From the NCBI GenBank assembly GCA_963377175.1, contig CAUJNA010000594.1, positions 62,501 to 126,500 on the forward strand: 64,000 nt of DNA, read 5' to 3'. Of this stretch, positions 1-64,000 are shown piece after piece. The notes under the pieces are model-generated. The model searched no databases and was not told the origin of the DNA. It worked only from the letters and a program-made list of their open reading frames with translations. Position 1 is the first letter of the stretch; every line of letters begins with the position of its first letter. Origin of the DNA: Effrenium voratum (taxonomy: Eukaryota; Sar; Dinophyceae; Suessiales; Symbiodiniaceae). A program made the translations under genes and the position numbers.

Positions 1-819
1 AGTTCAGCCCAAGCCCAGATACCTTCCGGCAAATCAACATGGATGCCAAAAAGACATCCATCTCCAAGGATTTGCTTGGGGGGAACTGCCTTTTGGTGGC
101 TTCTCGAGCTAACTTGCAAGGGAGTAGGTAACAAAAGCTGTTCATTCCCCCCTGGCCTGGTGAGTTCATCTTGTCTGGATGCAGATATGTTCGCTGTGCA
201 TCACCGGCTCTTGGACCTTCCTCATGACTGGCTCACTGCGCCTGGACTGGCTGCATGTTGCGACTGGCTGGTCGTGTGGTTTACGGTTCCTGGCATGGGC
301 ATGATCCCAGCTGAGAAACGAGAACGGTTTCTTTCCCCGTGGCGGTCGATGCCTTGTATGAAGCTGCGCACCCTTGTCGGGAGGCATGGGTCGACCTGCA
401 TGTGCAGTTCGCTCGGGGGTTGGTGTGCAAGCTTCAACTTCTCGTCGCCGATCTTCAATCGCAACTTGCAGCTCATAGGTGGTATGGGTGGCATTCATAT
501 GCTGCAATTCGACGGATCAACCAAAACAGCCAATGGTCAGAAAGCAACTTCTCTCTCAATAGCGGGAACCCAGGCCTAACAAACATGCAAAAGCAAAATG
601 GTCTCTTCTTGTTGGAAGCACCGCCCAATGTATCCGACAGGTTGGGGGGCACACACGCCAACAGAATCCCCACAACTTGGGGTCCCAAAAAAAGAGCCGT
701 GAATTCCCGAGGCTTTCCCTCAAGCAAACGCCCACCTCATAGAGGGCGCCCGCCCAAACTGCACGTTGGCGCGCCCCCCCCGTTTCAGCGGCCGAAGCCT
801 CGGCCCTCGGCCGGGGCAC

Positions 820-933
820 CGGTCGCAGCTGGCGTTGAGCCACTCGGCCAAGGTGTCCAAGGCTTCCATCTCGTCCTCGAAGTCGATGACCTCCAAGGTG
901 GCAATGTTCAGGTCGGCTGCTTCGAGGTGCGGG
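820..933 (-). CDS. Gene A, putative exon 14 (acidic, unidentified)
   Basis: On the minus strand an AG acceptor at 934-935 is followed by an open frame containing LEVIDFEDEMEALDTLAEWL, an acidic stretch very unlike the surrounding intron. A GT lies after base 820; the frame also stays open beyond it, so the 3' end is uncertain. A second AG at 917-918 is an alternative start. It lies in the same direction as the exons upstream and is probably the most distal exon seen here of gene A or of the next gene. Function is not recognised. Confidence 0.45.
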
Positions 934-971
934 CTTGCGTTGTTTACATTGATGTATGTACAGATGTAGGC

Positions 972-1007
<36 letters not shown>

Positions 1008-1138
1008 CTATAGATAGATTAGATACAGGTGTAGTAAACATGTGTACATACTTGTCCCATCTACGCGGGCATCGGGGTACTTGAGATATACTCATGTGGA
1101 TCACTACTGCAAGAAGGTTATATTTCTCTCTCTATATG

Positions 1139-1170
<32 letters not shown>

Positions 1171-1172
1171 CG
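972..1172. repeat. GATA and TA/TG microsatellites
   Basis: An uninterrupted GATA-type tetranucleotide run covers about 972-1019. A TA run passing into a TG run covers about 1131-1170. The DNA between them shows no coding signal. Confidence 0.9.
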
Positions 1173-1919
1173 TGATGTAAGGTTAAAAAGACACATTAGA
1201 AAAGGCGATTTATTAGAATTGTGATTTTGTCCTATTGTTGGGCACACCCTTTTCGACTGTCATCCTTGTCCACGTTAAAGCCCACATGTCCGGTTTCAGC
1301 ATCTTTCGGGACCACCTTTGCAGGCAACGGGTGACACGTCTCAACGCGCCCCTCTCCGGGCCGGCCGGGCCTCCTCCTCTGTGGACAATTGCCCCGGGGA
1401 CTTGAAGGAGTACCTCGCTGCGCAACGCTAAACGGGGAGGCGCAGGGCCAAACACTGGTCAGCCCTCAACGGGGTCTAGCGGATGCTCAAAACCATGATC
1501 TTGCGGCTGGAACCCACTCGTTTGAGATCCCCTGACCCACAGGCAATGGTCCAATGTGCGCAACTCATACGCAATCATGTTCATTCTGGTTCACTCAGCA
1601 AACGATCAATCTCACTGGGTCTATGATGGGGTCCAAAGGGGGGGAGGGGGGTCAAATTGACAAAATCACAGTGTTTGGCCTAGCTCACTAAGGCTCACTG
1701 AGGCTTACCTTCGCTTACTAAGGCTTACTTGCCCTTACAACGCATTTCTGAGCAACAGTGCATGGTTGATGCTTTCTTGCTTGATTTGCCCCCTGACCCC
1801 TCCCCCTTTGCACCCCATCAGTCTAGTATAACCACACATTCTTCCCTTGGCAGATATGCCTTTTTTGGCAGCAAATGTTTCTGCGGGTTCTATCTTTGTT
1901 TTGCCCTTGTCTAACTTAC

Positions 1920-2035
1920 TGCCATTTGTCGGCAGAGCCCAGGAGCCAAGGCGCAGCAGCGTGGCCGGCTCCGCCCGGAGCTGCTCTTCGAGGCCGGCGT
2001 TCACCTCGGCGCCCGCGAAACCGGAGTGGCGCATT
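1920..2035 (-). CDS. Gene A, putative exon 13
   Basis: CACAG acceptor at 2036-2040 and canonical GTAAGT donor immediately after base 1920 (minus strand). The frame reads HSGFAGAEVNAGLEEQLRAE and then LLRLGSWALP, with no stop. The two matching splice signals make this one of the firmer exons in the cluster. No domain is recognised. Confidence 0.55.
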
Positions 2036-2694
2036 CTGTGCCGGGAAAGCAGAAGTTGACATCTGCTTATGTCAGGCTGATTTGGGCCTTGGGGTCGGGG
2101 TTTGGTGGGGCTCCAGTTTGGGGTTGGCTCTTGGGGCACGGCTTCTGTGAGCGGGCTTGGTCGACTGCCAACATTCTTTTGGTCTGACCAGCCGGAGCCA
2201 AAGCAGGCGCATCAATTCTCGCAAGCCTCTCGGTGCTCCTCACGCTTAAACGTGTGGACCAGAGTCGGCGACCGCTGCAAACCTGCAAGCCGCATGCCTC
2301 CACACCTCATCTCGCACAGTTGTCAGCACATCCGCGCGGCCACGGCAAATCTGAGACGTTCGCAGTTTTGGTGTCGCGTGCTGGCACGTGTTTGGCAATG
2401 GCTGAAACAGAAGTCTCCTCCATTCGCCTGCCGCCGGATTGACACCAAAGCTCAGCTGCGTAGGCCCACGCATGTTTACGACAGCCTGGTGGCAATCACC
2501 ATGATCACCCACGCAGCGCCCAAGCAATCACGATAGCTCGCTTCCACTCAGCGAAACAACGTTTCAGTCGGAAACAATCAAAAATGAGAAGAAGCACGAA
2601 GCACAAGCAGAACTGGCCCCGGCAAATTGTGTTTAGTAGAGGGGTAAGGGATGAATGGTCATGGTTCGCGTGGGGAGCCTTTGGGATGGTTCAC

Positions 2695-2750
2695 CGCCGG
2701 GCGGCCAGCTTCTTCCATAGCTTCCCCGACTCGGCCGGGCGCTCCGACAT
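2695..2750 (-). CDS. Gene A, putative exon 12 (56 bp)
   Basis: GGCAG acceptor before base 2750 and GTGAAC donor after base 2695 on the minus strand. The enclosed frame reads MSERPAESGKLWKKLAAR, a basic amphipathic segment. It is very short, but both splice signals and the local GC rise support it. Product unidentified. Confidence 0.45.
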
Positions 2751-3037
2751 CTGCCGCGGGGTCCTGGCCCCGGAAAAAAGTGGAACATGGAGGTGCCAAA
2801 GGGTCGCCGAAAAGTGATGCGGGTTCCTTTGAATGCGACATCCCACTTGGATTCCCTGAACTGCGACCTCCCCTCTTGACTGGATGGACGCCAAAGACTT
2901 CCGTGAAACTACAAAGGAGGGCCCCCCCAACCATCCACATGATTTGGCCTTGTTTGGCCTGGGTACCTTGTCACTCCCTTGGATTTGGTGTCTGCTGTCC
3001 GGGGAAGGGATGTGGGGATTGGGTCTGGCCTGGTCAC

Positions 3038-3123
3038 CAGGCCCTTGAGCCAGGCCATGAGCTCCTCGGCGCTGGCCTCGACTTGCACTCCACAGCCCCC
3101 AAGCGCCCCGCCACACCAAATCT
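3038..3123 (-). CDS. Gene A, putative exon 11
   Basis: CACCAG acceptor and GTGACC donor (minus strand). Of three open frames, the one with VEASAEELMAWLKGL looks most like protein. The AEELMAWLKGL helix resembles the TLAEWL segment of the exon at 820-933, so the two may be repeats of one helical motif. Frame choice is an inference. Confidence 0.4.
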
Positions 3124-3609
3124 CTGGTGCCGGCTGAATGGATTAAGTCGAAAAGGCCGAGGCCGCGTCCATAAAACCTCGCATTGTCCCTCCGAATTGT
3201 CTGAATGGGGGCAGCAAGGAATATGATATTATAAGACCGGCTTCGCTTTTGGCCCGCCAGCCAAGACACCGGCAGCGTGCCATTCTCTGAGAAGAAGTAC
3301 CTGTCCAAGCTTGCAGGTTAGCTCGGCTCGGAATGGACCCAGAGGAAACAGGCTCATGCTTCGGGGATTTTGAAGGTAGCTGCTAACCCTGGAAACTTCA
3401 GAAGGCAGATGCTGTGGACATCTGCAGGAACTCGTTTGGGAAGGCCCATGGTCTTCACCTATCGCTTTGCCTCAAGAGTTGTGTGTGCACATCTCCCTGG
3501 AGGCGTTGTATGCACACGCTTGTTCCTGGAAGCTTGCCGGAAGTGCGGCTTGCCCGTTGTCCTCTGCAAGTCGGGCGAGAAGTGCTTGCGATGAGCTGGG
3601 GTCCGCTGA

Positions 3610-3948
3610 GGTTTGTGGACAGCATGAACGTCTCCACGAGCCTGGCCAGCATGATCGACGAGCTCAGGGCCTGCGCCCACAAGCAGCTGCCCGAGCTCTT
3701 CCCGCTGATGGCTCGCTTTACCACGAGCTGCAGCAGCGCGCGCCGGCCAACTCTCCGCCTCAAAGACGACCTCTCAAACAGCGGCGGACCCACTGCGATC
3801 TGGAGCAGGCGTGAGACTGCCTCCTGCGCAAGCTGCCCATGCCCTTCGAGCACTTCTGCGGCGCCGACGCGTGGGAAAAGCCGCAGTGTGGGAGCGGCAC
3901 TGCTACGACAGCGTGCTGGCGGGGAAGGCGGTGAGCGAGGACTACTAG
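3610..3948 (+). pseudogene. Coding-like remnant on the opposite strand
   Basis: Plus-strand pieces in different frames look protein-like and are in order: MNVSTSLASMIDELRACAHK and LPELFPLMARF, then LYHELQQRAPANSPPQ, then LRKLPMPFEHFCGADAWEKP, then WERHCYDSVLAGKAVSEDY with a TAG stop at 3946-3948. A TGA and at least two frame changes separate them. This looks like a decayed gene or retrocopy lying antisense in an intron of gene A. The family is not recognised. A minus-strand frame of about 200 codons covers the same bases but has no protein-like character. Confidence 0.4.
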
Positions 3949-4145
3949 CACGTGGCTTGTGCCATGGGCAACGCTGAAATCCACTAACTCCTTGCCACGC
4001 GGCTGAGTGAACTGACCTCTGGGTCAAACAACTTGGAGTAGCCAACCACCCAACCACCTAAACCTCCCCTCCCCCCCCCCAACCTCCCCCGCCAACCAAA
4101 ACCACCTGCCCCAACCCATACCACCCACCAGCCCACCCCACTTGC

Positions 4146-4245
4146 CTGGGCCCGTGCCGGAAGCGTTGGGCCACCAGCGCCGCTTTCCCCGGCACGTCCA
4201 GAACATAAAGCTCCTGGGAAGAACCCGAAATCCCAACCAGCGGGA
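4146..4245 (-). CDS. Gene A, putative exon 10, GC donor
   Basis: The minus-strand frame reads VPLVGISGSSQELYVLDV then GKAALVAQRFRHGPRQ. The 3' boundary reads CCCAG then GCAAGT, a typical GC-type 5' splice site of the kind known in dinoflagellates. The 5' boundary at an ATCAG is less certain; CCCAG just before ELYVLDV is an alternative. The beta-strand pattern would fit part of a thioredoxin-like or hydrolase fold, but no specific family is recognised. Confidence 0.5.
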
Positions 4246-4369
4246 CTGATTCCGGGTGGAAATGATACCAAAGTAGTGGTCCATTGGTCGATTCGCTTCC
4301 AACCGTGGCGCCATGACTCCCATCCAACCACATGGTTGCATGAGAGAACCCATCCAAGTGGTTAACTAC

Positions 4370-4423
4370 GTGAGCTATAATCAAAACCCGGTATTAAAAA
4401 CCTGGGTTTTGTTTGTAGCTCAC
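4370..4423. repeat. Small inverted repeat in an intron
   Basis: Arms at 4370-4389 and 4404-4423 are reverse complements at 17 of 20 positions around a 14-nt loop (arm starts GTGAGCTATAA). It lies in an intron between two gene A exons and would form a hairpin in the transcript. Confidence 0.7.
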
Positions 4424-4462
4424 ATGATCACTTCACGGGGCGTCCCGGCCACTCACGGCAAT

Positions 4463-4550
4463 CTATGGCTCCTGCTCTGCGAACTGCGGCCACCGGGCCG
4501 CGTCCACCGCCAGCGCCAGCGCCTTCTTCCCCACCTCCTCACGGATTCGG
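4463..4550 (-). CDS. Gene A, putative exon 9
   Basis: The minus-strand frame reads RIREEVGKKALALAVDAARW then PQFAEQEP and reaches a TAG at 4463-4465. It could be a terminal exon using that stop, which would split the cluster into two genes, or an internal exon ending a few codons earlier. The 5' end lies in a G-rich run and was not resolved. Confidence 0.4.
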
Positions 4551-5082
4551 CGGCGGGGGGGGGAATGGGAGCTAGCAGCTGGAAGCCGTGGGGCAACCCA
4601 AAGGCCATAAGGCAACCCACAAGCAACCCAGAGTAGGCTCCATTCAATTTGACGAAATGTTCTTGTCCTTGCTCTCTATCTCTGCTTAGGCCTTGGCAGG
4701 CCTGATGCTTTGAACTGAGGCTGAGCTGTGAGCAAACACCCCGCGTCAGTCGCAAGCCCTGGCCGATTGCAACAAGCCAACACATTTGCAGTCAGAATGG
4801 CAACCAACACAGAAAGTAACCTTGCGCCAACGCATTTAGAACAACCAGCACCCATCAACAAAACCAACCCAGCCTGCCCTAGCGGGCTGGCTTGGAGGAT
4901 GGCAATGTTAGGGGGCATCTTCGCTTTGGCTTCGAAAAGGGCCGGAAATCCCCAAGCCGCCAAATCAAACCACTAAGGACAAGACGACTTCAGTCGTTCC
5001 CAGCCTGACCAAACTCAAGAAACACCAAGCCCATTGAATCACATTGACTTCCAGCTGGCCAGCTCCGAACCAAGACAAAAAC

Positions 5083-5180
5083 CTCTCCTTCTGCCTCCGC
5101 ACCACCTCCCCCAGCAGCGGCTGCGCAAAGGCCGCCGCGCGCTGCAACGCCTCCTCCGCCTCCGCCGAGGGAAGCGGCGC
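5083..5180 (-). CDS. Gene A, putative exon 8
   Basis: GGCCAG acceptor before base 5180 and a GT after base 5083 (minus strand). The frame reads APLPSAEAEEALQRAAAFAQ then LLGEVVRRQKER, an alanine- and glutamate-rich helix. The frame stays open past the donor (FLSWFGAGQ), so the exon may be longer. Product unidentified. Confidence 0.45.
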
Positions 5181-5280
5181 CTGGCCGTCGACGGAACCCG
5201 GGCACGCTTGATGTCCCCAAGAAGCTGGTGGCCCCTTAAACAAGTGACAAACTGAATATCCCTTCAACATATATTCGTTT

Positions 5281-5305
5281 AAAAAAAAAAAAAAAAAAAA
5301 AAAAA
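5281..5305. repeat. A homopolymer (25 nt)
   Basis: Uninterrupted run of 25 A. It has no coding role and no retroposed gene is recognisable immediately upstream. Confidence 0.95.
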
Positions 5306-5774
5306 TCCTCGTGCAACACGGTATCCTGAAAGAATGATCCCCACCCAAGTCGGGGCAAAGCTGATGCTTTGAGCAAAGTTTGCGGCTTGGCGAGTGGAAG
5401 GCACAAGGGGGTGCGGCCTTGTTGTTGTCAGCGTGGACCGGTTCGACCATAGGGTTTTCGGCTTCTCTGTTGTAATGGGCTCTAACTTGAAGCCTGGAAG
5501 CCCTCTAACTACTCACCTTAAGGCAAAAGAACGGGCTTTAAAAGCGCTTCCAGAAGCTGTGCCTGCCTTAGCTGCCGAACAGGAGCTTTCTGCACAAGAG
5601 GCGTCCTGGGGCGAGGCACTCGATGTGGGTGAAAGCGCAAGCTGGCATGCTGAATTCATATCATATCCTTTCCACTCTGTATTCCGAGCCGCTTACGACC
5701 CTCCCGTTTACATATCACCAGGGAACGCCAAAAGGCACCTCTCCAGTGCGCCCGTCCTGGGAGGAGTTGACCAC

Positions 5775-5857
5775 CAGCCATAGAAGGATAGCATCCTCCT
5801 GCGCCTCCAAAGCCTTCAGTGACCTCTTCGGGTCTGTGACCAGCAGCACGGCCTCAA
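5775..5857 (-). CDS. Gene A, putative exon 7
   Basis: GACCAG acceptor before base 5857. The minus-strand frame reads VEAVLLVTDPKRSLKALEAQ then EDAILLWL and could continue through VVNSSQDG to about 5757. A GT after 5775 is one possible donor. The hydrophobic strand followed by a helix fits a thioredoxin-fold protein, but this is not decisive. Confidence 0.45.
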
Positions 5858-6275
5858 CTGGTCAGAGAGTCAGATGCAGTCCATCTACTTAGTGATCACT
5901 CCTTCAAAAGGAATGGTGAAGAAACAAAACCTATTCGGCCCTGCCTCTAAATTAATATCAAACACAGCAAAACCACCAGTTCGAAGACAAACTGCTAGGG
6001 CATTCGCATGGCCCAGGACGACTTTCCAGAGCATCTCCTCCCACCCAACGAAAACAAATCGGCCAATCTGCATCCACACCACCTTTCTCTCTGTGGCACC
6101 AGAACTCCTGGTTTCAAATCAGTTTCGATTTGCAACACCAACTTGCTCTCTCCCATTGGTTTCTGGTTGGCTTCCCTTGTTGCTAGCCCCCCTCTTTTGC
6201 TGCCCCCCCCCCCTTTTGGCCAGCCTAAAAACCCCAGCCTCTTGGCGTCTCCGGGGCCCCGGGGCCCCGGGCCGG

Positions 6276-6372
6276 CAGGGCGTGGGCCTTGAGGAACTCC
6301 TCGAAACGCTCCCCGTCCTCGTCCAGGCTGTCCGCCCCCGCGTCCTTCCAGGCGAAGCTCACCTCGCGGCTC
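6276..6372 (-). CDS. Gene A, putative exon 6
   Basis: The minus-strand frame reads EVSFAWKDAGADSLDEDGER then FEEFLKAHALPA. This acidic pattern (a strand ending in W-x-D, then a helix, then LP) resembles the b'-type thioredoxin-like domains of protein disulfide isomerases. Splice boundaries were not resolved, so the coordinates are approximate. Confidence 0.45.
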
Positions 6373-6451
6373 GCGGGTCGGGCGGAGGTGACGCGTCAGA
6401 CGCAGCTCCCGCTCAGGCGGGCCGAAGACATGGAGCGGCTGTGCCGTCTTC

Positions 6452-6491
6452 TTTTTTTTTGCTGCTGTTGTTGCTGTTTTTTTTTTTTTTA
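6452..6491. repeat. T-rich tract
   Basis: Two T runs separated by a GCTGCTGTTGTTGCTG stretch on the plus strand. On the minus strand this is an A-rich tract. It is non-coding. Confidence 0.9.
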
Positions 6492-6675
6492 AACTGGACC
6501 ACCAGGACGGTGGTCGGCTCACCTGTCTCCTTTTGGTTCAACCTTCCCGCCAACCCAGAAAAGTGCATCGAGCCTCAAGAAAAAGACGTAGCGAGATTCC
6601 ATAAAGGGCAGAATACGAACCAACCAACTCCTTGACTCCAATGCTTTTAAGGCCCCCGCCAACGTGTCTAAAGAC

Positions 6676-6769
6676 CGCGGCCTGTCGCCCAGCTCCGAAC
6701 TCCGGCCTCGGCGCCCGGGTGCTGAACCACCGACACGGCGTCGGGCCGCTGCTCCTGGACCCACAAGGC
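6676..6769 (-). CDS. Gene A, putative exon 5
   Basis: GTCAG acceptor before base 6769 and GT donor after base 6676 (minus strand) bound a 94-bp open frame reading ALWVQEQRPDAVSVVQHPGA and EAGVRSWATGR. Both splice signals are present. No domain is recognised. Confidence 0.45.
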
Positions 6770-7329
6770 CTGACCGCGCGGATCCAGCTCCGGAGGCCGC
6801 TTGGCATAAGAAGATGGGGATCAAAAGTGAACGGTACCAACCACAGCAGCAAAGCCAAATCCTCTAGTCGCAAGCGAGGCGAATACATAGTATTGAGGCG
6901 ATTCTGCGGATGTTCCTTTCCTCTTTACACAGGCATACAGGAGGGTACGTGTCAAAGGGGGGTAGGCAAGCACCAAGAAGACATCTGCAAAGGTTCTCCA
7001 ATGGCCTCGTACTTCAACCTGTACTCCTCCGCAAAGGATTCGAATGCAGGGATCATCTTCCTTGGCCGTGGGAGTCATGAGGCATCGCATGCTGCTGTTC
7101 GTCCCTGTACCTCAGTTCCTTGCTGTCTGGGACACCTTGCAGGCCATTGCCGCCGCATCCTTCCCCGGCATTGAAGGCATTTTCGAGATGACATTCCTGT
7201 TTCTGTTCCCCTCTTGGCACAACATGTCTTCCCAAGGTTGTGGCCTACATTCCTGCCCACTCCCCCTCCCCCCCCCAGAAGAAGAAAAAAAAGGGCGAGC
7301 AAGCGTCGGCGCCCGCAGCACCAGCCGCG

Positions 7330-7548
7330 GCAGCCCCGACGGCTTTACCGCCGCCGCCGCCTCCGCCGCTTCGGCGGAGCGCACCGCGGGCGCCGCGAGG
7401 CGCGCCGCCCAGCGCCAGATGGCCTCCGCCGAGTCCGCGGCCTGGAAGTCCAGCCGCGCCTCGGAGGGAAACGACCCACACGGCGGCAGCGGGCGGAAGG
7501 GGCGCCTCGTGTTCGCTGTCAACACGGTGGCCGTGACCTTCCTGGATC
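7330..7548 (-). CDS. Gene A, putative exon 4
   Basis: ATCCAG acceptor before base 7548. The minus-strand frame reads KVTATVLTANTRRPFRPLPP and then SEARLDFQAADSAEAIWRWA with an alanine-rich tail. It is open for more than 200 bp in GC-rich DNA. The 3' end is approximate. It is placed after the thioredoxin-like exons, so it could be a linker following that domain. Confidence 0.45.
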
Positions 7549-8324
7549 TTCCTGAGAACCGTCCCTACCGTTGTAAAAGCGGCGGTGCAATGGGGTTTTC
7601 AGACCGAGCATGGGGCAAGTTTAGGAGCAACTGGAGGAAGACGCCGGAAAAGTCGGGAGGCCCAAAAAAAAGGAGGCGCTGTCTTGTCTTGTGGCTGGGG
7701 GGAATCACGCTGGCGCAGCTCCATCTATGTCAGGAAGTAAAGGGCTGCTACAAAACCTGAATGAGTTTGTTGTTCCATCTGGCTTCTCGCCACTGCGGCT
7801 ACGGATTCTGCTGTCCTATTTGCGGCAATGTTGTAGGCTTCTGGTGAAACCCGATTTTTTTTCTCTGGGTCATTTGGCTGGTGCTGAACAATGCAGCGTC
7901 CCAAGTGAAAAGACGTGTGATCCTTTCCCGCAGGCTCAATGGATCACTCCAACCAAACCGCTTCTCCGGCTTACAGCTTAGCACCGGCGCGTCCCGCGTC
8001 CGGTCGAAGTCGTGTCAGTGTTCACTCTCGTTGCCAAATTGTCTGCCCTTCGGGTTCTTTCTTCTGAAGGATCCTTGCGTGCCTGCCGCAAATGAGTGGG
8101 GAGCGTCTCTTCTAGCGGCTAACGATTTTGCAGTCACTGGCTTGTTCTGTCTGCCGCGAGCGTCAAGACCGCTAGGGCCGCACTGACGGCTGAGAATGAA
8201 AGCATTCAGGGACACTTGCCTGACCAGGAACAGCGCAAATCTGCCCAAGAACAGGCCACTAACTGCCGAACGCGGCTGGGGGAAGCTCATGGGTGAAGGC
8301 CCGCCCTGCTGGCCAAGTGCTGTC

Positions 8325-8434
8325 TTGTTGTTCTTGCCGATGAAGAACAACGCCGGGAACTCCTTGGCCCCCAGAGCGCGCATGGTGTCCTCCGCCTCCG
8401 TCCCATCCAACGCGACCACCTGGCGTTCGGCCAT
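8325..8434 (-). CDS. Gene A, exon 3: second half of thioredoxin-like domain
   Basis: A TTCAG acceptor directly precedes base 8434. The frame reads AERQVVALDGTEAEDTMRAL then GAKEFPALFFIGKNN. This matches the beta3-alpha3-beta4 part of a thioredoxin fold: a strand ending in an acidic position, a helix, then a G-x-x-x-FPAL segment with the cis-proline expected just before beta4. It follows the CPAC exon in the correct order on the minus strand. The 3' boundary is approximate. Confidence 0.6.
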
Positions 8435-8756
8435 CTGAACCGCGTGTCACACTCGTCCGGTTGCTTAGAACGCCTAGGGCACATGCCCCAAGACGAGCAA
8501 TACCGCATTCAAAACAAATGAAAGAAGCAACACTGAGGGACAACCGTCGGCCCAAGCGCAGCACCCTGCGCCTTCACCTCTGGCGCCTCCTCCTCAACAG
8601 GGTTGCTTCTACCCCCATCTTGCCCAAACGCCATGGACTTCAAACAAAAGCGAACAAGTGGGCACAATCAGAGTGGCTGTTGACCCCCCCCCCCGCACCC
8701 TCTCCTGCCCCCCAACCGCCCTACCCCCCCACCCGCTACCCCCTCGGCTTCTCTCC

Positions 8757-8890
8757 TTGATCCTGGCAGCCGCCTGGGCCATGCGGGGCGCAAAGGCCCG
8801 GCACGCCGGGCAGCTGGGGGAGAAGATCTCCAGCAGCACCGGGACCCGCTCCGTCTGCCCCAGCAGGTGCCGCAGCTTCTCCTTGATCGG
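8757..8890 (-). CDS. Gene A, exon 2: thioredoxin-like active-site exon (CPAC)
   Basis: The minus-strand frame reads EKLRHLLGQTERVPVLLEIF, then SPSCPACRAFAPRMAQAAAR. The CxxC motif CPAC (codons at 8801-8812) follows a hydrophobic beta strand and precedes a helix containing a proline, as in the redox-active site of thioredoxin and protein disulfide isomerase families. With the signal-peptide exon upstream, the product is probably an oxidoreductase of the secretory pathway or of a membrane-bound organelle. The 5' end lies beside a run of C on this strand and could not be fixed; the 3' end is also approximate. Confidence 0.65.
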
Positions 8891-9559
8891 GGGGGGGGGG
8901 GGAAACCAGCGACCCGACTTTCCCAACAAGTCGCATTCCAACTGAAGGAACGGGAATCCTTCTGACGGTTTGCTGTGCAATTTGGAAAACTGGGAACTTG
9001 ACAAATGGTTGACCATTCTATATTTGACCAACAATGCAGTGATTGGCAATCAGGAAGTCCTTACCTCCCTTGGGGGTTAACTCCTGCTTGCTGTGGCCGA
9101 TCTTTGTCAGACCACCAACCACTTTGAGGACAGCCGACATCCAACAAACGCAAACACATGATCGAAAGCATCTTTCGATGCGACTGGCCCTTGGGGAGGG
9201 AATCAGCCCTGAACGAGGAACCAAAACAGCACTGCAAGAGTTTAGATGCATGGTGCCTCTGCTCCCACGGGAGAGTGAATTGTTTAAATGCACCAAAGGC
9301 GTCGGCCGCTGGAGAATGGCACGGCTCCATGCAAATGGCAGGCCGAGAGCCAAGAACCAGGCAGTGCGGAATTCCAACTGCGAAAGTTTCGCAAAGCCCG
9401 GCAAACTCAGGATCCCCATCCCCCTAATTCCAAAGCATCCCACTGTCTTTGGGAAAGCCAGGGGCCGGGAGGCTTCGAGGTTTGAATTGGGATCCAACCC
9501 CAAGCTTTCCCAACGCAACCGGCTTCGCCGAGGCAATCGGGGCGATCGGATTGGGCAAA

Positions 9560-9646
9560 CGGATCCTCCGTGTACTTGACAATGTGCTTCCCCAGCTTCA
9601 CGTTGCCCAGCGCCGAAGGCAGCAGCAGGAGCCAAAGCCACCGCAT
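9560..9646 (-). CDS. Gene A, exon 1: signal peptide
   Basis: ATG at 9644-9646 opens MRWLWLLLLPSALG, a basic residue followed by a short hydrophobic core and an A-x-G type cleavage site, then NVKLGKHIVKYTEDPFAQSD. This is a textbook secretory signal peptide. An in-frame ATG 13 codons upstream (MEAFEAFRRC) is possible, but the shorter start gives the better signal. The next exon downstream carries a thioredoxin active site, which fits an ER or secreted redox protein. The donor is not resolved. Confidence 0.55.
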
Positions 9647-10187
9647 GGCTGGCAAGCACCTCCGGAAAGCCTCGAAAGCCTCCAAAAAAGCTATGCTGCA
9701 GCCACCTGTCAGTTCATTGGCGTGCTAGCTACTTGGCTGATGCCTGCCTCTGCTTGCGTGTCTGTGTGCGTGAGACGCTCCCTTCCCCAACCAGAACAAG
9801 CTTGCATGCATGTTTTCCTCCCTCAGCTTGGGCTCAAGCTTGAATCACCCGGGCCTATGCCCCAAAACGTCCGCCGATGCCCGGCGGGGCAGTACAATCT
9901 TGAGCCTTGTGCGCAAGAACAAACTCGTCATATGCTTGGACACCCAAGTTGCTGAAACGAGGGCATGAACGAACAAGCATTCCAGCCAAGCGTGCCGCTG
10001 AAAGCTAATGAGTCCCTTAAAGGGTGCGTGTTTGTATGACTTTGCCGACAAACCTTGCTCAAATATCTGGGGAAAAGCCGCCTTAAACCGAACAATGAAG
10101 CCGCCCAATCGCCCGCAAGCAACGGTGTGGTCTGTAACTTCTGAGGGCGCGCAACTCTGAATATGAAGCTCCTCAAGACTGACAACT

Positions 10188-10212
10188 GGAGGGAGGGAGG
10201 GAGGGAGGGAGG
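10188..10212. repeat. GGGA microsatellite
   Basis: Short purine-rich GGGA/GGAG run beside gene B exon 8; non-coding. Confidence 0.85.
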
Positions 10213-10239
10213 AAGAAACTGAAAGGGCCGCCCGTCTGG

Positions 10240-10344
10240 GGGCCCCGGCGCCCCCGCAGCAACACCGCCTTCACCAGGAGCTCCACTACTGGGAAGCCCA
10301 GCCTCTGAAGCCACGGGGCCCCCACTGGCTTGAACATCCACTGC
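10240..10344 (-). CDS. Gene B, putative exon 8
   Basis: TTTCAG acceptor before base 10344. The minus-strand frame reads QWMFKPVGAPWLQRLGFPVV then ELLVKAVLLRGRRGPQTG. It has a hydrophobic core flanked by basic residues. The 3' end is approximate. It is the last gene B exon before the gene A signal-peptide exon at 9646. Confidence 0.45.
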
Positions 10345-10838
10345 CTGAAAAAGGACATGGTCCAAGGCAAGGGCGTGGCTTGTTTGCAGGTAGGGCACGC
10401 TTTGTTGGTTCAATCCCATTTGGCCCAGCTGTGATGCCTGCAAAACTCAGCGGCCAAAAAGCCTGCCAGCTACTCTTGCCAAATTGGCTGCACCAGCTTG
10501 AGGCTTCCTTGCAACACCGCCACAAAGAGCATGTCGGTTGAGACAGGCGTGCAGATTGCCGCAAAAAACGTTGCCCGCTGCGATTGTACACGCTGGCTCT
10601 TGGAAACAATGGATGGATATGTCTTACCACTTGAGCAAGGGAAAAGGTGTCTTTCTCCAGTGGGGTACCTGGACTCAAAAGCTTTAAGGGCTTATAAATG
10701 GCTGCATCTCAATAGAATGTACCCAAATGCCGCCCTTGGCAAATGGAACCGAAGACAAACACCTCGAGCTCTTTAGCTTTGAGTTTTGAGCCGCGCCCAA
10801 TCTGCTGACAAAGCTCTTCCCGGGTCTGAGGCGCGCAC

Positions 10839-10927
10839 CCGCCGCGGTCCACTTCGCGGGCCTTCTGCAACACGGTCTGCACGAAGGCGTCAGAGGTCAC
10901 CAAGGTCGTGGCCAGCCAGTTGGCCAC
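10839..10927 (-). CDS. Gene B, putative exon 7
   Basis: CTTCAG acceptor and a GT donor (after base 10839) bound the minus-strand frame VANWLATTLVTSDAFVQTVL then QKAREVDRGG. The frame remains open past the donor (CAPQTREELCQQIG), so a longer exon is possible. Strongly protein-like; family not recognised. Confidence 0.5.
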
Positions 10928-11113
10928 CTGAAGCCAACGAAACCGTTCGGAATCCGCCGGGAAAAAGCAGGATGACTTCAACACCAGCTGGTGGTTCGGT
11001 GAAAAATGGCCTGAGTTGTTCATGTCAGGCCCCGAAACAAGTGTTACGAAAGCCTACGAACCAAGGAAAGCGTGTTTGGAAGGAGGCGCACCGCGTGACA
11101 CGGCGTGGCTCAC

Positions 11114-11207
11114 AGCTGTCCCATGACTCCCGGCCGTGAGGATGTTGATCATCATGAAGAAAATGTCCAGGATGGCCGCAATACGACCCACCAGAACCTC
11201 GACCCAA
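11114..11207 (-). CDS. Gene B, putative exon 6 (membrane segment)
   Basis: CCCCGCAG acceptor and GTGAGC donor (minus strand). The frame reads WVEVLVGRIAAILDIFFMMI then NILTAGSHGTA, which has one strongly hydrophobic stretch able to span a membrane. Both splice signals are good. With the hydrophobic exons upstream it marks gene B as a polytopic membrane protein. Confidence 0.55.
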
Positions 11208-11316
11208 CTGCGGGGAGAAAAGCACGCGCGCGCGTGCCAAATGGCCAGTCAGGCCCTTGACTTCTTGAAATCTCTGCCATCTACTGGTTGGGAAAATCTA
11301 CGTTCTTCTATGAATA

Positions 11317-11318
<2 letters not shown>

Positions 11319-11346
<28 letters not shown>
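11319..11346. repeat. CT microsatellite
   Basis: Uninterrupted CT dinucleotide run in an intron of gene B. Confidence 0.95.
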
Positions 11347-11348
<2 letters not shown>

Positions 11349-11387
11349 CTCCACTTCATCCGCTCGGGTTGGGTATTTCCCCAAACA

Positions 11388-11545
11388 AAGCACGAGCCGA
11401 CCGAGTGCTCAAAGCGGGACTCAGCTGAGACAGCAGCGCTGGCCCAGGCGCCGCAATAGTTGGCATCTGAGCGATGCGAGGCGCGACTGGGGCACTCCCG
11501 AGCGCAGTCCCCGAGGCTATGCCCATCGGAATCCCCCCCGTTGCC
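11388..11545 (-). CDS. Gene B, putative exon 5
   Basis: The minus-strand frame reads GIPMGIASGTALGSAPVAPR, then a proline-, alanine- and serine-rich stretch, then SARALFGEIPNPSG. It is open for more than 180 bp and of low complexity; a luminal or cytosolic loop is plausible. Boundaries are approximate and another open frame exists. Confidence 0.35.
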
Positions 11546-11773
11546 TGGCGCGATTGGGCCTTTCTGCTCAAACATCAGCTCCTTTGTGACAATGAGCTGG
11601 GGCGGCCCCCACTCCCCACTGATTTCCCGTAGAAGCTGCCCTTTTTGCAACAGCGGCAAAAACAGACGACCCGAACAACCCATTGAACACATCAAGACTC
11701 TCATTTCCACTCATCAATACTCATTCAAGAAACTCGATGCACATCATCGGCTTATATGAGGACCCTGAGGTAC

Positions 11774-11877
11774 CGGGCTGTGCTCCGCGGCTTTGTCAAA
11801 GGCAGTGACCCCGGGGACGAAGGTCCACCCGAAGACCAGCACGAAGGTCCACAGCATCCTCGGCCGCCACCGCCCAG
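11774..11877 (-). CDS. Gene B, putative exon 4 (membrane segment or signal peptide)
   Basis: CCCCAG acceptor before base 11877 and GT donor after 11774. The frame reads RMLWTFVLVFGWTFVPGVTA then FDKAAEHSP. It could be an internal membrane span. Alternatively, the ATG at 11855-11857 could begin a new gene with a signal peptide (MLWTFVLVFGWTFVPGVTA), which would make exons 1-3 a separate gene. The sequence alone does not decide between these. Confidence 0.5.
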
Positions 11878-12050
11878 CTGGGGTCCGCGCTGAACTGCTG
11901 CTCTTCCGCTCTTGATTGTACCTGCTTGCTTGTGCTCGTTTTTGTGTATGTGTGTTGCTGCGGCTCCCTCCGTTCTATTTGCCCTTCTTGAAACCCCCCA
12001 GCCCGACGACACGCGCCAGTCCGCTGGGAATTGGCGAAGGCATTGGCGTC

Positions 12051-12132
12051 TCCGGGGCCGCGGCAAGAGCAGCCACAGCGCCGTGGCGATGCCCGAGGCG
12101 TTGAACCAAAAGGAGGCCTCAGGGACCGGCGG
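12051..12132 (-). CDS. Gene B, putative exon 3 (membrane segment)
   Basis: AG acceptor before base 12132. The minus-strand frame reads PVPEASFWFNASGIATALWL then LLPRPRR, a hydrophobic span closed by basic residues. The possible donor after base 12051 would be a GA type, which is unusual. Boundaries are moderately uncertain. Confidence 0.4.
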
Positions 12133-12439
12133 CTTGGCGGCCTACACGTAGGCCCGCTAGTCCCAGCTCGAATGCCTTGAACCACCACATTGAAAGGTTT
12201 GCCGATGTCGAAGCTCAAGCCGGAAAAGCTCCATCCAGCAAGCAAATGTCTCTCCACTGGTAGTGGGGAGTATGCAGAAGATGCAGCAAACCATCCCGGC
12301 GCACAAAATCAAACGCTCGCAAACAGAATCTTCTACCCCCCCCCCAGCAAAATCAACATGGAACCCAAAAAGCAAACTCGCATTGAAAAGGAGACTGCTC
12401 CACACACCCTCGGTGTTGGGTCTCCGTGTGAGGCGTCAC

Positions 12440-12482
12440 TGGCGGCCAGGCGCGCCTTGACCTCATCTTCCAGCATCAGCGC
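12440..12482 (-). CDS. Gene B, putative exon 2 (43 bp)
   Basis: TCCTCCCAG acceptor and GTGACG donor on the minus strand enclose ALMLEDEVKARLAA, an acidic helix. Very short, but both splice signals are clear. Confidence 0.45.
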
Positions 12483-13138
12483 CTGGGAGGAAGCTCATTG
12501 GTTGGTTTCCAGGCCGTTGGTTCTGGCGTTTCCTTGTGAAAAGGCTGGCTTCGTGCGTGCCTACGAGAGGAAATAGTCCGATGCTTCTGCAGGTCAACTC
12601 ACACCATGCTCTTCTTAGACTTGGCCCGGACAGGTTCAGCGAAAACATCCGAAGCAAATCACTGTTGAAGAGACGCTGCAAGGGCTGCAGGGTGTTCAGG
12701 CTTGCCCAAGGCTTACTTAGGACAAATACGATCGGACTCCTTGCACGAACAAAAACAAAATGTGGCACTGATGGATTCTGTTGTCTGCGCCTTTTCGTGG
12801 CTGTAGGACACTCGGAAAGGCTGCACATCCAAGCCGTGCTTCGTTGTTGCAGCCGACACAGTGACAACGGCTGCACAGGATCGTATGGACAGACCGCTGA
12901 ACCTCAGCCTCTTTCCAAACTGTCCGGCCGCTTGCCTCTTGGATGAGGACGGTGTTGCACACGAAGAGCTCCCTCATCTCGCTCACCCCGCTGCCCTCAC
13001 GCCAGCTGGAGTGAATGGAGCTTGGGCTTTCGGGCCCATCGACCAAACCCAAACCACGGCCTACGCGGCGGCGGAGCGCCGCAATCCCGCAATCTCATTA
13101 GCATTGGACCCTGTGTGACTCATAAGGTTGCCATCCAC

Positions 13139-13298
13139 GAGAGGAGGGTCCAGCCTTGCAGCCTTGACCCTCCACTCGGCTAGGGCAAGAGCCTCGCCCG
13201 ACCCAAGTCGCCTCTCCGGAGCCCTGCGCGGCCTGACGGCGGGGAGGTCAACTTGTGCACCCGACCCCGAGTCCCTGTACAGCTCGTCCGATGCCTTT
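13139..13298 (-). CDS. Gene B, putative exon 1
   Basis: GCCAG acceptor before base 13298 and GT donor after 13139. The minus-strand frame reads KASDELYRDSGSGAQVDLPA, then GSGEALALAEWRVKAARLDP. It is hydrophilic and protein-like over its whole 160 bp. It is the most upstream exon assigned to gene B; whether it belongs to gene B or to the 3' end of gene C is not known. Confidence 0.45.
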
Positions 13299-14939
13299 CT
13301 GGCTGGCGAAAGCCAACCGGCGACAAGAAGTCTCCTGTTTCGACGCGTTTGCGGCTTGCGGCAAACCTAGGCAAGAAAAAAAGGAGGAATGGATGAGTAT
13401 CAGCTTGATTTTCTGGAAGCCGAGACACACGCGTTTGTGTATATATTGCACTTTCTTCCAAACATGTGCCTCAAACTTACACATGTTAGAACCAAATACC
13501 CTGTCCATCACCCACGCAATCTATGTTGCAAAGACCCGACTTCACATGGTCCATGTCCATGTGCCAAAGCTCGACGCCATGCAGCAGACCAAAAAAGCGG
13601 TGCTTAGGGGACCCAAAGAACGGTCGGGCGCACTGAGCCCAAGATGAAGCGGAACACACGGGGTTTCTCTCAGCCAGCCTTGATGCGCTGCTGCAGGCGC
13701 TCCGTCTTCGCCTCGCAGGCGCTTCGTGACGCTTTCTCTCATGTCGCAGGCTTTGCCGAAATGAAGCCCTGAGACTAAATGTATTAGGTGCAAGCCTTGG
13801 AACCCAATGACCCAGGTGGAAAGAAAAAAATCGCTTGCCACGGCTACGGCTTGGAGGTGAAAAATGCAAGTAAAGATGCTTGGGTCTTATAGGCGACTTG
13901 CAATGTCCTCAGCGTCCAACACGAAGACACCGCTCTCTCACGGGCCTCTCATTTCCTTCTTGTGCGATCAAATGCCTTTCAAAAAAGGCAAACGGTTTCC
14001 CACTGGCAAGCAATACACCAAGTCCCCTCACGAGTCTAACTGGAGCAGTTCTCAAATTGTATCCAGGCTTGGTTGCAACATGGCTGGCAAGGTTTGTGCC
14101 GATCCACGGTCAAACCCTACTGCAACGCCCCAGAAAGAGCTTGAGTGCACAAAGGTTTGGCATTGCCCTGCTGAGGAAACAAGCAAGGGGAGCCTTCTGT
14201 TGACCTGGCGCACATTTTGCCGCTTGCCACAGCCATATTGAACTGGTGGCCGCTTGCCGGGAGAAGCCAGCAGTACATCCGTCTCGCAGCTCAACCCGCT
14301 CAATCCTTTTCTATTCGAGCCCCGTAGGTTGGTACATTGATTCTATGGCTGCGCCAAAGCCAATGCCCCGCAATGTGTGGGCGGGGGAAAATCGCACATC
14401 GCCGAAATGCAGTGTCAACGCAACCTTTGCACTTTGCACGGTACAAACCCCGGTGGGCAAAGCTCTGCGTTGGCCCACAAACGAACAGACCATATGTCGG
14501 CAGCACGGAGACAGGTTTCACTACTGGCATGTCTTGAAGCGTGGACCAACCGCTGAGCCTGGGGCATGCCACAAAACTGGGTCAGCCAGCTGGCTTGAGC
14601 TGTGTGCTGTACACATTGTGCTATCGTGCACCTGCAACTCTCCGGCTTGTTTCCCAAAGCGCCCCAGTGCCCATGCTTCCTCATGGCACGTGCTTCCTCC
14701 CCGTGGCTGGCAAATGTGAAGCAAGCATGACGAACTTGACAGATGACAGGCACCAAACGGTCTGCAAGCCGGAGTCGGATACCGGCCACGCGCGCTTCTG
14801 CGCGCAGCGGGGCCGGCGGGGCCAAATCGATCCAGGGATTGCACCTCTGGTGCAGCCTGGGCAACACCTGGCCCTCAAACGGGGGCAGTGAGGCCGCAAC
14901 TTGCGCTGTCCCAGTGGCCAAAGATGTATGGATTTGCTT

Positions 14940-14960
14940 GTCTCTCTCTCTCTCTCTCTC
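14940..14960. repeat. CT microsatellite
   Basis: CT dinucleotide run. The surrounding 13.3-15.3 kb holds frames such as PWIDLAPPAPLRAEARVAGI (minus strand, about 14.76-14.85 kb) that may be an exon, but no splice pair could be chosen. Confidence 0.85.
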
Positions 14961-15302
14961 AGTTCGTCTGCGTTTTGTTCCCTTCTCCGGAAAACACACC
15001 CACTGTTCCCGCACAAGTGCCCTCACAGTCGCACTCCTCTCTAAAGTGTGAGCGGGCAAACTCCTGTTTGAGTGTGCCGCCCACAGCCATGCCAAGGAGG
15101 GGGACGCTGAACCAGCGACAAAAGCGGAACCGGATAAGACAAGGTTGACGAAAGCCCTGGCTGGATCAGGAAGGATTGCCTACAAACAAGGGAAGACGCT
15201 GCTCAATCAACATAGGCTCATGAATCAGGGTCAAGGGTCAACATTCTGCAGGGACATGTTGTTGCTATTCTTTCGAGATCTCTCCTGAAGGCATGAAATC
15301 AC

Positions 15303-15443
15303 TCGCCCCTTTGCCGTGGCCAAGCGCGGTGGCAACCAGGGCCCGATGCACGTGTCCTGCGCCCCCTCGACACCTTCGCCGAGCAGCGGTGGGGCTACTC
15401 GACGCGGCTGCCCAGGCGTGCGAGGTGCGCGCCCAGCCTGAAG
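15303..15443 (-). CDS. Gene C, putative exon 10 (after SGNH block V)
   Basis: TCTCCGCAG acceptor and GTGATT donor. The preceding exon ends on a codon boundary, and the corresponding frame here is open throughout (LQAGRAPRTPGQPRRVAPPL ... LATAKGR). It is proline- and arginine-rich, so it is probably a tail outside the hydrolase core. Support comes from splice signals and phase only. Confidence 0.4.
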
Positions 15444-15684
15444 CTGCGGAGAAACACGCTTGCAAAGCCCTACGCGTTGTGATTATGCATAGGATGACCG
15501 TCATCCAGATTTGAAACTTGCGGGGTTCCCATATTCTTCGCGGGACACTTCCCTTGCCATTCAGGAGTCAACCCATCACCTTTGCATCACACTCTCTCAC
15601 GCTGGGAAGGTCAGAAAATGATGGGCTCTTGAAATTGGGGGGGATATTTTATTTGACCCCGTTGCCAAGGAACACAAGTCTTAC

Positions 15685-15811
15685 TTGGAGGCATCTCATT
15701 CCGAGGCGCCAGTCCCCGATGCGCCGGTAGCCCTCGCAGGAGGGGTGGACCCCGTCAACAGACCAGAGGCGCTGGTCCGTGCTCAGCACCAAGCTGTCGG
15801 GCTCCGAACAC
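15685..15811 (-). CDS. Gene C, exon 9: SGNH hydrolase block V
   Basis: GTGGCAG acceptor and GTAAGA donor bound 127 bp on the minus strand reading CSEPDSLVLSTDQRLWSVDG, then VHPSCEGYRRIGDWRLGMRC. VDGVHPSCEGYRRIG is the classic SGNH/GDSL block V: the Asp and His (D-G-V-H-P) complete the catalytic triad, followed by the G-Y-x-x-I helix. It lies about 107 codons after the GxND motif of exon 5, normal spacing for the family. The substrate cannot be inferred. Confidence 0.7.
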
Positions 15812-16083
15812 CTGCCACATGTTTGATGGAATTACATACTCTACTCTCTCACTTGTTGACTGTGTTTGAATGACGGTTTTTTTGCATCCTTGTGCTTGGC
15901 CCGCTCTTTGTGGGGTTAGAGATTTGTGAAAACTCTCTCTTTCACTTCTTGAGTCTGAAATGAAGAAGCATTGTTGCAGGGGAGTATGGGAGTTGATAAT
16001 TGTCGGCGGGGTCCTCACCTAGGGCAAACGCATCTGGAATGGCCAAGTACACAGGCTCTGTTCCTTGCAAATCACGCAAAACA

Positions 16084-16110
16084 GAGAGAGAGAGAGAGAG
16101 AAAGAGAGCG
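16084..16110. repeat. GA microsatellite
   Basis: GA-type dinucleotide run next to the small inverted-repeat element at 16142-16254. Confidence 0.9.
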
Positions 16111-16141
16111 AGATGCTTATATCAATACATATGTGTATATA

Positions 16142-16254
16142 CTAGGTCCTCCAGTAGAGAGGTTAGAATAAGGGTACCCTTTTTGTCTGTAGTGCATTTT
16201 AGTAGGGAAACCTTCCCTAAAAAAATAGTAAAAGGGCACTACTGGGGGACCTAG
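16142..16254. mobile_element. Candidate 113-bp MITE with TA flanks
   Basis: Terminal inverted repeats CTAGGTCCTCCAGTAG (16142-16157) and CTACTGGGGGACCTAG (16239-16254) match at 15 of 16 positions, and TA lies immediately outside both ends. Length, inverted termini and TA flanks are those of a Tc1/mariner-type miniature element. The surrounding DNA is TA-rich, so the TA flanks alone are weak evidence. It lies in an intron of gene C. Confidence 0.6.
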
Positions 16255-16397
16255 TATATATATATACATATATACATATATATCTACATATATATATATA
16301 TATATGTACATATGTATTTGAAGTTATCTGCAACTAAAGAAAACAAACACCACACTATGGACCATATTCGCCACAGTCTAGCTCCACCCTGCCTCAC

Positions 16398-16460
16398 CCC
16401 ATCCGCCGCCAGCGTCATCTTCTGCGCTTCGAATTGGCCGAAAAGAACCTCGGCCGTGAG
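16398..16460 (-). CDS. Gene C, putative exon 8
   Basis: AAAG acceptor before base 16460 and GTGAGG donor after 16398 enclose 63 bp reading LTAEVLFGQFEAQKMTLAAD G on the minus strand. It lies between SGNH blocks III and V, where helices with little conserved sequence are expected. Its phase does not obviously join to exon 9, so one boundary may be off by a base or two. Confidence 0.45.
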
Positions 16461-16908
16461 CTTTCACGCAAGGAGACCGACTGCTTGAAGTGTTCGTCTT
16501 CCCTTCATAAATCACCCCAATTCAGTACAAACAACAATAACCAGACTCAAGGCTCAGCATGGAAACAATACAACCAACCGGTATATATACTCTGATTTGT
16601 CCAAATCGACATGAAGCTGACCTTTGGAGGAACCCTGGATGATAAACACCTGGTTGGTTAAAAGGCGGGTGTCCCAACCCTGGATGGCAACGTAAGCCAA
16701 GTGGGCCTTATCATACAAGGGCTTGCCAGGATGGGTCTCGGTTACATCTCGCCTGCTTGCTACAAGGCATGTTGTCCTGCTGTGTGAGACTGAATGTGAC
16801 ACCTTGAAACAAACGGCGTGAACTTGAAGCATCCGAAGGCCAGAAAGAGCGAGCTCAACTTGCCGCAAGGGCTTGATTTTGCACCCGGCATCCCCACACA
16901 AGGCCTAC

Positions 16909-16993
16909 CTCCAGAGGAAAATCCCCTCAAGAGAGCTCGCGCCAAAAGCGCCCCGATCCGAGGGGCATCCACTAAATGGCACATCGGCCACGT
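16909..16993 (-). CDS. Gene C, putative exon 7
   Basis: TTTCAG acceptor and GTAGGC donor define 85 bp on the minus strand. Two frames are open: one with MCHLVDAPRIGALLARALLR and one with VADVPFSGCPSDRGAFGASS. The first has a helical pattern that suits the SGNH fold. The frame cannot be fixed from one exon. Confidence 0.45.
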
Positions 16994-17274
16994 CTGAAAG
17001 AGCGGCGCCTCCACATGGCCTGAGAAAGCGGCGCGAGCCAGTCAGGTGTGGCGGTCCAATCAACTCTCGTGCTTCCGCTGTGAGGGTGGCAACACACGCA
17101 GTCATGTAAATATGAAACTGCGCCTGCCTAAAGCAGAATGTGGTACAACTTGGCGATCAAAGGTGTTCAACAAAAGCGCGCTCGCGGGCCAACCACCAAC
17201 CTACATTTTTTTATGGATGCTCCTACTTTTGAGCAACCCCCCCCACCCCCAACACCGCCACCACCACCACCACC

Positions 17275-17355
17275 CCTCGCGCCTAGCAGCCGCGGAACGG
17301 TGATGACCCCCTCAGGCGCCGCTCGCCTCAGTGTGCCGCATAGCGCCGCAAGGTC
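17275..17355 (-). CDS. Gene C, exon 6: SGNH helix and strand after block III
   Basis: CACGCAG acceptor before base 17355. The frame reads DLAALCGTLRRAAPEGVITV then PRLLGARG, the helix (L-x-x-L-x-x-x-L-R-x-x-A-P) and beta strand that typically follow the GxND block of SGNH hydrolases. It starts on a codon boundary, and exon 5 ends on one, so the two join in phase 0 across a 7.3-kb intron that holds the retroelement. The 3' end is approximate. Confidence 0.6.
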
Positions 17356-17775
17356 CTGCGTGCACGGATGGGATGTGTGCAAACATTTTGCAAAAGAGCA
17401 TCTGGTCACCAAGTGTGGCCTCTGCACGGAGCCACTGGGTGCTTCAGGCAAGGCGGCCATACCACGATTGCGCAACTTGGACTTGGACATAAAGCAGCAC
17501 ACGCCCAATGCAAACTATCTTGTTTGAAGACCTGACTTCCGCGCAAAACGCGGCGCACATTTTGGCAAAGCGCAGCGCACTTCTCCTCTCGGAAGTGCGA
17601 CGGCCAACGGCCTGGCGATCGGAGCTGAACTTGACCAGACCGGGATCCCCAAAAAAGATCACCCGCTCCGCCCGAAAGGGAGAACATATGGGGAACACGC
17701 CTGGAAGACCATCCAAAGATTTGTCCCACGCACAGCAAGGAAATGGGCTAGGATGACTTGGGATGTATTAGCCTT

Positions 17776-17990
17776 CATTCCCAAGGAGGTTTGATATAAA
17801 CAGCACCGCAGCATTTTCACTCCAAGCGATGCGAATCTGATAACCCACCTTTTCCTGTGGGATTTGCGTTGGTATCCACAGCATGAATTTCCTCATGCTG
17901 TGGCCCAGTCAAATCGCCGATTTCCTCGACACATCGGGCTTACCCCCGATAAGCTCTGGATGCCCTGCATCAAGCAGAATGCATCTCCCA
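17776..17990 (-). repeat. B2 repeat of the split-direct-repeat element
   Basis: 215 bp, 98% identical to 18229-18443 in direct orientation. It is predicted to be the 3' end of the element. Confidence 0.85.
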
Positions 17991-18114
17991 CCACAGAGCT
18001 AACTGACTGACTGGGGGCCTGGTCCCCCAGGCATTCCCCAAGCGCGGCGCGCTCTTCAAAGATCACGGACGTCCCAACGAGGGGGGCCGGTGAACTAGGG
18101 CGGGATAGGGTGGG

Positions 18115-18228
18115 GTTAAAAATTAGCCAGTTTGGATCATACTTGAGCCAAAAGGCCCCGCATGATCCAATACACTCCTTGCAGAATGAAGCCTGTAAAC
18201 CCAAGCCTTCCAACCTGATACAGGATTA
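18115..18228 (-). repeat. A2 repeat of the split-direct-repeat element
   Basis: 114 bp, identical to 24276-24389 except at one base (18124 versus 24285). It contains 9-bp inverted arms TTGGATCAT (18132-18140) and ATGATCCAA (18162-18170) around a 21-nt core. Confidence 0.85.
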
Positions 18229-18443
18229 CATTCCCAAGGAGGTTTGATATAAACAGCACCGCAGCATTTTCACTCCAAGCGATGCGAATCTGATAACCCA
18301 CCTTTTCCTGTGGGATTTGCGTTGGTATCCACAGCATGAATTTCTTCATGCTGTGGCCCAGTCAATTCGCCGATTTCCTCGGCACATCGGGTTTACCCCC
18401 GATAAGCTCTGGATGCCCTGCATCAAGCAGAATGCATCTCCCA
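18229..18443 (-). repeat. B1 repeat of the split-direct-repeat element
   Basis: 215 bp, directly adjoining A2 with no intervening base. Four substitutions separate it from B2. Confidence 0.85.
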
Positions 18444-18476
18444 AGGCACTCACTTTCACAACCTCTCCCAACGCAC

Positions 18477-19010
18477 TCACAGGAACTCAGCGAAGGTAAT
18501 CACTGCGCGGTACGGAAGACTCAGTAGAGCTGGAGGGAAAAGACTGAAACTCAGCTTGAAGTGGTTGGCCCTGTACCCTGGGACACTGGGTCCTAATCGG
18601 CTGATCACGTAGGCCCAATTGGATTTGGATGGAATGTGTTCCCAGTAAAGGGAGGCTCGCAACGCAAAGAGCAAACACTGAATATACGTCGCCATCTTGG
18701 CCAAGTCGGGGTTGTCACTCCTGCCCCTGATCAAACACATAAGACTGGCGAACTCCGCTTTTTCCGCGGAATTGGTCGGGTCTCGCCGTGAGGGCGTGCA
18801 CCACCATGAATAGCTCCAACTGGGCTATTTTATGGTCGCCTGGTCCCCACATGTCATAGACCTGCGAGGGGATGATGGCCACAAAGGCTTCCCGGATCTG
18901 CACGCCACCGTCCTGGAAGACCAAGTGGTATCCGCCGGACCCTTGACGAGGGGCCTCCAAAGCCGCGTCCGAGGCAGCCACCACCCTCGGCACGTCCATG
19001 GGTAGGACCA
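18477..19010 (-). pseudogene. RNase H domain of the split-direct-repeat element
   Basis: After the reverse transcriptase, the minus-strand frame reads VVAASDAALEAPRQGSGGYH (first catalytic Asp of RNase H), then KIAQLELFMVVHALTAR (helix with the catalytic Glu), then after a frame change RGRSDNPDLAKMATYIQCLL, with the third catalytic Asp in RSDN, and WEHIPSKSNWAYVISRLG. The last is the usual end of retroelement RNase H, where IPSKSNWADxISR is expected; here the Asp is Tyr. The frame change near 18.73 kb and this substitution mark it as decayed. It ends just before B1. Confidence 0.6.
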
Positions 19011-20101
19011 TCAACTCCCTCCTTGGGCGCATACTGATGATGGCCTCCAACACATCAAAAGCCGACAGGAGGCTGGCGCCGGCTCTGCTGGAGCCCCCGT
19101 ACTGGTGCTCCTTCAACGCCTGGATCTCGCCCAAACCGAGGCGCCCGAAGAGGCCATGCTCCAGGAAGTTGACCATACCGTAGAGTTTTGCGGCTTGACC
19201 CGGGGCTGCTCTTCCTGGCGTCACGCATGAAGGTGAGCACCTTCTGCTCGAGTCGCTCTCGAACCCAAAAACGCGCACGCCCATGCGTGTGGATCTCCGA
19301 GAGGTCAAAGTCAAGACCCAAGAAGGTACCCACTTCCGCGGCTCCCTGGCGCTTAACGGGGTGCCCAGCAGGTCATTGAGGACGCCAAAGCTCCACTGGG
19401 CTGATAGGCCGTGGACTGCGCGGTCGGTGATGTGACTGTCATCGAAATACATGGACACCATGATTGCCAGAAAGCGCCTACCCATAGCTTCCGCCATCCG
19501 AGAGTAGCGGTTGAAGGAGGTGACCGCCAACGGCGCGGTACACCTGGAAGGCGGGCCCCTGCCATTCCTGGTGGTACCAGACTACCACACAGGCCAAGGC
19601 CTCCTGTCGCGACATAGGACAGTGGTGGTAGGCATTCGGCCAATCGAAACCGGCCCCCATCCACTGCCCCTGCTGCGCGAACCGCTCCCAGGTGCACTCC
19701 TGAAGGCAGGCTGCTGCAGCTTGAACGTGGAGCGCCGGGCGGAGCGGCGTGCACAAAACTAGTTTGTTGGCATCTCTTGACGATGCGGATTGCCCGCCCC
19801 GTGCTGCGTCGTCTATGAGACGTTGCTTGCCGGACGCCTGTGTGATGACACAGCGAGGTATGAGCCGGTAGGGGTCTCCTTTGGCATACCGCTTGAGCTG
19901 GCTCAGGTTCATCGGGGGGGTGCAGAACCCCTCCTTGTGATCCTTAGTGGACTGCTCGAGGACGAAGGAGTCTGTGGAACCCGGCCGCACGCCCGCGATG
20001 GTGGCGGCGTTGTGCTCCTCCCAACCAGCCAGCACCTCCGAATGGGCGATTGCCTCGACGGGCTGGTGGGGGAAGACTCCGTAATGAGGGGCATAGCCCA
20101 C
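19010..20101 (-). pseudogene. Reverse transcriptase of the split-direct-repeat element
   Basis: The finger region lies at 20101-19560: DPYRLIPRCVITQASGKQRL then IDDAARGG, followed by GAGFDWPNAYHHCPM, the motif A region with the first catalytic Asp. The next part is in another frame, LAVTSFNRYSRMAEAMGRRF then MVSMYFDDSHITDRA, where YFDD is the catalytic Y-x-D-D box. A third frame gives MGTFLGLDFDLSEIHTHGRA. The frame breaks near 19.5, 19.34 and 19.2 kb mean it cannot encode an intact enzyme. Motif content and order are those of a retroelement polymerase that copies the element's RNA. Confidence 0.7.
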
Positions 20102-20140
20102 CGCGGGAAGGGGGAGGACGGTCGCATACGACCCTACCCG

Positions 20141-20460
20141 CCGGTCACATTTGACCCTACCCTACTTTGGCTTCAACAACCATGCCAAAATGGCAGCGTA
20201 AAGCTCCAATTCCACGACATGGCCACGCGAAACGCGCCGGTCACATTTGACCCTACCCTACTTTGGGTTGTTATCAGTGCCAAGTGGCAATACTATGTTC
20301 CAATTCCACGGCAGGGCCACGCGAAACGCACCGGCCACAAGCGACCCTACCCTACTTTGCGTTCAAGCAACATTGCCAGCTGGCAAAGATGGCAGCATCA
20401 AGCTCCAATTCCACGGCAGGGCCACGCGAAACGCACCGGTCGCATTTGACCGTACCCTAC
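20141..20460. repeat. Tandem repeat, 94-105 bp unit, about 3.3 copies
   Basis: Successive units begin near 20141, 20237, 20331 and 20436 with CCGGTCACATTTGACCCTAC-type sequence and contain CCACGCGAAACGC. It lies immediately upstream (minus strand) of the reverse transcriptase coding start. Confidence 0.85.
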
Positions 20461-20495
20461 CTGACGGTTTCTTGCCAAATGCGTCACTTTAGGTC

Positions 20496-21638
20496 TTGAG
20501 GCTTTTACATCGCTTTCAGGTATAGTCATCACATCACTTTAGGGCTTTCTGGTTTGCTGTCCCTTCTTTAGTTAGTCACCACGTCACTTTAGGGTTTCTG
20601 GTGCGCTGTCACTCCTTTAGGCAGTTACCACATCACTGTAGGGTTTCTGCTGCGCTGTCGCTGCTTCAGGTAGTTACCACATCACTTTTAGGGTTTCTGC
20701 TGCGCTGTCACTTCAGGTATAGTCACCACATCACTCAAGGGTTAGGGTTTAGCTGTCACTTCTTCAGGTAGTTACCACATTACTTTTAGGGTTTCTGCTG
20801 CGCTGTCACTTCTTGAGGTAGTCACCACATCACTTTAGGGTTTCTGGTGCGCTGTCACTTCTTCAGGTAGTTACCACATCACTTTTAGGGTTTTTGCTGC
20901 GTTGTCACTTCAGTTATAGTCACCACATCACTTTAGGGTTTTCTGGTTTGCTGTCACTTCTTTATGTAGTCACCACATCACTTTAGGGCTTTCTGGCTTG
21001 CTGTCACTTCTTGAAGTAGTCACCACATCACTTTAGGGTTTCTGGTGCGCTGCCACTCCTTTAGGCAGTTACCACATCACTTGAAGGTTTCTGCTGCGCT
21101 GTCGCTTCTTCAGGTAGTTCCCGCATCACTTTTAGGGTTTCTGCTGCGCTGTCACTTCAGGTATAGTCACCACATCACTCTAGGGTTTAGGGTTTAGCTC
21201 TCACTTCTTCAGGTAGTTACCACATCACTTTTAGGGTTTCTGCTGCGTTGTCACTTCAGTTATAGTCGCTGTCACTCCTTTAGGCAGTTACCGCATCACT
21301 TTAAGGTTTCTGCTGCGCTGTCGCTTCTTCAGGTAGTTCCCACATCACTTTTAGGGTTTCTGCTGCGCTGTCACTTCAGGTATAGTCACCACATCACTCT
21401 AGGGTTTAGGGTTTAGCTGTCACTTCTTCAGGTAGTTACCACATCACTTTTAGGGTTTCTGCTGCGTTGTCACTTCAGTTATAGTCGCTGTCACTCCTTT
21501 AGGCAGTTACCACATCACTTTAAGGTTTCTGCTGCGCTGTCGCTTCTTCAGGTAGTTACCACATCACTTTTAGGGTTTCTGCTGCGCTGTCACTTCAGGT
21601 ATAGTCACCACATCACTCTAGGGTTTAGGGTTTAGCTG
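20496..21638. repeat. Minisatellite with TTTAGGG words inside the retroelement
   Basis: More than 20 imperfect units of about 45-50 bp built on TTCAGGTAGTTACCACATCA and TTTTAGGGTTTCTGCTGCGC. Four places (near 20741, 21181, 21399 and 21619) carry GGGTTTAGGGTTTAG-type runs or a variant, the plant-type telomere word also reported for dinoflagellates. Higher-order repetition is visible because blocks of about 240 bp recur (compare 21100-21240 with 21320-21460). Confidence 0.9.
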
Positions 21639-21639
21639 T

Positions 21640-22860
21640 CCGATGGACGCCCGACAGCGTTCCTTCAGGTTATGATTGTCCATCACCATGCTGGCCGCGT
21701 ACCACAGGTCGTCATCCAAAGTGGGAAGGACTTCCAACAGGGTTGCCGTGGTGGTCCACTGCAGGGAGGCGGCAAAATGGGCGTCTGCATCCAGCCCATA
21801 TCCTACCTTGTGGTTGTAGGCCCCATGCTGCTTGCCCGCCGCCAGCCGCTGACACCTCCGACTAGCGTTGGACAAGGAGGGTGGTCCCAAGTAGCAAGTA
21901 AAGGGTTCCTGGTTCAACAGGTCCTCCAACAGGCCACTGGAAAGATTGGAACGTAGAGCTTGCGAAAGGCCAAAATTACATCCTCCTGAGGAAACCAGAG
22001 TGACATCGACTGCAGGGCGTCACCGCCGCGGATCGATCCCATGATGGCCGCTGCCCTGACTGAGCACAGAGCCCGGGCTTGCCTATGCCGCCGCCCAGTG
22101 ACTCTGGGCAGGCTAGCCTTGGCATCCGGATGGGTCGCATCAAAGACCATCCCAGCCAGCGCGTCTGCCTCGCAGACACCGTCCTGGCCGCAATCACATG
22201 CCAGCCGCTTGCCCTGCAGCGAAGGCAGCTCCGCCTGCAAATTGGCGAGGACAAAGTCCACGTAGATCGTCCGTCGTACAGTGTGCCCCTGCACGAACGG
22301 TGATGCCCTCTGTGACCGTGGGACCCGGTGGGAGTGGTGGCCCTGCCCCATGTAAACCACGTCCGGCGGCAGCTTGCCATCTGCGAGTACGTCAGCCACC
22401 CGTACCACCGTAGGCAGCCGCGCCCGCTCCTCGGGATGCAGTGGTGGCAACCCGAGTGTGATGGCCAGCGGAATTGCCCAGCTGCGCATAGCTCTGGGAT
22501 CGATATCCAGCCAGTGCTGCCTGCGGCCACACGCCTCCAGCGGCGGCATCCGTGGCACGTGGAGTCGGGCATGCCCTTCTCGGGCCGCCCACCAACTGAC
22601 CGAGACCGCAATTGCGAAGGCCAGGGTGGCCGAATATTCCGCTTCTTCCTTCGACGGGAATTGGTGCCTCCCCTGGATGTCCTCCCAAGGATCCCACTCC
22701 CATGCTGCATGCTGATGGTGGCATTCGCGAGGGTGAATCAGCTCGATCTCCTGGATGTTGTGCCGCAGCCGCTGGTGTTTGCAACGCGCTGACATAAAGA
22801 CGCATGCCGAATACGTCGTGTCATACCAGCGACCGACTCCATCATGGTCTCCTCCTGAGG
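21640..22860 (-). pseudogene. Cys-rich C-terminal region of the methyltransferase-like ORF
   Basis: The minus-strand frame is open from 23065 to 21914. After WYDTTYSACVFMSARCKHQR and FPSKEEAEYSATLAFAIAVS it reads WLDIDPRAMRSWAIPLAITL, and then ELPSLQGKRLACDCGQDGV and CEADALAGMVFDA. The L-x-G-K-x-L-x-C-D-C ... C-x-x-D-x-L pattern resembles small Cys-rich domains of the DUF4326 type. A further frame (21929-21640) reads LPTLDDDLWYAASMVMDNHN up to the minisatellite edge. The function of this region in the element is not known. Confidence 0.5.
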
Positions 22861-23300
22861 GAGGGACCAATGGAGGCTTCGAGCCGGGTTCTCCCGCAGG
22901 GCCCCTCTGCCATCGTCCGCGATAGCCTGGAGCTGCTTCAGAATCCAGGAACATGCCGCACCCGCCTTTGGTTCTTGGGGTCAAGCCCGGGCAAACCTTC
23001 TGGGTGTACTTCAGAACGCAGTGGCTTGGGACCTGGGCAGCCGCCCGCAAAGGTTCTAGTAGCAATCTCTCTGGCCCTGGATTTCGTGGAGCAATCTAAA
23101 CTGCGGCTGTGAAGGCTGCTGACCGCATCGTTGCCTCCAGTGGCTTGTTGCCTCAACGGGTTGGACAGGTCGTGCCCCGGGTCCAGAGACCAGTCGATGG
23201 GCAGCACCCTCCAGCCACAGAACAGAAAAGCCTTTGCCAGGGGCATGTTGGACGTTCCGACCCTATGAGGGAGTCCCCCTCCCCCCGAGGATCGCAGCGC
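22840..23300 (-). pseudogene. Methyltransferase-like region of the retroelement
   Basis: One frame gives AKAFLFCGWRVLPIDWSLDP, GHDLSNPLRQQA, SLHSRSLDCSTKSRAREI and LRSEVHPEGLPGLD. At about 22.93 kb the reading shifts to a second frame (LQAIADDGRGALRENPARSL then HWSLPQEETMMES) and at about 22.85 kb shifts back to the first. A G-W-R-V-L-P-I-D-W strand pair followed by an R-E-N-P motif resembles a Rossmann-type SAM methyltransferase, close to the cytosine-5 class whose motif VI is E-N-V. The two compensating frameshifts show decay. Assignment rests on pattern memory and needs a profile search. Confidence 0.5.
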
Positions 23301-23469
23301 ACCTGTGCTGGCCGTTGGGGCACGACTGCCCCGCCTTGCATTGCCCGTGCTGGAAAGCTTGGCATAGCACGGTGCCATTTTTCATGGCGCGCGCGACCGC
23401 TCTCCCCACGATCGGCTTTGCCAACGGGGGTTTGCCCCCCCGTGCTGCCGGCTTGGCAGGTGACCCCTG

Positions 23470-24237
23470 CTAGCGCTCCTTGGTAGGCGCCGAGAAATTC
23501 CAGGCCGGGGCCCAGTGAGCGTCGCGTGCCTCGTATGTGGCCTTGATGACCTGGCCCAGCGTCAGGGTGGACTCCCTGAAACGGCTTACCCAGTCTGCCC
23601 TCTCCTTGGTGTCTCTCTGCAAGAGCCATCCGAGTCGGCTAGCATGGGGCAGGCTGGCCGAGGTGCGCCGGGCTCTCGCGTGGTAGCGCATTACCACGTC
23701 CCAGGGCGTAGGCCAGCAGCAACGTGAAGAGCCTGTCCAGGTACGTCTCCCAGTCCTGGTGCCCGGGCTGCTCGTCGTCCGGCTCCTCCGTCCACAGGCC
23801 TTCTCCAAGCTTGCGCTTCTTGCAAGGTTTTCACCTTCCAGAAGGATGTCACGCACAGGAGACGCTTGGACATTTCGAGATGTGGAGGCGGCCCAGGCCA
23901 GACGCGCCTCCTTGAACCAAGACTGCACGCCGACACCAGGTGCCAATGAACGGGAACTTGAGGCCGCCAAGAGACCCGTCACATCTTGCACAATGGGCAT
24001 CAATGAAGGGTGCAAATTGTAAGTGGGGTATCTCCCCGCTATCAGCCACGGGCAGGGGCGTTTGCACGAAGGGGGCATGCAACACTTCCACAGCCGAAAG
24101 CCAGAGCAGCCGGGCCTGGCCGTGATTCCCCTGCTGCAGCAAATTGCCCACAGGCGCTTGAAGTCGAGGTAGGCGCCTGTGGACAAGATAGGACGATCCG
24201 TGTGAACGGCCAAGTCAACTCCTGGAACTGCCAACAT
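23470..24237 (-). CDS. N-terminal ORF of the retroelement (gag-like position)
   Basis: A 255-codon open frame begins with MLAVPGVDLAVHTDRPILST just inside the A1 repeat. It has no zinc knuckle, and the lower part (about residues 140-170) is Arg/Ser/Thr-rich, suggesting a frameshift. C-terminal text such as RDTKERADWVSRFRESTLTL is protein-like. By position it could be a gag-type protein. No tyrosine recombinase signature (R ... H-x-x-R ... Y) was seen. Confidence 0.4.
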   Translation of the reverse strand: MLAVPGVDLAVHTDRPILSTGAYLDFKRLWAICCSRGITARPGCSGFRLWKCCMPPSCKRPCPWLIAGRYPTYNLHPSLMPIVQDVTGLLAASSSRSLAPGVGVQSWFKEARLAWAASTSRNVQASPVRDILLEGENLARSASLEKACGRRSRTTSSPGTRTGRRTWTGSSRCCWPTPWDVVMRYHARARRTSASLPHASRLGWLLQRDTKERADWVSRFRESTLTLGQVIKATYEARDAHWAPAWNFSAPTKER

Positions 24238-24275
24238 TCGACAAGTAACCCTTGCCGAACATGCAAAAACCAGAA

Positions 24276-24389
24276 GTTAAAAACTAGCCAGTTTGGATCA
24301 TACTTGAGCCAAAAGGCCCCGCATGATCCAATACACTCCTTGCAGAATGAAGCCTGTAAACCCAAGCCTTCCAACCTGATACAGGATTA
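24276..24389 (-). repeat. A1 repeat, predicted 5' end of the retroelement
   Basis: 114 bp matching A2 at all but one base. It has the inverted arms at 24293-24301 and 24323-24331. On the minus strand the core contains TTTTGGCTCAAG, identical to the last 12 nt of the dinoflagellate spliced leader. Confidence 0.85.
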
Positions 24390-24683
24390 GGATCGCCGAC
24401 CTCACTCCCCAGGATCTGGGGCCCTGTAACTCGGCGGCTGGCAACCCGTGAAAATTGCAAGGTGTTGCCCCTTCAGCTGTCAGTGGGGGGGTGAAGCAAC
24501 CCGCATTCCCAGCCCTTTCCATGTTGGCCGCAAGAACTGGGTCGCAACCCCTTACGCCCAAAGCTTGTCGGGTGAGGTGCTTTGATCCCCACCCACCAGT
24601 GATTCTTAACGCAGGGTTGGAACCCTCCCTACATCACATGCCTTGCACCCGGAGGAGTGGCTGCATCAACCCTGTTGCGGCAC

Positions 24684-24778
24684 CGGCGCGCCCGCGCCTT
24701 GCAGCACCTTCTTGCCGTCGTTCACGCCGCAGAGAACCACCGCGATGTCGAAGCCTAGATCGATGACCTTTGGTCCGC
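24684..24778 (-). CDS. Gene C, exon 5: SGNH hydrolase block III
   Basis: GTCTCAG acceptor and GTGCC donor bound 95 bp reading GGPKVIDLGFDIAVVLCGVN then DGKKVLQGAGAP on the minus strand. VVLCGVNDG is SGNH block III (G-x-N-D), whose Asn helps form the oxyanion hole. It ends on a codon boundary, as exon 6 requires. The donor lies about 290 bp before the right end of the retroelement. Confidence 0.65.
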
Positions 24779-25404
24779 CTGAGACGCCGCCCACAAAGCA
24801 AAAGATGGCAGGGCAGCTGGCTGTGGGTCAAAAATAGGTACCCAAAATGGCACCCTGGTAAATGGTCCCCTGGTGGTTTAATTTTGACCCATACCCAGCT
24901 GGGAATGAACAGCCTGGGCTGCTGGAGGACAACCCAGCTGCCCAGCGGCGCGAACGGTAGAAAAAGAGGGGGCCCCTTTGCGGTTGACCATGTTAGCTGG
25001 GGAGCCAAGAGCAAGAGGAGCGCCTTGGGGTGCGCTAAACGCTAACTAGCATATCAAGCCAAGGCTTCACTGGCTGTCACCACGGCAAAGTGGGCAAGAA
25101 GCCAAGAAACTAGGCAAGGATCAATATAGCCTTTTGTTGAGAATATGGAGCACACGTGCCAAGCTTGAGGGGCGTGGGCCAAAACTTGTCGGCTACCGCA
25201 CCCCACATTTTTTATTTAAAAATAGAAAAATGAGCAAACTGGCAGAGAATATGGAGCACACACGCCTAAAACTTGTTGGCTACTGTTCCCCAAAAAAAAC
25301 TCTGGCAAAAAGCAAAAGAAAACGAGAAACTGGCACCCCCCCAAAAAAAAGAAGCACCAGCAACCCGAAAACCCCACGGGCCCTACCCCGAAAAAAAAAA
25401 AGAA

Positions 25405-25524
25405 GTGTCGGGCCAAAGCGCCCAGCAGCGCGTGCAGCTCCCGCACGTCCGCGCCGTTGGCCGCCACGGTGCGCCACTCCACCGGCTGCCGCTGCAACTT
25501 GGCCAGGCGCTCCGCGCACGCCGC
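25405..25524 (-). CDS. Gene C, exon 4: SGNH hydrolase block II
   Basis: TTTCGGCAG acceptor before base 25524. The frame reads AACAERLAKLQRQPVEWRTV then AANGADVRELHALLGALARH. W-x-V-A-x-N-G-A-D-V-R-E-L is the block II strand-turn-helix of SGNH hydrolases, with the conserved oxyanion Gly. The 3' end runs into an A/T-rich stretch and is approximate. Confidence 0.6.
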
Positions 25525-26279
25525 CTGCCGAAACCAGAGGCAGGCCATGCGGGCCATGCGGCGTACGCCATGGGAATCAAAGCCCACGGCAAAACCCCCA
25601 GTGAACGGGACCCAATCCAACCACTAAAATAGGTCCTAACATGGGTGGTGAATTCACCTACCAACCAAAATGGTTGGTTTTGAACAATATCTGGAGACAT
25701 GCATGCACAAGGTGGAACGTTGTATGAGGTCAAGCCTGGCTCGATTTGGTCGTTGGCCAGAAGTGCCAACACGATTCCCCGCCCAAACGGAAAAGCAGGT
25801 GCGTCCGGGCAAAATGCAGCGAGCGGTCGGAATAGGGAGAGCCCCATGGCTTGGGATTGTCGGGTTGGTGGGACTTACCTCTCTCTCCCCCTACTTTTCA
25901 GACCAAAGTCACGCAGTGGTGCTGAAAAAGGCACGCCGACAAGATGCACAAAGCGCGCGCCTGCAGTGGGGCGGCCACTTTGGCCCCAACGCCAACCTTA
26001 AGTCAGCCACTCACACTGTAGCGGCTTGCCAAGACGAAAGGTGCAACTGACCACAAGCTCCGCCACGTTGTTATTTACTTTGTCACTTGGGCGCGCGCTG
26101 ACAGAAGGACCCCAAGTTGCCCAATGGCAGTCCCTTTTTTGGTGAGTCACTCCCAGTAGGGAACCGGCCAGTATCCAGAAAAAAGGAACAAAGGGAGCGA
26201 AGCCATGCGACTGAGCAACTGGAAAGCCACTCAAACTTAGTGCCATCCTCGCATATCGAACCTGAAGCTAACTTGCTCC

Positions 26280-26348
26280 ATATTGCACTCTGAATCTGCC
26301 AGGCTGCAGCAATGGAGTCGCCAACAAAGAGCAGCCTTACAGGCTTTC
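26280..26348 (-). CDS. Gene C, exon 3: SGNH hydrolase block I (GDS)
   Basis: GGTCCAG acceptor before base 26348. The frame reads KPVRLLFVGDSIAAAWQIQS on the minus strand. The hydrophobic strand RLLFVGDS carries the nucleophilic Ser of the SGNH/GDSL superfamily. Block II follows one exon later and block III about 65-70 codons later, as expected. The 3' end is approximate. Confidence 0.65.
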
Positions 26349-26519
26349 CTGGACCGAGATGCAACCGCGTTCGGGCCATGTTGAACAAGATGGGGCATTG
26401 AAGGCTTCTTTGTAGGCGGCTGTTGCGATCAGCGCCTTGTTTCATCCAGAAGGCGTTGCCCTTCCTTGGGGTATCTTCCAGCCGGCCCACCCCCCGAGAC
26501 GGCCCCCCCGAGACGGCCC

Positions 26520-26582
26520 TCCGATGCGACAGTCCTTGAAAAGCGTGGCCGGCTCTTCCGTGGCGCTCGCCCAGCGGCTCGA
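26520..26582 (-). CDS. Gene C, putative exon 2
   Basis: CCCGGCAG acceptor before base 26582. The minus-strand frame reads SSRWASATEEPATLFKDCRI. It is short and protein-like, placed between the N-terminal exon and block I. The donor is not resolved. Confidence 0.4.
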
Positions 26583-26614
26583 CTGCCGGGAGAAAATCAT
26601 CGGAGAGCCCGAAT

Positions 26615-26672
26615 ATGTGTATATATATATATATAGATAGATACAAATATACATATATATATATATATATGT
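26615..26672. repeat. TA/GATA microsatellite
   Basis: TATATA runs interrupted by GATAGATA, in the intron upstream (minus strand) of gene C exon 2. Confidence 0.9.
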
Positions 26673-27194
26673 GGGTAGATAAGGAAGCTGCCCAGGCAAT
26701 TTCTAACCCTTCATACCGGAGTTGTTCATCTGGTCACCGTATGGGGAACCACCGCCCCAAAGATCCGAAAAAATCAACAGGTAGCCCAGGACAAAGGGAA
26801 ACAGCCTTGGAACATCTGGGGAGCCCGATCTCAAATGCAGCGGAAACAATGTAGAATACCGCTGCAAGTGAGCTGCGCACTGTGCAACAGATAAGGCCAT
26901 ACTTTTCTGGTGTCAAACCCCAAATGGGAATGGCACACATCACGTGGCCTTGGCTTGATCAACAACTGCCAGATGTTGGTCGAAACCCATTCCCGCCGCC
27001 CCCCCCCCCCCGGTGCGGGCGCTAGTTCGGGCGCTGCCTGCAACAACGACTCAGCCCTTTACTCTCGCAAGAGACCCTGCAAAAAAAGAAGCCTGGCTCC
27101 CAGCCCTCAAAACCCAGGTCGCGCACTTCATCTGCGCCACGCCCAGCTTCGTTTGCTTTCCAAGCCGACGGCCGAGCTTCCCCCGCCTGGGCAC

Positions 27195-27295
27195 CGATAG
27201 CTCCACCGCAAGTGCGCGGCCTGGCCGAAGCCCAGCACCGACAGCCCCCCGGCGCCCACGGCGCCGCAGCGCAGCGCCCGGCGCAGGCGGCTCAT
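27195..27295 (-). CDS. Gene C, exon 1: signal or transit peptide
   Basis: ATG at 27293-27295 opens MSRLRRALRCGAVGAGGLSV then LGFGQAAHLRWSYR, an Arg-rich start and a Gly/Ala/Leu hydrophobic core, resembling a signal or plastid/mitochondrial targeting peptide. A GT donor follows base 27195. The same frame is open upstream (DMQPVLPGLPERSVGVR), so an earlier start is possible. Confidence 0.45.
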
Positions 27296-28639
27296 CCTGA
27301 CGCCGACGCTGCGCTCGGGGAGCCCCGGAAGAACCGGCTGCATGTCGAAAGTCGAGAAGTTGCCAAAACTTCGCGTAGAACCACCCGAACGATTGGTAGA
27401 GGGGACCTCCTTCTCAGACGCCCCCGAAAATGAGTATCCATTCTGACTTTCAGGCAGGCAACCCCAATAGCGGAAGTTGTTGGTGCTTATTGAAGGCCTC
27501 CCATACTTGGCCCATGTGTCGAGCCAAACAACAACCTTCTTGTTGGCATGCATGTGCAAAAGTACGTTCCTCCAGAATTTCCTCGTAGCCCAGTGCAATG
27601 ATACATGCTATCCCGTCCTCAATGAATGTGAAACTGGAGGGGACAAGCTACCTGCCGGCCAGGAATGCAGCACGCGCAGCTCTGCAAGCATTCGCAAGCA
27701 TGCACAAGCAAAGGACCGGCCTCGACCAGCATTGGCTCGGAAGTCGGGAAGAATGGTGAAATGGCTGCAGCGAGCGGTAATGTCTGCTAATGCAATAACA
27801 CATGTCAAGAAAACACTGTTGACAAAGCTCACCCAGGACCTTGAGGCCTTGCCTGCGATTTGACCCCGGCCCTAACTCAGGCGAGTTGAAGCGGCACCGC
27901 AACAGGACCACATGCAGTCGTCCTAGCGACTGCACCTGCGCCTCGTGCACTTGAACCCTGGCAGTTCCGCTTGGGGCCCGGCGTCCAAGGCCTGCTTGCC
28001 CTTCCTGATTTTCATGGCCACCATGCCTCAAGAGCACCGAACCAGGCGCGCTCGAATCACCCAATGCAAACGCGCGCAGGCGCGGCTGCAAGCAGTGGAC
28101 GCACGAGAAGGGGCGAGGGCCCGGCCGTTGCAAAGGCCCAAGAAGACAGCGAAGCCAAACTGCGCCTGGTGCTGGCAAGGGCACCAGCATGTGACGGAAG
28201 GGAGGGGCAAAGTTGTTTCTGCACCGCGGCTTCTGGGATGTTTCCTTTGATCAAGCTACTAGGGCAAATCGACAGGCATGGCCTTTGCAGCACACTTCGG
28301 GCATGAGGCTTTGACCCGCTCCAACGTTGCACACGGCCACTTCCTGTTTCTAGATTGCGGAAGAAGCAAACGTTGCTCCATGAGGATGAGCACGCCTTCT
28401 TGTACATTGACAAGCTTCGTGCTGCCAGTCAGAAAAGCGAATGGCAAATCCCAAGATGCACACGTTCAACTGGTGATTGGAAGACGGTCCCATCACAACA
28501 GCCTTCACCCAGAAGGTCATTGTCGGAATGGAGCCTCGGAAAGGCTTCACAACTGAATTCCCGCGCAGACACACAGGCGTCTATGCACATATGTACCTGT
28601 CTGCATGGATGATTGTATGTGTGCAGGCTCGTGGAACCG

Positions 28640-28870
28640 TAAGTGCCAGTATGCCTGCAAATATGCACGTATGCATGCATGTACACATGATGTGACATGT
28701 GCACATGATGTGACATTTGCATGAATGCATGCATGCATGTGTACATGCATCAATACGTGTATGCATATATGCATGTATGCAAGTATGTGCACGTACGCAC
28801 GCATGCATGCATGCATGTATGCATGAATTCATGCACGCATGTACATGCATGCATGTGTGCGTTCCTAAAC
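28640..28870. repeat. Alternating purine-pyrimidine tract (GCATGTAT-rich)
   Basis: Long run of words such as GCATGCATGTACATG and GTATGCATATATGC with near-perfect purine-pyrimidine alternation and many short palindromes. It is non-coding despite open frames full of Met, His and Cys. Confidence 0.85.
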
Positions 28871-29169
28871 AGCGCAGGACAAAGTGCGGGAGAAAGTGCT
28901 GGACAAAAAACCTGTCCTGGGGGCTCCGAGTGACTTCCGAGTGGTTTTCAAAGGGTTTGGTTTTGCGTGCGCGAAGCCTGGCGGGCGTTTGCCTGAGGGT
29001 TTGTCCTGGGTTTATTGGGCCTAAGCACGTGTCAAACCTGTCCGGCAACTTGTCTAGGAGTTTGTCCGGCTGATGTTGCGCCCTCAAAGTTGTCCGGAGG
29101 GTTGTCTGGGGGGTTGCTGGCTCAGCCCTCTTGATACAACATCTTGTTGTTTATGCAGAACTGCCTCTG

Positions 29170-29318
29170 CCAATGCATGCACGCACGCACGCACGCACGC
29201 ACGCATGCATGCATGTATGTATGTGTATGGCTTGTCAAATGCATGTATCTGCTCCTGCGTATACGTATCTCTGTCTCTCTGTCTCTGCGCCGCTCTGTCT
29301 CTCTCTCTCTCTCTCTTT
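29170..29318. repeat. ACGC/ATGC and CT microsatellites
   Basis: GCACGCACGCACGC passes into ATGCATGTATG (about 29170-29225), followed by interrupted CT runs (29272-29318) just outside the copia element's left terminal repeat. Confidence 0.9.
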
Positions 29319-29426
29319 CTCGATAAAGAATCAGACTGTTGTTTCCTACAAGTTTTGTAATGCTGTTAACCCAAGCAAACCTGTAGTCTGCACAGCTCCT
29401 GTTTTGCATGGGCTCATGGATGTAGT

Positions 29427-29487
29427 AAAAGCTCACGGCCTGCGCGCATGTACAAGCTATGTAGTACAACACCACATGTGCATTGAC
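29427..29487 (-). repeat. Copia terminal direct repeat, left
   Basis: 61 bp, 53 of 61 identical to 35225-35285 in direct orientation (AAAAGCTC ... GTAGTACAACACCAC). Much shorter than a usual LTR, so it is either an LTR remnant or a dispersed repeat. Confidence 0.55.
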
Positions 29488-29909
29488 ATGGCCCCTCAGT
29501 TAAAAGATCTTGTAGCATCTTTCAACTGAAGTGGAAATTGCAGTATTGACAGTAGTGATGCAAACAGATGTTGTTCATCCATGCTACTGTAGTGAAAAGA
29601 AAAGGTGTAGTCCTCAGTAGCTCACGCTGTTCAAGGTTCAGTCCCTGTCACACTGAACGGAGTTGGTGAGGAGTCACCTGATGTGGTAGTCCAGCATGTA
29701 GTTTCATGCATGGTTGCGCCAGTAGTCCTGTTGGGACTGCCGAAGATCTTGTAGCGCTTGAACCGTGTTGGGCTCGCTCGTGTAGTTCAGGATTTCCTGA
29801 CCCGAGCCCCGTGTCCTGTTGTAGTCTTTGATGGGGTTGACCGGCATTGTGATTTGTAGTTGCCTAGTGCATCTGAACCATGGGTGTTGGTCAAGAGGTA
29901 GTGGCCGTA

Positions 29910-30581
29910 CTATTCTGTAGTCTTCGCAAGGATGCATCGTGTAGCACGCTCAACCGTGCTGTCGTTGCGACGCAGGGTGTAGAGGTGTAGTAGTTGTTGG
30001 GTGTTGATCAAAACGCAGTAGTCCCAAACGTAGACATTGGACAGAGTGTAGTGTAGTGTGATGTTGAAGTTGTAGTTGACGAGTTGCGCCCGGCGTAGGG
30101 TGTAGTTGCTCACGATGGAGGTGGGTGGCTGATGTAGTCCCTGACGAAGTAATCGAGGGAATTGTCCACGCGTAGTTGCTATATGTAGTCGGTGGGTACT
30201 ACAATGGTAACGTAGTCGTTGATGGTTTGTAGTGGTGTGTAGTTCTGTCAAGCTGTAGTAGTGCCAGAGATGAGCATCTGCAGCAGCATGCATCATCATC
30301 TGTAGTCGGTTGTAGGCTGGTTTGTGGAGTTTGCCTGGCAGTGAGTGAAGTGGGAGGAAAGGTGTAGTTGGCTCCGCAGTTGCTGCGGTGTAGAACAGGT
30401 GGGTTGTAGCTGCATCATCCTGTCCTGAAGTAAGAAAACAGCAGTAGTTCTCAACTGTGTGTGGAATGTAGAACTTGGTGGACTGGGGTGTAGTTGGTTG
30501 AGCAGGCATTGCTCGTAGTAGGATGGTCTGGTTGATGTGTAGGCTCAAGTCGCTCGAGTTGTAGATGTCGTGGAGGTACAA
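29910..30581 (-). other. GTAG-rich 3' part of the copia region; open frame of doubtful meaning
   Basis: A 223-codon minus-strand frame rich in Tyr, Thr, His and Leu exists here, but it matches no copia domain and arises from the very frequent CTAC words on this strand. In 30001-30600 GTAG occurs 28 times on the plus strand and CTAC once. Treated as non-coding 3' sequence of the element. Confidence 0.5.
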
Positions 30582-30859
30582 CTTTGCACTGGTAGTTGAG
30601 TCGGTGTAGTCGTCTCTGGCGCAGTCAACATCGCCACCTCATCCGCAGGGATTGTAGTCACAAGGCGCTCCATGGCAGTAGTGACCTAAAGAAAAGTTAA
30701 GTGAGACTGACTGAAGCCGCCAAGCATGCCGCCAAAGCCCAAGTGCCATTACATGTACTTTCTCTTCCTTACATACCAAATTGTGAAACAGTTGCGATGG
30801 TCGTTCGTGGTGCTAAAATGTGTATCCGAATTCTCAATGAGCCCGTGTAGTGTTTCTTT

Positions 30860-31200
30860 GCTGATGCATTTGATCAACCAATCTGCGCTGTTGTGAAGTG
30901 TTTTGATCTTAAGGATTTAGAGGAATTTGATGTCGATGTGTTTTGCTCGTTTGCTTGCGCCTTGTCGTGTAGCAATGGGTTTGCCTGCTGTGGAGTCTGT
31001 GTGAATGCGTAGGTTGAGCTTGCTGCAAACGCTTGTTTCAAGTAGGAAGTTTCTGAGGTGTAGTCCCTCATTAACTCCTGTGCAGATTGCGTAGATGCTG
31101 ACTGAGCAGAATTCCCTACTACCAGTAAATCAACTTCAGGTTTCAACATCATCTTTCTTGGAACAACAGTTGCATTTGGCAGCAGAACACAGGCTACAAT
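30860..31200 (-). pseudogene. Copia RNase H remnant
   Basis: The minus-strand reading gives LRNFLLETSVCSKLNLRIHT, DSTAGKPIATRQGASKRAKH and IDIKFL, then after a stop a further segment ADWLIKCISKETLHG. The H-T-D-S-x-A-G and K-H-I-D-I/V pattern is the C-terminal half of copia RNase H. An in-frame stop after IDIKFL and frame changes further upstream break it. Confidence 0.65.
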
Positions 31201-31336
31201 AGCACTCAGCTCGCTGAATCTGAGCTCGCGCGGTGGCGTTGTAAGTTGTTGGCTCTCTTTTGTGGGATTTATGTAGGTGCTGTGAGGTCTCGTGCTAGTT
31301 CTTTGGTTGCGTAGGCAACGTCTGGTCTGGCGCGCG

Positions 31337-31860
31337 CTAACCATTGTAGGTTACCAACCATTCTTCTGTACCTGTTGAGGACCTGTTGCGTTGTTCGTGG
31401 TCGAGTAGCGTTTCATGATCTATTGTTGGTTTGTAGCGGGCAATTCCTGGAGCGGTCACTGTGTTGCAGTTGGTCATTCCTGTCTCCTCTGTGATGTTGT
31501 TGATGTAGGAGTCCTGGAGTCCAAGAGTGCAGTAGTTGCCAAAGTGCTTGGTGTTTCTTCTCAGGAAATGTTGTGGTTCGCCAGCTTCGAGGTAGCCAAT
31601 GCGCTTGAGTAGTACCTGCTTCTGGGTTGCCTTGAAGACGGCGACAAAGCACCAACAGGTCGTCCACGTACACCATGATGTAGCAGTCACGAGCTGCATT
31701 GGTGTAGACCTTGGGTTCTGACAATTCTAACCTTTTGTACTTCAGCCAGGTAGTCCTGCCATGCTTTAGGCGAGCTGCGAAGCCCATACATGGCTTTCTT
31801 TAGCCGCCATAGTTTGTTCTGTTGCAGACAAAGTTCTTTAGGTGGCCAAAGGTAGATGTT
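31337..31860 (-). pseudogene. Copia reverse transcriptase remnant
   Basis: Three frames in succession read WRLKKAMYGLRSSPKAWQDY, then VYTNAARDCYIMVYVDDLLV, then SYINNITEETGM. KAMYGLRSSPKAWQ and the catalytic YVDD box (31659-31670) are diagnostic of copia polymerases. At least two frameshifts lie between them. The enzyme would have copied the element's RNA. Confidence 0.75.
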
Positions 31861-32875
31861 GCGATGATCGCATGTAGGAATGTGTAGGGACGTCGCCTAG
31901 TTAGTCGCGCTACCCAGCTCGGTCGTAACATCTGTAGAGTGAAGGGCGTTCGTAGTGCCACGAACCTCGGCGTAGAAGCATAGACGGAGTCTTCATCCTC
32001 GATCTTCTCGGTGTAGCCTTTTGCGACGATTCTACTTCACACGCCTGGTCATTTCTTTCTGTGGACCCACCTTGTAGAAAAAACTTCTTTGATGACGTTG
32101 TCACTGACTGTAGGCGCATCTACTTCGTCGTAGACGTCATGTAGTTTCATTTGGTTTGATTTGCGCTTCATTCCTTCCAGTAGTTGCGTTTCGTCATAAC
32201 CTTGATTGTCGAAGATTATGGGTCGATCCTCTGATGTGTCGTCGTTCGTGTAGGAGGTGATGTGGATGTTGTCGTTCGGTCCGTCGGTCGGTGAAGTAGC
32301 CATGGGGCTAGCCAGCAGTGGTCGTGAACTTGACGCCAAGGTCGACGGAAGTTGTAGACGCGACGTAGCGCGTTGTTGTTTCGCTGCGGGTTCCGTGACG
32401 ATGTCGTCCGTCATGTCCGTCTGTTGCCAGCGTCTTGTGTAGATCGTTTCTTTTCTGAAAGTCCAATTGCGAGTCCAAAAGTGTTGCGAATGACGGGTTG
32501 TAGGTGTTCCGTCGTGGCGCCCCAGGTGTGCCGGAAACCCTGTTTAGTAGCGCAAGAATTGTCAATTCCTGTTTTCCGTGCTGTTCTTGCTTTCAGTACG
32601 CCTTGTTCTGTTGCGACGTAGTCTTCTCCGGTTTCGGAAACTTTTCAAAGCCATATGCACTTCTGCATTCGTAGGTCTGCTTTTTGGAAGCTTCTTATGT
32701 TGTGGTGGAAGGTAAAGTAGTGTTTCGCCAAACTCGCAGATTGCTGGCTCGTAGCTTCTTCCCCAGCGGCCGAAGCTTGTGTAGCCGTCGGGGTGGATGA
32801 CGTAGCGATTTACCGTCCATGCTGCGTGTCGTCCTATCCAACGTAGTAGAGAGTGTTGTGGACATTGTCATGCTT

Positions 32876-33235
32876 TCAACTTGTGCTTTGGCAACGCGAG
32901 TGTTCTGTGTAGTCGCTCAACGCTTCCTTGACTGTTGCTGCTAGAAGTGCGTTGAGAGTGTCCTCGTTGTCGCGTTGTAATATGCCTTGTGTTCTTCCGC
33001 ACACAAAGATGAATGCTTGTAGGTTGTTGGCCATGTAGTCCTCATTGATGGTTTGTCCGGAACCATTACCGCCATACACAATCGTGTGGTAACACCAACT
33101 GCTGTTAAGATTGGTCTGATCTTCGGATCTTCTGGTGATTTGATGCAGGCAGAGTCTACTTGGATTGCGAATTGTCGTGACTGTTGTTTCTTGTAGTTGT
33201 CTTGGCGTCCTTTGCCTTGCACACAAGTTGGACAC
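32876..33235 (-). pseudogene. Copia integrase remnant
   Basis: Two interleaved minus-strand frames give QGKGRQDNYKKQQSRQFAIQ, PKIRPILTAVGVTTRLCMAV, then NLQAFIFVCGRTQGILQRDN and EDTLNALLAATVKEALSDYT. The order of a basic HHCC-type tail, a beta strand and G-x-T-Q-x-I-L-Q-x-D-N-E matches the retroviral-type integrase core, including the second catalytic Asp in LQRDN. Frame jumps make it non-functional. Confidence 0.6.
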
Positions 33236-33674
33236 GAATTTCTGTACGGTAAGTGTGTCAGGTTGTGTTCTGCTATTTGTTGTGGAGTTGGTGGTTGTGA
33301 TTGTCGTAATCCTCTTGCTCTGCGTGCTTCGCGGTGTTCGTGTTATTGCTCCTCATCGTAGTTCTCTTGGAGGTATTGCTTTATGGTGAACCTTGTTGCG
33401 CCTTTCCATTGAAATGGTAGTGCTGCACTGCGGATGACTGTCCAGTCATCTTTGCGTTGTGAATTTTCTCCAAAGTTGTTGTTGGTGATTGTAGTTCTGT
33501 GAGGTTCGAGTGCGTTGATTGATGGATGTCCTGGTACATCTGTGGGGGTGAACAATGTAGTCCTTAGTGATATGTGGTGTCTTATCCAAGTGTTCATCTT
33601 GTCTTTCGCAGAAGTCTTGGTTGTCTTCTTGCGCTGTGAGTGGGCTATGTGTGGCGGCTTGCGCTTGTGTGGCG

Positions 33675-34409
33675 TCAAGGTCTGTAGAAGGTGCTGCTTT
33701 GAGTCTCCATATCTTTTGTGGAGCTCGTAATTGTAGCTTTGACTTTGTTGGCGGTGTCTCTGTTAGATGTTGCTGAACTCTGTCTTGTTGGTGTGGTGTT
33801 TGCTGTTGCTGGGCGTGTAGGTGCGATCTTTCTTCTGAATCCGGTTTCTCCAGTCCAGTTGTCACCTTCAAGTCTCCTTTGTAGCTCTTGCTTGGAAAGT
33901 TGTTCGGTGTTCTCTTGTAGTTGTTCTTGCTCTTGCCCTTGTCTGTTGATGATCAGCCGCTGTTGTGTGAGGTGAAGAGTGCTTTGCGCGGTCGTTGTGG
34001 ACTCTGATGGCGTAGCCACCGCGTAGTCACCATCAAGTTTTCAGTAGTCAGTATTTCCGCCAAGGATTTGTCGCAGTGTGTGTGTGTGTGCTAGTGGTGC
34101 AAATTGTTCTTGTTGTTGTTTTGCTTTCTCTGTAGGGTGAATCACAGCAATGGGTTCTCCATTGTCTGTAGACATTGGGAGATGTCGTGTCCTGTAGGCA
34201 TGTCGATCATTTCTGAGTGTCTGATAAGGTGCGCCTGTTGTTGTCCGTGTATGATGGTGCACTGTCGTGTGTGGTAGCTCCTCTGTGTTGCCCTGATCTG
34301 CATGTTCTTGGTCTGGAGGATGTAGTTCTTCTCCTTCTTCTATGTGCCATACAGGCACTCTGCAGTCCTGTGCCCAGTGGCCAGGGTTGCCACACCTGTG
34401 GCATGTCAT
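33675..34409 (-). pseudogene. Copia gag, zinc knuckle and Gln-rich tail
   Basis: The frame starting near 34409 contains CHRCGNPGHWAQDC (34362-34403), a perfect C-x2-C-x4-H-x4-C nucleic-acid-binding knuckle, followed by an acidic and His/Thr-rich stretch. A second frame (34019-33675) is Gln- and Thr-rich. The knuckle would bind the element's RNA in the gag particle. Confidence 0.75.
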
Positions 34410-34886
34410 GTAGTTGCTGCTTCCTTTTCCTTTTGATTTGCTGTAGTTTCCTTGGCAATTGTATGATCCATAGCCTTTGGATCCTGAGTAGCCTTTTCCT
34501 TTACTTTTGTTGTACCCTCCTTTGTTATAGCTTCCTTTGTAGTATCCTTTGCTCCTGTACTTGCCTTTGCCTTTGTTTCCTTTGCAGTGGCCTTTGCCTT
34601 TTCCTTTACCTTTGTAGTTCCTTCCTTTTCTCTAAATGTTGTCAACATCCAGTGGTGCAGGGCCTCCATTGTAGTTTGTGCCTACAGCTGCAGTCGCTCT
34701 TGAGAAAGCAGAGATCGTCTTGTGGTAGTTCAGGATGACTGCTCTAATCCCATTGTAGTTCGTGATCTGTCCAGCTCGTAGTTCGAGATGTTGTTGCAGT
34801 GCTCCTTTGATCTTGTAGAGTAGTATTGCAATCTTCACTACATCTGCTAGCTGTCTTTCTCGTAGCGGTTGATGTCGTAGTCCCAT
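34404..34886 (-). pseudogene. Copia gag N-terminal part with Gly/Lys-rich linker
   Basis: Just upstream of the knuckle and in the same frame is a repetitive linker of NYKGKGKGKG and SKGYYKGSYNKGGYNKSKG type, about 80 codons of Lys, Gly, Tyr and Ser. A TAG stop at about 34632 separates it from a helical segment (KIAILLYKIKGALQQHLELR) that looks like the gag body. The single in-frame stop suggests recent inactivation of this part, or read-through. Confidence 0.55.
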
Positions 34887-35224
34887 TGTAGGAGTTGCTC
34901 TTTGAACTGAGCTTCATTGAATGTAGTTTGGTAAGGTAGCCACGCTGCTTGTTCCTACCGGTGGGCTGAACATGTTGCGCAGTCCATTTGCGTTGTAGCG
35001 GTTTTGCCTGACTACTGTAGCTGCTGCTCCTTGACATATGTTGATGAGGATGTAATGTAGATCTCTGGCAAGGTCTACTGCTTTGCTTGCTTGTGTAGGG
35101 TCACGTATGTATGCTCTGATGTCTGCATCCTCAACTCGTCATGAAACTACTTGTGCCAGTTGTAGCACAAGGCCGAAGTCTCAGTCTATGAGTCCGAGAT
35201 ATGCTTGCAGCTTGAACAGCCATG

Positions 35225-35285
35225 AAAAGCTCCAGGCCTGCGGCCATGTACCAGCTATGTAGTACAACACCACACGTACACTGAC
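35225..35285 (-). repeat. Copia terminal direct repeat, right
   Basis: Right partner of 29427-29487; 8 mismatches in 61. It is followed directly by a CT microsatellite. Confidence 0.55.
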
Positions 35286-35582
<297 letters not shown>

Positions 35583-36085
35583 ACAGCTTCTGGTGTACCA
35601 GGGCCACAAACCGGGCAGCCTCCCCCCAGCGGTTGCCCGCCAGGGATCAGGCCCGGGACTGGCTCCGCAAGCGTCATTGCCAGCCAAACAGCTAGAAAAA
35701 AAACAAGGGGGGGAAGGGGGGAGACCGGTGCGTTACTGAAAATCGTCCCGAAAGAGGGGCCGGGTGCATTACCGAAAATCGCCCCGAAAGAGGGGCAGGG
35801 CGCAGCGCGCTTCTTTGTTGGGAGCCAGGTTTTGCAAGTCTTTACGCACCACTTTTCATTTGGACATGCCTGCGTCGTAGCCCGTGTTGAGATACCAAAA
35901 GAAAAGGGCGTGTGACATTCGTTTGGAGCGCTACAAACAACCATTTTGGCATCGCTGCATTTGTTTCTGCGCTGCGCGCGTGAAGCCACTTATACGCCTC
36001 CGGCCCATGCGCAGCCCGCATTTCCACAATCTAAGTTTGTGCTTTCAGCCGTAGACTCGACCCCCTCTCTTGTCAAGACAGAACA

Positions 36086-38100
36086 CTTCAACTTGTTGAT
36101 GGATTTGTCTTTGGGCCAAAACGCGCAGCGACCTCTTGGAGCGCCTTAATCACAACTACTTCACAAAGAGGGAGCGGGCCGAGTGTAGGACCTTGACCCC
36201 TTTTAAGTCAAGCGTGCAAATCAACACGACTTGATTCTTATCGCCTCCGTACTGCGCTGAAATGTCATGATTTTGCATTTTGTGACTTTTTACACTGTCT
36301 TTTGCAACCCAAGGACCGAGGAACACACTCATTGACTACCGTTCGTTTGAACAAACAAAACTAAACGAAGGCGGCTGCCTAAACAAAGCCACGTTTCGCG
36401 CAAAACGTGACTGGGCTACTTTGAACATATAAGGCTTGCAAAAAACAGCATAACAACGAAGGCGACTAATTTAACCAAAGGTTTAGAGTCTACAGATTCT
36501 CCAGCTCGGCACAAGGATTCTGGCGGCGGCTTAACTTGAGCGCGGAAGGACTTTCGTTCCGTTCGGCTAAGATTCGGACAACTTCCGGGCTCTTGTTCAG
36601 ACAGGCACGATCGTGACAGCATGACGGGTTTGTGCATGGCGCATGTGATTCAACACAGCATAAGTTTAACTTTGTTTTCCCTGCTCCCAATCGTTCTGCC
36701 GTCTATGAGTTAGCCTTTCGCTCCCCCCCCCTCCCGGAATGACCATGAGCATCGGCCAGCTCTTTGCCTGCAACTCCACGCATGATGACCAAGAACACGG
36801 CTTTAGGAGCTTCTCAATCAGCTTGCCTCTGCTGAAGCCACCGCACACTCCAGCCAGCTGAGAGCCACGATGGGCAGCAAAGCCTGCTTGTGCTGAAAGG
36901 TGATTGGTGAAACACACTGCGATAATCAAGCTGATCTTGCGGGGTTTGCCTGATCCCGTGCTCCCAGAATCAGCTGTTGCTAGCGGGGACGACACAGATG
37001 ATTTGTCATTGCCCTCATGTCCTTCTGAGCAGTTTGGTTGCAGTCCGGACATGGCTTCATCGTTCACGCGTCTTTGCGTTGACCGGGAAACGCGATAGCA
37101 GGTGAACGAACACATCATGGCACGCAGACTGCTCGCCGTGCAAGTAAATCTGACTCCTCTCAACCAGCGCCGGCCTTGGGGCATGTGGTCAGTGTTTGGT
37201 CGCAGCAGCCACTCCCGCTCTGCGTGCAATGCAATGAAGCTATGAAAAAGGACATGTCATCTAGCGCAGATCACGCAAGTGCCACTGCCAGCGAACACCC
37301 ACATGATGGAAGAGCCTGTGCGGTCTCCTCAACGCGTAGCGGCTTCGAACCAGGTGCGCATAGTTGCAATTTGCACTCTTAGCGGCAGCTTTGCGGCGCC
37401 AACACGCAGATTGCCCGTGACAAGAAATTCCACACCCTGGACAATCTTGGCGCCCGCGCAAAACCTATGCGCGCGCCGACTTTTATTTTATTTTTTGCAT
37501 CAGCACGAGTCGAGCCTCCCGAAACCCTGCTTTAAGGGGGCTTACCAGGCACCAGGGGCACTCACGCTGTTTTTTTGGAGGCCAGGGGTCGAGGCGGCGA
37601 CGGCGCCGGCAAGCGCGATCGGAGATGGGAAGGGGGAGTCGGAGCCGCCGAAGGGCAAGCGTACAGAACAAGGAGACCGGAAGGACAGTGAACAGCCGAC
37701 CAGCAAACGGACCCTGCCGCGACTCAAGCAAGCAACTGGAAGAGCGGTCAAGCTGGGTGCGCAGCTGTGCGGACAAGCTGTCCTCAACAACAGCGGCCAC
37801 CCACGGGCAGGATCCCCAAGCAAGGTGAGACCATCGTCGGAGTCCTCAAGCAAAGGAGCAGGCTCGGCCCCAGCCAAAACTTCATGCCAAGTGGGGGGAC
37901 GCCAGAAAGAAGAGGCAAGCTGGCGACGGCCGCCGCAGCAGCCTGCAAGCACAAGGCGGGGCTGACGCTAGCTTCGAGGTGGGGAAGGCTACCTCGAGCA
38001 AACGCAGGGAGCGGGGCGACTCGGCCCGCTCCCTCTTTGCGAAAATTAAACTTGGTCGCTGGCTCTTTTAGCCAAAGACACATCCATCAACAAGTTGAAG
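36086..38100. mobile_element. Candidate 2.0-kb element bounded by inverted repeats
   Basis: The segment 36086-36186 and the reverse complement of 38019-38100 share CTTCAACTTGTTGATGGAT, TGTCTTTGG, CAGCGACC and AAAGAGGGAGCGGGCCGAGT in the same order, with a gap in the middle. Such imperfect termini suggest a DNA transposon. The 1.8 kb between them has open frames on both strands (for example 228 codons on plus ending at 37965, hydrophilic and Lys/Ser-rich), but no transposase motif is recognisable. Confidence 0.45.
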
Positions 38101-38109
38101 TGGGTTGTC

Positions 38110-38615
38110 ATTATGCATATGTGCGGCGTACAGCTTTGCATGAATGACTATGCGCACATGCACGTACACATGTGCAAGCATGCATGCGTTCACGTTCGAA
38201 CTGAACAAGTGCGTGTGTACTTGCTCATGTGTACATGTATATATGCATGCGGGTACATGAATGATACATGCTAATATAGATATACACATATATATATATA
38301 TACATACATGTATACGGTTAACCGTCTGTGCGGACATGTTTGCATGTAGGCATCTGTGCAGCTTTGCGGGTGTGTATCGGAGTGTGTTCATGTGTGTGTT
38401 TTGTTTCCGTGTTGCGTGTGTATGTGTTCGCGTCTTTCTCGACACTTGTGGGGATGCATGCCAGCATGCAACTCTTCATGTTTGTTGTGCGCTTATGCAT
38501 GTATGTGCGCACATATGGCTTTCACATCTATATGCATGTATGTCTGAATGGACACATGCTTCCATGCCAGCACGTACGTACATGCGGGTGTGTGTGTGTG
38601 TGTGTGTTGGCAAGC
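38110..38615. repeat. Alternating purine-pyrimidine tract
   Basis: About 500 bp dominated by GTATGCATGTGTG-type words, TATATA and TG runs, very like 28640-28870. Non-coding. Confidence 0.85.
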
Positions 38616-38619
38616 AGCA

Positions 38620-39200
38620 TTCGCTGAGTGAGACCATTGGATGGTGGGGAGTGTAGCATTTGGACAGGCCAGGACTTCAAACGATGGGAGCAACTGCCTT
38701 GATGGCATGAGACTCGCAAGAACTCTCTGTGTCAGCGGCATGGCTCGCCGTAGTCTTGCCACGCAGCCCAGCCGCACCTGAGCCAAGATCTTTTTTCAGA
38801 GCGAATGGAAAAAAGTCAACGCGTGGAAGTCAAGTTGGTGAAATGAGCTTCTGCAGAACCGCTAGTCCTGAGGAACGTACAGCAAAAGCATGGGGAGGAC
38901 CACCATGATGTTCTGCCTTGGCTCAAGGCAGCTCAACGCAAGGAGTAAAGGCATAGGCTCCTTCACAAACCGACCCGGCCCTTCGTTTCCTTGCGAAATG
39001 AGCGGCGACGGATTCTTGCCAATCTACCCCTACGTCACATGAGTCATGGAAACCTAGCCTTCAAGGTGCCTTACCCAGCCAAAAACAGGGCCTTCAGTGT
39101 AAGCATCGCCCAGCCAGAAAAGAGACTCTTCTGAAAGTGCCACAGGTGGTCTTGCAATCAACGAAAAAGGAAAATATCAGAGGGGTTGCCACAAGCCGAC
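38620..39200. other. No gene seen
   Basis: Unique-looking DNA between the purine-pyrimidine tract and gene D exon 7. CTTGGCTCAAG at about 38920 resembles the spliced-leader end over 10-11 nt, but the context is not convincing. Confidence 0.5.
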
Positions 39201-39208
39201 TTCCGTAC

Positions 39209-39305
39209 AAGGGCCCCGGCAAGTGCAAGGCCGAGTACGAGAGGTTCAGCAGGGTAGGCGAGATCAGGCCGGCCAGCAGTGTTGAGAGCTGGCCGAACGT
39301 GCGCA
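39209..39305 (-). CDS. Gene D, putative exon 7
   Basis: CGTGCAG acceptor before base 39305 and a GT after 39209. The minus-strand frame reads RTFGQLSTLLAGLISPTLLN then LSYSALHLPGPL and is hydrophobic enough for a membrane segment. The frame is also open upstream, so the acceptor may lie further 5'. Family not recognised. Confidence 0.4.
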
Positions 39306-39309
39306 CTGC

Positions 39310-40570
39310 ACGAAGCGAGCCGCGCGGTGCTCGGAACGGGGCGGGGGAAGCTCCTTTTTCAACACGTGCCTCAAACCGAAGGGTCAACCACCAGCAGGGC
39401 TCGTGTTTTTCTTCTCCACGATCAACTTCGAGGGTAACTTCCTGAAACGTGCAACCAACCACAAGGCACGTCAACTTTACAATGCTGACACATGCTGCGC
39501 TTTGGCAGGCACAAACAATAACAAACAAAACAAGTACCAGCACCATTGGTCACTTTGTGGAACCCTCACTCAGGCACACGCGCGAGAAAACAAGCACACA
39601 AAGCCTTTTGGGAAAATTCGAGTTGCAAAACAGCAAGCCGCCCAGCAAAATAAGCTGCGATCACAGTCAACCTCTGACCCCCACCTCCATTTGCATGTTC
39701 AGTGCGGAAAAGAATGACTTCCTCCAGAACAATTGAACAAGGGAATGTGACCAGGCAAACGGAAGGCGTTGTTTTGGGTTGGCTTGAAGGGAAATCCCAA
39801 ATCAAACCCAGAGAGCCATAACAAATTCCTGGTGCTGAAAAAAGCCATCTGCCAAAAACTCTAAACGAACTCGAAGGGCAAATGTCCACACCCATCTATG
39901 GTTGGCCCGTGCCCTCCAATTGCTCCAGGCCAAAGGTGTCGTGGAGGAAACACGCCAGCGGTACCGGCGGAAAGTTCAAGGACAGGGCGTTGTCCTAAGC
40001 CATTGGATCCCCGTGGCATCAGGTCGCAGCGCCCAGTGTGCAGACAAGAAGAAACCTTGGGGCCACAAACAGGGAAATGATGGAAAAAGAAAGGAATGGG
40101 ATCATTTTTTCCTGTATCACCCGCCCACCTTGATTCGGGAGATGCCTAGAAGCATTGATCTCCAGGGTCACCTAAAACCTCTCCCTCAGTTCCATGAAGA
40201 AGCAAGCGAACTGTGTTCAGCTACCACACGAGCCCATGTATTCCATGCCAAAGAGGTGTCGCTATTCCGATCTCAAATTAGGATCATGGCTGACCAGCAC
40301 AAGAGCTGGGGCTCCGTCTCTCCATGGCCAAACCCTTGCGGAAAGAAAGACTCCAATAATATTGACCCCCGATGAGGAAAAAAACTGGTTGATTAATAGG
40401 GGGGTGTCCAATTCCTTTTAGTGGGGATGCAAACCACTGTTGACCCCCCTAATCATGGGACGGGTTTATTCATCCTGGGACAACATTAGAACCCAAATAG
40501 GTTCTGTGGAAGGCCGGGGCCAATGACTAGCAACAGGCGGATTCATCTCAAATGGCTTCCCCTGTCATCG
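39310..40570. other. Intron-like sequence, no gene recognised
   Basis: AT-richer, unique-looking DNA with no frame that reads like protein and no repeat of note. Confidence 0.5.
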
Positions 40571-40580
40571 TCCTCTTGAC

Positions 40581-40643
40581 AGTTCGGGCCCCCACCAGAT
40601 CCAACAAAATCATCGCCTCCTCTGCCTCCACGGCCCGCATCAC
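40581..40643 (-). CDS. Gene D, putative exon 6 (63 bp)
   Basis: GGCTCAG acceptor and a GT donor enclose exactly 21 codons: VMRAVEAEEAMILLDLVGAR T. The frame stays open to VKRTMTG beyond. A convincing amphipathic helix; product unidentified. Confidence 0.45.
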
Positions 40644-41548
40644 CTGAGCCCGAAACCCTGGTAAACCCGGCGCCGGGGTGCCGAATGGGGCAACCCTGAA
40701 GGTTTGCCCCAACATGACTTCGTTGGGGGAATTCGAGATTTTTTGGGGAGCCCCGGTTTGGAATATCCTTCTATTGGGACTTTCCTTGCCTCGAGTTTCA
40801 GGTCCTCGCTTCTTCCGGCCCCTTCCACACCTATGACAAGCTGCCATGTCAAGCAACATATCCCAACAATCCTCGACTGCATGATAATGTTGACCCCGGA
40901 TCTTCCAACCCCACACATGCCAGGGAACGTCTGCCACAACTATAGGAAAGCATCCAAGATCCTTCAAAATGGAACAAACGCGCGCACGCAAAAACACCAT
41001 GGCTGGGATGCCCTGCAGCGCCAGCTGTGCTATTCAACTCATTCATCAGGAAGGTCTTCGCCTTGCGAACTCAGACTGAGGTCAACTAGCCGTCTGCATG
41101 TGGTCTGAAAGGGAACACTTTAATTGAGGATCCCTCAAGGAAAACGGCGAGTGTGGCAAGAGGGATCGGGACACAGAAAAGCTGAACCCATTTTGCCAAG
41201 GCGCCCTCGCAATAGACTTCATAGCATTTAGGGGCGACCAAGCCTCTTTAGAACAGTAGCTCCCCACCAGTCGTTTACATTTTGGGCTTGAAAAAATATG
41301 CTCCCTCCGATCGGTTCAAGGGAACTGTTTGGCGATAACATGGGGATTTGCACCCCCTTTTTGGGTTCCTTCTCACAATTTGCCGTGCAGGAAAGGCACC
41401 TGCCAATCCCTGCCCGAGCCTTGTCTGGGAACTGATAGAGCCGCGACCTGAAATCTCGAGAACTTGAGCTCGGCACAACCTTCTTTGCCTCTTCACCCCG
41501 AACTTGGGAAAGGGGGACTGTTTCGCAACGCGTGCCCACAAGCATGGC

Positions 41549-41568
41549 AAAAAAAAAAAAAAAAAAAA
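41549..41568. repeat. A homopolymer (20 nt)
   Basis: Uninterrupted run of A in intron-like DNA. Confidence 0.95.
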
Positions 41569-42423
41569 CGATTGAAAAGTGCCGCCCGGCAATGGTTGCA
41601 ATCTGGAACTGCACCCCTAGATCCGCTACAACGGCAGGCCTGAGAGGAATGACCAACCCGGGGGGGGGTTGGGCGGGAGCAAATGTCATTGCACGCTGCC
41701 TTTGTGAGGTGGGGTTGCGAGCAGCCAAGCCCTCTTCGTTTTCCGCGCGAAAAAAGCATAGAAAACTCTGAGTGCCGTCCCCTGCCCCCACCCCCCCTCA
41801 TTCGGACGCAAAAGCCACCCTTGCCCCCCCAAAGGAACAAGTGGGGCACAATCCATCGCACTTACACCATGTAAAGCATAGAGAAAGGGCGCCTTTTTCC
41901 GCCGCTCGCGGACTGGGACCCGCGGCTCCAGGATGCCGCGCACAGCCTGCCAGTGGCAAAGGCCCATGCGACCGAACCAAAGGAAGCTGCATGCAACGCG
42001 AGAGGCCAAAAACTTGGGAGACAAAGAAATTATCGTGCATCTTAGGCAATGCCAAAGAAATTCCACACGAACCCCGGGGCTCAGAAAACAAATACTTCTA
42101 AAAAAAGATGCATCAACATCCGCCAGAGAAAAAGAATGTCAAGCTGCTTTGCCATTTGCGGTTGTCCTGAAACGGGGGAGACCTCTGTGTCAGTGTGCTC
42201 GAATGAAGGAAACCACCAGGAGACCAAGCTGCGGTCAACTCATCCCGTTTGACTTGAAACTAGGAAGCTATGCATAGAACGACTCAATTAATTCAATCGC
42301 TTCTGTATTCTGAAGAACTCAAAGAATGCTCTTCCGTGACTTCTGCGTGGGCTACGTTACCAAAAACATGACCTCACCCCAGCTCCCAGCCCACCCAACC
42401 CCCCACCCGAAAGGAAATCCCGC

Positions 42424-42529
42424 CTGGCCCTTGGCGAGCTTGGGCCCGATCTTCTGCGCCACCGACTGCACCAGCGTCTTGGCCAAGGACCTCGGGCCCG
42501 CGACTCGGATCGGCGGATCGGCGGATCGG
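42424..42529 (-). CDS. Gene D, putative exon 5
   Basis: TGCCAG acceptor before base 42529. The minus-strand frame reads ADPPIRVAGPRSLAKTLVQS then VAQKIGPKLAKGQ. The 3' boundary could be a GC donor (CCAG then GCGGG) or an internal GT. The 5' part contains a threefold CGGATCGG-type repeat, so the frame there is less certain. Confidence 0.45.
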
Positions 42530-42754
42530 CTGGCAGACGTGAACTTGGCCCTGGAGACTTCGGTTCAACCCGCGACCAAATTGAAGAAACCCCAAACGCG
42601 GGTCCAAAACGAAAGCGCGTTCTCCCCTCCCACCTTGTTTTCATGGAACCTGACAGGGGAGTCCCTTTCAAAGCGGCAACTGGCTCGTTGTCGACCAAAC
42701 GGTTCCTTTTTCCCATCGAAACGAACCCCGAGTCACATGGCTCACCGACAAAAC

Positions 42755-42818
42755 CTCTGCCCCCAGGCTCGAAGTCCTGCATTGCCGCCTCCGCCCGCTG
42801 CTCGGCCGAGCTCAGCAC
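42755..42818 (-). CDS. Gene D, putative exon 4
   Basis: CTCCAG acceptor and GT donor enclose VLSSAEQRAEAAMQDFEPGG on the minus strand, a helix ending in an acidic turn. Short but protein-like. Confidence 0.45.
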
Positions 42819-43448
42819 CTGGAGTTAGGAACCAAAGCAAACCTTAACAGCCCAACGTCTGAAGTCGGTTGAGTTGGGTGGGTTTGGAGTTGGCTCAGGG
42901 ATGGTGTAGGCTGGGTTTATGGGTTTAGGCTTGGCGTACTGAGGGTCGTACACAAATGCGTATATATGCACATTTGCAGGCACGCATGGACTTCGCAAGC
43001 CCAACCTCCCCTTGCCAGCCTCTGAGGTATCAGGCGCAGACTCCTGCAGGCAAAGACATCAGAAAGCATGCTGACTGCCCTTCCACTTCGGTCAAACCAA
43101 GGCCAGCAAAAACTCCGCTGCACTGCGTATGCAGTGCGTGCCAACCAAATTCCGCTCTGCGCAAATTCCGCTCTGCGCAGCCCGTGAGCCCTCGGTTTCG
43201 GCGCGCCTCTGCCGCTTCCTGGCAAGTTTCATCCCCGACCTGTTTCTGACCGCCATGCTGCCTCCAGTCCGAATCCAGCTGCTACAAGCCCTACCAGTCT
43301 ACCTTTTGACTGCGCTACCTGCCATCATGCACCAGCCAGAGTTAACTAGAACCCTGAAGTCCAAGACCTTCATCCTGTACTACCCCCAAGTTATCAGCGA
43401 GGGTCACAATGCCATGGCACCCCCCCCCCTCTCCCCCGCCTGCACAAC

Positions 43449-43543
43449 CGCCGCCTTCTCGCTCTCGGTCTTCTCCATTTTGGGCGCCCAAAGGTACAGC
43501 GCCGCCGCCACTGTGGCGAAGAGAAAGCTCGCCACCTTTGCGG
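43449..43543 (-). CDS. Gene D, putative exon 3 (membrane segment)
   Basis: ACCGCAG acceptor before base 43543. The minus-strand frame reads AKVASFLFATVAAALYLWAP then KMEKTESEKAA: one membrane span followed by a charged tail. A GT lies after 43449. Confidence 0.5.
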
Positions 43544-43989
43544 CTGCGGTTGAAAGAACGCTTGTGGAGCACCTTTTGGAGGGTAAAGAAACAGTGCTTT
43601 TTATCTTTTCAGAGCAACTTGACTGGGTGAGTTCTATTTTGGTGGGTGATGTTGAAAGGAGCGGGCGTGCATTTGGTGGAACCCAACCAGGAAATTCGAT
43701 AAGTCAAGTTCCTTCCGTTGATCCCTCCCGACAGTTCAGGTAAAAACCTGAGCCTTGGACCATGGAACAGCTTGTGCAGGGGCGTTGCATGCGCTCAGCA
43801 CAATAAATTCAATGATGCCAACTACAAGAAAATTATAAACAGCCACAAACACGTGAAGCCCTGAAACAGGCCAGTTGGAGCAGAACTTGCTTGCGGCAAA
43901 GCCGGAGAACTGTCACCTCCGACGGGTTTTGCTCGGTACCACATGTCGGTGAACGTTGCCTCTCAGCGAGAGCGGCTTGCACAGCCCAC

Positions 43990-44073
43990 CAAGGCCAGCG
44001 CTATCAGCAGACCAGCTGTGTCAGCTCGGCTCTCCGAGAACATGCCCTCCACCGTCTCCACCAGCGAGCTCGC
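43990..44073 (-). CDS. Gene D, putative exon 2 (membrane segment)
   Basis: CCCGCAG acceptor and GTGGGC donor bound exactly 28 codons: ASSLVETVEGMFSESRADTA then GLLIALAL. Helix followed by a hydrophobic stretch. Good splice signals. Confidence 0.5.
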
Positions 44074-44405
44074 CTGCGGGTTTAACGCGCAGGTCTTTCC
44101 CAACAAAAAGCACGGCCGTGCCGTGGCCAAAACCCCACATGTTTGTTTCAGCTTCCCGTGGTTTGGATTGGTGCTTTGGAGGTCAGTGCAAAACGTCAAA
44201 GAGGCTCGTAACGTCTTCACTGCGCACAGCAGAAAAACAAACTCCCAGTTGCGGCCCCTTTGGTTTCTCCCCAGCCAACACCATTGAATCCAAACGTGAG
44301 AAGGTGGGGCCGATGGAAACAAAATGACTCTTTAAACTTGTGTGCGTAACAAACGCAGAGCGAAGGAAAAGCTATGAATTTGGCCCTTGGTTGACTCTGC
44401 ATCAC

Positions 44406-44587
44406 CCTACGCATGAATTGAAAGTCTGCCTGGCTCCGGTGGTCTTGCAGCGAGGGGTTGCGCTCCCCGTTCACCGTCGCCTGCAGGAGGCCTAGCGTCT
44501 TGAGACATTGCAAGTTCCACATTCCCAAAAATTGATCTTTGGACCTCCTTAAAAGATTGATCACGCGTTCCAGGTCTTCGAGTTCTC
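44406..44587 (-). CDS. Gene D, putative exon 1
   Basis: AACACAG acceptor and GTGATG donor bound 182 bp on the minus strand reading GELEDLERVINLLRRSKDQF, LGMWNLQCLKTLGLLQATVN and NPSLQDHRSQADFQFMRR. This is the most protein-like frame of the 39-45 kb region. No family is recognised. Confidence 0.55.
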
Positions 44588-44948
44588 CTGTGTTTGAGCC
44601 CGCGCACAGCGGGTGGGAACAAGCAACCCCACCGGCAAAAGTAAGTTTTAAATGCCCGTCTTCGAGAAGGCAACATCGCAAGGCCTGACGCGTTTATTTG
44701 AAGAATCCTTTCTAGTTGGTTTCTTCACAGGAATGCCCATATAAGGAGTATGCAAGCGGTATGCAAGTCAGACAAATTAAGGGACCATTCACAAAGCCCT
44801 GCCACGCCTGTGGCACGTGCTGGAAGCCTGGCTTCGCTGGCAAGCGTCATCTTGTCCTCCGGGGCTCTAACTCGTCTGCAAAAACGAAACTCGCGCTTCA
44901 TTTTGGACGTTGTATGTGCAACATCCCTGTCCGCTTCTTCGCCCTGCC

Positions 44949-44993
44949 CAAACATCCCCCCACCCCCCCCACCCCCCCCACCCCCCCCACCCC
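44949..44993. repeat. C-rich CCCCCCCA repeat
   Basis: Tandem runs of seven to nine C separated by single A. On the minus strand it is a G-rich tract able to form G-quadruplexes. Confidence 0.9.
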
Positions 44994-46024
44994 CTCAGCC
45001 CCGAGCCTGTGCAAAGAAAGCCGCCGCCACGGCGGCGAAATTGCAAATGAGTAAGGTGTGCCTGGCAGCCCCGCCCGACAGCCACACACAACCCGCTGGC
45101 CGAACCCGCCCCCTTGCCCCCAGCGCTAGGGAGCCCACATTACGCGGATAGTAAGGGTAAGGGTGGCGTTCCGGAAAATCGCAGTGGTTCAGCCCACAGG
45201 CTTGAGCACATCATGGCCAGGCATGACTCTTTTGTTCAAACCATGATGCACTTCAATGCTTTAACATGCAGGCTACATGAGCAAACATTCAAAAGGCGAA
45301 ACTGGCGCGCAAAGCACTTGAAAACGCTATTGAGCTGAACCAACCAAATGTGACTCGTGCTGCTGGAGACTGGCGTGCGGCAAAGAAAAGGCACGTGTTC
45401 TATTTTCTTGGAGCAAACGCACGCAGTGCCCGGATGTGCCATCCTAAGCAGCGTTTCCAGCACAGGCTCGGCATGACAACACCACGAAAGAAAATTGAGC
45501 ATGGCTGGCAGGCATCCCCTCTCTTTCTATTTTTTCAGCCCCCCTGGCCCACAGTTTGCCAACGAATAAAAACTGCAGGAGGCCAACCAAAGCGAAACCA
45601 AGGAGGCGCTTAAGCATCTGACGGCCCGACCAACAGATCATGTGTCTGGCCAGAACCCCACCGCACTCAACGTGTTCCTAAGCAACAATCATCTGGAACC
45701 CCTCCACCGACCCAGACAAACCCAGCACGAGGCCAACAACTCCTTCAGGCAGAGCCGCGCTGGTAGGAAGCGAACGGCCTCCAGCCTACTGCCGAGCCGG
45801 ACAATGCCTAGCCGCAAAGCGGCACCACCCAACGGGCAACGCACGGAACCGGCCCTGATGCCCCTGCGTGCGCCCAAATTGCGCCGCCACAAGGGCGAAG
45901 TTACCACACACGTACAAAGCGGCATTCCAAGCCGGCGCGTTGCCGCGCTGAAGCTGGAATCGAGCCCAAATCCAACACAAAACGCGCAAGAAAAAATCGA
46001 GAACGAGGGGAGCACGCTCTGGTG

Positions 46025-46120
46025 TGACACTGGATCTCACCTGAGAGGAACTGACGCTGCACGGTGGCCAGCGCTGCATGCTGGCCAAGTACAAACAAGG
46101 GCATCAACGGATCGTTGCGT
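46025..46120 (-). pseudogene. Non-LTR reverse transcriptase fragment
   Basis: The minus-strand frame reads NDPLMPLFVLGQHAALATVQ then RQFLSGE. This matches the segment between motif B (G-G-E-Q-G-D-P-L-M-P) and motif C of the non-LTR polymerase family whose fuller copy lies at 51.9-54.9 kb. The rest of the element is replaced by microsatellite DNA on the right and unrelated DNA on the left. Confidence 0.55.
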
Positions 46121-46266
46121 TTGTCTTCGCACGGTTCATTCCAGCCGTCAAGGAAGCATGGAGCAAGCGTGACTACAAGCATAAAACAAGTCTGTGATTC
46201 TTCGTTTTCTTTCGTGTTGTCATCTTCTTTGTCTATTTGCTTGTGTAGTGTATTTTCTCTACTTCT

Positions 46267-46547
46267 TTTTCGGTTTTTGCCTGTATTCCCTTCTTCCTTT
46301 TTCCCTTTCTTCCTTTCTTCCTTTCTTCCTTTCTTCCTTTCTTCCTTCCTTTCTTCCTTTCTTCCTTTCTTCCTTTCTTCCTTTCTTCCTTTCTTCCTTT
46401 CTTCCTTTCTTCCTTTCTTCCTTTCTTCCTTTCTTCCTTTCTTCCTTCCTTTCTTCCTTTCTTCCTTTCTTCCTTTCTTCCTTCCTTCCTTCCTTCCTTC
46501 CTTCCTTCCTTCCTTTCTTCCTTCCTTTCTTTCCTTCTTTCTTTCTT
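46267..46547. repeat. 280-bp polypyrimidine tract (CCTTTCTT)n
   Basis: Almost pure C/T on the plus strand, built on CCTTTCTT and CCTT units. The long Phe/Ser/Leu and Lys/Arg/Glu open frames over it are artefacts of the repeat. Confidence 0.95.
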
Positions 46548-46550
46548 GGA

Positions 46551-46920
46551 GCACTGTGCGCCGACACTGGCTAGTTGATGCGCCAACAAGGAACACGCTT
46601 GTGCGCCAACGGTGGGCACGCTTATGCGCCAATAAGGAATTCTCTTGTGCGCCGACAATGCACGCGCTTGAGCGCCAACAAGGAACACGTGTGTGCGCTG
46701 ACAATGGATACGCGTGTCCGCCAACAGGGACACTTTTGTGCGCGCAGGATAGAACGCTTATGCGCGAGCAAGGTCCTCTCTTGCGCGCCGAGCGGTTGTG
46801 CGCCAACAACGGGCACTGTTGCGCGCCGACAGTCGACACACTTATGCGCCAGCAAGGAACACTCTTGTGCGCCGACAGTGAACACACTTGCACGCCGACC
46901 ACGCACGCTTGTGGGCTTGG
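46551..46920. repeat. 23-bp minisatellite
   Basis: About 15 imperfect units with consensus near TGTGCGCCAACAAGGAACAC plus GCT, some shortened. More units appear at about 47105-47180. Frames on both strands read through it because 23 bp rotates the frame and stops are rare. Confidence 0.9.
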
Positions 46921-47477
46921 CGCGGCACCATCTCGAAAGCATCTGTCCCGAAACGGTGCAGGCCGTTCAGCCTGTTGCTTCCCGGTACGCTTTGGGACAC
47001 TAAGCAAAAGAATAGCATTCGCTCAGCTTCTATAGTGTTCGTTCGGTGAATCCACAAGGACTCGTATCACTGCAAAAGCCACAATGAACAAGGCTGTTGC
47101 TGGGCTGAATGGGCACGCTTATGCGATAGTAGTGAACACGCTTGTGCGCCAACAGTGCACCGCTTGCGCGCCAACAGGGAACCCGCCGCCGTGGGCTAGC
47201 GTTGTTAGGGCGGGACCCCGGAGTCTGCCCTTCAGCTTACCGCCTCCCGCGCAGTTGGTGACCACCTTGCCCTGCAGCTTGTTGACCAACTCGATGCGGC
47301 CGCCGGCACCATGTTTGTTTCCCAGGCCGGCCTCTTTGCTTCCGGGGATTTTTGGCTGCTCCCACTCCGGAGTATGCTCCTCCTTCGCTGTTTGCGGTTC
47401 CTTTTGCCTTTGGGTTCTGCTTTGTGTGCGTGTGGGCGTGCTTTGACCACAGCGCCGTCTGGAGCCTGCCGTGGGCC

Positions 47478-48040
47478 TCTTGAGCGAGCCGCGGCCCAAA
47501 TCTGCCGGAAGGCCGGTGCCACTGTCACAACTCACACCTTTCTGCGTGACTTGAATGTCCATGTCGAGCAGCTTGACGACAGCCGCATATTGCGGCGCGC
47601 AGCTTGCCGTTGACACCACCCTCGTTCCGGCCCTGGGCTCTAGCGGGCGCGCCCGCGTTTATCAGCGCCCGGCGCGACAAAGAGCGCACTTTCCAGCCGA
47701 TGTCGCCCCGTCGCGCTTGCCATCGGAGTCGCTGGACGGTGGAGCCCCGAGGCTGCACAGTTCATCCAACTCCTTGCTAGGGCCAAAGCTCGCTCTGTCC
47801 CAGATGAGCAGCAGGCGTCTTGTGCCGCTGCCTTTCGTGCGCGGTTGTCAGCTCTGCTGTCCTTTGCTGTCGCCCGTGCGTTTGGTTGCAACCTTCTCGA
47901 GCTGCCCGCCCCAATGCGCACAACCTTGAAGAGCCCAGTAGGCCACCGCTGCCACTGGCCCCGCCCTTACTCTTTCTTGGGCAGCAGTCTGTACCCCCAC
48001 CAGTTCCTGCGCGCTTTCAGGCAGTGAAGGAGGTCCGCAA
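47478..48040 (+). pseudogene. Non-LTR element C-terminal region (nuclease-like), plus-strand copy
   Basis: Plus-strand frames read AAAQICRKAGATVTTHTFLR, DLNVHVEQLDDSRI, GAQLAVDTTLVPALG, then after shifts SPEAAQFIQLLARAKARSVP. The same order occurs in the minus-strand copy (GARVTTNTLVRDLNAPVDRL, NGAQLAVDTTVAP) and in the 55.4-55.7 kb copy. Acidic residues before and within Q-L-A-V-D and a later Lys suggest a PD-(D/E)XK restriction-like endonuclease, as in some non-LTR elements. Several frameshifts are present. Confidence 0.55.
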
Positions 48041-48286
48041 CAAGCCTTTTCTTCGCTGGCCGAGATCGGCTGCGCCTTTGGCCGGGCCGAGTTTGCAGTT
48101 TTTGATTGTGCCCCGCGCGTGGCCGTCACGGCCGTGCCCCGGCACGAGGTTTGACTGAGGCGCCGAGAAGGAGATCAAAAAGCCGCGCGCAGTTGGTTGG
48201 GCCGCGTTCCCCTACACCATTCAGTGTGCTAGTTTTTCTTTGGCAAAGCCACGGCAAGGACGGAGGCGGGACATGTCCCCCCAAGC

Positions 48287-48660
48287 CGAGAAGTGGCCTG
48301 TGCGGTGGCAAGTGCAAGCGGCGTTGCCGCAGCGCCGGCAGTATTGGTCGACAGCGATGACGATCCCACGCACGGAGGGGCAGTACCGCCCACCCCTGCC
48401 GGAGAAGACACCCCACCCGGCGGGCCGGCCGCGGCGCTGGAGCCGGGCATTGCGCCCGGGGCTGTTACCCCGCCAAGCGGCGACATGGATGCGTGCTGCA
48501 TTTGTTTCGAGCCGCTTTGCGCTTGCCCGTGTGTAGCCGCCACACGTTGCATTTGCAATGCTTAGCACAAATGCGTGTCCAGGCACGGCGGCGTCAAGAC
48601 ATGCAGTGTCCTTTGTGCAGGGGCGGCTTGTGCTCACTACACCACACGGACGTCCACGGC
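48287..48660 (+). pseudogene. RING-finger N-terminal region of a non-LTR element
   Basis: An acidic leader (VLVDSDDDPTHGGAVPPTPA) is followed by MDACCICFEPLCACPCVAAT. After a +1 shift near 48.55 kb the frame gives HLQCLAQMRVQARRRQDMQC and CPLCRGG. Together they supply C-x2-C, the middle C/H pairs and C-x2-C of a RING-type zinc finger, broken by one frameshift. It lies directly after the C-terminal region of another copy, as if a second element began here. A RING domain could act as a ubiquitin ligase or simply bind protein. Confidence 0.55.
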
Positions 48661-49736
48661 TAATGATGCCCCAGAGCCGGCCCCGCCACTGCACGCGACG
48701 GCAATCTGCTGCCACTATTCCCGGAAGTGGCGGGGCGGACATGGAGTTTGTTGAGTTGCCACAAAGAGATATGCCGCGGTCGCCTGTCCCCATTCGCCAT
48801 GCGGCGGGCGTGGCTGCATGGCGGCTAGCGTGGACGTGCCGCGCGCCGATTGTCAAAAACCGCGGGATGCTGCGCAAGGTCGGCATCGGCGTTGCAAACT
48901 CCTCAGCCAAATTGACATCGTCCAACCACATCCAAGAAGATTCGGGCACCGAAGGTCCCGCAGGCCCCGCCGTCAGCCCGAGCAAGGAATCGCTGTCAGA
49001 CTCGCTCGCCGCCGGCGGCGGCGGAGTGGGAGCACGAGAAGGCACAATGGAGTCGTCGGACTGTGCGCCCTCATCTTGCGCGACCGCCACGCCCGACCCG
49101 TGTGGAGCCGCGGGCCGGCGTGGGGGCTCCGTGGAAGGCTCGGCCGCGGGCAAGCCAGCGCGCAAACCTGGGACCGTCCGCGCTGCGTGCGCCGGCGCTG
49201 GCACGGTGGCTAGCGCGGGCTGGGAGGCAACGCCATCCCTGCATCGTCGCGGAAACCGCGGGACAGCCTCTCGGACAGGTGGTGCCCACCGAACACCTGC
49301 AGGCAAACTTCCTGCATCATGTTCGCGCGCGCAAGCCCGAACCACCCAGGCGAGGTGGACGTGCGCACCAACCGCTTCCGCGGACAGTGCGCGCTGGACC
49401 GCGCCGGCATCTTGCGCGGCGTCTCCCGCTGCGTCCCGTGCAGCGCTGACGAGCTGCATGTCTTCGGTCAGCACAGCCGGGCTCACGGGCGTTGTGGCTA
49501 AGGCCTGCGCCGCACAGAGCCACCAGGCACGCGTGCGACGGTCTGCCCGCCAGCTGTCAGCGGCCTCAGGGCGCAACAGTCCCGCAGCCTGGAGCAGGAC
49601 GTGAAGCTTGGCGGGCGGGCATCTAGCCAGTCAGGTTCCACTGCATCCACGGCGCCGGTGGGCGCGTCGTAAACCCATCGCCGGGGGTGGCCGCAGTCGG
49701 GGCAGGCAGCCCCGGCCGCAGCGGGCACGTTTGCCT

Positions 49737-50215
49737 CATCCCAGTCAACCTGGCGCGAACAACGGCGCCTTGGTGTATGCCCTGCAGGCTACCAAGGACG
49801 CGGGGACAGCGCAGAGACGCTTGCAGGCGTGGAAGCTGTTCCTGCTAGCGCCCCGCCTGCTGTTTGCGCGCTGCGCGCATACAGGGGCAGTGGGAAAGGT
49901 AAGCTTGCAACAAAAAGTCTCCGACTTCCTGGCGGGCCGGTGGAGTTCGTTGCTTGCAGCGGCCCACGCTTTTAGGCCGGCGGGCCGAGCCCGAGCCGTC
50001 ACAGATGTCTTGGCTTCCCGCCCCCGTCAGACCCTGACAGCCTGCCCGCGTGCGCGCCAGGCGGGCTCCACCCGCGGTGCGGCGGGTCGCTCGCGCCGGC
50101 TGGAGTCGGCGCTGGTGGGGCATTCTGGCCTTTGCGGTGCAGCGCGCGGTTTGCAGCACCGCCGCCTCTGGCTGGCAGAGCCCGGCGCCCCCAGCAGCCT
50201 CCCCCTCCGCGGGTG
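49737..50215 (+). pseudogene. Non-LTR polyprotein, region before the polymerase, plus-strand copy
   Basis: The frame reads GTAQRRLQAWKLFLLAPRLL, FARCAHTGAVGKVSLQQKVS and DFLAGRWSSLLAAAHA. The minus-strand copy has the parallel ALSRAWALWLLVPRMLLFRL and RVSAFHAGRWAHLLAQANLA. After this the plus copy degenerates and the polymerase domain is absent. Confidence 0.55.
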
Positions 50216-50339
50216 ATGGTGCCTGTCACGGCCCCCCCTCCGCTTGTGAGGGCGTGTCGGCGGGGCGTCACTCTGCCGTTTCACTGCTCGTCTCACCCAC
50301 GCGCGCCGTACGGAAGGGATTGGAAAAAAAACAAAAAAT

Positions 50340-51400
50340 GTGTGCGCCGATCTGGCAGCGCTGGGAGACAAACAATGGTGCACACTGGCACTGGCGAGCT
50401 TGCACTGGCAGCAATGGGGCATGAAGTCGCGTACTGGGAGACAAGTAAGCGCGCCACTGGCAGCACATGAGAAAAACAAACATACTTGGAGTCAAGCAAA
50501 CTCGCACACCGGCGAGCATGAGACCTCGCGATGTGCCAAACAAATGGGGGCAAATACTTGGAAGAAAAAGAAATGCGCAGACTCCAACCATCCCCGGTAG
50601 CAGCACATACCGGGAGACGTACATGCGCACACAGGCAAGCATGGAGCCCGGCTGTGGCAGCACTGGGACACAAGAAAAAAGTTACACCAGCAGAGCCCGC
50701 AAACAGTTGAGAGCACAAACATGCCAACAGCTTGTGGCTGGATGAATCAAAATGATGCAGTCGTGAACCCGGCACGCGTTGCGTTGGTGCACGTGTGTTG
50801 CTGGGCGCTTCACGACTGAAGCGTGCGATGGCTATGCTACAGCGGGCTGGCTGCGCAAGCGCGCGGTCACATGGGCAGTTCAGACACACATGTCCAACTC
50901 ACACACACATGTGCGTACAGGTGGAACACACTTTTGTAAACGACTGAAACAGTACGCGCGGCACGCGCAGATACCCACCCGTGAGCACACATATTCATTC
51001 AGCCGCGGCACCCGCATACATGTGTTGAGCTGGAAAACCAACGTGTGCTTCTTGAAAGCACATGTGTACACCTGGAACACACATATGTGTTCACCTACGA
51101 CACGAATATGTGTACAAGTGAACACACATATGCGTACACGTGGAACACACACATTTGCACACGCAAACACACACACACACACACACACGCACACACATGC
51201 ACACCCGGAACACGCACACGCACACGCGCATGCGCACACACAGACACACGTGTTTGTTTCTTGTTCTTTTTAAGAACATACGAACAAATATCGACACATG
51301 CGTACACCTGGAACACATATGTGTGCATGTCTGGAAAGCAAATTTGTGTTCAGCTGCCCCACAAAAAAACTGTGTTCACTTGGAAAGCGCCGATGTGGCC
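50340..51400. repeat. Quasi-periodic arrays of GGGAGACAA, GCACTGG and ACACATGTG words
   Basis: At 50340-50710 CTGGGAGACAA, GCACTGGCA and GCGAGCATG recur at irregular intervals. At 50880-51400 GGAACACACATATGTG-type words recur with CA runs (51165-51250). Non-coding. Confidence 0.75.
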
Positions 51401-51933
51401 AGCTGGAACGCACCGAGGACACACAATCATTCACTTGAAAAACTCATGCGTGCGTGGCTCGATGAAGCCGCATGCGCGCGCTCAGACACACACATGCCTG
51501 CCCGCGGAGAATACACCGCGCGTGAATCCGTGACAGCCGGGGGACAAATAAAGGGAGACAAAGGGAGAAAAATGAATCTCCGTCCACCCACAAAGCCGTG
51601 CCAGGCATCCTTGCTGGGAGACAACGAGAAACATGCAGGCCCAACGCTGGGGCACGAGGCACGCAACCGCTGGGCTCAGCAAAGTCCGGGTTGCGCTGGA
51701 CACTAAAGAGGGGGTTAAGAAAACCTTCTCTAGCTGAGGCCGTGTGCCGCGGTGCACCGCTCTGCATCAGCTAGTGGCTCCAGCACAACTTGGATACAAA
51801 AAAGGAGAGCGTCTTTGTCATGTTTCCCCTCCGCGCCCATCCCGTCAGCTCCGCCTGCTCCACGTTGGTGGCAGCCCGAATGGACCTGTTTGCGGCGCAG
51901 TGGGTGTCTGGCGCATCAACACCCGATGTTGCA

Positions 51934-54856
51934 TCAAGTGCCCGGAGGCACCATGTTGTGCTGTGCGGTTTGTTGCCAAGGTCGGGGGGGTTCAGCTGCC
52001 CATGCCTGCTTCGGAACAGTTGTCGCGGCCCTCGCCTCAGCCAGCCAGAGCAACAGTCGCAGCCACAGTCGTCCACATTGGCCAGGCTGGCCACCAGCAC
52101 CTGTGTGTTTGAATTGGACACGTATTTTTTCCTCACACGCCTTTTTACTGCTGCACCAGTCGGTCTGGCAGCAAAGGCCTGCATGGTGGCAGCAGTCAAG
52201 AAGCCAGACCAGCGGTGGACCAGGGCGGCCTGTCTCTGGCTTTGGGCCCCGCAAGAAGTCGGCAGTCCCGGAGCTCCATCGGCCACCAACCTCGACCCCA
52301 AGGACGACCAGGCGGCACCGGGAGGACCGGAGCTCGGGGTAGATCCGCTCCTTCTGACGCCGCGCGTCAAGCAAAGCAACGGGCCGCGCCAAGTCACGGC
52401 GGGAGCGCGGAACGGCATCGCGCGTGAGGGGCGACGGTCGTGTCGACTGCAAGCTGGGCTCCGTTCCACAGGGGCAAGGCGTTAGCAATGACGTCGATGC
52501 GCCTGTCGTCCAGGCGGTCGACAGGGGCATTCAAATCGCGTACAAGGGTGTTGGTTGTGACACGTGCGCCGGCCTCGCGCAGCAGCGGGCAGCCGCGACT
52601 GCGCAAGGCACCTGACCGGGGGCAAGCTGCACAATGGGCGCCAAGAGGGTCGAGAAGGCGATCGCACCGGCAGCTGCGGGCGGTAGAGGGCAAAGGCAGG
52701 TGCAAGCGCCGCGGAACAGCGCAGGAGAGTAGGCAAGCTCCGGGCAGCTCGGCACGCTGGTGAAGACACGGCTGCTGTAGGGGCCAGTTTGCGAAAACAA
52801 AAGTGCCTGAGAAGCCGGGTCCGTCTGGGCGAGGACCTCGCCTTGAAGCTGCCAGGAGACGGCCTTGGCGGCGGGGGGCTGCCACCCGCGGAGGGTGGGG
52901 CCAGCGTGGTCCAAAAGCGTGAGCAGAGGGTGGGGGATCGCCTCCGGGCTGCAGGAGCGCCTCCCACGAGGGCCCAGCAAACCCCGCCTCGGCAAGTTGG
53001 GCCTGTGCAAGCAGGCGGGCATGACAGTTTCGGGCAGGCACCGGGCAGGGGGCCTGCAGCAAGCGAAGGACGGAGGCCGCCAAGTCGGGCACTTGACTGT
53101 GTAGGACCGGCAACACATCAGCCCAGGAACCCCAAAACGCTGAGGGGGCGAGGGACACAGCACTGCGCAAGCCGAGGCCACCTTCGTGGAAAGGCAGCTG
53201 CGCAAGGCGGGCCGCAGTGTCAGGCAAAGGGCCCGCACCAAGGAGATCGGACAGGCAAGACAACACAGCCTCATCGTGCGAGGCCCCGAAAGCAGCCGTC
53301 AAGCAAGGGGGCAGCATGCGGAGGACGTGGCCGCAGCGAGGGGCAGCGCAAAACAACAGTAGCAACCAGGCACACTGGAGGTCGGGGATGGCGCGGATGG
53401 CTTGCAACAGGTTGTCCTGTTTGGCACGGAGCTGATGCAACTGAGCCGCAACAAACTCAGGGTCGCCCAGCGGGGCCCCTAAGATAGTGATGCCACGCTG
53501 GGCTGCTGGGAGTGACCTGTCGCCAAGCCACACCGAGTCGCTACAACTGCCTAGCGCCAGATGTTTGGAGGCTCACGGCCAAGAGGCGTTCCAAACGCGC
53601 GCCTTTCCAGCGAGCAGCCGGATCCGGCAGTGCGTCTGAAGCTGAGCAGACAAGGTGTCGAAAACAGGGCGCACACGGTCTGGCGAGGCGTCGGCATAGA
53701 TATCATCCATAAAAGCGAGGAGCCGCTCCCCTTGTTCCCCGCCTTCAGCTTGGAAGGTCATGTGGGGCACACCCTGGGCGTCAGGCGAAATGAGGCGCGA
53801 CCGAGAGGTATAGAATTGCCGAACGAATGGGAGCATGGCATTGGCCCCTGGCACGTGGCGCAAAGCGTGCAACATGGCTGGGGCTGACGGTGTCAAAAGC
53901 CCCAATTCCATCGACTGACAAAACGGTGGCATCCGGATCCAACTCGGTGGCAAAAGACAGGGCGTGGGCGACCGCTTCAGCGCCAGCACGCGTGGACAGA
54001 CCAAACTGGAACGGCGCACAAGCTTCCTGGAGGGTAGCAGCAAAGTGTTGCGCGAAGGGCCGGGCGACTAGGCGCCGCAGAAGGTCACTGACAACTATCC
54101 CACGAACTCGGCCGTTGGGCTCCTGAAGGGCAACCATGCGGCCGAGGCCGAAAGCCGCTGCGACGGCTGGGATACTTGGGTTTGCGCCAGGGCCTGGGCG
54201 GCCTTGACACACCGCTGGCTGGTGCGTTCGTCGTCCAAGACGACACGGCAGCACTCGGCAGTAAGACCAGAAGGCCCAGCACCCGCGGAGGTTGGCAAGC
54301 AGCAAGCCGGGCGGCGGGCGCACAGGGGACTCCGGCTGAAACTGGGGCAGTGCGGAGTCAATGTCTCCGTAAGGCTCGGACGGCCGGCGCTCAGGGTCGC
54401 GAAGCTCAGCAAGGGTGGCCTCCGAGAGCGGGGCAAGTGGGCCGGCCACGAGGGCGGAGCTGGCGGCCGACAGCTCGCCCAAGCGGACAAGGGAAGTCGC
54501 CCGCTCGGCCCGCCGGTCGGCGCTGGGCGGCAGGGCAGCGGGCGGGGCAGCCTCGGGGGCCGAAGCCGTCGCCCCAGCCAGGTTGGCCTGGGCAAGGAGG
54601 TGAGCCCAGCGGCCGGCATGGAACGCGGAGACGCGGTCGCGCCACTCAGGTTTGCGGAGCACGCGCTGGCCCGGAAGGCGGAAAAGCAACATGCGAGGAA
54701 CCAAGAGCCAAAGAGCCCAAGCGCGGGAGAGAGCAACGCTTCCGCAAGCCCTAAAGCCAGCCGAAGCTGCCCCTTCGCAAAAAGGGGCGGGGATTGCAAA
54801 ACAAGGACCTTGCGGGACAAGCACTCGGACAAATCCACGGCATCAAAAGCCCGCAA
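51934..54856 (-). pseudogene. Non-LTR retrotransposon polyprotein, longest copy
   Basis: In minus-strand order: a W-A-L-W-L-L-V-P-R-M-L-L-F helix region (about 54.75 kb); polymerase with MVALQEPNGRVRGIVVSDLL, PFQFGLSTRAGAEAVAHALS and VLSVDGIGAFDT (motif A); after a frameshift near 53.88 kb PFVRQFYTSRSRLISPDAQG, AEGGEQG and LLAFMDDIYADASPDR, where FMDD is the catalytic box; thumb GITILGAPLGDPEFV (from 53533); Cys/His cluster CRCDRLLDPLGAHCAAC; and nuclease-like RRIDVIANALPLW and NGAQLAVDTT. A last frame gives KERIYPELRSSRCRLVVLGV and EVGGRWSSGTADFLR. Domain order is polymerase, zinc finger, nuclease, as in non-LTR elements with restriction-like endonucleases. Frameshifts and an internal deletion make it inactive. 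Confidence 0.7.
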
Positions 54857-55256
54857 GGCCGCTCGGATAGCGGTGTGCAGCTGGGGTACTCGGGCGGGTT
54901 GACAGGGGCACTGGCCATGTCGCTGGCGGCGGCCTCAGTGGGTGTCGCTGGGCAAGGTGGCGGCGGAACGGACGGGCCCGCCACAGGCGCATCGGGAAGC
55001 ACGGCAGGAGTGATGGGGACTGTGTCCGCGCCCAGTAGGGAAGGCTGCCGCCGCCGGGGCGGGGGCGTGGGGGGTGCGCCGAGGAGCGCCGCCCGCCGGG
55101 ATGGGCAGCGGGGAGGCCGAGCGCTGGGCAGCTGGGCGCGGCGAGGGCGGGGGCTGGCCCGCAGGGTTGCAAAATCCAGGGCGGTGAAGCTGCAGCAGGC
55201 CGGACCACCGTTTTGTTTTGTTTTGCGCCTTTTTCTGTCTCCTCGCGGATTCCTCA

Positions 55257-55263
<7 letters not shown>

Positions 55264-55319
<56 letters not shown>
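55264..55319. repeat. A homopolymer (56 nt)
   Basis: Fifty-six consecutive A on the plus strand, between the minus-strand non-LTR copy and the C-terminal copy at 55357-55746. Its polarity is wrong for a poly(A) tail of either minus-strand copy. Confidence 0.95.
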
Positions 55320-55323
<4 letters not shown>

Positions 55324-55356
55324 TTGCCGCGAAGTTTCACGCTGTTGGTCAGCCGA

Positions 55357-55746
55357 TCAGCGTCCAGGCACTGGCTGTGCGCCGGCGCCTCGACGAAGCG
55401 CAGTCAGCGAAGACATCGCCGGCGCCCGGCAAGAAGAGGAGGCTGGCTGCAAAGGCGTGGCTGCTGCGAAGGACCACAACGCAGACCAGCGAGCACCAAA
55501 AGCGGCAGCTGTGCACGACTGCAGCTCCTCTGGCACGGAACGGGCGCGAGCACGGGCAAGGAGGTGGGCGAACTGGGCGGCCTCCGGATGCCAACGGGCT
55601 GACACAAGGGTGGTGTCGAGCGACACCCCACCAGGGAAGTCCACCGATGGACGTGGGCTGACCGAAGGGCCGGTCCTTCCATGAAGATTGTCTCCATTCG
55701 CGTCCCGAATTCGTGGACGGTTGGTGCCCAAATGGACTCGTGTCAC
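55357..55746 (-). pseudogene. Non-LTR element C-terminal fragment, third copy
   Basis: The minus-strand frame reads GGVSLDTTLVSARWHPEAAQ, FAHLLARARARSVPEELQSC and AAFGARWSALWSFAAATPLQ. It aligns by eye with the plus-strand copy SPEAAQFIQLLARAKARSVP. The start of the nuclease-like domain is missing. Confidence 0.6.
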
Positions 55747-56296
55747 TGGCCAGGTTCAGTCGCCAACTCAAGTGACGCGGCGCGCCCCGGGGGCCGACCC
55801 CGTAGTCCGTAGTGGACTCCGGCGGGGCCAGCTGCGTGATCAGGGGGGTTCGGCAAATTTCCCCAATGTCAGCGAGTGGGCTCGTCGCGTTTCTCCTTCC
55901 CACGCTGCGACATACCGCCCGACTCCCTACGTCTTGCCAAAGTCGGCGTGGAAATGCCCTCCAAGGACGCACCTCCTCGCCAAGTCGTGTTTGCCCACTT
56001 GCGGGTTGTTTTGCGGTCTCTGCGCGGCTTGGCAAAAAAAGCGGAGGGCTTGTGATGCGGCGCAGGGTTACACTGCTTCCCAGGCCCTGCTGTTTTCCCA
56101 AGTGGGTGCACCAACTGCCCACGTGGGCTCGACGGGCAGCCGCCGCTTTGAGCGAGCACCACTCCCCGGCAAAACCTGCAGCGTGGGAGCTGCGAAGGCA
56201 CGCAGGCGCCAACGGCAAACTCAAGCAACCCCGGCAGGAGCGAGAAGGATGCCAAGCATTCCGTTCTGGCGCCGGTGGAGCGGGCATGCTGAGATG

Positions 56297-56405
56297 GAGC
56301 GCACGAGAGAAGAAGGGGGGGAAGAGAGAGCGGCGGGGGGGGAAGAGAGAGAGAAGGGGGACAGGACAAAGAAGGGAGGGAGAAGCGGAGGAGATCAGGA
56401 GGGAG
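56297..56405. repeat. Polypurine tract with G runs
   Basis: About 110 bp of nearly pure A/G on the plus strand, including GGGGGGGAAGAGAGAG repeated twice. Capable of triplex or G-quadruplex structure. Confidence 0.85.
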
Positions 56406-56499
56406 TCGGGGTGGACTTGGCTGGGGTTGGAGCGGGGAGGGCCACACAAGCTGACAACGCCCCTGACACGGCCACTTGGCTTCGGGGGGCTGCGGCGAT

Positions 56500-58140
56500 G
56501 CAAAATCGGTGACTGCTCGGACGAAAGCAAGACCCGTGGCGCAATCATCCAAAGCAAGGCAGCAGAACTCGGAGGCCACTGAGACCCGCCGATTTTTGGC
56601 GGGCACAGCGCAGGCTAGCAAGGAGCGTGCGGGCGGAGGGACTCAAAAGAGCAGGTCCAGAGGCTCGCACAGTTGGGCGGCTGGGTCATTGCAACTCCCT
56701 AGGGGCCTGGGGGCTGAGCTGGCCGCAGAGAGCTCTCCCTGACCAGCTCGGGAGGCGACATGCGCGCTTGGGCATCACCCTCAGTGCCGCCGGGATGCAG
56801 CGAACGGCCGCAGCTCCCACCAGCCGGCTCGGAAGCCCAAAAGCCGCAAGCGCCACTCTGACTTCGTGAGCCGGCCAGCGCCGGGAGGCGGTGAATCAAC
56901 AAGAGGCAGAGCACGTTAAAAGTCCTCAATGCGCCTTGTTCGTCTCTGCGCGGGCTGAGCGATGGTCATCCAGAGCACCTTGTGATCTGCGCTTGCGACT
57001 CCACGACAAGTGGGCGGCATGGAGCAAACAGCCCAGGGCCCAACGCGACAACCGGCAAGCAAACGCGACAATTGGTCGCCTCACGTCGCGGTTTTTGTCC
57101 GTGTTGCCAAGCTGATTGATTGGGATGTTCCAGTTCGTGCTTGAATGTTATTCACCTTGAATCCTGGGTGTCCGTGGTCAGTTGAGTTGAACCTAGGTGA
57201 AACCAACATGGCTGCAGTCCTCTCACCAATTTCCAGACGTGTTTCCCTCCCATGGCCCAAAGGCCCGAACTCGCCATGCCCAGGCGGCCTGGGTGCGCAA
57301 CCTGGACTCGATTTCTATCGCAAGAACGAGAGACCTCAGCTTCAGCCGCGAGTCGGCTCAGCTCATGTCGCATCAGAAAAGACGAGAGTCTTTGGCCTCA
57401 CGAAGCCCCAACAAAAAGAACAGCGCAACGGTTTTCTGCTTGCATTCTATTTAGAACCAAAGAAGTGGTACCCTCAAACAAGACAAACGTCAAAACAGTC
57501 AATTTTTTGGACCCCGAAGTTGTGGAAGTTCGACAAAGCGCTAAATGAACCATAAGAGCAAAACGAAACATGCCTCTGCTTCAAAAAACGTCTGACTGTT
57601 GTTCTGCTGGGCACAGAAGCAGCATGGAGCTTCAGAAGAAGATCTACATCCGTTTCTTTGGAGCAAGAAACTTCCACACTTATCCAAATAATGCTGGTAA
57701 TGCTGGGGATGCCCCAGCTAGACCGACAGAACATCGGCAATGCGGGATCTAGGGAAGCAAACTCATCCATCTGCGGACATTGGCTGGAAGCATTGATATG
57801 CTCTGGACGCGATGGCAAATACCTGTTCATTCAAGCATGTTTGCGGCAAAACTCATCTTGCGAGCGCATGGTCACCAGCACACGCAGCACTGGTTTCCTT
57901 TATTTGGCGGCGTGTTCTACATTGGACCCGAAATCGCAGCACAAACACCTTCTCAGGGAAACCAACCCAAAATTGAGCCTACACAAATCCACAACGCCAA
58001 CCAACCTGTGATGGTTCCGATCCACAAAATGATGGTCATGCTGGTTATGCTGGGGATGCTAGGGATGCTAGGGATGCTGCCTGTCAGCCACCAACCCAAC
58101 TGACGCAACCAACCAACTGCCAGCCCAAACAAAAAACAAG
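56500..58140. other. No gene recognised
   Basis: Open frames of 60-140 codons occur, but none has protein-like composition or a splice-bounded block. Short ATGCTGGGG-type repeats lie near 57690-57715 and at 58026-58083. Confidence 0.5.
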
Positions 58141-58153
58141 GCTGGACGACAAC

Positions 58154-58444
58154 ATGACGTCAAAAACCAACAACGCACTACGTCACCTCCGACAAGCTCT
58201 ACGACGCATGACCCCGAAGAAGTATTGCAACCAACTAAATGAAACCCACAAAACCTTAGAAGACACTACAATCAAACGAGTGGAAGCTACCAAAGAACCA
58301 CAACCACAACGACAAGGCAAAATCAACGCAGTAACGCAAGCGCGTGATCACCTGTGCAGCACCATTTCTGGAAAACCCAAACCTATTGGGAGGAAACCAA
58401 CCCAAGACCCAGCCAGCCCAAAGCAACTCTCCTGGTCATCGTGA
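58154..58444 (+). CDS. Hypothetical 96-residue hydrophilic ORF
   Basis: ATG-initiated plus-strand frame beginning MTSKTNNALRHLRQALRRMT, rich in Lys, Arg, Gln and Thr throughout, with a stop at 58442. No domain, signal or splice context. The uniform hydrophilic composition is the only support; it may be chance. Confidence 0.2.
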   Translation: MTSKTNNALRHLRQALRRMTPKKYCNQLNETHKTLEDTTIKRVEATKEPQPQRQGKINAVTQARDHLCSTISGKPKPIGRKPTQDPASPKQLSWSS

Positions 58445-58780
58445 TGCTTCATTTCTGTAGGGGATGCAGAAAATGATGTTTGACCCAACCCAACAACCAA
58501 CCCCAATTTCGGTGCATGGCAAATACCTGTTCATTCAAGCCATGATTCTGACAATACCTGGCCCACATCACACGTGTGGTCACAAGTTTGCTCTGGAAAG
58601 CCAAAGGTGAAGTCGTGCCTCACATGGCTCTCGCAGTGCTTCGCAAGCACTCCTGTGACACCATTGGCTCTGCCACCTCTGCTGCCTTGCCTCGCCGCGC
58701 CGATGCTTGCGCACAGAAATGGTTCCCAACCAGCTTTGCGAAACTTGGCATATGTCGGATATCCGGCAGACTTGTCCTTT

Positions 58781-58910
58781 CAGCAAGGCCGGGTTGCGCT
58801 GGACACTGAAGAGGGGGTTAAGACAGCCTTCTCACAGCTGAAGCCGTGCACCGCAGTGCAGCGCTCCGCATCACGGGATAGAAAAGGGGGAGCGTTTTCC
58901 TATCGTGTCG
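58781..58910. repeat. Dispersed repeat, second copy
   Basis: Resembles 51677-51830 in the same orientation: CAGCAA ... CCGGGTTGCGCTGGACACT, AGAGGGGGTTAAGA, then GCCGTG ... CCGC. Similarity fades after about 100-130 bp. Confidence 0.7.
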
Positions 58911-60659
58911 AGGGTTGTGTTGTTTGGGTTGGAGCAGTGCGTGTTTCCCTATAACTGCCGGTTTGTGCCGTGGCCACTGTGGTCGCTGCTGCTGGCTTGC
59001 GCTCGTTACTCCTTTTTTATCTGTCAGCCTGCTGCTTACATGCTCTGTTTGCTCCATGTTCTCACCGCTTATTCCCATTGTGTTGGTGGGTTCCTCCTCA
59101 AGTGCTGGCGTAGTGGGCCGATGCCTGACCTCTTGCGCGGCCATTTCCGCACCCTTTTCTTTTTTGTTGGCGACACCTGCGTCGCACATCTTGTGCTTCT
59201 CGCGGTGTACGCTCGTGCCTCGGGCCTTGTCAGCCGCCTGTGTTTACCTTTGTTTGTCCATTGGTGTTCACAATGGCCTGGCTCAAACTCCATGGAACCT
59301 GTGAGTTCGTCAGCTACCACCAGTTCCTTTTTTCCTTTTTTTTTCGAATGATCAGCGGTTCAATTCCAAAACGACATCCAGATTGGGTTGGGTTGGGTTG
59401 GTTGGTTGGCTAGTTTTTTTGTCAGGCCGATTTGGGGTGATTTGGGTTTATTTGGGTTCTTGCATCCTACCAACCGGATGTGGCAGCTGAGTGGGGGTGA
59501 GCTGATCCAAAACAAAGGGAACGTAGCCAAGTCAAAAAAAAATGTTTTTTCACAAACAATGCAACACATTGTTTTCTTTGAGCCCCTTCCAGAAATGGTT
59601 GTGTTTTTCGTTTTCGGATTTTGGTTGTTGATGCCTCAGCTGATTTTCAATCTGAAATTGCGTGGGGCTGCGTGCAGAGAGAAACCGATGGAGAGTTGGG
59701 GTCTGACACCCTGATCCATGTTGGCTTGCGCGAGGCTGGGACGGTTGGCTGGACAAGTCGTCCTGAGCACTCGATGACCTTGGCATGTACTGGAATCCGG
59801 GTATGCCACTTCGAAGGCCGATTCTCGGTTTTTTGGTGGCAGCACGCTGGTGCCTTTTTGTTTCGCCTGCTGCACGGCCTTCTGGCACGGCCACCGGAGG
59901 CGAGCAGCTCACGGTCATTGTTGTGTTTTTCTGCGCCAAGTCTGCACCGATCTCATGGAAAAAGGCCCAATTCCAGGACCAAATCAATTGGCGCGGATGG
60001 TCGGTGCGTTTCGGCCATAACACTATTCACTTAAGTTGAACAAACTGCGCCAACAGTTAGAGGAGCTGAGCCAGGCCCACAAAGTGCCAAGGCACTGGAG
60101 CAGTGCCTGGGCCTTGTCATCTGGGCCACCAGCATTTCTAAGCACCTAAGCCCGTGGCACCGCCTGTGTGTGTGTGACGGAGCGGGCTCAAACTCCTTTG
60201 CAAACTGGTGTCAGAGTCAAGCCATGCGTGTCAACTTGCAAATTTTATTATCCACTTGCAACGATCCTTGGGCCCATTGTGGCTGCGCGAAGACTGTGTG
60301 GTCACTGACTCGCACGGCTGGGCATGTGCGCATAATACATTTTTCCCCAAGCCGCCTGAAGCATAATCGCCGGTCGACAAGCAGAAAGTTGATGGTACAA
60401 AAAAGGCTTCAGAGAAGCGCCGGGCTTACAAATTCCCTAATTAGCCCAAGGTTCAGGGAACACGGGGCAGAAGGCCTTAGGGCTGTGTTTTCCCACATGC
60501 CGAAAGAACAAAGGAATGGAAGCATCCATCCCGGCAAAAAGGCCATCACCCGAAGGGTACACTGTGCCTTACGCCTGTGAGTCCTTCTCACAGGCCACCG
60601 AGAACACTTGCTGCACAAAGCGCACAGCAAAGCTGAAATAGAAGATCCCAGCCAGTTAA

Positions 60660-61268
60660 GGCATGTTGCACTGCTCCTAGCTTGAACCCAAACATGAACC
60701 CCCAAAAGAACAAAGCAAGTCCGAAGCGGCCGCAGTTCTTTTTACCGGGATTGCTGAAAGTAGCACTGCTTCCAGGGCAAGGGCACTGGTGCGCCTGGAA
60801 CAGGAGGTGCGTTGACCCCCCGTGAAACTGAAACGGGCAAGACAATGCGTGTCCTTGCAGAGACTGAATGGTCCGGAGACCAGAGTTGGTCCGGAGACCT
60901 GGTCCGGAGACCAAGAGGTCCGGAGACCACCAACGAAAGTGCAGAGCGTCTGCGACCTATACTTGCAGAGCCTTGTATAAGGCAGTGCAGGGTGGGTGGG
61001 TGGGTTTCACATGAAACCGCAGGTTTGGGTCAAGGCTAGGAGCAAAACGGCCACCGCGTAGTTCGATTCACAACATGCCCTAAACACAAGGGAAAAGAAA
61101 CCCTAAGCGTTGAGGCATGTTGCACTGCTCCTAGCTTGAACCCAAACATGAACCCCCAAAAGAACAAAGCAAGTCCGAAGCGGCCGCAGTTCTTTTTACC
61201 GGGATTGCTGAAAGTAGCACTGCTTCCAGGACACTGGTGCGCCTGGAACAGGAGGTGCGTTGACCCCC
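60660..61268. repeat. Direct duplication of a 155-161-bp segment
   Basis: 60660-60820 and 61114-61268 are almost identical (GGCATGTTGCACTGCTCCTA start, GGTGCGTTGACCCCCC end), differing mainly by a 6-bp deletion in the second. The offset is 454 bp. Between them lie four copies of GGTCCGGAGACC (60868-60929). Confidence 0.9.
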
Positions 61269-61558
61269 CCTTCAGCAACCCCGGTATAAGCGAGCCAGCT
61301 GGGCCGTGACAATGCACGCTTGCGGCGGTGAGCAGCCTGTTGCTCAGGGTCTGCACTTTTTTCGGTCAGAGCGGCTTGATGTAAGCGGCTGGCTGACGCA
61401 GCCACTTTTCTGGCTGACAGGGCGAAGACGGCCATTTGGTCGCAATGCATGTTGGGATGCACATAAGGCTGGCTAAGCAGTGCTGGAGGCAGCTGCCAGG
61501 TGTTCCGGGCGCCAGGGCGCATCCATCGGACACAGCTGAATGCCTTGGCCTGACATTG

Positions 61559-62404
61559 CTAGGCCCGCAGGGCTGAAGCGTATGCGACTTTCAGGGCGAT
61601 GAGTTTCGTGAAGGCGCGCGCCACGGTGACGTTGTGCTCCGCCACGCCCGGAGGCACCGTGGACTGCTGCGTGTGCACCGTGGGGTAGCTGAACACGAGC
61701 GACCTTCCTGAAAAAAGCACGCGGTTGAAGGACTCTACCAGCGCAGAGTCCAGGACGACCTGTGAGGCCAGAACTCGGACGTTCTGGATCTTGAAGTCGG
61801 TGCTCAGCGTGGCTCCCGCCGGGTGCGCCCCGGCGTTCTCGGACCACAGCGCAGTCGTGGCGTCCGCGAACTCGATCTCTATCACCAGGTTCAGCTGCGG
61901 CGGCAGCATCTTCCCGCAGCGCAGGATGCCCGCCATGGTGGGCGCAGCAGCACGTCCGCGTAGCCGCTCTGGTGCACCGCGCTGGGCGTGGGAGAGTTGT
62001 TCACCTCGTCGAAGCCCTCCACGGCCTTGTTCTGGTTGTACTCGCGGCCCTTCAGCAGGTCATGCACGGCTACGGTGCGGCCGTAACTACTGTCGTCGCA
62101 GCGCTGGTGGCGAAGACTTGGATCCTCTGAATGAAACAGGTGGGTTCGGAGTGGCAGGCGCCAGCGGGTTGGTGGCGTCCGTGTTTCTGACTCTGAAGGC
62201 GATCTTGATAGACTCGGGGTCGATGAACGAGGCGCCGCTGGTCAGAGGAACGGCCCTCGAGGTGGCGGGGGAGAAGGAGCTCAGCGAGCTGGGAAAATAC
62301 TGCACGTCGTGCCGTGCGGTCACGTAGTTGGTGCTGCTGGTTTTCAGCTTGTAGTCCAGGCTCTGCATCAACTCATCCTGTGCTCCGGCTGTGACTACCT
62401 CCAT
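61559..62404 (-). pseudogene. Virus-like major capsid protein, double jelly-roll type, broken
   Basis: The minus strand from ATG at 62404 reads YKLKTSSTNYVTARHDVQYF, PLTSGASFIDPESIKIAFRV and RNTDATNPLAPATPNPPV. After a shift near 62.1 kb it reads SSYGRTVAVHDLLKGREYNQ and NKAVEGFDEVNNSPT, and after another near 61.94 kb QLNLVIEIEFADATTAL, DFKIQNVRVLASQVVLDSAL and VAEHNVTVARAFTKLIALKV, with a stop at 61559. The D-P-x-S-I-K-I-A-F-R-V-x-N-T-D-A strand and the paired beta-strand regions resemble capsid proteins of Polinton-like viruses, which integrate into protist genomes. About 280 codons in three frames. Identification is by pattern and needs a structure-based search. Confidence 0.5.
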
Positions 62405-62510
62405 GCTTCTTTACATGTAGCGCAACACTTATTTTCGCTCGTACGGCGAAGGAGAGTCTAGGCCGCCTCGATTTCTCGGGCCAGCTGGTTGTAGCTCGGC
62501 GGGCCTGAGC

Positions 62511-62664
62511 CTCTCTCTGTAGAGGGGGTTTCCAAAATGGTTTATATTCTACCTGAGACCTGACACTCGTCCGTCCAGCATTTGACCTCGTCCTGCGAAG
62601 GATTCGATCAGGAGCCTCTCAGGTAGAATATAAACCATTTTGGAAACCCCCTCTACAGAGAGAG
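62511..62664. repeat. Perfect 48-bp inverted repeat with 58-nt spacer
   Basis: 62511-62558 and 62617-62664 are exact reverse complements over 48 bp (arm begins CTCTCTCTGTAGAGGGGGTT). The spacer is 62559-62616. It lies 107 bp upstream of the capsid start codon and could be a terminal-repeat junction, a regulatory hairpin or a transcription terminator. Confidence 0.9.
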
Positions 62665-62793
62665 ATACCGGGAATGCAGGGATTCCCTGGAGAAACCCTG
62701 CATTGAACTCCCCCAAAGTTTGATTCAAAGAGCTTCAACACAAGTGCCAACACAAGTGCCATTTGTGCCATTTGTGTTCACATTCCTGCCGCG

Positions 62794-63440
62794 CCAAGCC
62801 GCGGAACCTCCACTCTCCCCGGGTTCCTTGCTATACGCGCTTAATTGCTTCAACATGTCGGATTACATGTCGGATGAACATGTTCTTGGCACTCCGGGTG
62901 CGCCACCCTGCCGCGCCACCTGCCCGGCATTGAAGCCGCGCCAAGCCGCTGAACCTCCACTCTCCCCCGGGTCCTTGCTATATGTGCTATATGTGCTATA
63001 TCTTACACGCCAAGCCGCCGAACCCCCACTCTCCCCCGGGTCCTTGCTATATGTGCTATATGTGCTATATCTTACACGCCAAGCCGCTGAACCCCCACTC
63101 TCCCCCAGCTCCTTGCTATATGTACTATATGTGCTATATACTCTGTACGCGCGAAATCTGTACTATATGTGCTATATAGGCCATATAGCACATATAGCAC
63201 ATATAGCAAGGAACCCGGGGAGAGTGGATGTTCAGTGGCTTGCCTTGAGATATAGCACATATAGCACATATAGCAAGGAACCCGGGGAGAGTGGATGTTC
63301 AGTGGCTTGCCTTGTGAGATATAGCACATATAGCACATATAGCAAGGAACCCGGGGGAGAGTGCCTTGTGAGAGCCATATAGCACATATAGCACGTATAG
63401 CAAGGACGCGGGGGACTGTGAGGGTTCGGCGGCTTGGTGC
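62794..63440. repeat. Palindromic cluster of TGCTATATG repeat units
   Basis: Units of about 70 bp (GCCAAGCCGC, CCACTCTCCCC, GGGTCCTTGCTATATG, GTGCTATAT) run forwards from 62794 to about 63150 and as reverse complements from about 63180 to 63440. The centre is near 63175 (CTATATAGGCCATATAG). Confidence 0.9.
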
Positions 63441-63529
63441 CTGCCGCGCCTGCCTGCCCAACACAGGGTTGCCCCGGTCTCCCAGAAAACTGCCTGACTC
63501 TAGGCGCAGCGTGACACGGCGCGCACGGG

Positions 63530-64000
63530 CTCGGACCAGTGCTCCGCCACGCAGGGCAGCGCTGAGGGCGGCGTCCAGGGCTGCCGTGGTGACAGCGTCC
63601 AAGAGGGCTGTCGCTATCTTAGAGTCCACCTCCGAGGAAGTGTCCACGGCCGACTGCAGGGCGTAAGCAGTCAGGGCGCTGGCGTCTGCCTTGGAGGCCT
63701 GCAGCCCCGAGATGGAGGCGTCTCGGCTCGCGAGCTCGGAGGCCAGCGCCGCGGCGGTGACGGCCCCCAGGAGAGCGTTGGCCACCTTGGTGTCCACCTC
63801 CAGCGGCGTGATCCTCGCCGCTATGTCCAGGGAGTGCTGGTCCACCACCGTCTTGAGGCCGTAGTTGGCGGCCACCGTGGCCAGCGTGGCGTTGTTGGCC
63901 GAGGCGATGGAGCCGTTCATGGCCGCCGTGGTGCTGTAGTTGGACAGCTTCAGGTCCACGCTGTCCGGGGTGCTCTTCGTGGCCACCACGCCCTCCAGCA
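63530..64000 (-). CDS. Fibre-like repeat protein, partial at window edge
   Basis: The minus-strand frame is open to the window end and contains SVDLKLSNYSTTAAMNGSIA, ANYGLKTVVDQHSLDIAARI, TPLEVDTKVANALLGAVTAA and SSEVDSKIATALLDAVTTAA. The repeating V-D-x-K-I/V-A-x-A-L-L and S-L-D-I-A-A-R blocks are typical of trimeric fibre or coiled-coil proteins of viruses and phages. It lies upstream of the capsid gene on the same strand. After about 63530 the frame runs into Arg-rich and then repeat-derived sequence, so the true end is unknown. A non-viral cell-surface repeat protein is the alternative. Confidence 0.45.

Follow-up and report, generated by a model that had tools for sequence, protein, structure and literature searches.

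A probable degenerate PAT/Ngaro-type retrotransposon in a Symbiodiniaceae-like dinoflagellate and a candidate tyrosine recombinase in its relatives

Which kind of mobile element occupies positions 17776-24389 (minus strand) of the window, the whole 64 kb stretch of DNA analyzed here, and which enzyme would have moved it? The first-pass annotation had described PAT/Ngaro-type split direct repeats around a dinoflagellate-type reverse transcriptase element. We consider it very probable that the locus is a degenerate, non-autonomous tyrosine-recombinase (YR) retrotransposon of the PAT/Ngaro type in a Symbiodiniaceae-like dinoflagellate host. The copy looks like a recently inserted but damaged one, and part of this explanation is that in its relatives a YR-like/CCCH-like/phosphatase ORF precedes a polyprotein comprising methyltransferase-like, DUF4326, reverse transcriptase (RT) and RNase H regions.

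Comparison of the repeats reproduced exactly the coordinates and mismatch counts of the annotation. A1 and A2 share 114 bp with 1 mismatch and B1 and B2 share 215 bp with 4, a total divergence of 5/329 sites.

24276..24389, minus strand: A1, outer 5′ end of the element, 1 mismatch to A2
18229..18443, minus strand: B1, from the repeat comparison
18115..18228, minus strand: A2, adjoining B1
17991..18114, minus strand: A2-B2 spacer of 124 bp, by coordinates
17776..17990, minus strand: B2, outer 3′ end of the element

On the minus strand the element reads A1-coding-B1A2-spacer-B2. B1 and A2 abut directly (A2 ends at 18228, B1 starts at 18229), and no repeat can be extended, the base just beyond each one being a mismatch. 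The ends had been regarded as defined to the base; the internal B1A2 junction is the sole basis for this definition. At a 60% identity threshold A and B were listed in two copies each, with no further ones in the 64 kb window. With the tandem array excluded, exact direct repeats in 17.5-24.6 kb reached up to 116 bp, compared with a mean of 12.15 and a maximum of 16 for the longest repeat in 200 dinucleotide-preserving shuffles. Flank ends compared at 2-20 bp matched at no length, and therefore no target duplication was seen. The locus thus displays A1 at the 5′ end and B1, A2 and B2 at the 3′ end without a target-site duplication (2-20 bp), as in split-repeat YR retrotransposons, and likewise the A-coding-B-A-B arrangement of SymbioDIRS-Dnmt3. 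This order supports split direct repeats of the PAT/Ngaro type. It had been called diagnostic of these two groups, but the available text of PMC6681497 describes it as common to PAT, Ngaro and VIPER elements, so that the order alone cannot pick between them.

Between the repeats, the following segments were assigned:

23897..24219, minus strand: first coding segment, a remnant with homology to Effrenium voratum P0041 residues 47-154 (86% identity, 1 frameshift)
23876..23897, minus strand: internal deletion junction with about 955 codons missing; P0041 residues 154 and 1110 separated by about 20 bp
23459..23882, minus strand: second upstream segment, P0041 residues 1108-1285 (3 frameshifts, 39 residues skipped)
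23287..23412, minus strand: CCCH-like zinc finger segment, motif by reading, frame 'VLCQAFQHGQCKAGQSCPNGQH'
22530..23243, minus strand: methyltransferase-like domain, approximate limits
22142..22375, minus strand: DUF4326 (PF14216) domain, limits transferred from P0001
20119..21640, no strand: tandem array of 1.5 kb with 49-bp and 94-bp units; 15 TTTAGGGTTT
19062..20107, minus strand: reverse transcriptase, four frameshifts, YFDD at 19438-19449
18480..19068, minus strand: connection and RNase H, with a stop codon 33 bp ahead of B1; fold seen in a relative's model

The CARCDG of the first remnant reads as a putative zinc-ribbon-like motif, and the segment at 23459..23882 may be Gag-like, judged by its position. 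The CCCH-like segment gave weak matches (E 8e-7 to 0.09) to the finger regions of P0050, P0052 and P0054-P0062, and among the relatives Pfam zf-CCCH appeared below cut-off only (P0047, E 0.0088). DUF4326 scored E 0.001 and 20.1 bits in the window ORF, under the cut-off of 25, and E 6.1e-8 and 1.8e-9 in the relatives P0001 and P0024, respectively. RT followed by RNase H is found in the relatives, in this order also in the structure model of P0002, and pieces of both are present in the window. The domain list proposed earlier (methyltransferase-like, Cys-rich, RT, RNase H) agrees with the family, but in this copy the domains are spread over about a dozen frameshifts.

There were 49 homologues among 7,991 scored candidates, which count in favor of the main explanation. 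The named ones are the E. voratum proteins P0041 (73% identity, 28% of the query covered), P0048 (88%, 11% covered) and P0045 (48%, 39% covered). The polyproteins of the relatives comprise the methyltransferase-like region, DUF4326, RT and RNase H, and a YR-like region occupies a fixed position beside Pol. In P0062, from a 3,834 bp contig of Symbiodinium sp. CCMP2456, one gene model covers both the YR-like region and a portion of the polyprotein. At the DNA level, no related loci were confirmed in viral contigs (3 and 18 pattern matches) or genome contigs (46), and no Rfam family matched the window at gathering scores.

What is missing from the window copy is revealed by P0041, whose residues 155-1109 had no match in the window. 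The block corresponds to about 2.9-3 kb, and the figure of 955 residues is approximate because P0041 is a gene model. In the relatives the same block contains the YR-like region, the CCCH-like finger and a phosphatase fold. P0050, a single ORF of 948 aa, carries these three in order. Beyond the phosphatase, a change of frame leads into sequence that matches window positions 23874-23812, and this locates the missing block in the DNA itself. Inside the element, no match to the YR-like part of 16 relatives was obtained at E 0.1. The sole tblastn match, of P0064 residues 383-440 to window positions 14346-14519 (plus strand; E 0.043 among 16 queries), lies outside the element and is at chance level. 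The earlier statement that no recombinase gene is visible therefore holds for the window; this copy encodes no tyrosine recombinase, the block being absent. That the gene was either lost or supplied in trans had been left as a general alternative; its absence is confirmed, and since the recombinase-like ORF of the relatives sits exactly at the 955-residue gap, it now has a specific basis in the deleted block.

Seven segments with 1,498 aligned codons, about 200 of them counted twice, contained 14 frameshifts and 0 stops in an alignment that penalizes both and skipped 98 residues overall; the window copy has about a dozen frameshifts. This pattern is compatible with a copy that was already defective at insertion and with one that was not. 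The tandem array is a telomere-motif array inside pol, with diverged units, and replaces about 54 codons. Both the internal deletion near 23.9 kb and the array at 20119-21640 are additional to the first-pass annotation.

Is the missing ORF a tyrosine recombinase? In the YR-like region of the relatives R192, K217, Y296, R299, W322 and Y336 are invariant in 10/10 aligned rows, giving the layout R, K, YxxR, W, Y, in which the HxxR box has Tyr in place of His in every row. R-K, R-R and R-W distances are 25, 106-107 and 23, as compared with 23/99/22 in lambda Int and 28/119/23 in Cre, whereas the W-Y distance is 14-16 versus 9 in the reference recombinases. The R-K value of 25 was read in 6/10 rows, the automatic pick having taken the wrong Arg or Lys in the other four, and follows for the first row also from the invariant columns. 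The reference positions are those we take to be catalytic in lambda Int and Cre, their residue letters being confirmed in the sequences. By inspection, the structure model of P0050 has the YR order of helices, R, two strands, K, third strand and helices (mean pLDDT 65.0, pTM 0.37, 15 sequences), with W419 and Y433 in stretches under pLDDT 50. A viral fold search with this model listed a phage integrase at rank 14 (E 8.3e-4, 349 columns), a loose match (TMt 0.35, rmsd 11.2) reported without the matched model range; its span of 349 columns is larger than the phosphatase, for which reason we assign it to the YR region. In contrast to these features, the HMM search for a tyrosine recombinase that the annotation had suggested found PF00589 in none of 10 family members. 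For the YR-like region, a PDB profile search yielded no YR and 1 unrelated match, PHROGs gave six matches at E 0.06-0.43 (one minor tail protein, five unnamed, none integrase), and hhalign against nine bacterial or phage YRs reached a probability of at most 0.6%. On the basis of motifs, spacing and a model of partly low confidence, we regard the region as YR-like and as a candidate recombinase.

By reading of motifs, the methyltransferase-like region of the relatives appears to be of the C5 type. PF00145 was detected in 0/8 slices of this region (max E 10) and in none of 8 relatives (max E 0.5), some of which are without the region, and a PDB profile search found no methylase. An hhalign comparison with E. 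coli Dcm gave a probability of 0.8%, although it kept motif I and the catalytic Cys in register. In each PDB fold search with the P0050 model, the best 50 rows consisted of phosphatases or of chains aligned to that part; with the Pol model they were taken up by RT. These searches thus probed the YR-like, methyltransferase-like and DUF4326 parts very little. Among the literature matches listed, the one for DUF4326 with reverse transcriptase concerns jumbo phages, and no mention of a phosphatase was seen; the available part of PMC6338049 contains neither "phosphatase" nor "DUF4326".

The annotation named no known link between this domain arrangement and split direct repeats. The link is already published, however: the accessible text of de Mendoza et al. 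2018 (PMC5890265) describes SymbioDIRS-Dnmt3 of Symbiodinium with A-coding-B-A-B repeats and a tyrosine recombinase, and beyond that paper no split repeats in dinoflagellates were seen among the matches listed, a set mostly outside subscription journals. Judged by the description there, the family of the window copy resembles SymbioDIRS-Dnmt3 and the DNMT-less DIRS elements of Symbiodinium in host group, repeat arrangement, RT and RNase H, as well as in a methyltransferase in Pol of some members, a separate recombinase ORF (here a candidate) and an RT poorly aligned with Pfam. In contrast, the methyltransferase-like and recombinase-like regions of our family are invisible to Pfam, PF00145 (DNA_methylase) was not found in Pol, the relatives have DUF4326 and a phosphatase fold, and the window copy is without the recombinase-like region. 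PAT-like elements (order DIRS) share the split direct repeats, a methyltransferase domain and, in Pat1-like members as described in the available part of PMC4157794, a zinc finger in Gag. They differ in methyltransferase type: the enzymes previously described from DIRS-class elements are Dam-like adenine methyltransferases (PMC5890265, available text), whereas the motifs here read as C5-type. A further difference is that here the recombinase-like ORF comes before Pol, and the internal repeats come after RNase H. Ngaro elements of Cafeteria burkhardae (PMC8547959, in the text available) share A1-[ORFs]-B1A2B2 and, within the family, RT, RNase H and a recombinase (here a candidate). Their Pfam-detectable YR, however, is ORF3 after RT-RNase H, while our recombinase-like region precedes Pol and is unseen by Pfam. 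Moreover, Ngaro has no putative methyltransferase according to the accessible part of PMC4157794, whereas the relatives show methyltransferase-like motifs, with no profile or significant hhalign match.

It is unlikely that the missing ORF of this split-repeat RT family is not a recombinase and that the enzyme of another DIRS-like family acts in trans. In its favor, the profile searches detect no YR in that ORF, two key residues fall in low-confidence stretches of the model, and related hosts harbor SymbioDIRS elements whose YR is named by Pfam (PMC5890265, available text); against this stand the invariant R/K/R/W/Y with YR-like spacings, the YR-like order of helices and strands with an integrase among the fold matches, and the fixed place of the region beside Pol. 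About as improbable is a reading in which long-read assembly errors or repeat collapse account for part of the deletion, array and frameshifts and the element is otherwise intact. The few differences between the repeats (5/329) would fit, as would 0 in-frame stops against 14 frameshifts (overlaps included) in seven segments, which is odd for neutral decay, but base-level error would hardly remove about 955 codons at a single joint or create a 1.5 kb array whose units have diverged. Chance or assembly duplication around an LTR-type element is a very remote explanation of the A and B repeats: the interlocked order, the abutting B1A2, the lack of an LTR pair and an exact repeat of 116 bp versus at most 16 in 200 shuffles speak against it, and nothing favors it except that there is no second copy for comparison.

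We return to the split-repeat YR retrotransposon. In the general replication model for split-repeat elements, taken from the available text of PMC6681497, an RNA spanning A1 to B2 would be reverse transcribed, the internal B1A2 junction would act as template for rejoining the ends, giving a circle that bears a BA junction, and the recombinase would integrate this circle at the BA junction without target duplication. The window copy would have lost, or been mobilized without, about 2.9 kb carrying the recombinase-like region; if its last move came after the deletion, it was mobilized in trans.

Tentatively, the relatives may represent an undescribed family of Symbiodiniaceae YR retrotransposons, a reading we hold with somewhat less than even confidence, which combines a recombinase with Tyr for His in the HxxR box, a CCCH-like finger and a dual-specificity phosphatase with a C5-methyltransferase-like/DUF4326 Pol, and whose recombinase-less window copy was mobilized in trans via its A and B repeats. 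The analysis ties the 49 mostly unnamed dinoflagellate-type RT polyproteins to a repeat structure and a candidate recombinase. It would explain why standard profiles miss that recombinase, and it shows a retrotransposon family whose recombinase-like ORF includes a phosphatase fold. Furthermore, the near-identical repeats on a recombinase-less copy make mobilization in trans testable.

The candidate PAT/Ngaro-type retrotransposon copy at 17776–24389 is bounded by two pairs of split direct repeats, A1/A2 and B1/B2, which are arranged on the minus strand in the order A1, coding region, B1, A2, 124-bp spacer and B2. The first-pass annotation had placed all four repeats correctly, and the contact that it had claimed between B1 and A2 was confirmed.

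Repeats of the element and tandem array inside pol
24389–24276, minus strand: A1, 114 bp, one mismatch to A2
18443–18229, minus strand: B1, 215 bp, four mismatches to B2
18228–18115, minus strand: A2, abutting B1 at 18228/18229
124 bp, minus strand: spacer between A2 and B2
17990–17776, minus strand: B2, 215 bp, paired with B1
20119–21640: tandem array built from units of 49 and 94 bp

The base immediately outside the repeats differs between the partners of each pair. With the tandem array excluded, the longest exact direct repeat in the element region measured 116 bp, whereas none of 200 dinucleotide shuffles gave one longer than 16 bp. No additional copy of the A or B repeats was present among the repeats listed for the whole 64 kb. 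What the copy itself displays is this repeat anatomy, pieces of a reverse transcriptase–RNase H region and no visible target duplication, the flank ends having been compared over every length between 2 and 20 bp and found to differ. According to the literature model, circularisation would be templated by the BA junction and integration would be carried out by a recombinase; the copy in the window might be mobilised in trans.

Comparison of the element with the related proteins P0041, a 1,599-aa gene model from E. voratum, and P0050, a single 948-aa ORF on a 333-kb contig, revealed a missing block. In tblastn searches, residues 47–154 of P0041 matched positions 24219–23897 and residue 1110 onward matched 23876 onward, while residues 155–1109 were without a match anywhere in the window. 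P0050 holds the missing block and then matches 23874–23812 out of frame. The block therefore sits at this place in the DNA and not merely in a gene model. A dual-specificity phosphatase fold is predicted in the recombinase-like ORF of P0050 and its relatives, outside the window. All 64 kb of the window were searched with sixteen proteins that contain all or part of the block, at an E-value of 0.1. Inside the element, matches were obtained for the CCCH-like finger and the downstream segment, and for the polyprotein in the case of P0062; the putative tyrosine recombinase (YR)-like part gave none. The sole match of the YR-like part in the window (P0064 residues 383–440 at 14346–14519, plus strand) lies outside the element, and its E-value of 0.043 is at chance level given 16 queries. 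The recombinase-like block is absent from this copy and present in its relatives, in agreement with the earlier statement that no recombinase gene is visible.

Seven partly overlapping segments were put through frameshift-aware alignment. No stop codons were met, and the frameshifts numbered 14, or about a dozen once those in the overlaps are counted a single time. Identity was 86–95% to P0041 and the related protein P0001, and 54–55% to a further relative, P0002. Since the A and B repeat pairs together differ at only 5 of 329 sites, the split-repeat model, as described in PMC6681497, suggests a recent insertion.

The array at 20119–21640 occupies the place of P0001 residues 311–364, and pol is therefore interrupted, with about 54 codons replaced. 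The telomere-like motif TTTAGGGTTT occurs in 15 copies in the array and in none in the rest of the window; TTTAGGG resembles the plant-type telomere repeat. A 219-bp higher-order repeat within the array is 98% matched. Other repeats of the window include two mutually inverted arrays of 67–69-bp repeats at 62939–63443, with arms that reach 109 nt at 90% complementarity, a 125-bp direct repeat at 60655–60779 and 61109–61233, whose copies share 98% identity and begin 454 bp apart, and a 61-bp dispersed direct repeat at 29427–29487 and 35225–35285 (87% identical).

The order A1...B1A2-B2 had been called diagnostic of PAT/Ngaro elements. It is present and marks these groups, but according to PMC6681497 it is common to PAT, Ngaro and VIPER. 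The first-pass annotation named no link between the dinoflagellate domain arrangement and split direct repeats; PMC5890265, however, already reports Symbiodinium DIRS-like elements with a recombinase and the same A-coding-B-A-B order as the window element, and also DIRS elements without DNMT. As such repeats are published, but neither a split-repeat element combined with DUF4326 and a phosphatase nor a recombinase of the type proposed for the relatives' block was found in the literature searched, which was of limited coverage, the E. voratum element represents a variation on a known kind.
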